In this document: piece after piece, positions 1 through 64,000 of the stretch
Numbering within the stretch: position 1 is the first letter of the stretch
How the letters are laid out: every line of letters starts with the position of its first letter
NCBI RefSeq assembly: GCF_001625215.2
Contig: NC_030385.2
Location: forward strand, 31,459,598-31,523,597
Direction of reading: 5' to 3'
Length of the DNA stretch: 64,000 bases
From: Daucus carota subsp. sativus
Taxonomy: Eukaryota; Streptophyta; Magnoliopsida; Apiales; Apiaceae
Position numbers and translations under genes: made by a program
The notes under the pieces: generated by a model
Database searches by the model: none
The model's input: only the letters and a program-made list of their open reading frames with translations
What the model was told of the DNA's origin: nothing

Positions 1-2609
1 CAATTAGATGAAGGATGTATCTTACTGCTTCTGCCTTGGTCTGAATATTATTGAAGGATTATACCTTTATTGAGAACACATAAATAAGCGAGAGCCCTCG
101 TTGCCAGATTCTGCCTCCAATACACCCGATCATCAGGTTATCTGGGTTAGGACCCCATTCACCATCCACTTCGCAGACTATCTCATAATTCAATTTTCTG
201 AGACTCCAAAATTGAGAATTGAGTTTGTAGAAATAAAGATGAATCGCTCCCATAGGGTTGACTTTCCATAGAGGATCCGAGCTGAATGCAATCAAACCCG
301 AAGCAGAGCCCCATTTATGAATCCTGGCCAAAATTAGCTCTTGGAAGCAAGAATTACTGGTCTCCTTAAATTGAAAAATGAATTCATTTCTTGCCAGCCA
401 CAAGGATCAGAGAACTGCTGCAATTACAAGCCTCCAGATATTTTTGATCCTGGGATCTTTGTAGTGATTTAACAGAGCAGATAAGAAGAATTGGTTAGAT
501 GACATGAATGCAGAGGAGCTCCACCATTGAGCAATAAAATTCCAGCCATGCTTGGCTCGCTTGCACTTCCACATGATATGACTTATGTCCTCACCCACCA
601 AACCACACTCCTCACAAAAATCTTGGAGGGAGCTTATTCTGCTGTGAAGAAGATTTCTGGTGGGGAGAATATTTCTTTCTATTTTTCAGAGGAAAATGAG
701 CACTTTGGGAGGGGCCATGATATTCCAAATTGCTTTCCAGGTTGGATTCCTTATCGAAGGAAGAATAGGTTTGGTTGTAAGCCTGGAGAAGGCTTTACTA
801 TTAAATCCTTTGTGATCCGGAACCCAGGATAGATATCCTCCACACCCGGGGAAAGCACAATGGAATCCACTAGAGCATTGACTTGATTTAGAGAGGCAGT
901 GATCGAATCAGAGGCATTGGCAAACTGAAACAAATTACCCAACCTCACCATGTTTTTTCTGTTAATAAAGTCTAGGACAGTTACCTGATGGAGGGTACAA
1001 GCTTTATAAAGATCTGGGAATTTAGACTGAAGAGGGGAATCAAGGCACCAATAATCCTCCCAAAACAAAGCCGTATTACCACTCCCAATTTTTCATTTGA
1101 AGCTTGATCTGGATAAAAGCCTTTCATTTGTATCTTCTTTATAAATAGATGCAATTCCTCTTATCAAGTACGAACATCTAGAATTGGCTTGCAATTTTGA
1201 CAGATCGAAATTGATCTCTCGCCCGTACCTGCTATTAAGGAACGCATTCCATAAGCTGCCTCTGTTATTATAACACCTCCACCACCACTTAGCTAGCATG
1301 GCTGAAATCTATGTCCTCAACGGTTTCAAACCCAAGCCACCAAGAGATTTATCTTGGCAAATTTCTGACCATTTCAAGAAATGCATCTTCCTAACATTAG
1401 CATTTGAGCCCCATAAAAATTTTCTACGCAGCTGTTCAAGATCTTTGAGGACCTAGCTGGGAATTTTATATAGACCAAACCAAAACGAGGGCAGGCTATC
1501 CACAGAGGCCTTAAGAAGAGTGAGCCTGCCAACCATGGAGATGCTACTAGTGTCCCAAGAGGCTAACCTTCTTTTCATTCGATCGACTAGAGGGTTCCAG
1601 AAGCTAACTCTTTGAGGTGAAGAACCAATCTGAGCTCCCAGGTAGGTAAAGGGTTCTTTCCCTATTGAGCAATTGAGAATCTCAGACAAAATCTGAATGT
1701 CATTTTGCGGGTCTGAAAAACAAAAGAGGTTACTTTTTTGGAAGTTGATTTTCAATCCCGAAAGAAGTTGGAAGCAAGCTAGAATTCTTTTGACACCTAG
1801 AATGGATTCTGTGTCATTGTTTATAAATAGAATCACATCATCCGCAAATTGGAGGTGCGTGACTTGCCAATTTCAGTTGGGCACAGAGATGCCTTTAAAA
1901 ATTCCCAAAGAATTACCCTTAGATAGCAGGCAAGAGAGAACTTCCCCCATAAGCAAGAAAAGTTGGGGAGAAAGGGGGTCCCCTTGGCGAAGACCTCTGC
2001 CTGGGGAAAACTCTCTTGTTGGAGAACCGTTCACTAGAACTGAGATTTTAGAAGAAACAAGGATCGCTTCAATCCAGCTTAACCATATTCTTGGAAAGTT
2101 CATTAGTCCATTACTCTGAGTAAACAGTCCCAATTGACTGTATCAAAGGCCTTCGCGAAGTCGAGTTTTAGGATTATACCTTGGCTTTGTTTTGATTTAA
2201 GGAGGTTATGGATCTCGCTCGTGAGCATTATGCCATCCACCATTTGTCTACCTTTGATAAAAGTCGTCTGATTCTCAGAGATTAAGGATCCCAAAACTTT
2301 GCCCAGCCTTCGAGACAACACTTTAGTAAGCAGTTTCATCGATACATTCATCAAAGTTATCGGACGAAAGTCCGATATAGATTTAGCATCTAGTTTCTTA
2401 GGCAAGAGAGCTATGAAAGACGAGTTGATGCCCTGAGGGAGAGTGCATGATTCATGGAACTTTTGAAATAAGGATAGAATTTTGTCCCTCATAGATGGCC
2501 ACAATGCTTTAAGGACTCCTGCATTAAGACCATCCGGGCCTGGGGCTTTGTTGGCATCCATATCATTGAGAGCCTCCTCTATTTCCACAATAGAGAAACT
2601 ATGACCCAG
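1..2609 (-). mobile_element. L1-type LINE, 3' part (reverse transcriptase and zf-RVT region)
   Basis: This is the downstream part of a non-LTR retrotransposon read on the minus strand, continuing past the left edge of the window. Seen from high to low coordinate: the reverse transcriptase start with NKAPGPDG (about 2540-2560), the palm motif LKLDFAKAFDTVNW (about 2115-2170), the catalytic FADD box (about 1836-1850), and a C-terminal zinc-knuckle stretch with WKCKRAKHGW (about 530-580) followed by a typical LINE tail near 59-403. The reading frame is broken several times by stops and shifts, so the copy is dead. The poly-A end lies outside the window. Removing the solo LTR at 2610-7105 joins this part to 7111-9120. 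Confidence 0.93.
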
Positions 2610-5600
2610 TGTGACGGTCCGAGAATCCGGGGGTCTGGATTCTGACGTCACCACATAAAACCCATTTTTAAACACTATTGAAAACCTGTATTTTTTTTTT
2701 TTGATGATAATGGAAATCCAAATAATTTAAAACTTAAAATATTTGAAAGAGAACATAAATCAAATGATTTCAAAACCTGAATTTCAAACTTGAAAGCCAT
2801 AATAAGAGAATTTCAAGAGAACATTTAAACTTTAATAAATGATTCGAAAGAGACATTTCAACCCCCTAAAAGCAACAGGATCGCATCCAGGTTACAGTAT
2901 TGAAATTAGAATCCACCGCTAATATTACACAACATTTCTTACCAAATCAGATCATCTTCGATAAGAAGAATCACTGTCAACTATTCCAGCTATGACTTAC
3001 ACTTGAATCCCTATAGCACAGCTCTAGCTTGCACCAACCTCATCAACTTTCCTGAACACTCCTCGACCACTGGATCCTCAACTCTGTCTCCTCGCCTAGC
3101 ATTAGCCTTATTCACAATCTCAATCAATCATCTCATCTTTAAGCCTTTCTGAAATGGTTAGAAAGGAATAGCAAGGATGAGCAACAATGCTCAGCAAGTA
3201 ATAATAAACAATGATAGTTCTGAAATGATATAATAGAAGTTCACGAGTTCAAGATATAAGAGGATTCAACCTGAGTTCATGAGTTCATGGTATTGTATAG
3301 AATGATTTACAATACCTTGCAGCATTTAAACTGAGAAATTCAATCTTTCCAAAGAATTATTGAATTGGACTATCACATTTTAATTAAAACCAAGGTTAGG
3401 CTGTTGATCAGACATACCTAACCCCGAGCAGGCCCCGCCATGCTCTGTCACTGGATCCAAGGCACTCATTGGCCTAACATGACCACTCATCTGGTCCGTA
3501 TATTTTTATAAAAACAACAATCCAATTCTATAATTCAATAACAGGTCAACATATAACAACAAAACATAAACACAATCAATATCGATGATAGAATAATTCC
3601 AAATCAAACTTTGATAATCAACTATTCATAAATCATGATCCATCATTTCATAAATCACAGTTCAGGAAATCCTCAACTATTCAGTATCCTCCATTATCGG
3701 CTAAACAACTGAATTTAGCCTGCTAAACCAGCATGACAATGGCGGGTTGAATAATCAAGAAGATCCCAATTCATTCAAAGCTCTAACTATCACTGAGCAA
3801 CACATGCTTCAATGACAATCTGAACTTCGAATTAATTTGTAAAACGGAAATTCTTTAGAAACTTGAAGATTAGAAAGAATGGGTCAGAATACTCGCACTT
3901 TCGAACATTGAAAAGAAAGGTATGAATACTTGAAACATATACCAAAGGAATGGATCAGAATATTTGCAATATATCCAAGAGAAGGGTTTAGGATACTTGC
4001 CTTAAATCTGACTCCAGTCTCATAGCTCAACCTCATCTTTCCACTTTCACAATCTATTCATATCATAATTTTTAGACCATCTCTAGCCATACTCTATTCG
4101 CCACATCGCTTCGCTTACTCGATTCATCCCTTATTCATTTTGCAATACCATTTCGACTTCCTGACGTTTTCGAGCATACACGTCTCGTCCAAATCCTTTA
4201 CGAGAAAAAGATAATACTATAGTCACTAAACAATATATCGCATATACATATCACGTATATCGATACCCCCTTATATATTCCTTTAAACTTATCACATATC
4301 ACTTAACACGTAATCATGCTTTGGCTCTATCATATAGTCAAATCATATATCACAAATCAATCATATAAATCCTGTCGAAATCCGACATCGTCTCGTCTAT
4401 TTGTAGGACTATCCACATGTTATCCTATTCTGTCCAACAACCAATCAATCAATTCCAATTCCTATAATCCATATGTCCTTATCCAATACTAATCAAATCA
4501 TGACACTATGTCATATAAGTCATTTATCACATATGTACCATATTAGGAATAACCACGTAGATCACGTAATCATCAATTCACAGCAAACAAGTCACATATT
4601 GACACATATTGCATATTACATAACATATAACCTCATTCTAGAATCGATAATATTATCTCATTATATTAAAATAGGGTTCACAAGCTTCTATCTCTTTTTC
4701 GTTTCGCTCGATTCCGAATTACGGATCAAAAGTTATGAGCAAAACCGTTTTCTAACTCTTCTATCGGCACATAAAACAGATAGCAGACAACACACTGCAC
4801 ATAAGGTTTCCCACTCCAATTGATGTCAAATCAAGTCTTGGGTTAAAAATGATTTCTCGGGAATTTTCCGGAATTTTTTTTAAACATTTTTCGGAATTAA
4901 AACGGATAAAATAATCATTTTTAAATAAATAATCAAGTCCGAATGCTCAAAACTGGACTTGAAATCATTCATAAACAATTGTCGAGCCTTGAACATAATT
5001 TAGAAAAATATTTCAAAGCTCGAAACTATTTTTCGGAATTTTCAAATCAAAAAGGATAATTAAATCCAATTAATTAATCAATTAAAATCAATTAATAATT
5101 TATTAAATTAATTAATCAATTAATATTTAAATTAATTGACCAATTAAACTAATTAATTACTAATTAAAATTAATTAATAAACTAATTTAGATTTATTTTT
5201 GAATAAAGAATCAATTAAAAACTATTTTTGAAATTAAAATAAATAAATAAAAACATTTTTGAAAATTAAAATCAAAAGGTTTAAAGTGTATAGTTCTGAA
5301 AGTTTGGTGCCAGGGTTTAAAGTGTAAACTTTAAAACGTTTGAGGTCTGGATTGGTAAAACAGAAACTAGGGTGCTACAACTTCACCACCTTCAAAGTTT
5401 GGGGGCTAAACGGCACTTTCGCCGTCGCCGCCCCCAGACTCGCCGCCGGCGAGTCGCCGGTGTTGCCACCGCGCCCAGAACTCAGCGAAACACTCCAGAT
5501 TCATCAACTAATATCCCAGGAACTCGTTTCTGAAATCAAAACATCCAATAGATCAATATATAAGCCGGAAAAACTCCACGAAACTCGCCGTCGCCGGCGA

Positions 5601-7105
5601 GTTCGTTTTGCCCCGGCAAGTCGATTCCAGGCTCCCACGTCCGATTTAAAAACTGAAATCAATTCTTCTCAACTCAACAAACAGGCTGATACCCTCCAAT
5701 TTTACCCAGATTTCACCGATTACAAAGCCCCAAATATCGATTTAAAACATTCAAATCAAATTTGAACCCTAATTCTTCATTTCGAGAATCAACCTCAAAA
5801 TTAAACACGTTACTGAGCTCCAAATCACTCATATGAGATACCAAAATGCTCAGAATTCAATTATCTACAACATACAACCATAAAAACACATGAATAACAT
5901 CAAAATCAAAAAGCCCTAATTCAAATCATATAATTTCGAATTAAAAAGCTTCAATTAGGGATTACCTGTAAATCCCCCACTATTTTTGTTGTCTAAACTA
6001 GATTCTACGCGTCGAGAGCTTCGTTTTGACTATTCATACGCCTCCATCGGATTCCAATAACACCTTCAAATCCTCGTTTGATTACGAAGAACACGAAGAA
6101 CGCAGTTCGGTTTCTCTCGGTATTCGTGAAAAGAAACTGGTGAAATGATTTACGGTTGAAAATAAGGTGTAGAAAATACTATTTATATTTACGAATAATT
6201 GGTACCCCTTTGGATCGTATATGACATGAAAATACGTATTTAATAGCTTTATATTAATAAAGCGGGGTCCAATCGATACCGGTTTTCGAAATAATCATCA
6301 AAACGGGGCTTTTAAAAGAAATGATTAGTCTGCGGGTCCCATTTGCACGTATTTCGATAAAAAGTAATATAATATTCAAAATATCTGGCTTTCACGTATA
6401 TCGAGACAAACCAGATAATTATCAACAATTAAAATACCCGCAAAACTCCGCCGGACCAACTCCGGGGAAAACCGTACTCCGGATCGAAAAAGTCAAAACA
6501 CGAAAAATGTCCGGAATATTCAAATTAGGCTAAAGGTGAGTTTTATCGTAACTTCCGGGAAGAAAATCGATACACCGTTACAAGTGGACGGTTTTACGAA
6601 AATCAAATAATTAATAAATAGTTACAAATATACGCAATTTAATCCATGAATCAATTATAAAATCGTATATCAATCCACAAATCGATATGAAAATATCCAA
6701 ATAAACTATATTTTCTCCTGAGCATTTAGAAATTGAAATCTCGTGAATACGGACACATACGAGCATTCAGCTCAATAAACTAAATAATGCAAAATTCACA
6801 AAATTATATAATAATCACATAATAATCATAAATCACCATAAATAATTAAACGAGCAATACCACAAGTAACACTTAGTCACATACCACATATATTCACATA
6901 ATTATCATCTAGAATTTTCAAAACAATATATGAAAATCAGTTTTGAAAATACAATTATTTATTAATAACACAATAACCCGGGTTTAAGTATAAAACCTTG
7001 AAAACTCATTAAACTGGAATAAAATATTAAATCTTATTCTTTTCTTTTTTAAGAAAATCATTTATAATATTAATAAAAATATTTTTAAGAATCCGGGTCA
7101 TTACA
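2610..7105. mobile_element. Solo LTR of a long-LTR retrotransposon, nested in the LINE
   Basis: A 4,496 bp insert begins TGTGACGG and ends CATTACA (TG..CA ends), with imperfectly inverted termini. It is flanked by CCCAG (2605-2609) and CTCAG (7106-7110), a 5 bp target duplication with one difference. No second copy of the left end occurs near the right end and no gag, protease, RT or integrase is readable, so this is a solo LTR rather than a whole element. LTRs of this length in plants are usual for Ty3/gypsy lineages such as Tekay or Ogre/Tat; the family is inferred, not shown. A TATAAATAG-like box near 6175-6190 on the minus strand suggests minus orientation. A GC-rich patch (about 5410-5640) and a TTAATTAA-rich tract (about 5055-5230) lie inside. 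It is a fossil, younger than the LINE. Confidence 0.82.
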
Positions 7106-7110
7106 CTCAG

Positions 7111-9125
7111 CTTTGCACTCGAGTCAATAGTAAGAGCTTGGAAAAACCCACTGTTTAAGTCAAAGACTTTTGATAAGCTATTTTGCCCTAGGAAAGATTT
7201 GAAATGATTGAATACAGAAGCTTTAATGGAAATGGGGTCCGTCAGCCATCTGTTATTAATCTCTAGGCCATAGATTTGGTTACTTCTTTTCCTTATCTGA
7301 ATTGCCCTGTGAAAGAATTTTGTGTTCTTCTCTCCATACAATTGCCAGTTAGTCCTAGCCATTTGACAGAGCATTGATGATTTGAGGTTATATAAATGCT
7401 CTAACTTTGCCCTCAGACTCTGTTTACCCTTATCATCCAACCGGACTTCATCCGCACGAGCTAACTCATTTTCCACAGTGGAGATGTTTTCATCAATATT
7501 GCCAAAGCACTCCTTGTTCCATTTTTTTTAGATATCATTCAATACCCTAAGTTTTTGCTGAAAACCCAACTTACCTAGCTTGCCCCACGAGGACTTCAAC
7601 ATGGAAATCCAGTCCTTATCCTTTAACCAACAGCTGAAAAACTTGAACAGCTTAGGGCCCTAGTTGATCTCTTGACTATATAGAACAATTGGCCTGTGGT
7701 CGGATAATTTCCTGTTCAATCCTTTAGATTTCCAGGAACCTTTCTCATCCCAAGCATCATTAATAAGTGCCTTATCCAGCCTACTACGACGATTGGAGGG
7801 GCCATACCACATAAAAGTGCAATTGATCATTGGAACTTCTGAAAGATGATTAACTGATATAAAATCCACAAAGTCTCTCATGTCTGTCTGGTTAACCTCG
7901 CAATTCTCCTTCTGCAGAGTGGAGGATACAGCTTTGAAGTCCCCCATTAATAGCACAGGCATGGAACTGATCAAACTAATTCGGCCCGAAATCTGACTCC
8001 ATAAGCGTCTTTTCTCTGCAGTCTTTTGGGGAGCGTATACATTTACACATGCAAACTTTTCACATGTACTTATGATCTCGCCCTGGATCAAATCCAGTTT
8101 CTGTGGATTTCCTTGGCTGCTACTTTAATCTTTTCAGAGTTCCAAACTGTAAGAATACCCCCTGAAAGACCTTCAGAAGGAGCCTCCACCCATATAAACT
8201 GGTTCATTGGAATCATGCTTCCAACTTTACGAGCATTCCACTTTGAGCATTTTGTTTCTTGAATGAAAAGAATGGAGATATTATCCTGAGAAACTAGAGA
8301 TCTGATGTTACCTCTGACCTGGAGATTGTTAGCACCTCTGACATTCTAACTAGAAATTTTAAGAGTATCCATAAAAACAAAATAGCGGGATGGGATTGGC
8401 CTAAAGTCAATCATGTAAATTAGCCCTAATAAGGGCTGGCGATTCCTCCATTCCATTTACAGGAATTAAACCCATCAGGACCCCGGTTTCGAAAATTGCT
8501 TGTGCTTCATCTCTCCCATCTGCACCTTTGCCCGCATTAATCTTGGGAAGGCCTGGTCCTTTGAGAGATCTCCTCCTCTTTGGAACTTTGAGATACTTGT
8601 TTTGCCTCACTTTTTTGCTTGACCTAGGCCTACCTCTCTTCGGTTTAATTTTCATTTTGAGTAGGGCGTTCATGATTGAACTAGTAACAGTATCTTGAAC
8701 AAAGGAGTTATCTTCCACTGTGCTTCCCATGTTCGAAATTTTCGGCGACTGTTTATCCTCAGACTCTGGAGAGTCCTGGTCCATTTTCCTAGATTTCCAA
8801 CAGGCCACATGAATATTCTGAACCTCTCCAGCTTTCCCATCCAGACTATCCTTAAGGGACTAGCATCCTCTACATTAGGGGTTGCAGGGCTTCCATGAGG
8901 AGAGCCCAAGATATCTATGCTACCCAGCAGTGATTCTTTCACAATACTTGGGGAACCGTGAGGAATTGGATCCTCTACCAGTCTTAAAGAAGAGCCAGAC
9001 TTGTTTGACAATGGCCTGCATTCTTCCATGACGAGATGACTTGGAACCGCACTCGAAATATGCTTGGGAGTGGTCCCTTCATCCTGAGAACAGGGTAGAA
9101 CGTTTTCTTTTGCAGGAGTGCTACA
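7111..9125 (-). mobile_element. L1-type LINE, 5' part (ORF1 tail, endonuclease, start of RT)
   Basis: This is the upstream part of the same LINE. On the minus strand, 8407-9029 holds the tail of an ORF1-like region with an AT-hook-like basic stretch KPKRGRPRS. 7660-8091 holds an apurinic-type endonuclease with LLMGDFKAV, RLDKAL and the catalytic LSDHRPI motif. 7111-7476 holds the linker to reverse transcriptase (KFFHRAIQIRKR). Start and stop signals are broken between these blocks. Homology fades near 9125, so the copy is 5' truncated or its 5' end is too diverged to see; no target repeat could be matched because the other end is off the window. Confidence 0.9.
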
Positions 9126-9324
9126 TTCTTATTATTAGAAAATCGCTATAATAGTTTTATATATTTTTAATTTTATTTTGCTGACCCAATTTTTCTGATC
9201 TTTTATTTTTTTTTCAATCATTTTGTGCTCTGTAACTTATTATTTTCATTTATTTGTATTGCATTTTTCAAGATACTTGAAAGGATGCAATATAAAGTAA
9301 GAGCTCTTATGGTTGTTTTTATAC

Positions 9325-9412
9325 CGAACATTAAAACTTTGTTGCTTAAATGTCCCCGATCATCAATATATATTTGAGGGTTAGACGTTAAACTTTCTTA
9401 AATAAAAGAAAC
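9325..9412 (+). repeat. Dispersed repeat copy A (shared with 25595-25675)
   Basis: A stretch containing ACATTAAAA..TTAAAT..CCCCGATCATC and ending in a TTTCTTAAAT run is also found at about 25595-25675. The second copy sits just upstream of a poly-A tail inside a retroposon-like insert, so this may be the 3' part of an unnamed short retroposon. Confidence 0.5.
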
Positions 9413-10718
9413 TCCTGACAGAGGTCATTATATTCTGATACAATTCATTATACAAATACGAAAAAGTTATGATTATTATTGGTTTGTCATATCTACATAT
9501 GGCTGATCTCAAAGAAATTTTGGGTACATCTTTATATATCTTAATCTGGAATTTAAGTTAAAAGTTCTATTATAATGTGTATTTATATGCCTTTGGATTA
9601 GGTGTCTCGGATATGTCATATTTTTGTCTCATATTTTCTTATAAGAAATTTCATATTTTGCAATTGGATATCATATTTTTATTAATGTCACACACACATA
9701 CATGTGAAGTATAGATATGTTTAGAATATTTTTTTTTTTTGTGAACATAGACATTTGTGAGCATTTTAAAATTAATGTACTGCAAATGGTTGAAATCGAA
9801 GGTTTAGTGAACTCAAATCCATAGCATGAAAAGATAGGTGCTCTGCAATCCCGAAATTATGCCGTTAAAGTCGTTGATGTTTCTTGTCTCTCTATCGTTG
9901 TTTTTAATGAAGACTGCTTGAGTGGGTTTATATCCGGTTGTAATTGCCGCTTGTTTTGTGACATGTGCGGGATAGTAATTATCATAAATTAACTCATTTC
10001 TCAAAATATATGTATTCAAACTTATCGTATACGGGATTCTACTTATTTGAATTCCTTCTATAGAAAACTTATAATTCTTGTTTAATCACAATTGTTGACG
10101 ATCGTAGTCTATTGGTTCCCCTTGTGGTTTCCGAGTACTCCAAATATTTTTCACCATCTCTCTACAAAAAATATATTCTGCAGTTTTAAATTTCAGAAAC
10201 TACTCGATTCAAAAATAATAAAATGATGTTAAAAATATATGTTGCATATTTAGTAACGATGGTTGGTATTACATATTTAGTAATGACGGTTTCTTGAGAG
10301 TGACGTTGGGGATGTATAGTTGATAAAATATTTTCACATTTTAAAAATAAATCTTAAATATTTTTGTAATCAAATGCCACACATAATTTTTTATAATTTT
10401 TTTAAAAACAAGTTTAAAGTTTTTCCACCTTATTCGGATTTGTAATTTATATCATCATGTAATTTATAGTAGAATAAGTGAAAAATTATATAGGAGTCAG
10501 TTAAATAATATTTTAAAATTAATTAATACTTTCTTACCAACATTTTAACAAATTTTTATGAACTAAATGGATAATTATGAAATCAAATTAATGTTGCATA
10601 AAGTGAATCGTAACTCATGAAACAAATTAATGTATGCGATATCAAATTAATTAATAATGATACACGAGTGTATACATGTACTGAGAAATATTAATGAAGA
10701 TCTAAATATTCCAATTAA

Positions 10719-11000
10719 GGGTTTTTTCCATAGCTGCCTAACCTCTTAAAATGTTTTACAAAAATGTTGTTGCAAACTTTCAATTTTTTAAAAATATCAT
10801 TTTTTATAAATTATTTATAAAAATACGATTTGCAACTTCTGCAACTTCATTTGTAACAACATTTTGCGGCAGTTGCAAATAGTTGCACATGAGAAATTAA
10901 TTTACAACTTCTGTGACAAATACGACTTACAACTTCTGCAATCTCGTTTGCAACACCATTTGCAACAGTTGCAAACTGATTGCGAATGAGGTTTCCATAT
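10719..11000. mobile_element. Decayed relative of the TTGCAAC-rich Mutator-like foldback element
   Basis: It starts with GGGTTTTTTCC, runs through T-rich and AAAATA blocks into repeated TTGCAACTTCTGCAAC and GTTGCAAA words, and includes TTTGCGGCAGTTGC. This is the same order and wording as the left end of the element at 43007-43995. The opposite terminal repeat is not found, so the copy is truncated. No coding capacity. Confidence 0.6.
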
Positions 11001-12360
11001 ATAAATAAACTCAACAAACAAAAAATGTATACATAAATCAATATGCATTGCTTATTGAACAATCATCAAATTATTAGTGATGGCTGAGAAAGAGAATATA
11101 AATAATAATGATTTAAAGAGGTGTGATAAAATAATTTGATTTACATAATGCAGTAAGAAATCTTGTTATATGCACTATATTCAATGCTTTATAGTTATAT
11201 ATCTTGTTCAATACAATATATTTATCTTTTTGAACAATAATTCTTAAATATTTCATATATGATTGAAAGTTGATAATTATATTGGTTATGAGATATATAT
11301 AAATGATATGCGAATTAATTCAATTAATCACGAATCAATGTACTTTCGAGCATATTTTATGGACATAATGATGTATACCAAAATAATAATTTTCGGTCGG
11401 AGATTACGAGCTATTTGCTGGGAAAACAACTGTAATAATTACACAAGACGTTTCTATAAAAATAATAATTTAATTATATGAGATAATGAATATTATTATA
11501 ACAGAGGGAAAGATAAATAGATGTAATCTAATAGATTATGTAATAAGTAATTATAATATTTCAGATCATTATGCTGCATAAATGTTAATTTTGAGTTCAA
11601 ATTTTTAGAACCCCACATTCATGTATGAAAATGTTAATATTTTTTTTTTTTTGCCAGATGGTGTTGATATTTTAAACTTGATGTCTTGTCATGGAAACTA
11701 AATTTAAATTAAAATAAATTTTTTTATCAAACATTTGTTAGGAAATATATTTTATGAATTTGAACTTGTTGAATTAAGAAAGGTCAAAATTGTGTTTGTC
11801 CGTACTGGGTTATAGTTGTAAATAACTATTTTATTATTATCGAAAAAGCTATTTTAATATATATATATTTTAATTATTATTGTTTTTTTTATAAATAATT
11901 ATTATTGTTAATTATATTTTCTTATCTATTTTGATTTTTACTTGAACAATTGTATCTTACAAATATTCAGCCAGACAACCTAGTAAAATGGAACTGTATA
12001 ATTTAGTGCTAGTTGCATGTCAGCATGTGCTTCCTAGTTATTTACCATAATAACACACGTCACCAACCAAGCGCGCTCTTCTTCATTTCAATTCAAAAAA
12101 TTACTCATACGAGTCATACACTCTTAATTTTGTATCTATATATCACTGGCAACTGCATCCCCTCTTTTTTCATCTCTCTACAAACCCTAATCCCCACAAA
12201 TCTACACACCTTATATCTCAATACATACACCCATATAGATATACATACAGATTGTTGTCTACCCTTTTCTTGAATCTTCTTGAAATCTCATACTTTTTAA
12301 ATTCAGTCAAACAGTGGTAGAGATGAAAAGTATGTGAATTTTTTTGAATTTTGATAAGAG

Positions 12361-15300
12361 ATGGGTGATAATTACTGTAAGGGTGGAGTTTCAGACAAGT
12401 CTTCTTTGATTCCCAGATCTGAATTGAAGGTTTGATTTTTGAATTTATAGATAATTGTGATACGATTTGATTTTATTTTGGTTAAAGTTGAATTGATTTG
12501 TGCTGTGTTTTATTGGATTTGTGGGTTTGTTTTGCTAGTCAATGGCCGGAGAGAAGAGGGGTTTTGGAGATGTTGGAGAAAGATCGGAACTTGAGCAGAA
12601 TAAGAGGGTCAAGATGAAAGATCTTGAGTCTGTGTTTAGGTCAGAAATTCAAGGTAATTCCTTATCTGAATTTTGATGCTTTTGTTTTGGCGGATTTTTT
12701 TTTTCCGGTCTTATAATAATTGGGGTGCAATTTTGTGTTGAGGTTGTCACTGTGTTTGTAAACGTGTCAATTTTGGATGGGAACTTACTTAAATTTAAAA
12801 GGAATTTTTAATCTAACAGAAGGGAATTTTGATACATGGGTCATCTGGGGTCATCTTAGGATTAAGCTAGTCGCTTTTTTTTGAGGAATTGTGTTGATAA
12901 CTGAGTTTGGCATGATTTGTGTTTGTGGGATGTCAAACATTGTCACCCATTCATAATAATTGAGTATGGTGCTAATGAATTTGGTAACAAAATCTGATTA
13001 ATCGGATAGATTTCTTAGGATTATGTAATTGATTGTGAGTATCCAACTCGGTCATGAATGTTCTTATGTTTCTGAATATACGGATTCTGCTAGAAATGAT
13101 ACAACGCACACTTACTTTTTCTGGTAAGTTATAACAAATTGGCGCTCTATCTACTACGCTGTTAGAGAACACGAGTTAAAGAAAATGAGCCGGTAGTCTA
13201 TATGTTATATTTGCCTTGAGTATGAGATATGTTGTTGGTACTAAAGACTTGCTATTGTGCGCAACAGGAGTTGACAATACTTCTTACACAAAATCTTGGA
13301 TAAACAGACATGCTACTGAGATTTCCTATGATAAGGGAAATGTAACCATGAATCCCGATGCTATTCAATTAACAGAAATGACGAAAGGCACATCGCAGCC
13401 AATTGTTGGCTCTTCCACCACAGCACTTGATCTTAATGCAAAAGTTGATATGACTAATCTGGACAATGATAATACCCCATGTGCTGATGATGCCCACGAT
13501 CAGAACACCGACTTCAAACTGAATGTTGATAAGTCAAGAGATGTTGGCTTTGATCTTAATGTAGAAGATGACTCAAGTTCTGCCAACCATGACCTCAATC
13601 TGATAGATGATTTGGAGTGTGGAAGTACGTGTGGTCCCATGGAGAAGAAAGATCCGCTGAAAGTATGGAAAGAGATGAAGCAAAATGGTTTCATGTCGTC
13701 TTCGCATGGAGGTGTACCAATTCCAAAACCACGTGGGCGGAAAAGCAAAGCTGACACACTCAAGAAAAAGATGGAGATTGCGAGGAAAGAACAGGTTGAT
13801 AGGTTTGCAAGGGTGGCTGCTCCTAGTGGACTGCTCAATGGATTGAACCCTGGGATTATCAACCATGTTAGAAACAGTAAGCAGGTTCATTCTATAATAG
13901 AGGCTTTAGTTAGGTCTGAAAGAGGTGACAATATCCAAAATGGAAACAAAGAAGAAAATGTCCAAATGAGGACAGAAAGAATAGAGTCGACTGAAGCAAG
14001 AGAGGGCAGAAACCTGAACTTGTCAAGAATGAAAAGATATAATCTTTGTCATGAAGAAGGTATCCTAAATAATGCATCAAGATTCAAACAAACAAATGAC
14101 TCCCGAATCAGTTCAGAAAACACACGAGGCATTAATGTCTCAAGCATGGTATAAAACATCATTTCTCATACAATTTATTGTTTCTCATATTCTAATCTAG
14201 AGAATCACGGTATACAACTTGCTCTACTATATTCATCATCTACAACTATGGTTTTGCAGAATATGAGCACTCAGTGTGATGAGGATGCAACGGACTTCTC
14301 AAGCGTTTCTTCTCTTTCTTTCAAAGGTCCGTTTATATCATCTAAAATTTTAAATTTATTGTCATTAAGACTTACTAGATCTGTCTTGCCTGAAACTTGA
14401 ATGAACATATTCAAAAGAACAGCAATAAGATTTTCGCAGTTCAAAATCAGAAGTGGAATATATTTAATAAAATGGCAGAACTGTAAAGTTAAGATGTGAG
14501 TAATTTAAAAACAGGGTGTTTGACTGTGAAGTTGAGCAGCTGAAGCATTATATAATTGAGTCCACGGCACTTTTAACGCAAGTTATCAACTTTCAAGTCC
14601 ATAGACCAGCTTAAGTATAAGTTCACCAGCCTACTTCCTGCAGTCCTTAACATAGTATAAAGTGACTTGACTTTTCCAACATTAATGTGTAAATGTAATA
14701 ATATAGGCCATATTCACAAGGTTAGGATCCATCAACTTATCATCAATAATGAAACGAAAACATTGAGGTTCTTTCATAACCAAGAGCCTGCCATTATTCA
14801 ATTAGAGATTGCTCAATACACACCTTTTATAAAAGTTGAGAGATCCCTTATTCTATATATACATGACATGAAAGATAGAGTACCTTGTAAGCTAATCTAA
14901 TATCTGCATGTTTACTATCCGCAGTTGCAAATGTAGCTTCCCAGTGGTTGGAGCTTCTTCAGCTAGACATTAAGGGGCGCCTTGGAGGTATGTCAGCTTT
15001 AAACACTTCTGTTCCATTTTATGGAAGGACAATTAATCAATTATCATGCCAACCTGGTATTACAATGTATAAGTTCTTCTATTGTTGCAGCATTACGACG
15101 TAGCAAGAAAAGAGTTCGAGCTGTAATTCAGACAGAGCTGCCTCTTTTAATATCTAGAGAACTTTCTCACAATCAGGAAAATGATCCCTATGTTACAAGA
15201 ATTTCTGACCCCAATTCATCAGCAGAAATGCACAAAGCTAGATGGAATGCATTGTTTAGTCAGATGGAAAAAGCACTTTCAGAAGAAGAAATACAACTGG

Positions 15301-16697
15301 TAAGTACTTTAGAGGATTGTTCTGTTCCAGTGCAAATTTAAGTACTGCTCAATCAGAAAAGTCCTTATCAGGACAATGGTTAGTTTAACCAACAACTTGG
15401 TCAAACATAGACATCATAGCAATACATATATAATACTTCTTTATATACTGAGGATCATATAATCTTTCATTTGTATTGTAATGGTAAAATGAAGTATTTT
15501 TTTCTAAATAGTATATCTTCGCAAATGATGACTGTCAGTTCACTAGCTCCCTTTCACTTCTTAGTACTTAAATAAAATTTGGGGAAACCCAATTGTGATC
15601 GATTTGGATTTTTGTACTCAGGAAAATTGGTTAAACCAAGTAAAGGAGATGCAGTTGCAGTGTGACCGTGGTCTTTCACAAAATACTGGAGCACCTGGTC
15701 TGCAGCAACAAGGGATATCAGGGACTGACTGCAGGTAACTTTCATTACTCTTTGACGGAATTACCTATTGCATCAATAGCATTAGAGACCCTTAGTTGCT
15801 GCAAGCAATTTTCGAAAAGCAAACTGCCCTCGTCCTGGCTGCTAAAGGATGTCATTATTTTTCAATATTTTAATGCCGAAGAGAATTGTTTTATTTTTTT
15901 AATGATTGGTAGATCTTTTTCGAAATTTGCTTCCTCTCTTATATGCAGGGGCCGCCAATCCCAGGCTTTAGTAAAAAAGCCATGCCACCTAGGGCCCCCC
16001 CGGAGTTTAAGGCCCCCAAAATTCTGGCGTCCTTTCTACCCTTCTATTTTGCTAATTGAGTTGGCATAATTTTAATAATACATATCCAAACTTAGCAAAC
16101 AGATGTTTTTTATAGTTAGACATTTTTGGGGAAAAGTATACATATTCTAGGCTCCCCCAAACTAAAATTCGAGAAAGTCCACTATAAACTTAGGGCCGGC
16201 TTTTAACCATTCCTTTTAGTTTTCACTGTTTTCAGATACAGTATTACAAATCCTTTGAATTAACAGATAAACTACTACAGAGATTTTAAGAAATTTTTTG
16301 GTTGACTAAAGCTTTGAGAAGTTGTCATATGCTCAAAGATATTTAAGACTGTTTTATCAAATTGCGATCAGAAGTAATATACCAAATTCATCGTACATAA
16401 CCTGAGGAAACGTTGGGCAGTATTTGTTGAACATATAAACGTGTTAGCTAAAAACAATATGATCACTCCCTACTCCCTATACAAGATGATTACACAAGTG
16501 TTATTTCTACATCACTTCTCTTGTCAGTACAATACTTTCTAGTGATATTGATTGTAATCTCACTACATGATCATGTTTTTTGCAGAATAGAGAATCCCAA
16601 GGATTCGGAAAGAGTTCTAGCTGTGAGGGCCGCTGCGGCTGCTTTCTATTCAACCTGCAACTTTTCCCAGTCGGTGGGAAACTCTCCCTGCTTTTGA
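12361..16697 (+). CDS. Conserved plant protein of unknown function, probably nuclear (542 aa)
   Basis: Eight exons join in frame: 12361-12429, 12539-12653, 13268-14148, 14260-14326, 14925-14987, 15091-15299, 15622-15734 and 16586-16697. An alternative start is the ATG at 12541. The product has a charged N-terminus (EQNKRVKMKD), acidic FDLNVE/HDLNLID motifs near residues 150-185, a well-conserved-looking central block (KVWKEMKQNGF, PKPRGRKSK, KKKMEIARKEQVDRF, LNGLNPGIINHVRNSKQVHS), and a basic helix LRRSKKRVRAVIQTELP. It ends in an Ala run followed by FYSTCNF. DLN-type motifs resemble EAR repressor motifs, and the PRGRKSK patch resembles an AT-hook or nuclear localisation signal. No catalytic domain is recognised. 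From memory its place next to the U-box gene fits Arabidopsis At2g40630 (conserved, uncharacterised). The exon model is strong; the function is unknown. Confidence 0.85.
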
Positions 16698-17974
16698 GAA
16701 AATCAGCTGCACCTCGTGCTCTGTATCAAGTACCAACAGGCCTAACATTCCATTATGGTATCTTAGTAACATCTTAGTGGTTTTCTGGTGAAGCCCAGTA
16801 AGGCTGTTGCTTCTCATCACTTGTAACATTACAAGTAGAGAGTTATGTTCTTCGTTCTCTTTCTTAGAATTTATTTTCAGGAAGCTCTTATTTAGAGCAG
16901 CAACCTGGAGGCCGTTGCTTTTCATTACTTGTAACATTGCAAGTAAAACGTTAGGCTCTCCTTTTTCTTTCATAAACATTTTTCACAGGCAGTTGTTTAG
17001 AGCAGTAATAATTGCCTTCAAATACTCAAATTGTTGGATTGAATGTTGATGATAACTTTCTATCATCATATCTTTTGCGTTATATACAAAGACCTTTTGA
17101 CTTTCTAAAACTATCAATGGGGTGTTTTTGAAGTACCTTTCTATATATTTATGCTGGATTTGAGATTATTTTTTATAAAGGTTTTCCTTTATATCTTTTG
17201 CTTAGTACATTTTTATATATTTATTTTGGATTTGGGATTATTTTTGAAAATAGCTTTCTTTTATATCTTTTGCTTAGATCCTCGTAAAGAGGTAGAAAAG
17301 ACTAAGACTGCTACTTCTTACCAAAAATATTCAAATACACTAAGAGTGTTTGGAAATGTATATTCCAAAGTGTTTGGAAATGTATATTCCAAAGCGTTTG
17401 AAAATGTATATTTCATTTAGATTTCAAATGACATGATTTGAATTGTCCGGATTTCAAATGAAATCCAAACCTATATAATATCCCAAACAGGTTAATTTGT
17501 TCAAATTCAGAATTTTAAATGAAACCCAGGTTCTCAAATGACCATAAATTGATCGCAGTGACATCACTTGCATAATGGTATTCATTTCTGTATCTGCAAC
17601 TTCTGCAACAGATATAGTTAAATCTGATTGCTAAGTAGCTATGCTGGCACTCTATACAGGGCAAGAATATATCTGCATTTGTTAGAACTTCTATATACTG
17701 TGCCATTTTTAATGAAATGGCATATAACATTTTCCTGTATTTTCGATAAATATTACAATGCTTTTTGCAATATCATTGCACAATCCATCTCTAAATCTAC
17801 TAATTTATAGTGTACCTATTACATGAAAATAGCTCTACAATGTACAGGCTTATATCTTAATATCTGAGTGCAAGTGATACAACAGAAGTACATATAGACA
17901 CATCTTCTGATAGAAACATATGGAGTAGTGCATCCCGCTGGTAAGAGGTAATAGACCATGCCTTCCCTGTATCT
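16698..17974. other. Convergent intergenic region
   Basis: It separates two converging genes and presumably holds both 3' UTRs. A 24 bp unit (GTGTTTGGAAATGTATATTC plus four bases) is repeated nearly three times at 17346-17416. Two similar CTTGTAACATT.ACAAGTA words lie at about 16820 and 16930. No further gene is seen. Confidence 0.55.
17346..17416. repeat. Short tandem repeat, 24 bp unit, about 3 copies
   Basis: Copies lie at 17346-17369, 17370-17393 and 17394-17416. The first two are identical and the third has a few changes. Non-coding. Confidence 0.8.
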
Positions 17975-20900
17975 CTAAAGCCAATTAGGTGTCAACATAG
18001 TTGACGGTGGCTTGGTGGTTGTATCATCTGGAACTTTTGCAAGTGAGCGATATTGCAATTTCACGCTTTCTGCATTATCCAGTGTCTTGACTACATACCT
18101 AGAGTTGAAAGCACAACTAAGTTCGGACACAAATAATCTTCAATAACAGAATTATGTGCACAACTCATATATTTATATTAATTATATCATTGTGATAGTT
18201 AAATATTATTTTTTTGTTCGAATAAACATCAAGAACCAGCAAGACTGGAGGAAAGATTTGTTGTTGAGTATAGAGAGAACAATTCTATGACAGCGAAAAA
18301 TGAATGGAATAAGAATAAACATGCTAACCATCCATTCAAGCATTGAGTTGTTACAACAGCCTCACGTCCGACAAAGCGTTGTGGCGTCCGCTTGTTACCC
18401 TGACATTCCAAATTATTACATTAATGAAAAGTTAATCAAGCATTGTTAATATATATATTCAGATAAAAATGTGCATTGGACCTTTATGATAACTCTATCA
18501 GTCAGAGAAAATGGAAACTGAACCCCTTTTCCTCTTGGCTGATCCGCAAGCGATGCATCACCATAGTTACTTTTATCCTGCATGAGAGCAGAAGTAAATA
18601 ACGTCAGGAATAATGGTTCTTTCAATCAAATGTATTCTTGATCAACGCTAACAGGTCATACAATAGTCCAAAACATACCTAGCCTCCAAAAGGAGTTCTG
18701 ATTATATATCTTGAAAAAATTTCAAAGATTTGATTTGTGTTATACTTACCTTGATGGTATAAATGACTGAAATTAGGCACAAAAAACAAGATTAAATGCC
18801 TATAATACCACTGATGCTACAAAAGAAATAAGTTAGCCAATTTGACCATTTGGCATTCATTTAATGGATAATATTATATACCTGTTAGGCTGTTATATGT
18901 TTAAATTACTATAAGCACTGATACAGCAAGTACAAAAATACAAAATATGCAGGGAAACTCTGGCAACATTTACTCTACAATAGAAATTTGTACTACCCAT
19001 GTGTGAGCGCCCTCTTCTATTTCACTTGATGCACAAGAAAATTGCAATTTTTCAGATCTGAGCCTCCGTTTATATTTCCACAAAACTTGCAACTAAAGGG
19101 TTGGTTTTCATCATTTTTCTTTCTTTCTTTTTTTTTGTGTGGATTGTGTGGCTATTTCTGGTTACTCAAAAAATGAGAGCTCAATTGAAATTTTTGGGAA
19201 GATTTAGAGTTGCAAAGATTTATAATGAATAAAGAAATATATATACAAGGAGTTGAAAATATATACACACATACACATATATAGATACATAAGGGGGAGA
19301 GAAACAGTCTTGCATTGAATTAGGTAGACCTGTGTATAGAGAGTTGTGGTAATGGTAAGAAGAAGTTAGTGGCTGCTGGGCGGAGTCTGTGAAAAGAAAA
19401 ACAACTTCAACGCATTCACCGTATGTGTTTCTCCATTCAATGCACATTAAGTACACATTACACGGTTCAACGTAAACATAACATGCGTGTTCACAACTTA
19501 ATTTTATGCAAGAAAAAAAGGTAATAATGACACGCATATAATTAATGTGTTTTGTGAGTCAAAAGTTTCAACTCAGTGTCCAAATGGGTTGATTTGGACC
19601 ATTGACTTAATATTGTGCCCAAATATGACATGATTACAATATTTTAACGACACTGCCATTCTATGTCCAAATGGGACTCCTGTAGAGAAGAAAAATTACA
19701 TCCAAAGTTGCATATCACACTCAGTGAAATTGTAGAAGAAAAGAGAGATCAATGTGAGATTTCGATGTGACAGTGCCTTGTTCGAGTCGATGGCTGATGC
19801 ACTGCCTTGCTAGTTAGCCTAGTCATTTATATGTAGATAACTTGAAAAAAATTACATATACAGCGCCATAAAGTAATGAGTAATGAACTAATAATTAACA
19901 GGTAAATTTGTCAGAATTAGTAAATTGACCAAGTAAATTACTGTAAAATTCAATCATGAAACATTTTAGAATATTTTATTTGAAATTTCAAAGTATGTAG
20001 TATGTAGTCAAGAATACTATATGAAAATTCCTCAACCCCAGACTCTTTCACTCTCGGACTTTCTTTTATCTATTTCTCCATTGATCTGTTCACTATATTA
20101 AATTGGCTAAATAACAGTAGAGAGAAATGTACACAGCATAGCATGTTGGAATGCGTCATTTTGGGTCAATCTAAAAGTAAGTAATTTTTTTTAGTAATAT
20201 GGATACTTCAGGCCAAGTGGACTAGTCGACTCAGGTCGACGACCAAGTAGAGTTGGCCGACTGTCTATTCATTCTTAAATATGATTGGCCAACTAGTTGA
20301 CATGCGACGACTATAATAATAGCTAAAACTAAAAGTGTTGCTATAAGGTAGTCACCAACTGACAAAGATGTTAAATGATAGTACAACCAACATGCATAGT
20401 ACTTCCGGGATAAACTTCTAGCTGGATTCTGGACTTACTCCCATTCATCCAACTCAAGAAATCCAAAAGGATTGAGAAAAAACTTCACATTTGATATTTA
20501 TGCAGGGATCGATTTTTATGACAAACAGACAATAATATAACTATACAAATCATGGGATGAATGCAGAGACTGGTATAGACCTGTTCAAATTTCTCTTTTC
20601 TTCTTTTGGAAGCACGGTGGGATTGCATTTCTTCTTCCCGTCGGAATGCCTGGACAGCAGCTCGGAGAGCTGCACAAATAAAAAGTTACCAGTAGCAATT
20701 ACAAACAAGAAACAAACATCTCAATAAAATCCAGACTAGAAGGTTGGGTGTTTTTTTTTCTTTTTGTTTTTTTTTTGGGAGGGGGGTTAAAGAAATATAT
20801 ATTACTCCCTCTGTCCCCTTTTCTTTGCATTGGGGACAGAGGGCTTGACACGCATTTTAAGCCTCCTGTAGAGTATAGTTCTATAAACTATTTTAATTTC

Positions 20901-23900
20901 AAAAATAAGTTTCGGAACTATACCTTATATAAACTTTAAAATGATGCCAAACAGTTAAAAAAAAGGGTAAAGAAACGAGTGGGACGGAGGGAGTAATTAG
21001 AGGTTTCAGAACGGAATGCAAAAGTATTCGGAATCCTTTAGTGATCTTTAATATAATCTTTGAACAATTTTAATAAAATGTTACATGACTATAGTATACA
21101 TCCACATACTATAAACCAAAAGGAATTAAATGACGACTTTTAAGTGCATATTAATTAAACTATTTTTAAAGAGAAGTAAAAAGCTTCCAGTTTTGCACTC
21201 AGGTGTAGAAGTCAAAGAGAAAAAATAAAATAATGGTGAATAATAATATGAACCATCAGAAGGCATGAAAGAATTCAATGTAAATTCTCAAGTGCATATT
21301 ATATTCAAAAGAACTAAAAAGCATGAAATTCTCCCCCCAAGTGCAAAAGTAAGAAAAAACAAAATAAGTTGTACCTAATCAAATTGATCCCATGAAATGA
21401 CTTTCACTGTAACTCATCAGTGACACATTGTACATGAATATACCTACTACAGAAATAGACATTTCAACTTACAAAGATTGTTGGCCACAGAGCCCTCTGA
21501 CACTGGTTGTGAGCAAGTGTAACAAGCTTTCTGGAAATAAAGAAAAACGCTGAGCACAGTTTGGCAATACTAAGATTGAATGATGAATACTATATCAATA
21601 TATTACTAGGCTCAAAACAATCCTCAGAATAAAAATGCAGATAGCAGGAGTTCCTTGAAAAGATTACAGCCCTTGAAGTAATCATGTTGAGGCATATGAC
21701 TAACACTGAAGCACAGATGACACATCAATATGTAAAAAAGAATAGTGACAAAACTTGATTAATGTTTTCATAAGAGGTGGCCTAGTGGTTGTGGAGATTG
21801 TTGGAAAATTTCTGGTTAGGGGTTCGATCCCCGAGAGCAGCATACATTTCTGGCAATCTACCAGTGCATAGGCACACAATTTTCATAGTGTTGGGTCTAG
21901 TAGGGTGGTCCGCACCCGGGGTTTACTTCTAAAGGTTCCCCGTCAAAAAAAAATAAAAATAAATTACATGTACTTCCGATATCTGGGTAGCGCAAAATTC
22001 AACATTCTCAATACAATGGAAACTGTAATATTATAACTATTAACATTCTGATGGAAAAGCTAAACCTTCACGTCATCCAATTAAACACGATAAATTCCTA
22101 AAAAGGTTTATTTGAATATCATGAATTTGCTAGTACAGAACCATGACCAAGATAATGAACCCACATTTTTTATTTACAGGAGCAGTGATAATAAAATTCC
22201 AACTTTAGCTTTATGATTTTAGTAAATGATTATTTAACAAGGCAGATTAGCATATGTACGGCCTCACAACACTTCAGAACTGTATTCCGAGCAAGTTTGC
22301 ATGCATTCAACATCTCTGTCAGAGGCACAATAGGAATCAGATACAAATAGATGCACAAATCAAATTGAATAACTTTTTTCTCATGATTCACCATTTTTAT
22401 AACATGCTGCATTCCACCACCACCAAACGAATGCCCACAAGGCAATATCATCGCATCATCCATAAGTGATCCTCTGCATGATATGAAAAAATTGCATAAA
22501 CATGCAGTGTAAGATCAAGTCAGTTACAGAAGATAGGTGTACCAAGAGTATCAACTATGAACGAAGTATATGAACTGACATCAGAGTTGAAAGGTTAGGC
22601 AAAACATGTCACTATGTTACATTAATGTACTAAGAAGAAGTACAATCCTAGAGAGGCAAAGTTGCAAACGTCATCACCGACTAATAGTAACAGAAAAGTT
22701 AAGAAGATTATTGAGTATTGACGTTCACACTTTTTGCACTAGTTTTTGTTCAGAAAAAGAAAATTGACAGGAAGTCCTCCAAGCAAGCAAATAATTGCAT
22801 TGTCAAATTTGTCATGCCACAAATATTGACATAGAAGTAACTTTACCTTGTACAATGGGTGTATATTGCTTAGTAGCTACCCCGCATAATTAATTTTGAC
22901 TATAATATCTTGCACATAAAGACAATACCAGTATCTAAGCCAACTCTAGCCAAAGGACAGCATGCACATAGCCTTTTCTACAAATTAAATGTCTAATTAT
23001 AAGTATTGCAACTTATTTTGTGTTTCTTTTCTCCTATAGTATTGCAATATATCTAATATTTTCTAAGAAAAGTATTGCGTTGTACTAGTTGAACACCTTG
23101 AATATTCGACATCTATGGTAGTAGTACAGGGTATTTAATTATTCCAAATGATCAATCTAATATGATTGCTGCTCCAGTGATCAATTCCAAATATTTATCA
23201 CTCTTAATTATTAACGAATCAGAATGTATATACAATAAAAGTAAACATAGTCATTTAATTTTGGAGAGAAAAATACATGTCCTCCACATATAATTATATG
23301 CGAGTCACAAGACTCATAACAGAGGGGATCAAAGATCAACTAGTTCAAAATTAAGCAATACTCACACTTTTTAAATTGAGAAGTCGAAGTACATATATGA
23401 TATATGTGAAACAAATTAACTGCACCCAAACTTACGTAAGAGGATCCGAAAGAATTTTCCTCAAAGACTCCCCAGATTCAGTCGAGTACAAAACATCCTT
23501 CCTACTGCTCAAACCACAACCATTTTCACCAAAGGAGCCATCTTTTCGCCCCATAGAAGTTGACCCCTCTTGCCCGTGCACATATCGATCTGAGTAATAC
23601 AAATCCGCATCCGTGCCAGTAATAGTCACCGACTGATTCCCACGCAAACTACCTCCAACGTCGTTACAGTTACTAATATCATTATCATTACTATTTCCCA
23701 TAGCCACAACATTCCTCTCCTTCACTAATAATCCCCTGTCCGAACCTAATCATCAAGCCAACATAATTAACACATAAGAATCCTAAACAATTATCATATT
23801 GTCTCCGATGAAAAAAAATTAGCTCACTAAGATTACAACATTTACAGTAAAATGCTTAAGCCCCCCCCCCCCCCCCACAAAAAAAAAAAAAACCCAACTA

Positions 23901-24459
23901 CACAAATGATCGGTACTAAGTTCCGACTTCTAATTATTTCTAACTGATAAGAAAACAATATACATCACAAATATGAAGTAATTAAGTTACTTGCCAAATG
24001 AAGAAGACAAATGTCTGGGCTTTCCATAATTATTATACATTATTTAAATTCCGAAAAATGAATACCTTTGGGACCGGAAAATTTAACGTCCTCATCTTCG
24101 TTATATTCATCGTCTTCGTCATCATTATCATTATCATCGTCGTCGTCATCACCGTCCAATCCATTTCCGTCATTCACATTCCACGCATGAACAGGAGCAG
24201 CATAAACCGGTCGGCCGAACTCGACCGTCTGAAAAAACCGGTTGGACTCGTCAATAAAGCCGGCGGTCAGCTCGCGAGTTGTTTTGGGCCCAGGATCGCC
24301 GGAGCTGCGATTGAACGGAGGAAAGCCGTGGACTGAACCGGCGTTAGGGAAGAGGAGATGGTGAGGTTGATTGAGTGAAACGACGCCGTTGTGGTGAGTT
24401 GCTGTGGTGATCGGCGGCGGCGTTGAGGTAGGTAGCAAGGTCATTTCTTTACCGGACAT
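17975..24459 (-). CDS. PUB62: U-box domain protein, PUB62/63 type E3 ligase (407 aa)
   Basis: Eight exons on the minus strand join in frame: 24066-24459, 23436-23745, 22392-22473, 21473-21530, 20581-20669, 18482-18577, 18329-18399 and 17975-18098. The N-terminus is Pro/Thr-rich (LLPTSTPPPITT), followed by a strongly acidic run of Asp/Glu/Asn near residues 100-125. The U-box is read across exons 2 to 4: LRKILSDPLTG, SLMDDAMILPCGHSFGGGG, KACYTCSQPVSEG. The family works as ubiquitin ligases that bind an E2 through this fold. A basic helix follows (EEEMQSHRASKRRKEKFEQ), then a C-terminal domain with VGREAVVTTQCLNGWYVVK. The call as PUB62/63 rests on the C-terminal extension and on the position beside the ARR and GLY1 genes. 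Introns carry a Stowaway element and a SINE. The 5' end faces the 24.5-26.8 kb gap. Confidence 0.88.
20805..20993. mobile_element. Stowaway-type MITE in intron of the U-box gene
   Basis: Terminal inverted repeats CTCCCTCTGTCCCC and GGGACGGAGGGAG lie between TA dinucleotides (20803-20804 and 20994-20995), the target site of Tc1/mariner-type MITEs. The left end also carries a perfect internal 12 bp hairpin (CCCTCTGTCCCC ... GGGGACAGAGGG). Non-coding, 189 bp. Confidence 0.85.
21771..21962 (+). mobile_element. tRNA-derived SINE in intron of the U-box gene
   Basis: The head has an A-box-like GTGGCCTAGTGGT and a B-box GGTTCGATCCC with suitable spacing, followed by a non-tRNA body and an A-rich 3' end (CAAAAAAAAATAAAAATAAA). 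This is the layout of a Pol III-driven SINE. Target repeats were not clear, so the ends are approximate. It is not a working tRNA gene because it has no cloverleaf 3' half. Confidence 0.8.
23866..23893. repeat. Homopolymer pair, poly-C then poly-A
   Basis: A C run followed by CA and an A run lies in the first intron of the U-box gene. Run lengths here are prone to sequencing error. Confidence 0.85.
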
Positions 24460-24903
24460 TGGGAATAAAGTTAACTTAGTTGATTAATTTACTGACGGTA
24501 AAAAGATGTTCATGTGCAGAAGAGGGGGAAATTAGGGTGGTTTGTTTGGGATTGAAGTGGAGGAAGATGATCTAAACGACGTCGTGAGCAGTGTAGAGTA
24601 TGTTCTGACATAGCACTGTGTACGATATAGTGTCGGTCAACGTCTTGTTTAGTGACTAGCTAGTGAGTGTAATAGACCGAACTAGAAACTACTCCCTCAG
24701 AATGTTTCGCGTACACGTTTAAAAATATTTTTAATGAATAAGAATATTTGTTAATATTTTTATACACAAAAAAATAATAATAATTATATTGTAGACAAAT
24801 AGTCGAAATTCTTAAAAACTCGTGTAAAAAGGTTAAGATAACTTACGTTTTCTAGAATATTAGTTGTAACATCAAACATAGAGTTGTACTAATGACATAT
24901 CTA

Positions 24904-25018
24904 TATTGCTACAAGTTCTAAACTCGAAAAAGTTCTTGGCGATTACTTTTTCGAAGACAAACGTTATTTTGGTCTTGAGAATTTTGGTAATACTTGCTAT
25001 TGCAACTATGTTTTTCAG
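24904..25018 (+). pseudogene. Captured exon 1 of a UBP3/UBP4-type ubiquitin protease
   Basis: The reading is [18 protein letters not shown] then [19 protein letters not shown], directly followed by GTATCTTCG, a plausible splice donor. Arabidopsis UBP3/UBP4 begin with a very similar stretch ending [12 protein letters not shown] at an exon border (recalled, not searched). The motif GNTCYCN is the Cys box of the UBP peptidase family, with the nucleophile Cys. The normal start codon and the first residues are not matched, and no exon 2 follows, so this is a gene fragment and not a working protease. T-rich DNA downstream looks like retained intron. Confidence 0.72.
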
Positions 25019-25287
25019 GTATCTTCGTTATTTTTGTTTGTTACTTTCATTTTATGATTTATTTTGAGTGGAATTGAAAAGGTGTTGATTTTAATCTTGT
25101 TTGTTTGTGGGTATTTGTTTTTTGTTTAATTCTTGTGTTTTGTTTGTTTTTTGGTGTTTTTGGCGATTTTTCATGTTACAAATGAGACGTTTCGTTGTTT
25201 GCTTCACATACGACGAGGCAACTTGACCGATAGCATAGCGGTGGTGGCCGATGGTGGCGGTTTTCGGGACGGGATTCGGTAGGAAAG

Positions 25288-25436
25288 CACTAATTGTGCC
25301 TTATTGAAGGCGTAAATTGTGCCTCCTAATTGAGGGCGTTAATTGTGTCTCTTTATTGAGGGTGTAAATTGTGCCTCCTAATTGAGAGCGTTAATTGTGC
25401 CTCTTTATTGAGGGCGTAAATTGTGCCTTAATCAAG
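25288..25436. repeat. Tandem repeat of TTAATTGTGCCT / ATTGAGGGCG words
   Basis: A unit of about 55 bp built from two half-units (AATTGTGCCTCCTAATTGAG and AATTGTGCCTCTTTATTGAG with linker) is repeated about 2.5 times. Non-coding; inside the retroposon-like insert. Confidence 0.75.
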
Positions 25437-25594
25437 GATATTAATATTTTATTATTAAGCTCTCAATCATGAGTTATCATGATTGTGGGAATATTTTGAT
25501 ATAATCTGTTAAATATATCTACTTATATTCTTCTTGTTTCTCTTGTTTTGTTTTTAGGATTCTTGGAAGAAGACCGATTTTTCTTTTCGGACAT

Positions 25595-25675
25595 TAAAAT
25601 TTTATTGTTTAAATTTCCCCGATCATCGTGCATGTCCGACGGCTAGATAATAAGTTTTCTTAAATGAAAAAATTA
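25595..25675 (+). repeat. Dispersed repeat copy B (shared with 9325-9412)
   Basis: It shares the ACATTAAAA ... CCCCGATCATC ... TTTCTTAAAT core with 9325-9412. It lies about 55 bp before the poly-A tail of the retroposon-like insert. Confidence 0.5.
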
Positions 25676-26809
25676 TCACCGTGAATTGCCGATTGTCGTT
25701 GAGATTTATTCTCATTTTCAGAAGAAAAAAAAAAACTTACGTTTTCTAGTATATAGATTTTAAGACAATTTCCAAGTTAGTTTAACAAAACTAGGGTTAT
25801 CCAAATTTGTTGTAATAATTCTATATGATATTTAATTCTTGAGAGTGTGTTATGGGCCGGCGAGGGTCATGTTTCGCTTGGCAATAACATGATCATCCAC
25901 TCATCCAGTTCTTTTCTCGTTTCATGTCACGACTTAATTATGAATGGAAAAGTCGCGTCTAGTCGCAAAAAATATGCACTGTTGGGACATGACATGTCTA
26001 TTTTATGTATACAAAATTCATTTATTAATCTTTTTATTATAAAAGTACCAATAACAAGTTTGTATAATTGCATCTTTGTAGGATTATAGTGTCAAATGGA
26101 TTACGATTAATAGATTCAAAAATAATGTTTTAAATATAATATTTCGATTCAATGATCTTAAATAGCATTCTAAAATTCTCTCCGTCATGGTTTATTATAT
26201 TAAAATCTCATTTAAAATTGTGTGTTGAGGTGAAAAATCTACTAAAAACAGTGTTTTGAACGGAAAATCCAATTTAGAGTATATAATATGTCAATATTAT
26301 ATTATATTATATTCTGGAAGGCAATTTAAATATGTTGACGGTATTCGAACTTTAGACCTTAAATAGTATGAGTATCAGAAAGAATAATCTAATAGTAAAT
26401 TTGATTAAGTGATCAAACCGTTATAATTTATTATATCGGATACAAATCAATGAGCAAAATTTTGCATTTTTAGTTTTAAAATTTTAAAAAATTGATTACA
26501 GTTAGTAAATTGGAAAAATATTAACTAAGCAACATTTTTTTCCCTTTTTTTTTTCTAAGCAACATTATTAATTGATGGAATATTTATAAGCGAGACACGT
26601 TACAAGGAGGCCGCCTGAGCGAGGAGACTTGGATTTGTGGAGTCTTCCCTCGAATCCCATACAAGGTAGAACACAACCCAGAACTCTGATTCACACTCTC
26701 GTGCCCTCAATCTCTGTACAACCTTCTCATCATCTATATTGCTAAAGACGCACAGATTTCCATTCATATATATTCAGACCTACACGTACATAAATACCAT
26801 AACACCATC

Positions 26810-29630
26810 ATGTATCGTGGCCTCATATTATTAAATCACCTCTTCTTAATCATCTCCATTTTTCCTTTACAATCTGACGCTACATCCATCACTCTTTTTC
26901 TCCGTCGACTAGCTGCTAATTCACGTCCCCTGCCCCACCCCCGATCGCCCCTTCAGGTAAACCTATCTAATTCTCGATATGTTAATATTTTTTCGTGTCG
27001 GATTTTCATAGTCAACTGCATGTTTTAGAGTTTGTAGGTTAATATGATATAATCTAGTAAGTCAGCTTGTTCAGAATAGTCGAATGAACGTAGCACGTTG
27101 AAAAATACAATGGACGATAAAAAAAAACGTAAAATGAGTTATTTTTCATTTGGAAAAACTGCGGATAATATGCTGCAACAATTGTGTGTAAGAGACATGG
27201 ACCGGACCAATCTTAAATATTGCTAACTTTCTCGTATCAAATGGAACTTTGAATGATTGTCTTACTAATTTTGAACTAGAAGTTAGGATTAAAGAAATTA
27301 ATTCTATTAAATTTAAAATTCAGTTGGGACAGGAGCCTTGCTAACCCTGCCTAATTTGACTATATATTATACTAGCATTTTTTTTTTTAAATTTGATTAT
27401 GTTTATGCCAACATATAAAGCTTATTTTTTTAAATCGTCTAAGTTTTACATGAATTTGTTGCGACAGATATCTCCTTCACCTAGCCCTTCACCAGCTGCC
27501 CCTGCCCCCCTCAATCTTCCTTACAAGGAGCCAGCTGCTACCAAGACTAGTGCTGAGCCAGTTGTTACCAAGCCTAGTCCTAAACCAGCTGTAACCAAAC
27601 CTCATGGCCAGCCAGCTGTTGCGAGGCCTAGTACTGAGCCAGTTGCTACCAAGCCCGACAACAAACCAGTTGCTACCAAGCCGGATACCGAACCAGTTGT
27701 TGCCAAGACATGTGACAAATTGTCCAAAAAATGTCACATTAACATGGTCACTGCCTGCCTTGGTAAGTAATAATTGAGCTACTTCACTACTCTGGGTTTT
27801 TTCCCTCCTCTCCTTTTGTGTTAATTTGTTAACCCACACACTTACATAAGAGCTGATAGAGCAATGCCACGAAATTTTGGATTTAGGTTCTATTTACGGA
27901 GAATTGTAGTCTCTCGACTAGTGTGAAGAGTTATGACAATATTATTAGTTGCCCGGAGTTTTGTGCACGTCCCGCAAATTAATTTATATAAGTAATCTTG
28001 AAGTGCATCCAAATATTCAAGTTTGTTGGCGAAATTTAGAACGTGCTTTCTATGAACTTATGGCACAAAACAATATGTTGTGATTTAGTTAGAATATGTG
28101 ATTATTAGAGCATCTCAAATAGAGGTTGCTAAGGGGTTGCCAAATCCTATGTGGCATGGCAACCTTGGCCGCCAACCTATTGAAGTTGTATGGTTGCCAA
28201 AATCTGACAACTTCCCAAAATAGTTAAAATACACATTTAAGTGCAGAAAGTGTTTATTACTAATACTTCTTTTAGTTCATTAGTCATTTGCAATTTAATT
28301 TAGGGGATTACATAGGCAACTTTCAAAGGTTGCTAACTATTGGAGTAGAATGTTGCGAAGTTGATAAAAAATAGAGTGAAAATTAAATATTAATACATAT
28401 GATGATTTGGCAAGGTTGGCAACTCCTTGTTGGAGATGCTCTTAGAGGACTTCTCTTATTTCTAGCACCCGGGAAGATATCTGTGTTATATGTCAAACAT
28501 GACAATGATCAGGGTCAATTGCTAGATGCTTACAAAGTTACAATCAGCATGGCCAATTGTACGATTATAAGCTTTCGTCAGACTTGCCAGGCCTTGTGTT
28601 TTTTGTAGCTTGTATTCCAGACCCTCTGGATGATCATTCTTACATGCGTGTTTTTGCCATAGCAACAATTCATTATTTCATTACTTATTAATCTATAATA
28701 ATTTAAATTGAACTACCTGCTCATGGCGGTCTGTGTCTAGATTAGTATTAAACATCCGATTAATAGATCTGATTCCGTGCTACAACATGGAAACTAAAAT
28801 GGTTTCTTTTTGTGTAGGCGTTGAAGGATCTTTGCTTCTAGTCCTAAATGAAGATGATCTCTCTTTGAAGGTCCATGTTACAGTTTCTCCTGCGATCACC
28901 TACAAGGATATAGAGATACCAAGGCATCAGGCGAAGAAGGTTTAACTTTTTTATCTCTATTATGTGTTAACTTGGAGCTGAAATATTTTTACCTTATACT
29001 TGGAAAGTTAAGTTAGCTAAATATATATTTGTACCTTACCTTCCGCATACCAGTTCTACGAACAATATACACTAGTCTGTTTGGTTTAAATTGGTTGATA
29101 GATAGGATGGTGCTGACTTGTTCAATGAAATTGAGACCAGTTCTGATTCTGTAGTCTGCAATTCTCTATACCAGATTAATATCTCAGACAGCCTTAGAGG
29201 AAGTTCATCAATTGTGTTGCATGCTGGGAATGAAAATTGTACAATTCGATTAGGAGCTGTTGTACCTCATGACACCATCAACCCGCAATTCCCTACTCCT
29301 GGCACTTATATAACTCCAATCAATGGAGCCTACATAATATTTGCATCAGCTCTTATTATTGGAGGGACATGGATCTGTTTCAAATCGTGGAAAGGAAGAC
29401 ATACTCGTGTTGATGGAATCCCATACCAGGAAGTTGAAATGGGCCAGTCAGACTTGGTTTCATCAGTGAACGTCGAAACTGATGATGCTTGGGATCAGAG
29501 CTGGGATGATGATTGGGATGAAGAGAAGGGCGTAAAGTCTACTTATGGAAATTTTGGCAAAAGTAGTGCAAGGAATGGTAATATTACCAGATCAGTTTCA
29601 GGTGGATGGCAAAATGACTGGGATGATTAG
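26810..29630 (+). CDS. Type I membrane protein of unknown function with Trp/Asp-rich tail (362 aa)
   Basis: Four exons join in frame: 26810-26956, 27468-27762, 28818-28939 and 29106-29630. Seen in the product: a hydrophobic signal peptide (residues 1 to about 24), then a Pro/Lys/Thr linker of repeated PAVTKP / PVATKP words (about 50-140), a Cys-bearing start of an outer domain (KTCDKLSKKCHINMVTACLG), a folded ectodomain (LLLVLNEDDLSLKVHVTVSP, SSSIVLHAGNENCTIRLG), one membrane helix (about 262-280, AYIIFASALIIGGTWICF) and a tail ending in repeated W-D clusters (DAWDQSWDDDWDE, GGWQNDWDD). It resembles a plant-only family that I recall as carrying the DUF7356 ectodomain. The function is not known. 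The tail motif resembles Trp-Asp sorting signals, which is inference. Intron 2 holds a MITE. Confidence 0.85.
28108..28441. mobile_element. Tourist/PIF-Harbinger-type MITE (GAGCATCTC ends)
   Basis: The ends are GAGCATCTC and GAGATGCTC, and the inversion extends imperfectly inward over GTTGC/GCAAC words. TTA flanks both sides (28105-28107 and 28442-28444), the 3 bp target of PIF/Harbinger elements. 334 bp, non-coding, in intron 2 of the membrane-protein gene. Confidence 0.82.
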
Positions 29631-31765
29631 GTTAGTGTTAGATAGTTTTCTTTCATTTTCTCTCTATATAGAGACAATAGGGGAGAGGGAAAGTAGACGA
29701 CAGAAAGAGAATCACAGAGATATGTATGATTAACTGGTTGAGAGCAAATCCTCAATTGTTAAAGACGATTTTTAAGTGTGCGGATTAGTATAAAAAAATT
29801 TTGAGTTACGAAACAGGATTGTATATCTTGGTAATATCCTTCATGTTTTTTTTCCTCGAGGGTTGCTAGGGTCTGTGCATTGATTAGAAAACGAAATAGA
29901 AACTTTGAACTAGACAATATTCTGTACCGGGTGCTTTTTCTTTACGCGGTGTAGTTTTTTTCTTCTTGTTTACATTTAGAATCCTCTTGTTGTAGCAATG
30001 GCAAATTCACGGGAGACAAAAACTTGTAATTTTGTAAGAAACAAGTGGAGGATCAAATGAGAGACTATTATTATGGTAGCTTCAGATCCTCCACAGATTG
30101 TACTGCAAGGACTACAGAGTGTGAATATGAGGAGAATCAGTTCACTGGTAACCGACCAAGATCATATCTTGAAATTTACCTATTGTACAGCTATTTCACT
30201 TTTATCCCATCAATTACAAAATATTCGTTTTATACATAGAGATTGAAAAGACTCTCACAGTACAGTGGCAAAAGAGAATATATGTTACAGAATGTGCTCA
30301 AATTTGGCCAATCACATGAACTAATGCATCATTTTAAAGTTAGTTTTAATCTTATTCTAAAACCATGATTATATTTAGCTGTTTATTATTCTTAACTCAG
30401 CCAAAAGTGCATAACTGTCTGGGCTGGAAGCAATTTAAAAAAACACAGAAACAGTGTAACCTCAGGACCATGTGAAGAGATCCAAGAGAGAGGTGAGGTT
30501 GAATCAACAGAAATTGACAAGACCATAGTTACTGTCCCATGATGCACGTGAAACACGTTACTTGAAGATTCAACACTACATAAATGTTTTTTATATACTT
30601 CCGAACGGATATGGGACTGGGTCATTGGGCCCATAGTTAAGTATGATAAATTAGTAACAGTGATCCAGCCCCCATATTCCATTCTGCAGCCCTACTCAAG
30701 GTCCTCAATGTCAAAATCCATGTACAGAGCTCCCCACCTCAGGCACAAAAAATGTGACTTTTTTTTGAAAAATATGATTTATAATATTACAAATGACTTT
30801 GATAATAATGAAATCTCTAATATATGCATAAATTATCTAACTAAAATTAGTTTAATATGTTATTTGAAAAAAAATTGTTCGACAAAATTTTGGATACTCA
30901 TATACAAACTACTAAAACATATTATAAATATTGTTTTGTAGTAAATAGAAGTATAGGGTATCATTTCCTTTTTTCCTGGCCAAAAGGGTATCATTTCCTT
31001 TTAAATGAAATTAAACAAATATTTGAGATACGATTTTAATAACTGGGATATATATTATAATAATCTTCATGATATTAAAATTATCTTAATTGATATTGTA
31101 AAATCATATGTGTATCGATCTCTTTAATACCCCTGTCATTTTATTTATACCAAGATCTGTGAATAAAATAATTCTACACCGACTAAAAAAATACTCACAA
31201 TCGCAGTAAATAGCGAGAGCCTGTGACATTAAATTTATTCCACCCGGTATATTAATTATTCCTTGTAAATGAATAGTTTGATATTTATTTAATGCAGCTA
31301 TTTTGTTGGATAGCTTGTGATTACAAGAATGAAAAAAAGGAAAAAGCGGTAGATAATAAAATAATCCTAAAAGAAACTAAAAAAGGGAAAGGAGTGAGAT
31401 CTGAGGAATCTGGTTGGACAGAAGCCAGATACTGGTATGTTCTGTAAACAGTTGAGAATAATACTTATAGTATAAACTTCTCTCTCTATATATGTATATA
31501 GTATTCCTGGAGAGAGATACAGAGAGAGATGAGCAGGGAGAGAGATATGGGTGGGGAAGACTGAGGTGCATCAGATCGTCAGAAGTACCCAAAAGGATCA
31601 CGAAATATCTGTGACCACCCTTTTTATCCTCCTTATATATACTATATTATTCACCTAGCTCCTCTAAATCTCTATAGTATACGCCTCTCTCTCTCTCTCT
31701 CTCAACAGAACAAAACACACATTGATATTCTCTCCCTCTCTCTCATTCTTTCTGTTGTTGGGGAG
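29631..31765. other. Intergenic region: 3' UTR, then promoter of the response regulator
   Basis: No further gene is supported. The last 150 bases carry a TATATATACTATATT stretch (about 31634-31648) and a CT microsatellite (31685-31703), consistent with a core promoter and pyrimidine-rich 5' UTR of the response regulator. The first 400 bases are likely the 3' UTR of the membrane-protein gene. Confidence 0.55.
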
Positions 31766-33445
31766 ATGGATGTTTCAGGTTCATTTTCATCATCTGCTGA
31801 TAGCAATGGGAGTGGACAAGAACCCCATGTTCTGGCTGTTGATGATAGTCTCGTTGATCGTAAAATCGTGGAGAGACTCCTCAAAGCCTTCTCTTGCAGA
31901 GGTTTTTATCAAACCCTTTTCTTTTTTCCTTTTTTTTCTCATCTTATTTGTACACATTCAGATGTAATGTACTAAAAAGTAGTAATGTGTTGTAAAATAT
32001 TTAATGTCGTAGAGATAAAGAGTTAGAGTCTTCTACAAGCCCTGATGATGTTGTTATATTGAGTTTGTTGTTGCTTTAAAATTATGATTTTGTAACTTGG
32101 GCAAGCCCTTCTGAATTTGATGTCTCTGTCTGATTATTCTTGCGTTTTGTTGTTTCAGTCCATGTTTTAGAAGTTATGGAAAACCCTTAACTGTTTTTCG
32201 CTTTCGCCCTATTGTTGTAGTGTTTAGGATTGGTTGCTAGCCTAGGGGGAAGGCGCGAAGCTCGTGTGAGTGACTAATGTCATGGGTTTGAGTCATCATT
32301 TTCTTTTGTCCGAATCCTAAAAATCAACTGTATTGAAAATTTTTGATGTTCTATCAAGAGTTATAGAGTCTTCCACAAGCCTTTTTATATGCTTTTATCA
32401 GATTTTATTGAGTTTGTTGTTGCTTTGTAATGTGGATTTTATGAGTGGGAAAGCCCTTTTGATGTCTCTATCTGATTTTTCCAAGATTGTGTCTTTTCAA
32501 TCTGAGTTCAAAAGTTGTGGAAAGCCCTTTTGGTATTACTGAAACTCAAAGTCTGTCAATGCGAGAAACTGTAGTACTAGTACATACATATGGATACACA
32601 AATACATTTTCATATGAAGGTATCGTGCTTTATATAGATATATAGATAACAGAATCGTTTGTGTTGGTAGTTGGGACTGATTATCTACATTGAATATGTG
32701 ACTTGACTGATAAGTTGTATTTTGTTTCAGTGACTACTGCAGAAAGTGGTATGAGGGCACTAGAGTATTTGGGCTTAAGAGACGATCAACAGAACACTTT
32801 GAATAGCAATGTAAGTGAGACTTATATTACAGGCTCTGGTTGTAATAGTTGCGTGTATCAGTAGCTTAATTGAAATGACACTCTTTTAACTTCTTGATGT
32901 GGAATTTTAGATGTTACATCCTTGAAATTGCGTAAACCAACATTGCATAGTTCTGAAAATGCTTATTCCTAATCATTTGTCCATATTGATACAGGGTTCA
33001 AAGGTGAATTTAATAATTACAGATTACTGTATGCCTGGAATGACTGGCTATGAGCTTCTGAAGAAAGTTAAGGTAGTTATGATTGAAAAAGATTTTCTTT
33101 CTTGAGAATTTTACAAGTGCACTTTAAAGCGATCAATTTTAAAGTTGTTCGTTAGAGATTCATATACAATTGGATAATTTTGCTGGTCCATATTATTGAA
33201 AGCAGGAATCATCATTGTTGAAGGAAGTTCCTGTTGTGATAATGTCATCCGAGAACATCCCAACTCGAATTAGCAAGTAATGTTCATAGATGATATTGTA
33301 CACATATATATATTTATAAAATCTCTGTGTTCTAAAGTACGTATCTGAATACAGGTGCTTGGAAGAAGGTGCTGAGATGTTTATGCTTAAGCCCCTGAAG
33401 CAATCTGACATGAAGAAACTAAGGGTACAGTTGATGAAATGTTGA
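31766..33445 (+). CDS. Type-A two-component response regulator, ARR16/ARR17 type (151 aa)
   Basis: Five exons join in frame: 31766-31901, 32731-32810, 32995-33072, 33206-33276 and 33355-33445. The product is a lone receiver domain with almost no C-terminal tail. All signature residues are seen: the acidic pair D26-D27 ([11 protein letters not shown]), the phosphoacceptor D82 ([17 protein letters not shown]), the Ser of [13 protein letters not shown], and K134 (MFMLKPLK). Type-A regulators lack a DNA-binding domain and dampen cytokinin signalling by accepting phosphate from histidine phosphotransfer proteins (established). The wording [20 protein letters not shown] and KPLK fits the ARR16/17 branch better than ARR3-9. 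Its position just before GLY1 matches ARR16. The 5' UTR has a CT repeat. Confidence 0.93.
32222..32340 (+). repeat. Possible SINE-like fragment in response-regulator intron 1
   Basis: It contains GGTTGCTAGCCTAGGGGGAAG upstream of ATGGGTTTGAGTC, a weak A-box and B-box pair. There is no poly-A tail or target repeat, so it could be chance. Confidence 0.3.
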
Positions 33446-34213
33446 GCCTTGAATCATAAATATTATTAGCGGGGAATAGTGAAATGGTGATACTGATCTT
33501 GTGTTTTGGGTTTTTGGTTTTTGGGGTTTAAGGTAGTAACAGTCTTTGTGACTGGATCCTTGTAGTCTGCAGAAAAGGGTATATGAGAAATTAGAAATGC
33601 AACCTAGCAGCATTGATTTTGTCTTCTAAAATGACTGCTTTATTTTCATTTTGCTCTGGCCTCTAGTTAATGAAAATTTGAATATTTACTTGGATTCATT
33701 CATGTGTTTTTGGTCCTACAATCATCATAAACAGACCATCATTAGCACCTGATTCAACACTGGTTCAGACACAATGCAGCAAAGGTTTGTGCAGCAGAGA
33801 CTGACCAAACTTTTGCAATAAAATTTCTACTTATCATTTGAAGAGAAAAAAGAGACCCCTTTTAAGTTTCTTTAATTTCAAAACAAAATTGAGTTAGAAT
33901 TGTGAAAGAAGACTATATATTGAAAAACATATAGAAGGTATATACTAAATACATATCTTAAGAAAAAAAAAGCATTTGTCAGCAACAAACCGATGAAATA
34001 TAATCCGGAATTTGAATTGATATCTTTTCATTGATTCCTCCTAAATTTCAATATAATATTGCTATTTTAGTAAAAAAAAATCATTGCTAAAAAAATTCAT
34101 TTGTGAAGGAGATAAGAATAAAAAGTGAAGAAAATACGTACATAATGAAAAAAAAAAAAAAGGGAAGAGTAGCTTGGCAACGGATAGAATTATATTTCCT
34201 CTCTATCTACATT
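33446..34213. other. Intergenic region between the response regulator and GLY1
   Basis: The first 200-250 bases are likely 3' UTR. The remainder is AT-rich, with A-runs at 33962-33971 and 34072-34080. In-frame ATGs at 34103 and 34145 precede the chosen GLY1 start, the second just before an A-run; they probably lie in the 5' UTR. Confidence 0.5.
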
Positions 34214-35778
34214 ATGTCGTCGTCGGCACCACCGGCGGCGTCATTTCCGACGAGTCAGCCACCACGCTTATTCACATACCCAATATCTCACTCTTTTCAC
34301 CCACCCCACTCAAACAATTTCAGACATATACATACACTCCATTCTGTCTCTAACCCCAACACTCCAATTGCTCACATTGACACTACAAATAATGAAAATA
34401 ATTTAGTAAATTCTACTACAGAAAGTATAGCTCTAGAACAACAAGTTGAAGAAGATGAAGAAGAGTCTAGAAGGGGCAATAAAGAGCAGCGTAGAGTGGT
34501 GAAAATAGCTTGGGAGAAGCTTGTTAGATGGTCTCGTTCTTTACGCTCCAAAGCTAAAACTGATGTTCTTGAACGTACTAAAAAGGTGGGTTTTTTTTCC
34601 ATTTTTATTGTGAAGTTTTGATCTTTTTAGTGTTGAATATGTGGATTTTATTCTATTTGATTACGAGAACAATTTTAGCATGAGAATCTGCAAGAGAATT
34701 ACCAAATGAGAGTTTGATATATGACGAAATGAGGGTTTGATAAGTTACTTTTTATTGCTAGCATAATAACTCTATTTAATTGTTAAGGGGTGACAAGTCG
34801 AAATGAAGACATGAGGTTTATGTACTTGGGGATGACCAAGAAATTAAATTTCACTAGTTAGTCTTTTGTTTGCGGGAGACTGGGAGCTGATTAGTATGTT
34901 TGGATTCCCCTCAGCCTTTATTGTGTTGTATAGAGCCTTGACTCATTGCGGAAAGTGAACCAATTTGATCCGGAATGGATTATTTTTTGGAGAAACTACT
35001 GTAGCATGTACAAGAAAACTGGTAGAAAAATGGATTCTGATGGTTTAAGAATTATATGTGTTTTAGAGGGTGGGGAATGTCCAACTTGCCACGAATTCAA
35101 GAAAGGTGGACCAATATATAGTATACTGTGGGAGGACTGAAGATACCACATGATATAGGCATTAGATGCAAGAAAGGTGAAACGTGGAAAAACCATGAAC
35201 TGCGCCCATTGCTCAACCATCTCTGTCTTACACATGTATAGTTTGAAATATATCCGCGCCATGCCGAACTGACCCCACACCATGGTCCAATATATTTTGG
35301 AGATACACAACACCCCCTATTGCTATTAGTTATATGTGAACCCACATGCAGATCTGTGGGGTTTTTTGAGTAAATATATCAGAGTGTGGTATTTCCGCCA
35401 AAAGCTCTTCAGCTTGTGGTATTTTAGGGGCAAATGGTATTTTGGGTTAACAGTGTTCTGGATGCAATTGATATTATACGAAAAAAACAGTATCAGTATG
35501 AATGATGTTTAGCTAAAAATCTCATTATTAGTGATTATGAGCTATTAGTTAATGTAATCCAAAGTGATTATATGCATTTAGGGGATTTTTTCACATCTTA
35601 ACATGTAGTATTATTAGTATCAGGATAACTCAAGGACTCTGAGCCGTTTTTCCTACAATCCTTGATATTTATTCTAATTTCGTGCCACGAATTCAAGAAA
35701 GGTGGATCAATATAGGCACTTGATGCACGAAAGGTAAAAGGGAAAAAACCGCCACGCATTGCGCCCATTGCCTAACCA

Positions 35779-35836
<58 letters not shown>

Positions 35837-38800
35837 GCACACAAACGCACACAGAACTTTTGAAACGTTTCCATGAGATGCCGAACTGACCCCAAGCCGG
35901 GGTCCAGTATATTTTTGGAGATACGCAACACCCCCTATTGCTGTTAGTGATATGTGAAACTGACATGCAGATCCGTGGGGCTTTTGGCTAAATATATCAG
36001 ATTCTGGTTTTCACCAAAAGCTCTTCAGAAATTAGATTGTGGTATTTTGGGGGCATTTTTCCCTTAAAATCATGGCATTTTGGGTCATCAACGTTCTGGT
36101 TGCAATTTTATATTCTACCAAAATATGGTACGGGTGATGTTTGGCTAAAAATCTCACTGTTAGTGATTATGAGCTATTATTTAATGTAAGCCGAAGTGAT
36201 TAAATGCATTTAGGGACATTTCACATCTTGAGATGTAGTATTATAGGCATTAGGATAATTCATGGACTGAGCTGTTATCTCACATATTCCCGTAATATTT
36301 ATATTTATTCTGATTCTATAAATTATAAACTTAAGTTGCAACTTGTGATGGTTTTACCATTTAGAAGCTGTTGCTCATTGATCCCATTTTGGAGTATTAC
36401 ACTGTTATCAATCACTTAGTGATTGAATACACATCAATAATATATTGTTAATATAATTACAGTCCACTATATAATCTTAGTTAGGGCAGCAGCTGCAAAA
36501 GACTTGACATCTGATGCATCTGGTTCGTTTCTTACCTACCACAGAATAGTTCTTAGAGATTAAAACACGACTTCATTACAACTCCTAACATATTATGCTT
36601 GAAGTAATGTTTTTTCTTTCTGTTCTTTAGGTAGTAGTGTTAGGAGGTGGATCGTTTGGAACAGCAATGGCTGCACATGTTGCTGGTCGAAAGGTTCAAC
36701 TGGAAGTTAACATGCTTGTGCGAGATCCAAAAATATGCCAGTCCATTAATGAGAAACACTTTAATTGGTAATTTCTTACTTCCTGTCACTTGTTAGAACT
36801 TTTAGTGCCATGCCTAGTTATATACAAAGCCATCTTGTCTCCTGCCTGCTTCACTTTGTATGCCACTGCTCAATCACCTTAAGTTTGTTTGCTTCTAAAT
36901 TGTTTTCCATCCCTTATCATACCTTCCACTTCCCAGCTCATTGTGCAAATTGTTGATCTGATTTATACTCTGTAAATTTTGTGTTGTCAGCAAGTATTTT
37001 CCTGAATACAAGCTCCCAGAAAATGTCATTGCAACAACTGATGCCAAAACTGCTCTTCTCGGTGCGGACTTTTGCCTGCATGCTGTACCAGTGCAGGTTT
37101 TTCAGCTTCCTCTATATGTACTACTGTTGTTATCCTTTTCTCCTTTTGTTAGTTATTTTTTCCTGAGCGTCAGCTGGATCTTTATCGTAGATGTATGTAT
37201 GGTGATGGTTTTCTTAGTAGACTCTAAGCTATGCATTTAAGTATGTGCCTTACAGTCTACATGTATGATTCCAGATCTTGTATTCACCGTATCTTACTTG
37301 TTCAGAGACTCGCACATATACAGAAAAGGCACGAGTGACACAGGAATAAATCTTCCATATTGCATGAAAGTGAATGTGCGGAAAATTTTAAGGAAAGTAC
37401 ATCGGGAGCGATATCTGATCTTCATATTTATAAAATATACTAAATGATCAATATTATATCTGTTAAAAAAGGACGTTTTCTTGCATAGCTCTGACAAGCA
37501 TGTGAGTCACTGTTAAATGTTCATATCATATCAATAAAATATTGTCATGGCTCTTACATTGTGAAACATTAAGATATTCTCAAGCAAGTATAAGATGACA
37601 AAGTAAAAGCAGTATTAGGACGGGAACCTCCGGAATGAGTTTAATAGCATATTGTGTACTTCCTCCAACTTGTTTGAAGTTAAAACACAAACTAATAATC
37701 GGAACCTATAATTTGATATATATTTATTACAAATAGAAGTGCAGAACACTTGGTTCTTCAGTTTCCATTTGCGCCATACCCTGTATATATATCAAATATA
37801 TGTATTGCATATGTCATGTGTGTTTGCCTTTAAGAAAAAAATTCAAATTTATATTCTTCTGATTCTTTAATTAAAATTACTATTTTGCACTATATAATCT
37901 CATACTTTTGTACACAAATTGTATCTATTATCATACTACAGTTCAGCTCATTATTTCTAGAGGGTGTAGCCGATTACGTAGATCCAGGTCTGCCTTTTAT
38001 ATCACTCAGCAAAGGTTTAGAGCTGAATACATTTAGGGTGATGTCCCAAATAATACCACAAGCTTTGAAAAATCCACGTCAGCCCTACATTGTTCTCTCA
38101 GGGCCTTCATTTGCATCAGAATTGATGAACAAATTACCCACAGGTGATAAGCCTTTTTTAACAGACCATTTAATATCTTTGCATATTTATTCTTGCGTCT
38201 GTAATCTTACTTCATCATATTCTAGCTATGGTGGTAGCATCAAAAGATAAGAAATTGGCAAATGAAGTCCAGCAACTTCTGGCTTCTAAAAACCTAAGAA
38301 TCAGCACCTCAAGGTAATGATTTTATTTTTTGTGTGTCTGATTTCTGTATACACCCCAATTGTATTGTATATCTGTCTTTTTGTCTTTCCTACCATCCAA
38401 CAGCAATTATATCCTGGAGTTGTGACTGCAGATACTATAATGAACTATTTACAGTTTAGTATTGGCATGCTCAGCTATTAACCCCTGATGGGACAGTGAT
38501 GTTACAGGGGTGGAAATTGCAGGTGCACTAAAGAATGTTCTTGCAATAGCAGCCGGAATAGTTGAAGGAATGAATCTTGGTAATAATTCTATGGCTGCTC
38601 TTGTAGCACAAGGCTGTTCTGAGATACGCTGGTTGGCAACGAAGGTATGTGAACTATCTTATGCACAATCCTCTACTAGTCAACGTGTGCAATAATCACT
38701 AGCACCCCAGTAGACAAAGCAAACATAAGTGGACACATTTGTGACCATCAAATCATCATTCTCTTCAAGTTGTGGGCTGATAGTGAGGCTCAAAGATACA

Positions 38801-39701
38801 CTGGATGCTTCAAGACCCAACTTTAGTTATTGTACTTAAATTTTTTTATTTATATGTAGTTCATTGTGGGTGACGTCTGTCGAAAAGTGTAGTTTAGAGT
38901 ATCAATGATGGAGTTAAGTGAGAATTGAACAATTTATCATTTTAGCTAAACTTGACAGGTCATGCACACTTTAGTCTGTTCCCCATCATTTACTTTTGTT
39001 TGGGTTACATATTTACATGGGGCTTAGTAACATTAGGCTCTACTTAAAGATGAGTTTAAAGCTGTTTTTAAGGGCTGATCTCATCTAATATTGGTCTCTG
39101 CTGATGTTTTCGTTTGGTTTGGAGGCTTTAGTTAAGCACCATTTTTTCTTGTTTTATGTCCTTTGAAGTAATAATGTTAGCTTCTATCGTTTCTATTGAA
39201 GATGGGAGCAAAATCAACAACAATTACTGGTTTATCAGGCACTGGAGACATTATGCTTACATGTTTTGTGAACCTTTCAAGGAACAGAACTGTTGGAGTT
39301 CGTCTTGGATCAGGGGAAAGGCTGGATGATATACTTAGCAGCATGAATCAGGTTAATGGAACTTTCAGTATTGCCTGGTAAAGCTTGCAATAGCTTACAT
39401 GGGTACTTAATAGAAATAATTCTTTAGGTGGCCGAAGGTGTATCAACAGCAGGAGCTGTGATTGCACTGGCACAGAAATATAATGTCAAGATGCCGGTCC
39501 TGACTGCAGTTGCTCGAATAATTGATAATGAGCTGACCCCTCAAAAAGCTGTTCTTGAGTTGATGAACCTACCTCAGGTACTCCGTTTAAGTATATAATT
39601 ATTTCTTCTTCTTTTTTTTTTTTTTTTTAATTTAGGATCTAGTTAACAGTTCAGTGGAATAACAAGTGTACTCCCTTATTTTTTAGGTTGAAGAAGTTTG
39701 A
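34214..39701 (+). CDS. GLY1: Plastid NAD-dependent glycerol-3-phosphate dehydrogenase (455 aa)
   Basis: Nine exons join in frame: 34214-34585, 36631-36767, 36991-37096, 37942-38143, 38226-38313, 38497-38644, 39202-39351, 39428-39577 and a 15 bp last exon 39687-39701. The enzyme reduces dihydroxyacetone phosphate to glycerol-3-phosphate, which feeds plastid glycerolipid synthesis (established for GLY1/SFD1). Exon 1 encodes a Ser/Pro-rich transit peptide and linker. The NAD-binding loop [14 protein letters not shown] starts at residue 125 with exon 2. Others are [17 protein letters not shown], the catalytic Lys in [16 protein letters not shown] (K314), [13 protein letters not shown] and [13 protein letters not shown]. 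All key residues are present. Intron 1 is 2 kb and carries a tandem duplication. The start MSSSAPP was chosen because upstream in-frame ATGs sit beside an A-run and encode Lys-rich sequence unlike a transit peptide. Confidence 0.95.
35085..36275. repeat. Tandem duplication of about 0.6 kb in GLY1 intron 1
   Basis: Unit 1 (about 35085-35680) and unit 2 (about 35683-36275) share the same order of words: CCACGAATTCAAGAAAGGTG, GCGCCCATTGC, GCCGAACTGACCCC, AACACCCCCTATTGCT, AAAGCTCTTCAG, TTAGTGATTATGAGCTATTA and TGCATTTAGGG. The copies differ by many substitutions and small indels, so the duplication is old. Unit 2 has a CT/CA microsatellite at 35781-35832. No coding sequence or TE domain is seen in the unit. 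Confidence 0.88.
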
Positions 39702-41182
39702 AATTGTAAATAATGAAGAATGTGTGTGAGCAATTAAGTAGAGATCTGAAACTGCAGATACAGACAATGCGATGGCCGCCAGCAATTCACTTCACCGCGG
39801 TATCATATAATTTTTCTAATATACTTATTGATTTTATCATTTCTGTTGTCATATGTAATCATTGTAGTTGCCTTTGTTTATAAAATTTAATGCAATGTCG
39901 ATAGTGATATTTACATGACTAGAATCTCAAAGAGAGTAATATAAATGTTCACTAATTTGATGACTCACTATGTACCATATGTCTCATATATCAATTATAT
40001 TTTGTACTTAAAAACCAAAGAAAAAAAAAAACATTTGGTGCACTGGTCTTGTCGTGAATATATGAAGTCCTCTTGCAACTTGCAAAACCCTGTGGTCCAG
40101 ATACTACTGAGTAGACATGATAGAGAAACCGGGTACATGTTGCTTATTCATCTTTTCCTCCACACATTATTATTCTTTAAATACTAGTTATATTGTTATT
40201 TTTTCTAAATAAAGTAATTGTTTACACACATGTTTAAAAAATGAAACCTCAGACATGTCATGTATGAGTTCAAGGTTCCTTTCGCTGCATGTTGGAAAAA
40301 TGCAATATGCCAACTGCAGCAGCCCACTGGCAGATGTATAAACCTTAGCTAGTGGTACCAACCAGTAAAGACATTCGTGACTGTTAGTTCAGGGCAAAAT
40401 CATCCTCCAAACCTATAGTATATAAACTCGAGCATTATGAGCCTGTGGTAGCAATTTGTTTCTCACGGAAAATGGCACAACATACTACATACAGTACTAG
40501 CAATGCTTAACTGCTAATAACAGAATCATTCATTATACGAATCCATCTGCCTTCTATTCTTTCTGTGTTACCTAGTTTGACAGTTTTTCTATTCTTTCTG
40601 TGTTACCTAGTTTGACATTTTTGTGGCCACATAACTTAGGAGTTGAGAACAAACAGATCTTCCGGAAGATTTAGGTTGAAATTGGGTTGCTGTATTTATG
40701 TGCATTAATACTAAATCTGCTGGAGTTCTCAGACTCATACAGAGGCAAATCCGTACCGCCATGTACTGAGTCTGAAATCATTAGGTTTACCTCTGTAGCT
40801 AACTGATAAGTAGACAAGATATGGGTGGTTCATAAATGAGCAATTTATTAGTAAAAGTGGCACACTGTTTTGTCATTTCCTATTTTGACCTTTTCTGTTT
40901 GGACTTTCATTAGAAATGAGATATGGATCGACAAGATTTTATTTCAAGCTAACATGGCAAATTGTCTGTTTCCCCCCATTTTCTACCCTGAATTTTGACT
41001 GTTTTCGATACCTGTAACTGTGGGTAAAAACTGAAAACACGGGTCAGGAACAAGAAAGACTGCATGAAAACAGCTAAGATTCTCATATTGATAACCTCTT
41101 CTATCTACTGAAGTAAGTGATAGTATCAGTACATACACCAGTAATGCTACACTAATTGATAATCCAAATCCCTTTTAATATT
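39702..41182. other. Convergent intergenic region between GLY1 and the WRKY gene
   Basis: It holds both 3' UTRs. A 35 bp tandem duplication (unit with TCTGTGTTACCTAGTTTGAC) occupies 40553-40622. Nothing else is recognised. Confidence 0.6.
40553..40622. repeat. 35 bp direct tandem duplication
   Basis: Two almost identical 35 bp copies, at 40553-40587 and 40588-40622. Confidence 0.88.
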
Positions 41183-42651
41183 CTATGAGCCTGCTTGAAG
41201 CTCAGAGCTCAAGATTTGATCACAATGGAAATCCCAGTTATCAAATTGAAGAGACCTAATCAAACTCATATCCATACCAGCATCTAGTCCATAAGAATTT
41301 GGTGACCCACAAAGATATCCAGCACTGGTATCCACACGATTTTCAAGATTATCTGTTCCTAGTTCTGAAAATAGAAACATAGGCGGCTTGTCAGACAATC
41401 TCAAACCCTTAACGTTGTCTTGCCATGATATATCTGAATCCAGTAAAGGATCAGTAAACAGCTGATCATCACTCGGCTCTTCCTTGTTTTCATTCTGTGA
41501 CAATTTCGGTTCCATATCGTATAAACTACAAGTGTTTAACAGAGAGTTGGGCTCTGGTGTTGTTTGTGCAGCTTTCATGATATCTGTAGATTTTTTGCAT
41601 GTATGTTGACCAAAGTATGTAATGTTGTACATTCGTTTGTCATCTTCGAGTTGTTGAACTTGTTTAAGAGCTTGGCAACCCTGTTCATGCTTGTATGTGC
41701 ATCTGAAGTAGCACCTACATATAAATCAGAAGGGATTAGAATCCAAGAACACAATTGGTGATTAGATCTACTTATATCTGCAGATTCACAAAGTAGCTCA
41801 ACTAAAACTAGGATCCAAAACTATAATTCAGAGTTTATAGTTTCTTCACAAAGGCCAAAAGAGATGGCAGAGTATTTTTCTACATGCTTATCTACAGTCT
41901 ACACAAACAGCAGGGGAAAGGGCTATCTTACTTGCTATTTACATAATATTCTACCATGTATATATACTATAATCTTAATTATAAGTACTAATCAGATATA
42001 TTGTTCCTGGTGCACAATTCTATCGTTGTCGGGTATATCCAGTGCACAAGTCTCTCGTCATTGACTCAAGAAAATGTCATAATTTACACCGAATTAAAAG
42101 ATCTAAATTTTATAGAAGTTAAAGTAATGATACCTAGGATATTTGGAGTTGAGTATTCCTTTTTGTCCATATTTCCTCCATGAATAGCCATCCTCCAATT
42201 TGGAAGAAACACTCCTCCTGGAATCTAAAGTCTTCCTACAGAAAACAAAAAACCAACATTAAATTTCCAATCATTTCATACACAAGAATCACAAACAAAA
42301 CAATCTAATCACAATCCAAGAAACCAACCTTCTCTTATAACACCCTCTCCGGCTCTTACTGGTTGATCTATTAACACTCTCCCCGGAATCCTGCGAAGCC
42401 AGAAGCCCCGAAGAAGCAGACCCAAAATCACTCCCATGGATCTGAGCACAAGAATTAAGCACCGACAGACTCTGACTGAAAGAAGTGCATATCTTCATCG
42501 CAAGTTCTTGAACCCCATGATCTGAACTGCAGTTATTACCGAGCAACAACAAATCCTGGAGCTGAGTAGCAATGTCACGGCCTTGAACAAGCTCTTTGAT
42601 CACCCTCTTCCTCTTAGTACCCCATGAATGCTCGGGAGAAGTTGCCGCCAT
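41183..42651 (-). CDS. Group III WRKY transcription factor, WRKY54/70 type (318 aa)
   Basis: Three exons on the minus strand join in frame: 42329-42651, 42134-42235 and 41183-41714. The DNA-binding domain has WRKYGQK at residues 127-133 and a zinc finger C147-X7-C155-X23-H179-X-C181, which is exactly the group III C2HC spacing. The intron after PR is at the usual WRKY position. The N-terminus, [20 protein letters not shown], resembles the helix found in WRKY54 and WRKY70, and the C-terminus is acidic. Proteins of this kind bind W-boxes and set the balance of salicylate and jasmonate responses (established for WRKY70/54). WRKY41/53/30 relatives cannot be fully ruled out. The start MAATSP was preferred to in-frame codons up to 42807, which would encode a His/Pro/Phe-rich stretch unlike any WRKY. 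Two TGACG motifs lie about 235 bp upstream. Confidence 0.92.
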
Positions 42652-42883
42652 GTCACCAAAACTAGAGAATTTAATGGACTGAGAAATAAATATAAGTAGA
42701 TGGTAATGAATGTGAGAGTGTGTGTGATATATAAACAAGTGAGAAGAGAAAAAGGGTGGGGAGAAAGTGATGGGGTGTGAGGGAGATAAGAGGAAATGGG
42801 GTGGCAATTTTAAAGGAAGTTCGTGAGAAGCAAGTTGAGAAAATTTTGCCCATTGAAAATTATTATCGAGCTAGCGACAAGAA

Positions 42884-42902
42884 TGACGTAGTTTGCATGA
42901 CG
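42884..42902. promoter_or_regulatory. Paired TGACG motifs (as-1-like) upstream of the WRKY gene
   Basis: TGACG occurs at 42884-42888 and 42898-42902, 14 bp apart start to start, with a further TGACA at about 42909. The pair is about 233 bp upstream of the WRKY start codon. Classical as-1 elements have two TGACG boxes 12 bp apart and bind TGA factors in salicylate responses. The spacing here is 2 bp off, so this is a candidate only. Confidence 0.35.
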
Positions 42903-43006
42903 AGGGGCATGACACTCGCAAGTATAAATTACTATTTGACAATTCTACTTTAGTTTCTAAGAAATAATACTTACGGTAACGAAGGTTTTGTAATTCGTTA
43001 ATTTTT

Positions 43007-43697
43007 GGGATCTTTTTAAAAATACCCATCTGTAAAATTTTTTTTTTAAAAATACTACCATCTTTTTCATTGTTTTTAAAAATACCTTTTCATAAATTTT
43101 TTTTTTCAAAAATACGATTTGCAACTTTTGCAACCTCATTTGCAACCTTGGGCGGCGCAGCCGTAAAAGTTGCAAATGAGTTTGCAAAAGTTGCAAATGA
43201 GGTTGCAAAAGTTACAAATAAAAATGGAAAGTTGCAACTGTTGCAACTGCAATTGTAACTAGTTCAACTGAAAACTGTAAGTTGCAAATGAGGTTGCAAA
43301 AGTTGCAAATGAGGTTGCAAATGAAGTTGCAACTGTAGTTGCAGTTGCAACTTTTGCAACTACAGTTGCAACTTCATTTGCAACCTCAGTTGCAACTAAA
43401 TGCAACTGAAAACTATATATAGTTGTAAATGAGGTTGCAAAAGTTGCAAATGAGGTTGCAACTGCAGTTGCAACTTTTGCAACTTCATTTGCAACCTCAG
43501 TTGCAACTAAATGCAACTGAAAACTGTAAGTAACAACAGATGTATGGTGTGCCCCTGGCGGGGCTATTAGATTACAATAAAATCAACTGAATGCAACCAT
43601 ATGCAACTGAATACAACCATATGCAACCATATATGCAATTACAAATCCTGATTTCAAGTTCCAGTTTTCAAATGTCATTTTCGACCACATTTCCGGA

Positions 43698-43747
<50 letters not shown>

Positions 43748-43995
43748 TCCGGAAATGTGGTCGAAAATGACATTTGAAAACTGGAACTTGAAATCAGGAA
43801 TTCAGCTGCATATGAAGTTGCAAAAGTGGTTGCAACACGGCTGGCGCCGCCTGTAGTTGCAAATGAGGTTGCAAAAGTTGCAAACAGTATTTTTGAATTT
43901 TTTTTTTTTATGAAAAGGTATTTTTAAAAAGAATTCTGGAAGGTAGTATTTTTGAAAACAATAAAAGAAAAGGTAGGTAGTTTTGTAGATTTCCC
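43007..43995. mobile_element. Mutator-type foldback element with 9 bp target duplication
   Basis: A 989 bp element has long imperfect terminal inverted repeats beginning GGGAT / GGGAA, which continue through AAAATAC and TTTTTTT blocks into TTGCAAC words. It is flanked by a perfect 9 bp direct repeat TTAATTTTT at 42998-43006 and 43996-44004; a 9 bp target duplication is the hallmark of Mutator-like elements. The interior is an array of GTTGCAAATGAG / GTTGCAACTGCA words in both orientations, and the centre is a perfect palindrome (43646-43799). No transposase is encoded. Any reading frames across it give only low-complexity VANEVAKVA-like repeats. Confidence 0.85.
43646..43799. repeat. Perfect 154 bp palindrome with (AT)21 core
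   Basis: Two 56 bp arms (left begins TCCTGATTTCAAGTTCCAG) are exact reverse complements around a 42 bp AT run at 43702-43743. It can form a long hairpin or cruciform. It lies at the heart of the foldback element. Confidence 0.95.
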
Positions 43996-44759
43996 TTAAT
44001 TTTTTTAATTTATTTGATAATTTATGATTAGCTCGATTAATTTTGTTCGACTTTGGTGTTCCTAATTTTCGACCTAATTCATTTTCTGTTTACCGGTTAA
44101 ATTGAGTTCACAATTACAATACTGCATAAACTTTTTCCTTTCTTTTTTGATTTGTGTAAACAGTAGATGCATTATCGTCAAATTGGGATTAGAATTTACT
44201 GATGTGATAGAGTAACTTTTCAAGTGGAAAAAGACTGTGTGAAAATTGACTCATTTTGAATAGGTACTGCAAATATTTTATTTTATACTGTTATCTTATA
44301 TGAGATTTGAATTACTAAGTAAATAGTTTTTTTATAAAAAAAGACTTATTTCAAAAAAAAATATTTATATTTATTTTTCTGATATTAGTAAATGGTGTTT
44401 AATAATGTTTGTCTATGAAAATAAGTCATTTAAGTACACATATTTTTCTTAAAAATAAATAAATAATTTTTGAAAAATAGAATAATCCAAACAAATCCTA
44501 AATATGATGAGATTGATTTGTTATGGAGTTTACTATTTCATTGTAATCCTCGGAGTCCATATATATTCTGCAGGTAAAATATAATTTAAAATACTATATA
44601 ATATATATTATTTTTCAAATAATATTCTACAAATATTACCATATTATTAATAATATTGTGGGTCTCGTACATACTACTAGCAAAACATTATAATATATAT
44701 TATTTTATAAAATATAATTAATTTGACAATATACATGTTTATGTTGGAGAACAAATATA

Positions 44760-45270
44760 CAGTAGAAACTCTTTAAATTAATACTCGGTAAATTAATAAA
44801 CTCTCTAAATTAATAAATTTGTCCGGTCCCGACTTGGGCCAATGTAAAAAATTGAAAAACTCGATAAAATAATAAGATAATAATTTTGCGGGAGATCCCT
44901 CTATAATTTTCGATCCCAAGAAAATTATAAATTAATAATTCACAGAAACTGAAAAAAATATATTATACTCTATTGAAATATATTACATTTACTATACAGT
45001 ATTTCAAAAGTCATTATTGATTTCTTATACATTTGAACACAGTAGTTACTAATTTATGTTGTCATTATTGATTTCTAATAAATATGAACAGAGTAGCTGT
45101 AAGTTAATTCTAAAAGGCATAGACTAATTTGTCTTTTTGTTTGGTATGTACGGTGTAATCGGTTAAAAACTCTTTAAATTAATAATTATTAATTTATCGA
45201 TAAATTAATAACTCTTTAAATTAATAAATTTCTCCGGTCCTGACATTATTAATTTACAGAGTTTTTACTG
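44760..45270. mobile_element. MITE with CAGTAGAAACTCT ends and TA target
   Basis: The left end CAGTAGAAACTCTTTAAATT and the right end (reverse complement CAGTAAAAACTCTGTAAATT) are inverted, with TA on both sides (44758-44759 and 45271-45272). A second block like the left end lies in direct orientation near 45160-45245 (AACTCTTTAAATTAATAA ... TCTCCGGTCCTGAC compared with TTGTCCGGTCCCGAC at about 44819), so the element carries a subterminal copy of its own end or a nested partial copy. Non-coding. Confidence 0.75.
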
Positions 45271-46130
45271 TATTGTCCTTTGAGATTTACGACATTCTAT
45301 TAAAATAAGATTGGTAAAACATATTTGCAAGATAACATGTTTTACAAGTATTTTAATTAAAGAACATACATAGATACCGAAGATTCTAATAAAATGATGT
45401 TACTCCATAAAATTTTAATCGTGTTTTACGTGCCAAATAATTTGAATTATGAGTTAATGTTCCGACTTAAATTTCATATATAAATCGGAGTATTTAAACA
45501 GACGTTTACGTTAACTAGTACAACAACTACTAAGTAGTCCCCGTATTTGTTTCGACCCGGGAGAAAATTTAAAATTATCATCATATATACGCACCTAACT
45601 AGTGTCGTTCGTAAAACGTATTAAGGTGACGAGGGGGATGACAGTAGCATATAATTCTGTTTACATTTCTATAGTAGTTTGGTATCCATTTTATACCTAG
45701 AGAATGAGTACATATTCATCATCACACGCCGAATTTGAATCAAATTCACTTATATCATAAGTAGCTTTTTCAGTGGGAAAGGAGACTCCAAAACCAGACA
45801 CGCGCACACACACGTTCGTTACATTATGATTATATGCATCTAGATTTTCAGCGACGGGGGCAAACGAGCTACGCATATGACTTCTCAACTGTAATCTATT
45901 TTATATATTACTCTATAGCATAATGAAACATGTTTCGTCTTCATCATTCGTACTTCTTATTTATTTACGAAATTTTTTCGTTATTTGACAAGTATTTTTA
46001 AAATTATTATGAAATATAATTTCATAACTTATTCTTATAAAAAATGTACATATTATATTTTTATTCAGAAAAAAAAATTCAAACAAATTTATAAAAATAT
46101 ATTTTATATGATTTTTAACATACATATTTA

Positions 46131-46571
46131 GGGGTCGTTTGGTTCATGGGTATCAAAAATCAGGGGTTTGTTCATTCCAAACATATACCTGGTGTTTGGT
46201 TGGAAAACATAAAATTTGAAACCCATACCTTAAACCCTCAAGGTATGGATTTTTGATACCCAAGTGGGGAGTTGGGTATGAGATGGGGTATCAGATTCGT
46301 TCATTTTTAATTTTTTTTGTCTCTGTTTTAGTAATGAAATATTAATATTTTATACAAAATTAAATCAATGATGCAAAAATATATAACTATAATAATTTTA
46401 TTAATATTTTTAAAAAATATATATTGATAACTTATTTTTTTACAAAAATTGTATATATTGATTCCAGCACTCAACCAAACACATGATATCAGATATGATA
46501 CCTCAAACCCATACCAACTTAATCCGATTCCTCATTCCAACCACATACCACTTCTCGAACCAAACGACCCC
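46131..46571 (+). mobile_element. Tourist-type MITE, family A copy 1
   Basis: Perfect 15 bp terminal inverted repeats GGGGTCGTTTGGTTC / GAACCAAACGACCCC are flanked by TTA at 46128-46130 and 46572-46574. This fits PIF/Harbinger. The inner ends carry GGTATCA words in inverted orientation. 441 bp, non-coding. Copy 2 is at 50126-50536 in the opposite orientation. Confidence 0.9.
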
Positions 46572-46854
46572 TTATAGATTTTAAGTAAAAGGATGAGCAA
46601 TTAATGTGGCACTTGACAGAGTTGGACTCCACGGAACCCCGATCTTGCTTATTAATCTATATCAATAAATGGGTTGAGCGCATGCATATTTTAGTTTATC
46701 TTGATGATTTATACAGGTTAAACTCATGTTTGTATTTATTACTAAAGGCACGACAATTTAAATCGATCCCTCACTTGTTTCACATCTCTGTTATATTTCA
46801 TTACAACAGAAATCGCATATTGCAACAGAATTTTTTGTCGTGACTGACTCGGTC

Positions 46855-47135
46855 TTTTATGTGATTCTCGGGTATCCAATCAATTAATTCCACAAACCGG
46901 GGAAGCTTAAGCGGAAATGGAAGAGTAGGGTGAGGAAAAAGGAGGGAAGCAACTAAATGGAAGGTTTCGCCCGCTCGCTCGAACACTCGTTTAGTAGACA
47001 GCGAGTGGAGTGCATAAACCTTTTTAGAAATAGGGGCGAGTACTACATGCGCTCGTAAGTAAAGTACGGAACGGGTTCTGTCTATAAAGCGGAGCGACCT
47101 CGTCTTCCTTGTTTCTGGCGAAACTTCTGGCAACT
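46855..47135. other. GC-rich island, possibly mitochondrial DNA insert (NUMT)
   Basis: About 280 bp has a near-balanced base composition inside DNA that is otherwise strongly AT-rich, with CG-containing words (CGCCCGCTCGCTCG, GGGGCGAGTACTACATGCGC, GGAGCGACCTCGTC). The wording resembles plant mitochondrial intergenic DNA, by impression only. It has no terminal repeats of a transposon. An alternative is an old captured gene fragment. Confidence 0.4.
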
Positions 47136-47777
47136 GTCACTAAATCTGTCACAATTGCGTTGGAATGCTTGCGCGGGAGTTTTTGCGCCAATATTTGCGA
47201 CAGCTTGATTCTGTAGGTAAATTTGCGTCGATAAATCATTGGCAGAACATCGTGAGTGTCGTTGTCAAGACTCCTCCCTCAAAGCGTTGTTATTCCGTCA
47301 ACAATTAACGAAAGATTTGTTTTCCTTGCTAATTTCCGTTGCAATACTTGAAATTTTTAGTAGTGTTTTCATCATTTTAGAATTTGAATTTTTTAATTCA
47401 TAAAAACCTAATTTCAAATTCATGAATTGTTATATAAACTACCTCTCACACAATATTTCTCTACGAAGGCTTCAATTTTTGAATTTGAAATTAAACAGTT
47501 AGATATAAATAATATGTTATTGATATTATATTATTATTAAACAATCTTCTAAAGATAGGACTTTAATATGAAAATTACAGTCCTCAACCTTTTTCAATTT
47601 TTTCATCAATTACAAAATACATAATTGATATCAACTATTTATATAATATTGGAAAAAAAAATTATAAAATTATCATAAATTAGATGAAAATTTAACAATA
47701 CACCTTTGTATAGGTAGTATAATTATAATATTGAAAAGAAGAATAAAATATCATAGTTAATATTCAATAAAATAATA

Positions 47778-48074
47778 CTCCCTCCGTCCCATATTGAGTG
47801 AGCTGGTTTGACTTTCACGGAGATTAAGAAAAAGGTAGTAAGTTTAGTTGAAAAGTGAGTAAAGTTGTGGGACCTATCAATATAATAGATTTGAGATAGT
47901 GGAGGAAGATAGTGGGTGTAATAGTGTTTATATTATTATAGAATGGAGATAGTGGAAGAAAGTAGTGGGTGTAATAGTGAAAAGTAGTGTTCAAAAATAG
48001 TAAGTATGATAGGTTCATTCTTGTTGGGACGTCCCAAAAAGGAATAAGGGTCACATAAAATGGGACAGAGGGAG
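47778..48074. mobile_element. Stowaway-type MITE upstream of the bc1 subunit gene
   Basis: Ends CTCCCTCCGTCCCAT and ATGGGACAGAGGGAG (reverse orientation, nearly perfect) lie between TA dinucleotides at 47776-47777 and 48075-48076. An internal near-duplication of GATAGTGGAGGAAGATAGTG occurs. 297 bp, ending about 235 bp before the next start codon, so it may be in the promoter. Confidence 0.9.
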
Positions 48075-48310
48075 TAAAAAGAAGAATAAAATAACATATT
48101 TAATATGTAGCGATAAATGTGAAATTAACGACTCAGATGGGTTTTCTGCTTTGAAAGGCAAATCCAATATCAACCATCTGCTGAATCTGCCGACCCGTAT
48201 ACTAATCCGGGCCATTTACTAAGCCACCAATCACCATCTATAGTATTTATTTCGTCACGCACAATTCATAAAACATCATTTCTAGGGTTTGGTGAAGCTA
48301 GCAAAACAAA

Positions 48311-49871
48311 ATGTACGGTGTATCTCCATCTCAATCCAGGCTTTTAAAGCTTATCCAACGCAACGATGTTCAATCCGCCGCTATCTGGGGCACTGCTGCT
48401 CTCGCCGGTGGTATTTATGTCGTTCAGGTCTCTCTCTCTCCCTCTCCCTCCCTCCCTCTCTCCCTCCCTGTATATATTAAATCTGCTTTTAATTCGATTT
48501 TAATCCGATTATACCAAGCTATCTATGTGTTATTATATCGTTGCGTCTCACATATGTGATATGATCATTATAAGCAGATGAAATGATTGCATTTGAATAT
48601 CACATATTTAAGCTAATGTTTTCTTTTTGTTTATGATTTTCTATATTGATTACATTATGGAGTTCTTTCGTTCTGCTAGATGGTGGTTGTTTTCTTTTTA
48701 ATTTCAATTATGATTTTAGAAATGTTCGGGGAAGAGGATAGGTTATTTATTATTGTAAGAGAATATAGAGATTTCACTTTCTAGAACAGTTCGAGGAAGG
48801 GAGTTGAGACGACTTGGAAGTTGGAGCTAATGTTAATGAACTGTAAATTCAGCGAGTAATGTGCAGGCTATAGGCATGTGGGTCCTTGAGACAAGGTTAT
48901 TTTACCTAGTTTTTTGGAATGCTGTATCGGTTTATATTGTTGATTTCTGATGAAACAAAAAAGTAGATCGAAAAGTATTTGTCTTCATGCCTAATGTTGC
49001 TCTTTTTTCGAGTTTTTTAACACAGAAGGCCAACACTTGAGAACATAATCTGTAATAATTTGCTCTCATAGACTCAGGATTGATATGTTGGATGTGATTC
49101 CTTTCTTGCTGCCTTTTCCCCTTTAGTGACCCTGTAGCTTCTAACCATTTGGAATAGAGGACGATTGCCCTTAGAAGTTGTAAGAGTGAAATTCCTGTTA
49201 TCAGGTTTGAATTCTTGTATGGAAATGCTCTTATCTTTTTCTTAGGTTGCTGACTTTTGGCTAGGGGAAAATGAAATACGTTTTTGATATTCTTTACGTC
49301 AACTAAGTAGAGTAACAAATTAATCTGCTAGGTGGGTGAAGGACTCATGGCAGTCAAATGATGTAGGTATCAGATAATGTTTACGTATTTGCTGGCAGCT
49401 TCCTGACTGTAGCAGGATTGCTATATTCTAACTTACATAAAAAGTTGAAATGTTGAGAAAGCCATTGCCTAAAGATTGTATATAGGGTCCAATTTTTCCA
49501 TTGCATGGTTTCACTTCACAAGGACCCGGTGCCCCCCAAATTTTTTTTAAGTACTTTTTTTAAAATAGTATAAGATGAGGTGTTACGAGAAATTATTGAA
49601 ATGTTGATTTTGCGGTGATTATTGCTGTGATTGTGTTCTACACCATCTTTCATTTACAGAGTAATAGCTAATTTGACTTCATGAGGTTCAGTTTTTTGTT
49701 TTCATCCTTTAAAGGTTTATACAAGCTTTTGGCATTTGTCCTGGGGCCATATTATCCGCTTTTTGATGTGTTGTTTACTATTGATAACTCACAGTGTTTA
49801 TTCCTGATGTGCAGCCATTCGATTGGATCAGGAAGACACTTTTTGAGAAAGCAGAGCAAGAAGGGAATTGA
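48311..49871 (+). CDS. Cytochrome bc1 complex 6.7 kDa subunit, QCR10-like (57 aa)
   Basis: Two exons join in frame: 48311-48427 and 49815-49871, with a 1.4 kb intron that starts in a CT-rich run. The peptide has a basic N-terminus (SQSRLLKLIQRNDVQ), one membrane helix (SAAIWGTAALAGGIYVVQ) and the end motif PFDWIRKTLFEK. It matches the plant 6.7 kDa ubiquinol-cytochrome c reductase subunit (Arabidopsis At2g40765, also about 57 residues, recalled), with the same QxAAxWG..AAxAG..xVVQPFxWIxKT pattern. It acts in mitochondrial complex III in the inner membrane. The exon border after VVQ sits before the conserved Pro. A one-exon reading misses this gene because both coding pieces are short. Confidence 0.9.
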
Positions 49872-50125
49872 AGATGTGTTCTAGTGCTACAATCCATGTA
49901 TTAACCTATAGCATTTTGAATTGAAGTAATGCAACTCTTTCCTAGTTCTATTGTTCTCAAAATCTATCAAAAGGGGTTTATTTACTTACTTGATGGATGA
50001 ATTTACTGGTTCTTTTAGTAAATGTAGGCAGTGTCAAGGGCCAGGATGTAGACCTTTTTGGCTGTTGCTTATATAATAATTAATGGATTATATTTTGTTG
50101 TCATATATGTAATATGTATTGTTTA

Positions 50126-50536
50126 GGAGGAGTTGTTTGGTTCGACTAGTGGTATAAGGTTGGAAAGAGGAATCGGGTTAAAGTGACATGGGTTTAAGGT
50201 ATCATATCTGATATCATGTATTTGGTTGAGTGGCGCATTAATATATTCAAATTTTAAAATATTAATATATTAACTAAAATTATTAATAAAAGTATTATTA
50301 TTATATATTTTGATATAATCAGATATTATTGTATTAAATATTAATATTTAATTATTTAAATAGACAAAAAATAAATAATGACCCACCACTCTTTTTCCGG
50401 TATCAAAAATCCATACTACCTTGGGGGTTTAGGGTTTGAAGTTTTGCTTTTTGCAACAAAACACGAGGAATGAGTTTGAGTTTGGTCCATTCTGAACACA
50501 TACATGCTTTCATATTTTTGTGAACCAAACGACCCC
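50126..50536 (-). mobile_element. Tourist-type MITE, family A copy 2
   Basis: Ends GGAGGAGTTGTTTGGTTCG and GAACCAAACGACCCC are flanked by TTA on the left and TTG on the right (target repeat with one change). The interior (GGAATCGG, ATCATATCTGATATCATGT, TTTGGTTGAGTG) matches the reverse complement of the element at 46131-46571. 411 bp. Confidence 0.85.
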
Positions 50537-50539
50537 TTG

Positions 50540-50755
50540 AAGCTATTCACGAATAGGGCTTGTGTTTCAAACGGCCTCCTGAAGCTATTCACGAACGAGG
50601 GCTTGTGTTTCAAATGACTCTTTGAAGTTATTCAATAACGAGGGTTTGCTAAATTTGGTTTGAACTCAGCTCAATATTAAAATGGTGTTCCATACCGAAA
50701 AAGTGTGTCCTCAGCTCAATACCAAAATGGTGTTCAATACCGAAAAAGTGTGTGT
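50540..50755. repeat. Two adjoining short tandem arrays
   Basis: A unit of about 43 bp (GAAGCTATTCACGAA.. GGGCTTGTGTTTCAAA) is repeated three times at about 50538-50650. It is followed by a unit of about 48 bp (CAGCTCAATA.. AAAATGGTGTTC.. ATACCGAAAAAGTGTGT) repeated twice at about 50667-50755. They begin directly at the end of the MITE. Confidence 0.75.
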
Positions 50756-50789
50756 CAAGAAAACTAAGGGCTCATTTGATAACGCCTTA

Positions 50790-51193
50790 GAGCATTCCCA
50801 TCCCATTCCCCATATATCCCCTATCCCCATATTTTAAGGAAAATAATGAATTTTAGTTAAAATTTCATCTCCATCCGGTTCCCCATAATAGGGGAAAGTT
50901 TAGGGGTAACAAAATGAGTCCCCAAATTTGGGGACTTACTATTCATCCCCCATTTCATATTTTATATAAATTTAATATGTGATAGAGGAGTGAGAAACTA
51001 AAAAATAATAGTTTGTAAATAATGTTGTAAAGAGAAGAGAGAGAAAGAATTAATTAAAAAGAATATAGAGATGAGGATGGGGATTGGGATGTAGAAAATT
51101 TTTAGAAGATAAATAAAATCTGAAGATAATTTTAGGGATTTACTATTTTTAGTATGATTTTGGGGATGGGGAAGGGGAACCCATTGTGAATGC
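50790..51193. mobile_element. Degraded MITE with GAGCATTCC ends
   Basis: The left end GAGCATTCCCATCCCATTCC and the right end GGGAACCCATTGTGAATGC are imperfectly inverted, with TTA on both sides (50787-50789 and 51194-51196). The interior is rich in CCCCAT / ATGGGG words. It is likely related to the GAGCATCTC class seen at 28108-28441. Confidence 0.6.
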
Positions 51194-52142
51194 TTAATGA
51201 GAGGAAATACAGGCTCGTCCAGAACTGAGCCCAGAACTTGTTTCATTAAGATTATTTGATAAACCTTTTAATATGCTGGACGACAAAGGAAAACTTCTGA
51301 ACCACACAATCAAATTTCACTCCCTCAATCGTCCAGCGGAGTGTTTAATTAAAGAAAAATCCACTTCAGCATGGCTCCCTCCCTTAATAATATATTCTAT
51401 CTAGTTCCTAATCAAAAATATATATATGTTATATCACCCCTTTGATCTATTATATAAGTTGCATGACTTTTAACGAGGAGTATTTTTAGGAGGTTTCACC
51501 ATATATCCGAATTTATTTATTTTTCCTAAATAAAAAAATTTATATTATATTTTTTATTTTAAATTAAATTACAAAAATATTTATTTTTATTGTATGATCA
51601 AAGCACCTAAAATTATGTTTAAATTAAACAACCTATAAATTAGATTAGAGAGAGCATCATTTAGCCGAATATATTAATAAATTATTCACCATCCAGCTAA
51701 ATTATAAAAAATATTAACAAACAACCTTTCTCATCCAGAGATTAAGATTAACTGATTGTCGAGAAGTCTCCGTCATCCAGAAAATATCGTTCATTTAACA
51801 AATGACCCCTAACTCAGGCCGAGCTAATAGCAGGCGGGGTTGGAAGTTGAGTAAAAGCTTGAAAAAAGTTGTATATATATGTCCTAATAGCTCGACTGTG
51901 GCTTGGTTGTTTAACAAGCTCTAGCTCGGACATGTATTTTGTGCGATGAGAAAACATGATTCAGTTTGTTAGAAGCATTTTTTTGGCTCGGCTCGATTTG
52001 TGACCACCATAATATTACTTTTCAATTAGAGAGTGGTTACAGCGACTCCGCTAGATTTTCCAAATATTAGCAGTTCATTTTTTTATATATATATTATTAG
52101 TGTTTGTCCCCATGTGAAACTAGTTCTACTCGGTAAAAGTTA

Positions 52143-52364
52143 CTCCCTCCATCGTTAGTCGCTTTGACTTTTTACACGTATTTTGAGCTTAAAAAGAACA
52201 TATTTCTACACATTGTTTTACAATTTTTTTTATGAATAAAAACATAAATGTTAAATTTTTATTTATAAAAAAATTTAAAAAATAACATGTAAAAATATGT
52301 TTTTTGTTTACTTAAAACTACGTGCACAAAGTCAAAACGACTGACATTGAAGGAACGGAGGGAG
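52143..52364. mobile_element. Stowaway-type MITE upstream of TFIIS
   Basis: Ends CTCCCTCCATCGTTAGTCG and GGAACGGAGGGAG; TA on the left, AA on the right. GTCGCTTTGACTTT and AAAGTCAAAACGAC extend the inverted ends. 222 bp, non-coding. Confidence 0.75.
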
Positions 52365-53073
52365 AAAAAGCAGCGAATGTATCAAACTCAAATCCCTTTT
52401 GCTTTCTCTTCGAAAATTCACCTTTCTTCCTTGGAAAAGTGTAGGTTGCTTTTATCTATAATTTCAGTACACGTTTTAATATATTTTATTTATGATAAAT
52501 AATGATAATATATTAATTTTAAAATATAGCTAGTATAATTAAACCATAATATCTTATGTATCTAATTTAGTCAATCATTTTTAAATATATTTTTAGATCC
52601 TTTAACTCCAATACTTATAAAAAAAAACTACTCTTATTTGTCTGATCAATTGTAGTAATTTTGAACTTATTAATTGCTACTTAAAAAGAAAGAATTCTAT
52701 ATCAAACATATTCATAATCGTAGAAAACACTTATTAGTCGATCTATCTATTTAGAATTTATAGGTAATTTTTTAGATAAATTGAAAAATTTTGGTCAATT
52801 TAAGGTGTAAACAATAAATGAGTAAAATAATTTTAAAAAATTTATCAAAAATTTTGAATTTTAAAATATGACTTATAACTTGTCAGGAAACAACGGCCCA
52901 ATGCAAATTCAGAAATGCTATTAAGTCAGTCGGCCCAACTGGATGAAACAGTATGAGACGTGTGGATAAAGGTATAAATAAGAGTACGTAGTTTCGCAGA
53001 GTCATTTCAATAACTTATAATAATAAAAAATAGAAACAGCAATCCTAGGTTTGCACTGCATGTGTTGTGTGTG

Positions 53074-55213
53074 ATGGAGACGGAGCGGGAGCTGATTCAG
53101 TTATTCGAAGCCGTGAAAAGAGCTGCCGATGATGCGGTGGCCGACAAGGATCTCGAGTTTTCGCCTGCAGAAAAACGATGCCTTGATGGATTAAAACAGC
53201 TTCAGAAATTCCCTGTCAATTATCATCTCCTTGTTTCCACTCAGGTCTGTGTAATCTGCACGTTCATTATAAATATTCAGATCTATCGTAAATTTCATTG
53301 CCTACTTTCGTCCTCAGCTCTCAAATCTTTGGCTGTACCGATGTCGATAATTTCGAATATTATTTGATAAAAAGCACCAGTTTTGCATTTCCTGGTTTTA
53401 GGCATGTTATAAGCATCTCAGACGTATAGACATCTCGCAGCTTAACTGATTCTAGACCGAATTATTTTCCGATTTGATGTATAAGAGAGAACGACATTTT
53501 GATTTGTGTGATTTGTGTTAGATGTATATATATTGTTTATAAGAAGCAGCAAAAAAACAGATTCAGGTGTGTGTGAAAGATCAGGAAGAGCTACGTACAG
53601 AAGATTTTTAAGAATATTAGGTTCTGTATTTTACATTATCAGATACAAGAATTTCAATAAAAATAAGAACGAGTCTCGTAACACCTCACATTGTCTATTT
53701 CGATGGAGGAGATGAGTATAAGCGTAAAATAAAGGTTAAGTAATTATGATTACTTATAATGTAGTCCGTGAAGGATCAGAAATCCATTAAGAGGGGGAGT
53801 TCATTTATTAAAAAAAATTATATGATCAGTAATTTTGTGTAATAGTAACTTATTAAGGTGGACTAGATTTCTTGATGTAGGCTTAAGTATATTTTAAATT
53901 GTAGTCTAAATAAGAAACTACAGAAGATCGGGGGTGCTTAAGCCCGCTGAACCCTTTCTAGATCCGCCACTGTTATAAGTATGATTTTTTATTAAATGGT
54001 ATAAAAAGCACTCCGAATTTGGCATATTGTGTTTTATTTAGGTTAGTGAAATCAAGATGCTGAGGATGTGCAGTGTGTGCTTTCTTTTCCTGCATTTTAT
54101 GGCCTGGTTATAGTTTGTCACATCTTATTTCCCCGACAACCTGAAATGTATCAGTTCATATGTAATTTACTGTTCATGAATATCTTAAATAAATAATATA
54201 CTAAGATAGATTTGTATCAGGTTGGGAAACGTCTTAGACATCTGACGAAGCATCCCAGGAAGAAGATCCGGGAGCTGGCTTCCATGTTGATTGGATTATG
54301 GAAGGACATCATAGTTGAGGAAGCAGCTAGTGATAAGAAAAATGGGAGCTCGGATAAAAAAGACTCTGAAAAAAGTGTAGAGACTTCTGAGTCAGTTAAG
54401 GTTCAGAAAGGAAATTCTGTGAAGGTTGAGGAGACTTGCAAAGGTGGGACTGTTAAGCTTGAGAGGAATAATTCTAGCACAACCCGAAAGTTGGAGAAAG
54501 TTGTTGATTCTGAAACTTCGTCATCTGCAAAAAGAACCAAAGGTGCTGATGGTGTCAAGATGAAGAACAATTCTGTTGTCGAATCTATAAGAGTTGAAGA
54601 GAAAGTAAATAAAGAAGTGAGTGGTACCGGTGATTTGGGAAAAGCTGCATCTAATGGGGTTTCTCCCCCCAAGATGTCTTCTGTCCTTCTCTGTAAGGAT
54701 CCCTTGCGTGACAAAATTCGGGAACTTTTATCAGAAGCTTTATTGAAAGTCTCTGGTGAAATTAGTGAAGATCAGAGGGAAGCAGCAGATGCTGTAGACC
54801 CTTACAGACTTGCTGTTTCATTAGAGTCTGTATTGCATGAGAATTGGGGCAAATCTAATGGCCGGCAAAAGATCAAGTACAGATCAGTTGTATTTAATTT
54901 AAAGGATCAGCATAATCCTGATTTCAGGAGAAAAGTTTTTCTTGGACATATCAAGCCAGAGCAAGTTGTTGACATGACTCCTGAAGAAATGGCAAGCGAC
55001 GACAGGCAACGCCAGAACCAAGAAATCAAAGAAAAAGCCTTGTTTGATTGTGAGCGTGGAGCAAAGCGACAGGCCAGTACTAACCAATTCAGGTGCAGTC
55101 GGTGTGGGAAAAATGAGTGCACTTATTACCAGATGCAGACTCGGAGCGCTGACGAACCTATGACTACCTATGTAACATGTGTCAACTGTGATAAACACTG
55201 GAAGTTCTGTTAA
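53074..55213 (+). CDS. TFIIS: Transcription elongation factor TFIIS (387 aa)
   Basis: Two exons join in frame: 53074-53244 and 54221-55213. The factor binds stalled RNA polymerase II and triggers cleavage of backtracked RNA (established). Three domains are seen: an N-terminal LW/TFIIS-N helical domain across the exon border (CLDGLKQLQKFPVNYHLL, VGKRLRHLTKHPRKKIRELA, MLIGLWKDII); a long Ser/Lys/Glu linker; the central Pol II-binding domain from about residue 215 (DPLRDKIRELLSEAL, KYRSVVFNLKDQHNPDFRRK, MTPEEMASDDRQ); and the C-terminal zinc ribbon (RCSRCGKNECTYYQMQTRSA, then TCVNCDKHWKFC) with four Cys. The catalytic acidic pair is D-E in RSADEP (about 368-369). Length and domains are complete. 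Intron 1 carries one end of a transposon. Confidence 0.96.
53925..53973 (-). mobile_element. Transposon terminus fragment in TFIIS intron 1
   Basis: On the minus strand it starts CAGTGGCGGATCTAGAAAGG and continues into GGGTTCAGCGGGCTTAAGC. A CAGTGGCGGA start is a common terminus of plant DNA elements. The opposite end was not found in the intron, so family and extent are open. Confidence 0.45.
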
Positions 55214-56870
55214 GATCTTCCAGGAGCTCACAGTGATCAATAAACTACTGCCATGAAATCTGTAGGTGTCTGCTGGCGACGCGAAGTAAGTCTAATTTTA
55301 GTTCTGATTAGGAGAAAATAGAGCAGTTTAATTTAGGCTTATGCTGACAGTGCTAATTTGTTGTCCAGAGGATGTTGATTATTTCATTCTTTTCAGACAC
55401 ATTTTCTGGTACGGTCTCCTAATAATAATAATAGAATGTATTGCTCCATAGTTCCATGTTCATTGTTTTACCACTTGCCCTGGGCAGTTTGTACTTAACT
55501 GCGGCATACTTAACTTGTCCATGATCAGTTGTCAGTCTGTTGTCACCTGAGATGCACCATGGTGATTAAACTCAAGGATTCAGAATCAGATGTATATTAC
55601 GAGAATTTCATGTGCTTTCAGTGTCCATTCGATCTATGCTACGAAAAATTAAATTATGAGTAACACCTCAACTGACTTGATTTCTAACCAAAACTATATC
55701 CATGACAGAGCTGGCTCTCCCCTTCTGATGACTGACGTGTGTTCTCCTGAAAAGCATTGATTTGCAATCTTTACAACAGAAAAGCAATCGACAAGGAATT
55801 CTGTTCAAGACCTGTAAATCAGAAATTTTCATTTCAATTGGCAAAAAAAGGCACAACATAACTAAGCTTCAGGCCTCTATTGTCCGTAATTACTGATGCT
55901 TTTGTAAATATCGATAAAAGTCAATAAAATGAATTTAACAATTCCTGCTGCTGCTGGATTCGTGAATATCAATGTAAGTTTTTAGTTCCGTTGAATTATA
56001 TATACTAGCCTTAAACCCGTGCAAAGCACGGGCGACTATATAATTTTGAATTTATTATATATAATTTAAATTGAAATGTCATTTTATTAGTGTTTTAATA
56101 TTGATGAATTGAAGTTTTATTCAATTATATTCACTCTTATAAATTTAGCTTTAACAATATTTTTTTGTATTGTAAATTATTAGTATAAATAATAAAATCT
56201 TTTTTATTTTTTAACTAAATATAAATTATATTTGAAAAAATAATGATGGAGTGTTTATCTTGTAGTACATCACATGTGTTTGTAATTTAAACTTTATAAA
56301 ACTGTTTAATGATGTAAGACAAGAGGACTCTACATGTTGGACTCTAGAGACTTCTAGTTATAACGGACATGACCATACCAAAATTTTGTACGACTACAAA
56401 TTATACCCATGTTGGCTTATTATAGTATAGTATAGATTATATTTGGTATATTTTTTAAAATATTATCGTTTTAAATTCATTTTTATGAACAAAAATATGA
56501 TAGTTAAATTTTTATTTTAAAAAATAAAAGTTTAATTTTTTTGTAAACTATATCTCTAATACTTTCTAAAATTATATATCTTTTATAAAAATCTCGCGGT
56601 AAACGTTCCAAGTCAATAGCCTCCAAAATTAAAAAGTCAACAAAAAAATGTTAATTTAAATTTTTTACTAATATGTGCATAATATTTACGGCTGAGATGC
56701 ATAATAAATCAAATACACGCGTCCTTTGCTAATTCACTGATTCCCTGTGTGTATAATTACACACACAATATCTGGAATAACACTGTACCAAGGAGTCGTT
56801 AAAGTCTAAAGCTCAGGTTAAGAGAGATTTTAAAGAATCTCTCTCTCTCTCTCTCTCTCTCAATTTATAT
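55214..56870. other. Intergenic region between TFIIS and the ABC1 kinase
   Basis: 3' UTR of TFIIS, then AT-rich DNA with a Helitron at 56005-56436. The 5' UTR of the kinase carries a CT microsatellite (56838-56860) just before the start codon. No other gene is supported. Confidence 0.6.
56005..56436 (-). mobile_element. Short non-autonomous Helitron
   Basis: Read on the minus strand it begins TCTATACTATACTATAATAA and ends with the hairpin CCCGTGCTTTGCACGGG (7 bp perfect stem) followed by TTTAAGG and CTAG. Helitrons begin with TC, end with CTRR preceded by a short GC-rich hairpin, and insert between A and T without target duplication (established). Here the plus-strand flanks are A (56004) and T (56437), exactly as expected. 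432 bp, no Rep/helicase. Confidence 0.88.
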
Positions 56871-59091
56871 ATGGCGGTGGTGATTTCAGCTTTCAGAGGC
56901 GCATCACATATCCGCTTTCCTATTTTTCACCATCCTCAGGTCCATTTCTCTTCTTATTATCTTTCCATCCTGTTTGTATCATGTATCTTAAGCTCTAATT
57001 TTTGCAATTAGGGAATTTAATTCGTCAAAACCAATGAATTATTCGAGTTTAATAGTGTACTTGTGAGTGTTTGTTTGTGTTTTACTTAGTATTATATTTT
57101 GTGAATAAGACAATATGGTTTTGAATTTCAATTACACTGTGAATCTTACGATACTAGGTTAAATTATATGGAGTAGTAGTACTAATTATATTTGACACCT
57201 GCTTGCGGAACATTGCAAAACATATTTTTCTGACTTTGCGGAACATACGTACATGATAAGTGTTGTTCTTAGATTTGCAATGGAACTTCACTCTCTCTAT
57301 GTACACATATTTAAAATAGGTAGTGCTACTGTGTTATTATTATGTACACCAGTTGATTGTAATACTTAGATAGTGAGAAGGAATTTGTTTTTAAAAAGAA
57401 TAAATCATGAATACACACATAGACCATAGTAGTAGTGTATTAATTTTAGTATGCATGTATGCGAGAGTTGAAATTTATACGGCATTGATATTGCAGTTTC
57501 CTGTCTCAAGAACATCTGGTAGACTGCGAAAATTTAAATGTGGAACTGAAGGGCTTACTCTTTTTGCACGATATTCACAGACACAAGATCTCTTCACTTC
57601 TCGCCTTCAAGGTAAGTTTAACACTATGGTTTGCGTTTATCATGCACGTCTCATAACTGATGTTAGGCGCTTTATAGGGGATACTCAGAGAACATCAGTG
57701 CACTTTGTTAACGAATAGAGTATTAATTATTATAAGGTTGTTATGAAAATGTTGTAAACAGTAAGAATTGTTACCTTGATATTCGAAAAAGAAGACATCA
57801 TATACCTCTTTCATATTTCACCTTTGAAGTATTTTGGCCGCAATTCATGCATAACATGCACTTTTTCTCATTCACTATGTTATGTCGGACAAGGGATCAT
57901 CTTATCTCGAATTTCTTATCGTCTGGCAGATAGTATAGAGAACTTGCCAAAACTTGTGGAGGACATCTTTCAGACGTCCATTAACACAGGTCCACGTGGC
58001 GCAATTAGGCTAGCTCAAGGTATTCAAGCAGTTGTTGGAGTTGGTAGTGAGTGGCTGACAGATGTATCAAAGGCAACTACGGTATGTGATTATTGAGATG
58101 TCAGATCTGTTATGTTTATATACATGGTCAATGATAAAGGGAACTTGTATAATCATATGTTGTGCGACTTTATTCAAGTGGTTGAGGTTCTTTTTAATGC
58201 TTCATTTGGCGAGAGAATCGTATTTTTTGTTTCTTTTGTGAGCCCGAACAGTCATGAACCTCAAGGTGTTACTTTATTATACAAATGGGATATTTTTAAA
58301 GAAATTGGAGCTCATTATAAATGCTTAATTTTTCCCCCCAAGCTTTGTCCTGTGAGTCAAATAATGTTCTTGTTTTCAGCTTACTTTGAGCTTGGACACA
58401 TTGTCCATAAATGGTTCTTGCGTTTTGTTCTATACCAGGTGATGTTAGCTCAAGGAATATGATGAGGATTCTATGTCATGACTATATAGAAATATTTTAA
58501 TGCCAGGTGCTGTATCTAAGAGCTAATATTGTTCTTTGTTTATGCAGTCAACCAGTTCATCTGCTGGATTACCTAATCAGTTGCAGCTAGGACTATTGTC
58601 TCCACTTTATTTGAGAAAATTGTTTGAACGTTTGGGTGCTACATACATCAAGTTGGGTCAGGTAAATATAGAGTTTAACTTTCCTCGTACTATTTGTTAT
58701 GACGTAAAAGCAGTTGCCTAATTTTGTTAGACTAAAACATATATGTATACAGACAATTGCTCAAATGCAAACCAAATTAGAGTACAAACTACAAACTTAA
58801 TCTAGGCCCTTAGATGAATGTAATCTAATGCTGCCCTAGAAGTCACCACACACAATTAACATACATCCTCTCACACATGATCCCACATAATCCCCTCCAT
58901 TTTTAATTTAATTTTCCCGTCAATCGGTAAGCTTTTTTTGAAATACGACTTTACTGTATTTTCTCCGTTTCCCAATGATCAATTTGCATACATATGTGCT
59001 ATATTTTGATGTGATTTAGATTTTTTTTTTTTACTTTCGTTTGTAGTTTGTATTTTAAGGAGGTTTGTATTGGAGTAACGAGTAAGACCCT

Positions 59092-59128
<37 letters not shown>

Positions 59129-62100
59129 TATTCATCACTTTAGCATTCTACATTCACTAGTTAGGACGTAGGCTGTATGTCATCCTTAACAAGTGCCATT
59201 ATTTTTCTACACAAGGTATAACCGTATAAGTTCCTGCTTGTGTCAGTATATTAGTGATGCTTCTGGTGCTTTGCATTTTACAGTTCATAGCATCAGCCCC
59301 GACATTGTTTCCGCCAGAATATGTAGAGGAGTTCCAGTACTGTTTCGACAGAGCTCCTGCAATTCCTTTTGAGGAGATCAAAAAAATTTTGCGCGAAGAA
59401 TTTCGCGGGCCAATAGATGGTGTGTTTGAGTATGTCGATCCAACACCGATTGCTTCAGCTTCAATAGCACAGGTTCGTAACCATCTTTCTCTAACCTCTT
59501 AAAGTATTTCCCTAAATGGAAAATTTGAAAGTAGGCAGCAGATTCAGTTCTGAATGCTGATATATCACTCAGGTTCACGGTGCAAGACTTCGAGGTACTC
59601 GAGAGGATGTTGTGATAAAGGTCTTGAAACCGGGAATAGAAGATACTTTAGTGGCAGACTTGAACTTTGTGTATGTTGTTGCTCGCATTCTTGAATTCTT
59701 GAATCCTGAGCTAAGCCGTACATCACTGGTATGCTGAATTTCAATCTCTAAATGTTTGGAATAATTTGCATGTTCTTACTGCTTTGGGTATCACCTATCA
59801 GGTAGTTAATTTAGCATAACAATTTTGCTAAGCCATTTTGCAATAAGATTTTGTTTTCCCAACACCCCTATACACTAATTCTATTGATGTGGAAAATCGT
59901 GATTGAAGTGAAATTGCTTGGTAATTGCAGTGGTACTTTAGCATGCTTGAACCTCTATCTCATATTGCCTAATATTTTGCCTAGTTTATTTCATGAATCA
60001 AACAAGCATATCTGAATAACATCTCCAATCTAACCAATATTGTTGTTTTTACAAGTGATGGTTTTTGTCGATCCATTACGGCGACTATTTTTTGCTGAGT
60101 TCCTTGTCATTTTCTGTTCAGTAACATGTGCAAGTCTTAGCTTCAGTTGTCGAGTTTTTTTTTTGGTAGTACGAATTAGGTTGATAGCTACCGGAATTTC
60201 TTGACTATGTACATTTTGACTTAGCGGTTTATGTCAAAGTGGTCAGTCATTGCACTCAAATGTCTCACTTGACTCACCGTTCCAAACGGGGACTCGTTTA
60301 AACCACTAAAATCACCATATATCTCACTTTGTTCAATTTCTCAAAAATAATTATGGAAAGAGTGACAAAATTAGTACACTGGCCTTTGAATTATTCATTA
60401 CTTTCATATTTTATCAGTCAAATAGGTATTCTATAAGTGCTACATTAGCAGGTGACCTTCATTTTATCATATTTTATATTATTTTGTTTGAGAAATTTAA
60501 TAAAATGATTTAAGTGGTTTAAACGAGTCCCTGTTCAGAACGGTAAATCAAGTGAGACATTTGAGAGCAATGAGTAGCCACGTAGATATAAACCCCTTTT
60601 TCCTAATGTGTGGAATATCGAATTTCATTTCATCTCTCAACAGAGACTGTTGTTTTCCTCCGCACACAACTTGGGAGTAAGGTTTATTTTAATGTAATAT
60701 ATTCTTATAGTAGGTTGCTATTGTCAAAGATATAAAAGACTCGATGCTTGAAGAAGTAGACTTCACAAAGGAGGCTGCAAATATAGATGCCTTCAGGAGA
60801 TATTTAGAATCCATGGGACTCACAAGGCAAGCTACAGCTCCAAAAGTGTATCAGCAATGCAGCACCAAAAGAGTGCTGACAATGGAGAGGCTATATGGTG
60901 TTCCTCTAACTGACTTAGATTCTATAAGGTCTCTCGTCGCAAGTCCCGAAAGCAGTCTTGTAACAGCCTTAAATGTTTGGTAGGATTTAGTTGTAATTGC
61001 AGTTCCTTGCATAGTGATTTTTTTAAATTTATTTTTGGGTATATGCTCTCAAATATGATTTTTTTTTTTCTGTAGGTTTGGTAGTTTGCTTGCTTGTGAA
61101 TCCTTCCATGCAGATGTGCATGCAGGAAACTTGTGGCTGTTGCGTGATGGGCGTATCGGCTTTTTGGACTTTGGTTTGTATCTATAACTTTGCCGACCTT
61201 CAAACTTTTTGTTTCTGCTGTATCTTTATTGTTTGATTCATCATTTATGTGTTTTTCTTGGTTACTATTTTGGATCCAAATTTTCATATAACGTATTCAG
61301 GTTTGTTCCCTGGTCAAATCCTTTGGATATAGTTCTGTATTTGTTTTTACAAAAATTTAACAAATGCCACATTATTGTTTATAGTTCTGTATTTGTTTTT
61401 ACAAAAATTTAACATATGCCACATTATTTTAAATGCAACAGAAGCTTGTGCACACTAATAACCAAGATTATTTTTAATTGTTATTATAACAACACAATGA
61501 TTAACCAGAAAATTACTGCGAGATTTACAAGGTGGTTCTTTCCATTGTGGTTTCAAGCATATGTTTTTAATGTTGAGGAATCTATACTTAAAGCAACTTA
61601 TTGCATTTAGATTCTTTTCCTCTATGCCATATATTTTAAGTTTCTATTTTTTCTGGAATTTGTGCAAGGATTACGTGTAACAGGTAAGAGATTAACTGGT
61701 ACAGACAGTGGTATGGCTCATAAATTGAACTTGCTTTTTCTGTGTAACAGGTATAGTGGGGCGCATATCACCCAATACATGGAATGCTATGGAAGTGTTT
61801 TTGGCATCTCTAGCAAGTGAAGAGTACGAGTCAATGGCATCTGCGCTGGTAGAAATGGGCGCCACAAGCAAAGTTGTGGATTCAAATGCTTTTGCTAAAG
61901 ATTTGGAGAAGATTTTTTCATCAATCAAGGTCAGTAATCTATTTGCGCATTTTTTGAGTTTTTATTCTAAATATTATTGGATGATAGAATGGTGTAATAT
62001 GTTGCAATTCAATTGGTAAATTATTTAACATGACTTCTATATTATAAATCAGTTATCAGTATGTGTTTTATTACTGTAAACTATATCTAAAACTTCATGA

Positions 62101-62951
62101 TAGGTTGCCAATTTAAGATTATATCTCTAATCAACCATATATGTGTAAAATCCATAAACCTTATTTCCCAAGTCTAGGGATCTGATCTGGTTAAATAAGT
62201 TTTCGCATCTTGGTGACAGGATTTGGATACAGAAATTCTTGTAGCAACAGCTAGGGGACCAAATTCAAATGCAACTGCTGTCTCTGCCAATCTAGTTGTT
62301 GATGAAAGACAGATGAATGCACTATTTCTTGATGTGGTAAGTAATCTCGTTTCCAATCTTCGCATAACCCCCACCCCTGTGGCCCCACACACATTTTTGG
62401 GATTATGTTGATAAGACAGTATAACTGCACTTTTCTGTAAAATTGAATTTGGGAGCTGAGTTTTACATTTGCTGCGATAAACAATGCTACCTATAATGGT
62501 TTTGATGGCACACACTACATTTTTCTTAACTACCCATAAAAAGGAACCATAAACTCTTAAAAATCACCACTTTCAAGTTTAAATTGTTAGTCAACTGAAT
62601 TCAAATAGTTAAGATGGGACCCTCCTTTGGGTACCGGAAATTTTACTATCTGTAATATATGAGGGACATAGATTTTGATATCAGGTCTTGTTGCATCAAA
62701 TTGCCAATTTTATAGGCTCTTGTTTGTTCTCTCTGTCGAATTGGTCATTAATATTATTCCCTTTCTTGATTGATCAGATCCGGGTTAGTGAGTCATATGG
62801 ACTGAAATTTCCTCGTGAGTTTGCACTTTTGATGAAACAGCTTCTCTACTTCGATCGCTACACCCGACTGCTAGCTCCAAACATGAACATGCTCCAGGAT
62901 GAACGAATTTCCATCGTCTCAAATAGCAGCAGAAACAGAAACAGTTATTAA
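56871..62951 (+). CDS. ABC1K9: Chloroplast ABC1 (aarF/ADCK) atypical kinase, ABC1K9 type (542 aa)
   Basis: Eleven exons join in frame: 56871-56939, 57497-57611, 57930-58081, 58548-58661, 59284-59472, 59573-59728, 60714-60979, 61076-61173, 61751-61929, 62220-62336 and 62778-62951. Exon 1 plus part of exon 2 look like a transit peptide ([16 protein letters not shown], basic, no acid). ABC1 signatures are in order: KLGQ at 147-150 followed by [10 protein letters not shown]; the Ala-rich loop [15 protein letters not shown] (about 205-219); [18 protein letters not shown]; the catalytic HADVHAGN (365-372); and FLDFG (383-387). All key residues are present. The wording and length match Arabidopsis At5g05200 (about 540 residues, recalled). 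Plant relatives sit on plastoglobules and affect quinone metabolism (established for ABC1K1/K3). Introns carry at least two inverted-repeat elements. Confidence 0.95.
58750..59082. mobile_element. MITE-like element in ABC1 kinase intron 4
   Basis: The left end TTGCTCAAATGCAAACC..AGAGTACAAACTACAAAC and the right end (reverse complement TTACTCCAATACAAACC..AAATACAAACTACAAAC) form inverted repeats of about 40 bp. The interior is non-coding. No clear target duplication, so the superfamily is open. Confidence 0.65.
59093..59125. repeat. (TG)n microsatellite
   Basis: A GTGT run in intron 4 of the ABC1 kinase, directly after the MITE-like element. Confidence 0.9.
60220..60600. mobile_element. Long inverted-repeat element in ABC1 kinase intron 6
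   Basis: The left arm (60224-60345, with CTCAAATGTCTCACTTGA, ACGGGGACTCGTTTAAACCAC) is mirrored by the right arm (60480-60600, with GTGGTTTAAACGAGTCCCTG, TCAAGTGAGACATTTGAGAG). The arms are about 120 bp with about 85 per cent identity by eye. The spacer is about 135 bp and AT-rich. Long arms with short loop suggest a foldback or Mutator-type MITE; no clear target repeat was seen. Confidence 0.75.
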
Positions 62952-63423
62952 TAGGGCTCTGTTAGTGATTTTTGTTTGTCTGTACGTTCTGTTTTTCTAT
63001 TTTTCGTTCACCAAATATGTATATAGTAAATAGTAACGATAGATTTATACCATGGAAACATTTTTAGCAACACCAAAAAAACAAAAGTATATCATCCAGT
63101 TCATAATTATTGTATACATCTTATATTGTGCCAATGTTTCGATCTCATGTTCAATCTATCTTTTCTCTACATACAATAACAATGGTTCTGTGACTGGGAT
63201 ATAATCACACCCTATAGAAAGAATTTACACTGTACCAGGAAAAAGAAGTATAAGAAAAGCAAAGGAACAGAGCACATAAGTATCAGATACCAATTTGTTT
63301 GCAATTCTTCTTATTTAGAGTAAACAAGGCTGGCCTTCTATAATGCAGCGTTTATTATATACAAGATTCTGCATCCAAAAAATCATAGCGCCTCAGATTC
63401 CTTAATTTCTGTTTCTGAGCTGG
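62952..63423. other. Convergent 3' region
   Basis: Shared 3' flank of the ABC1 kinase and the EDR4-like gene. It likely consists of two 3' UTRs. No other feature is seen. Confidence 0.6.
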
Positions 63424-64000
63424 TCACTGGAATACAAGGCGACGTATGGAAGAATACCCCATAAGCTTATGTAGTGCAGAGCCAGGAAGTGGCGACTCTA
63501 CCTCGCTTTCAGAACCCGAGTGCTCAGAGTCGAGCATAAGAGATGAGGATCGTGCGGATCTGAAGCTTTCCACAGCACTTCTGTTCTTATATACAGACTG
63601 TCTCGTACTTCCAGATTTAGAACCCTCTTTTGGGGTCTTAAAAGAGCTCGCGGATGAAAATTTACTGGGAGTGTCAGAGAAATTATCTCCTGTAGACTGA
63701 CTTCTACTGAATGATTCGGAATGAGCAGAATTGGCCCCTGGTTCAGCGAGTGTATAGTCATCTCTCCTAGATGCACTCACACTTGGTAGAGGAGTTCTAG
63801 AAATGAGATCATACTGAACGACATGAATTTTGTTTTCCAGAGAGAATTTCAGCACCTTTGAACAAGCACCGCAGATTAACTGGTGGCATCTCCTTTTAAA
63901 TACAAGGAACTCTGCAGGTAGCTGCAGCGTTTCAGAGCAATGATAACAAGCAACAATAGGAGCTCCACCTGCAATTGGTTGGAAATGCCGCTTCGCTATG
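63424..64000 (-). CDS. EDR4-like plant zinc-ribbon protein, C-terminal part (partial)
   Basis: The minus-strand frame is open from the right edge of the window down to the stop at 63424-63426, so only the C-terminal 191 codons or so are seen. It begins with a probable zinc ribbon: AGGAPIVACYHCSETLQLP, then CHQLICGACSKVLKFSL, giving paired CxxC motifs. This fits the plant-only DUF3133 ribbon found in ENHANCED DISEASE RESISTANCE 4 and relatives. The tail is Ser-rich (SGSTRQSVYKNRSAVESFRS, LDSEHSGSESEVESPLPG) and ends in LHKLMGYSSIRRLVFQ. EDR4 limits disease resistance together with the EDR1 kinase (established). Its place beside an ABC1K9-type gene matches At5g05190/At5g05200 (recalled). Confidence 0.85.
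   Translation of the reverse strand, partial: IAKRHFQPIAGGAPIVACYHCSETLQLPAEFLVFKRRCHQLICGACSKVLKFSLENKIHVVQYDLISRTPLPSVSASRRDDYTLAEPGANSAHSESFSRSQSTGDNFSDTPSKFSSASSFKTPKEGSKSGSTRQSVYKNRSAVESFRSARSSSLMLDSEHSGSESEVESPLPGSALHKLMGYSSIRRLVFQ

Follow-up and report, generated by a model that had tools for sequence, protein, structure and literature searches.

A UBP3/UBP4-like first exon with intron-like DNA in a probable LINE-mobilised insert of a plant genome

The insert at 24856-25733 of the window, by which the whole 64-kb stretch of DNA analysed here is meant, raises the question of how a first exon related to ubiquitin proteases, still joined to a splice donor and intron-like DNA, came to lie in an 878-bp segment between the two copies of a 16-bp direct repeat. 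In our judgement the insert is probably a semi-processed pseudogene of a UBP3/UBP4-type gene, truncated at its 3' end and mobilised by a LINE. On this explanation a UBP pre-mRNA would have started about 50 nt ahead of its start codon, and kept intron 1, with cleavage and polyadenylation taking place within it; the endonuclease and reverse transcriptase of a LINE would then have primed on the A-tail at GAT/AACTTACG, the copy would have been inserted with duplication of 16 bp (up to 21), and it would have decayed afterwards.

UBP-like exon and donor

The plus-strand stretch 24908-25018, an open frame of 37 codons which begins with ATSSKLEK and runs through GNTCYCN, was recognised as the decayed coding part of a UBP exon 1 by phmmer, and by a Pfam UCH match below the cut-off (E 0.003, 17.6 vs 23.9 bits, first 17 profile positions only). 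In the PDB search, the best six of 14 distinct sequences (E up to 10) were USP12 and USP46, with E-values of 1.4e-7 to 1.4e-5, and the match began near the N-termini of the PDB chains; USP8, USP1 and FAF-X matched far more weakly (E 0.1 or worse). An earlier note on this DNA had described the start of a UBP-family protease with its GNTCYCN box. That assignment is upheld by the USP12/USP46 matches (best match human USP12, E 1.4e-7), in whose family context the N-terminal catalytic Cys box is present, but the UBP-like reading in frame begins with the codon at 24908 and not at 24904. We take plant UBP3 and UBP4 to be the orthologues of USP12/USP46. The exon stretch starts 52 nt from the 5' junction, in sense orientation relative to the A-run, and by its position the interval 24856-24907 (plus strand) is a putative 5' leader of the retroposed transcript, from which the start codon has been lost.

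One stretch matched in genome contigs by a shortened degenerate UBP-box pattern, L001, served to check the CNSVLQ residues and the ALY continuation. The last 16 codons of the exon were identical to it at 14 of 16 residues, and within CNSVLQ the insert has Tyr and Phe in place of the Ser and Leu that USP12 and L001 carry. Since there is no in-frame ATG ahead of the UBP-like match and two conserved residues are replaced, the UBP-like stretch is a pseudogene fragment, and the locus is probably a dead one. L001 itself (1-616, minus strand) belongs to a contig whose title names a deltaproteobacterial MAG, but its UBP gene looks eukaryotic and is probably contamination from a eukaryote. The degenerate UBP-box pattern gave 0 matches in viral contigs, a collection not meant for plant genomes.

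Several residue differences from the Arabidopsis sequence would correspond to C-to-T or G-to-A changes. Methylation-driven decay was considered and is not supported by the CpG observed/expected ratios, which were 1.31 for the insert, 1.32 and 1.04 for its flanks, and 0.61 for the window.

The UBP stretch ends in CAG|GTATCT, and this donor scored above 99.2% of the 3338 plus-strand GTs with a donor scoring matrix. After the donor the frame reads 12 codons to a stop, which are by eye unlike the ALYHCQPF of L001, where the reading continues without an intron at the point matching 25018. The 172 nt that follow (25019-25190, plus strand) are 57% T, a value equalled by 0.09% of 6383 overlapping windows, the stretch itself included. 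The claim of the earlier note that the UBP stretch stops at a GT donor with T-rich DNA behind it is confirmed by these two measures. Over the 704 nt from donor to A-run the T-A skew was 0.203, a value that none of 6172 overlapping windows taken outside the insert attained on either strand; for the distal 532 nt alone the skew was modest, being reached by 211 of 6206 windows (299 in absolute value). Plant introns are typically U-rich. On sequence grounds the exon of the parent gene would end at 25018, and 25019-25722 would be its intron 1.

A LINE-mobilised processed pseudogene is expected to lack all or most introns, whereas here a donor and T-rich intron-like DNA are kept; donor and composition would fit the retained intron of a semi-processed pseudogene. 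A complete intron, with the acceptor-like TTTTTAG before 25559, was rejected, as the frame that follows is by eye unlike UBP and gave no Pfam match.

It is extremely unlikely that the exon is part of a living short gene, or that a regulatory RNA is made from the insert: the frame is indeed open over its 37 codons, but it has no ATG, has lost the two conserved residues and meets a stop 12 codons past the donor, and no Rfam family was found at gathering level.

Insert ends and target site

The direct repeat AACTTACGTTTTCTAG lies at 24840-24855 and, as an exact copy, at 25734-25749 (both plus strand), and these are its only two plus-strand occurrences within the 64-kb window. If the match is run on to 24860, 20 of 21 bases are identical, which reflects either a longer duplication or microhomology used at the 5' junction. 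The A-run comprises the 11 bases 25725-25735, of which the final two are common to the 3' repeat copy, so that the copy directly adjoins the run; the context is U-rich (25693-25735, plus strand, with 50% T in 25693-25722). All A-runs of at least 8 bases in the window (16 on the plus and 29 on the minus strand) were screened for direct repeats between 10 and 30 bp long at a distance of up to 9 kb. Among these 45 runs the 16-bp pair was the longest repeat found directly after an A-run, followed by a low-complexity repeat of 14 bp and then one of 12 bp, and in 40 order-3 Markov simulations the longest repeat in that arrangement was 10-13 bp. The duplication adjoining the A-run is beyond chance. 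The proposal of the earlier note, in which identical 16-bp repeats flank an 878-bp insert with a 3' A-run as the mark of a LINE-type insertion, is supported in both parts, the first by the two occurrences and the simulation maximum of 13 bp, the second by the duplication adjoining the run.

The 16 identical bp fall within the 5-20 bp of target-site duplications in LINE-mobilised processed pseudogenes, and 25725-25735 corresponds to their 3' A-tail, the 11 bases presumably being a former poly(A) tail. The insertion was probably made by LINE machinery, in favour of which LINE remnants with endonuclease and reverse-transcriptase domains occur at 1-9 kb in the window. A repeat without mismatches points to a young copy, but within 16 codons two conserved residues have changed: the insert may be older than its repeat would indicate, or its source was already divergent.

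The duplication opens with AA and is preceded by AAGAT, giving the nick context GAT/AACTTA, and the canonical LINE target site TTAAAA is absent at the insert. In Table 3 of PMC2848041, by our count, the nick sites of the Sadhu retroposons have a final T in 7 of 14 cases and the duplications an initial AA in 10 of 14, and Sadhu 7-1 is preceded by AAGAT, as is the duplication of the insert; such sites are attributed there to LINE machinery. The context AAGAT/AA fits the LINE-type sites given for Sadhu.

Likeness to Sadhu extends to a size of about 900 bp, the non-coding nature, the A-tail and a duplication of 7-16 bp (PMC2848041). The insert could belong to a Sadhu-like family of non-autonomous retroposons with many copies, one that arose from a UBP first-exon transcript and moves as a unit. 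A length of 878 bp, a duplication of 16 bp, the A-tail and the nick context are within Sadhu ranges, and changes in conserved residues beside an intact duplication could stem from a master copy. We nevertheless regard this as rather improbable, since partial matches only, and no second copy, were found within the 64-kb window, and the Sadhu 5' motif CAATCGTTSC, sought with up to 2 mismatches, had 77 matches in the window of which none fell in 24840-25749. The insert further differs from Sadhu by its UBP exon homology, no such homology being described for Sadhu in the part of PMC2848041 drawn on here. Quite doubtful, too, is the broader idea that first-exon-plus-intron RNAs with premature poly(A) are a recurrent seed of Sadhu-like plant families, the insert being a member in which the UBP3/4 origin can still be read.

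An exon with its intron start is also the expected product of DNA-level capture of a genomic UBP segment, whether by a Helitron, by a Pack-MULE or as double-strand-break filler. A 16-bp duplication beside an A-run is not known as a mark of any of these. Of the 7 inverted pairs of at least 10 bp sought as terminal inverted repeats of a Pack-MULE or other TIR element, none joins both insert ends, and the sense orientation and 5' placement of the exon fit RNA, which makes capture at the DNA level very unlikely. A tRNA- or 5S-derived SINE head was likewise not found (0 tRNAs in the window by ARAGORN, and nothing in Rfam that reached the gathering level over 24700-25850). The single low-scoring candidate, a MIR397-like Rfam match, was discarded as noise (E 4.1, 17.5 vs 55 bits). 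As the Sadhu motif is absent, and neither a SINE head nor terminal inverted repeats were found, the insert is filed as a probable semi-processed pseudogene.

Interior of the insert and the source RNA

Behind the T-rich start, the intron-like DNA comprises a G+C-richer stretch (25191-25298, plus strand, 53% GC), in which the one frame piece tried gave no Pfam match, a minisatellite (25299-25428, plus strand) of five copies of a 26-bp unit with a 52-bp higher-order unit, and a dispersed repeat taken as non-coding (25579-25672, plus strand), with a second copy at 9316-9410 on the same strand. The two copies are 75.6% identical over 86 columns (to 9325-9410, E 3.5e-10), and 95 columns are covered by the gapped alignment of 25579-25672 with 9316-9410. 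The tandem repeat and the dispersed repeat shared with 9.3 kb, both listed in the earlier note, were found again. A coding dispersed repeat, suggested by frames of either strand that resemble each other between the two copies, was rejected, as protein identity was by eye no better than that of the DNA and the two frame pieces tried had no Pfam match. The insert seems to contain the beginning of the dispersed repeat twice, at 25436-25456, adjoining the minisatellite, and at 25589-25609 (86% over 21 nt). By position, the G+C-rich block, the minisatellite and the dispersed repeat would be contents of the intron.

It is here that a chimeric retroposon has to be weighed, for which reverse transcription would have begun on another polyadenylated RNA, transcribed from a LINE or a repeat, and switched to UBP RNA ahead of integration. 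The dispersed repeat near the A-run and the middle part without known relation to UBP are in keeping with this, and a jump into UBP intron 1 would leave an identical exon-donor pattern. If the jump had fallen at random within the exon, a UBP reading that stops at a strong donor with T-rich DNA behind it would be a rare outcome. The 9.3-kb copy of the dispersed repeat is outside the LINE-region ORFs, and blastn of the insert against the LINE region at 1-9 kb (E up to 1) returned one chance-level match of 44 bp at 5867-5910 (E 0.59). Such template switching is in our view unlikely.

In the preferred explanation, a retroposed, prematurely ended pre-mRNA, the order of parts on the plus strand is that of the pre-mRNA itself: short leader, exon 1, donor, intron-like DNA and A-run. 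No capture step is needed, since an intron-1-retaining transcript polyadenylated within intron 1 gives exon 1, donor, U-rich DNA and an A-tail. The earlier note had taken the captured intron start to suggest template switching, read-through RNA or DNA capture, an inference that can on this account be dispensed with; when a retroposed insert contains an exon and the beginning of its intron, this is by itself no proof of template switching or DNA capture. Points against the explanation are the nick, which is not TTAAAA, the G+C-rich block, the minisatellite and the dispersed repeat, whose tie to a UBP intron is one of position, and the poly(A) signal: none of the ten AATAAA-like variants sought occurs within 60 nt of the A-run, and the nearest ones start 61-76 nt ahead of it. 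Such a distance is longer than usual.

The kind of genomic fossil is essentially known. The TMF1 insertion in human CYBB, as it is outlined in PMC4151081, contains exons 1-8 together with intron 7 and a large part of intron 8, and its poly(A) tail comes behind a signal that lies in an intron. It has in common with the insert a LINE-type insertion, 5' exon(s), what in the insert would be unspliced intron sequence, and an A-tail, the TMF1 copy ending at an intronic poly(A) site (PMC4151081). Unlike it, the insert is from a plant, holds exon 1 and a part of the presumed intron 1 only, and is decayed and intergenic. As for the RNA, PMC8116057 reports that Arabidopsis FPA is polyadenylated within its own intron 1, and describes NLR genes with intronic poly(A) sites. 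L1-like retrocopies occur in dicots according to PMC4838847, where the standard model fits perfectly in one of the cases only; they share with the insert the A-tail and a target-site duplication of similar length. These retrocopies are described in PMC4838847 by tail, duplication and target site, whereas in the insert an intron start is kept and the transcript would have been cut short.

Among the matches listed, at the level of titles and abstract openings, no plant semi-processed, intron-retaining or intronically polyadenylated retrocopy was found, and a plant precedent may exist; in the main text of a 2026 plant gene-capture review (PMC13317346) the terms 'intron', 'unspliced', 'retrocop' and 'non-LTR' had 0 occurrences. 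If the explanation is right, the insert preserves in DNA, as a fossil, the polyadenylation of a plant gene's RNA within an intron, and plant LINEs can mobilise unspliced, prematurely ended pre-mRNA, like human L1.

Surroundings in the window

The window has a GC percentage of 34.6 and holds interrupted eukaryotic genes, e.g. for TFIIS and glycerol-3-phosphate dehydrogenase, as well as a DUF7356 match below the cut-off; these features, the decayed LINE remnants and the UBP motif are in keeping with plant nuclear DNA. The insert is flanked by divergent ORFs, at 24040-24459 on the minus strand and from 27393 onward on the plus strand, both of which overlap opposite-strand ORFs, and the gene assignments there are weak. 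Searches of collections not meant for plant genomes gave 0 matches in viral contigs for each of three insert-derived patterns, and no match in plasmids by blastn in distant mode.

The LINE remnants extend over 59-9029 on the minus strand in broken-up form, with a reverse transcriptase domain at 2103-2675 and an endonuclease domain at 7660-8091; they may stem from a single interrupted element or from several. Just upstream of the LINE-region ORFs at 8407-9029 is the 9.3-kb copy of the dispersed repeat. Elsewhere in the window, tandem repeats with units of 72 bp and 43-45 bp were found at 17132-17277 and 50526-50753, and a dense short-repeat array built on GTTGCAAATGAG / TTGCAAC at 43165-43508.
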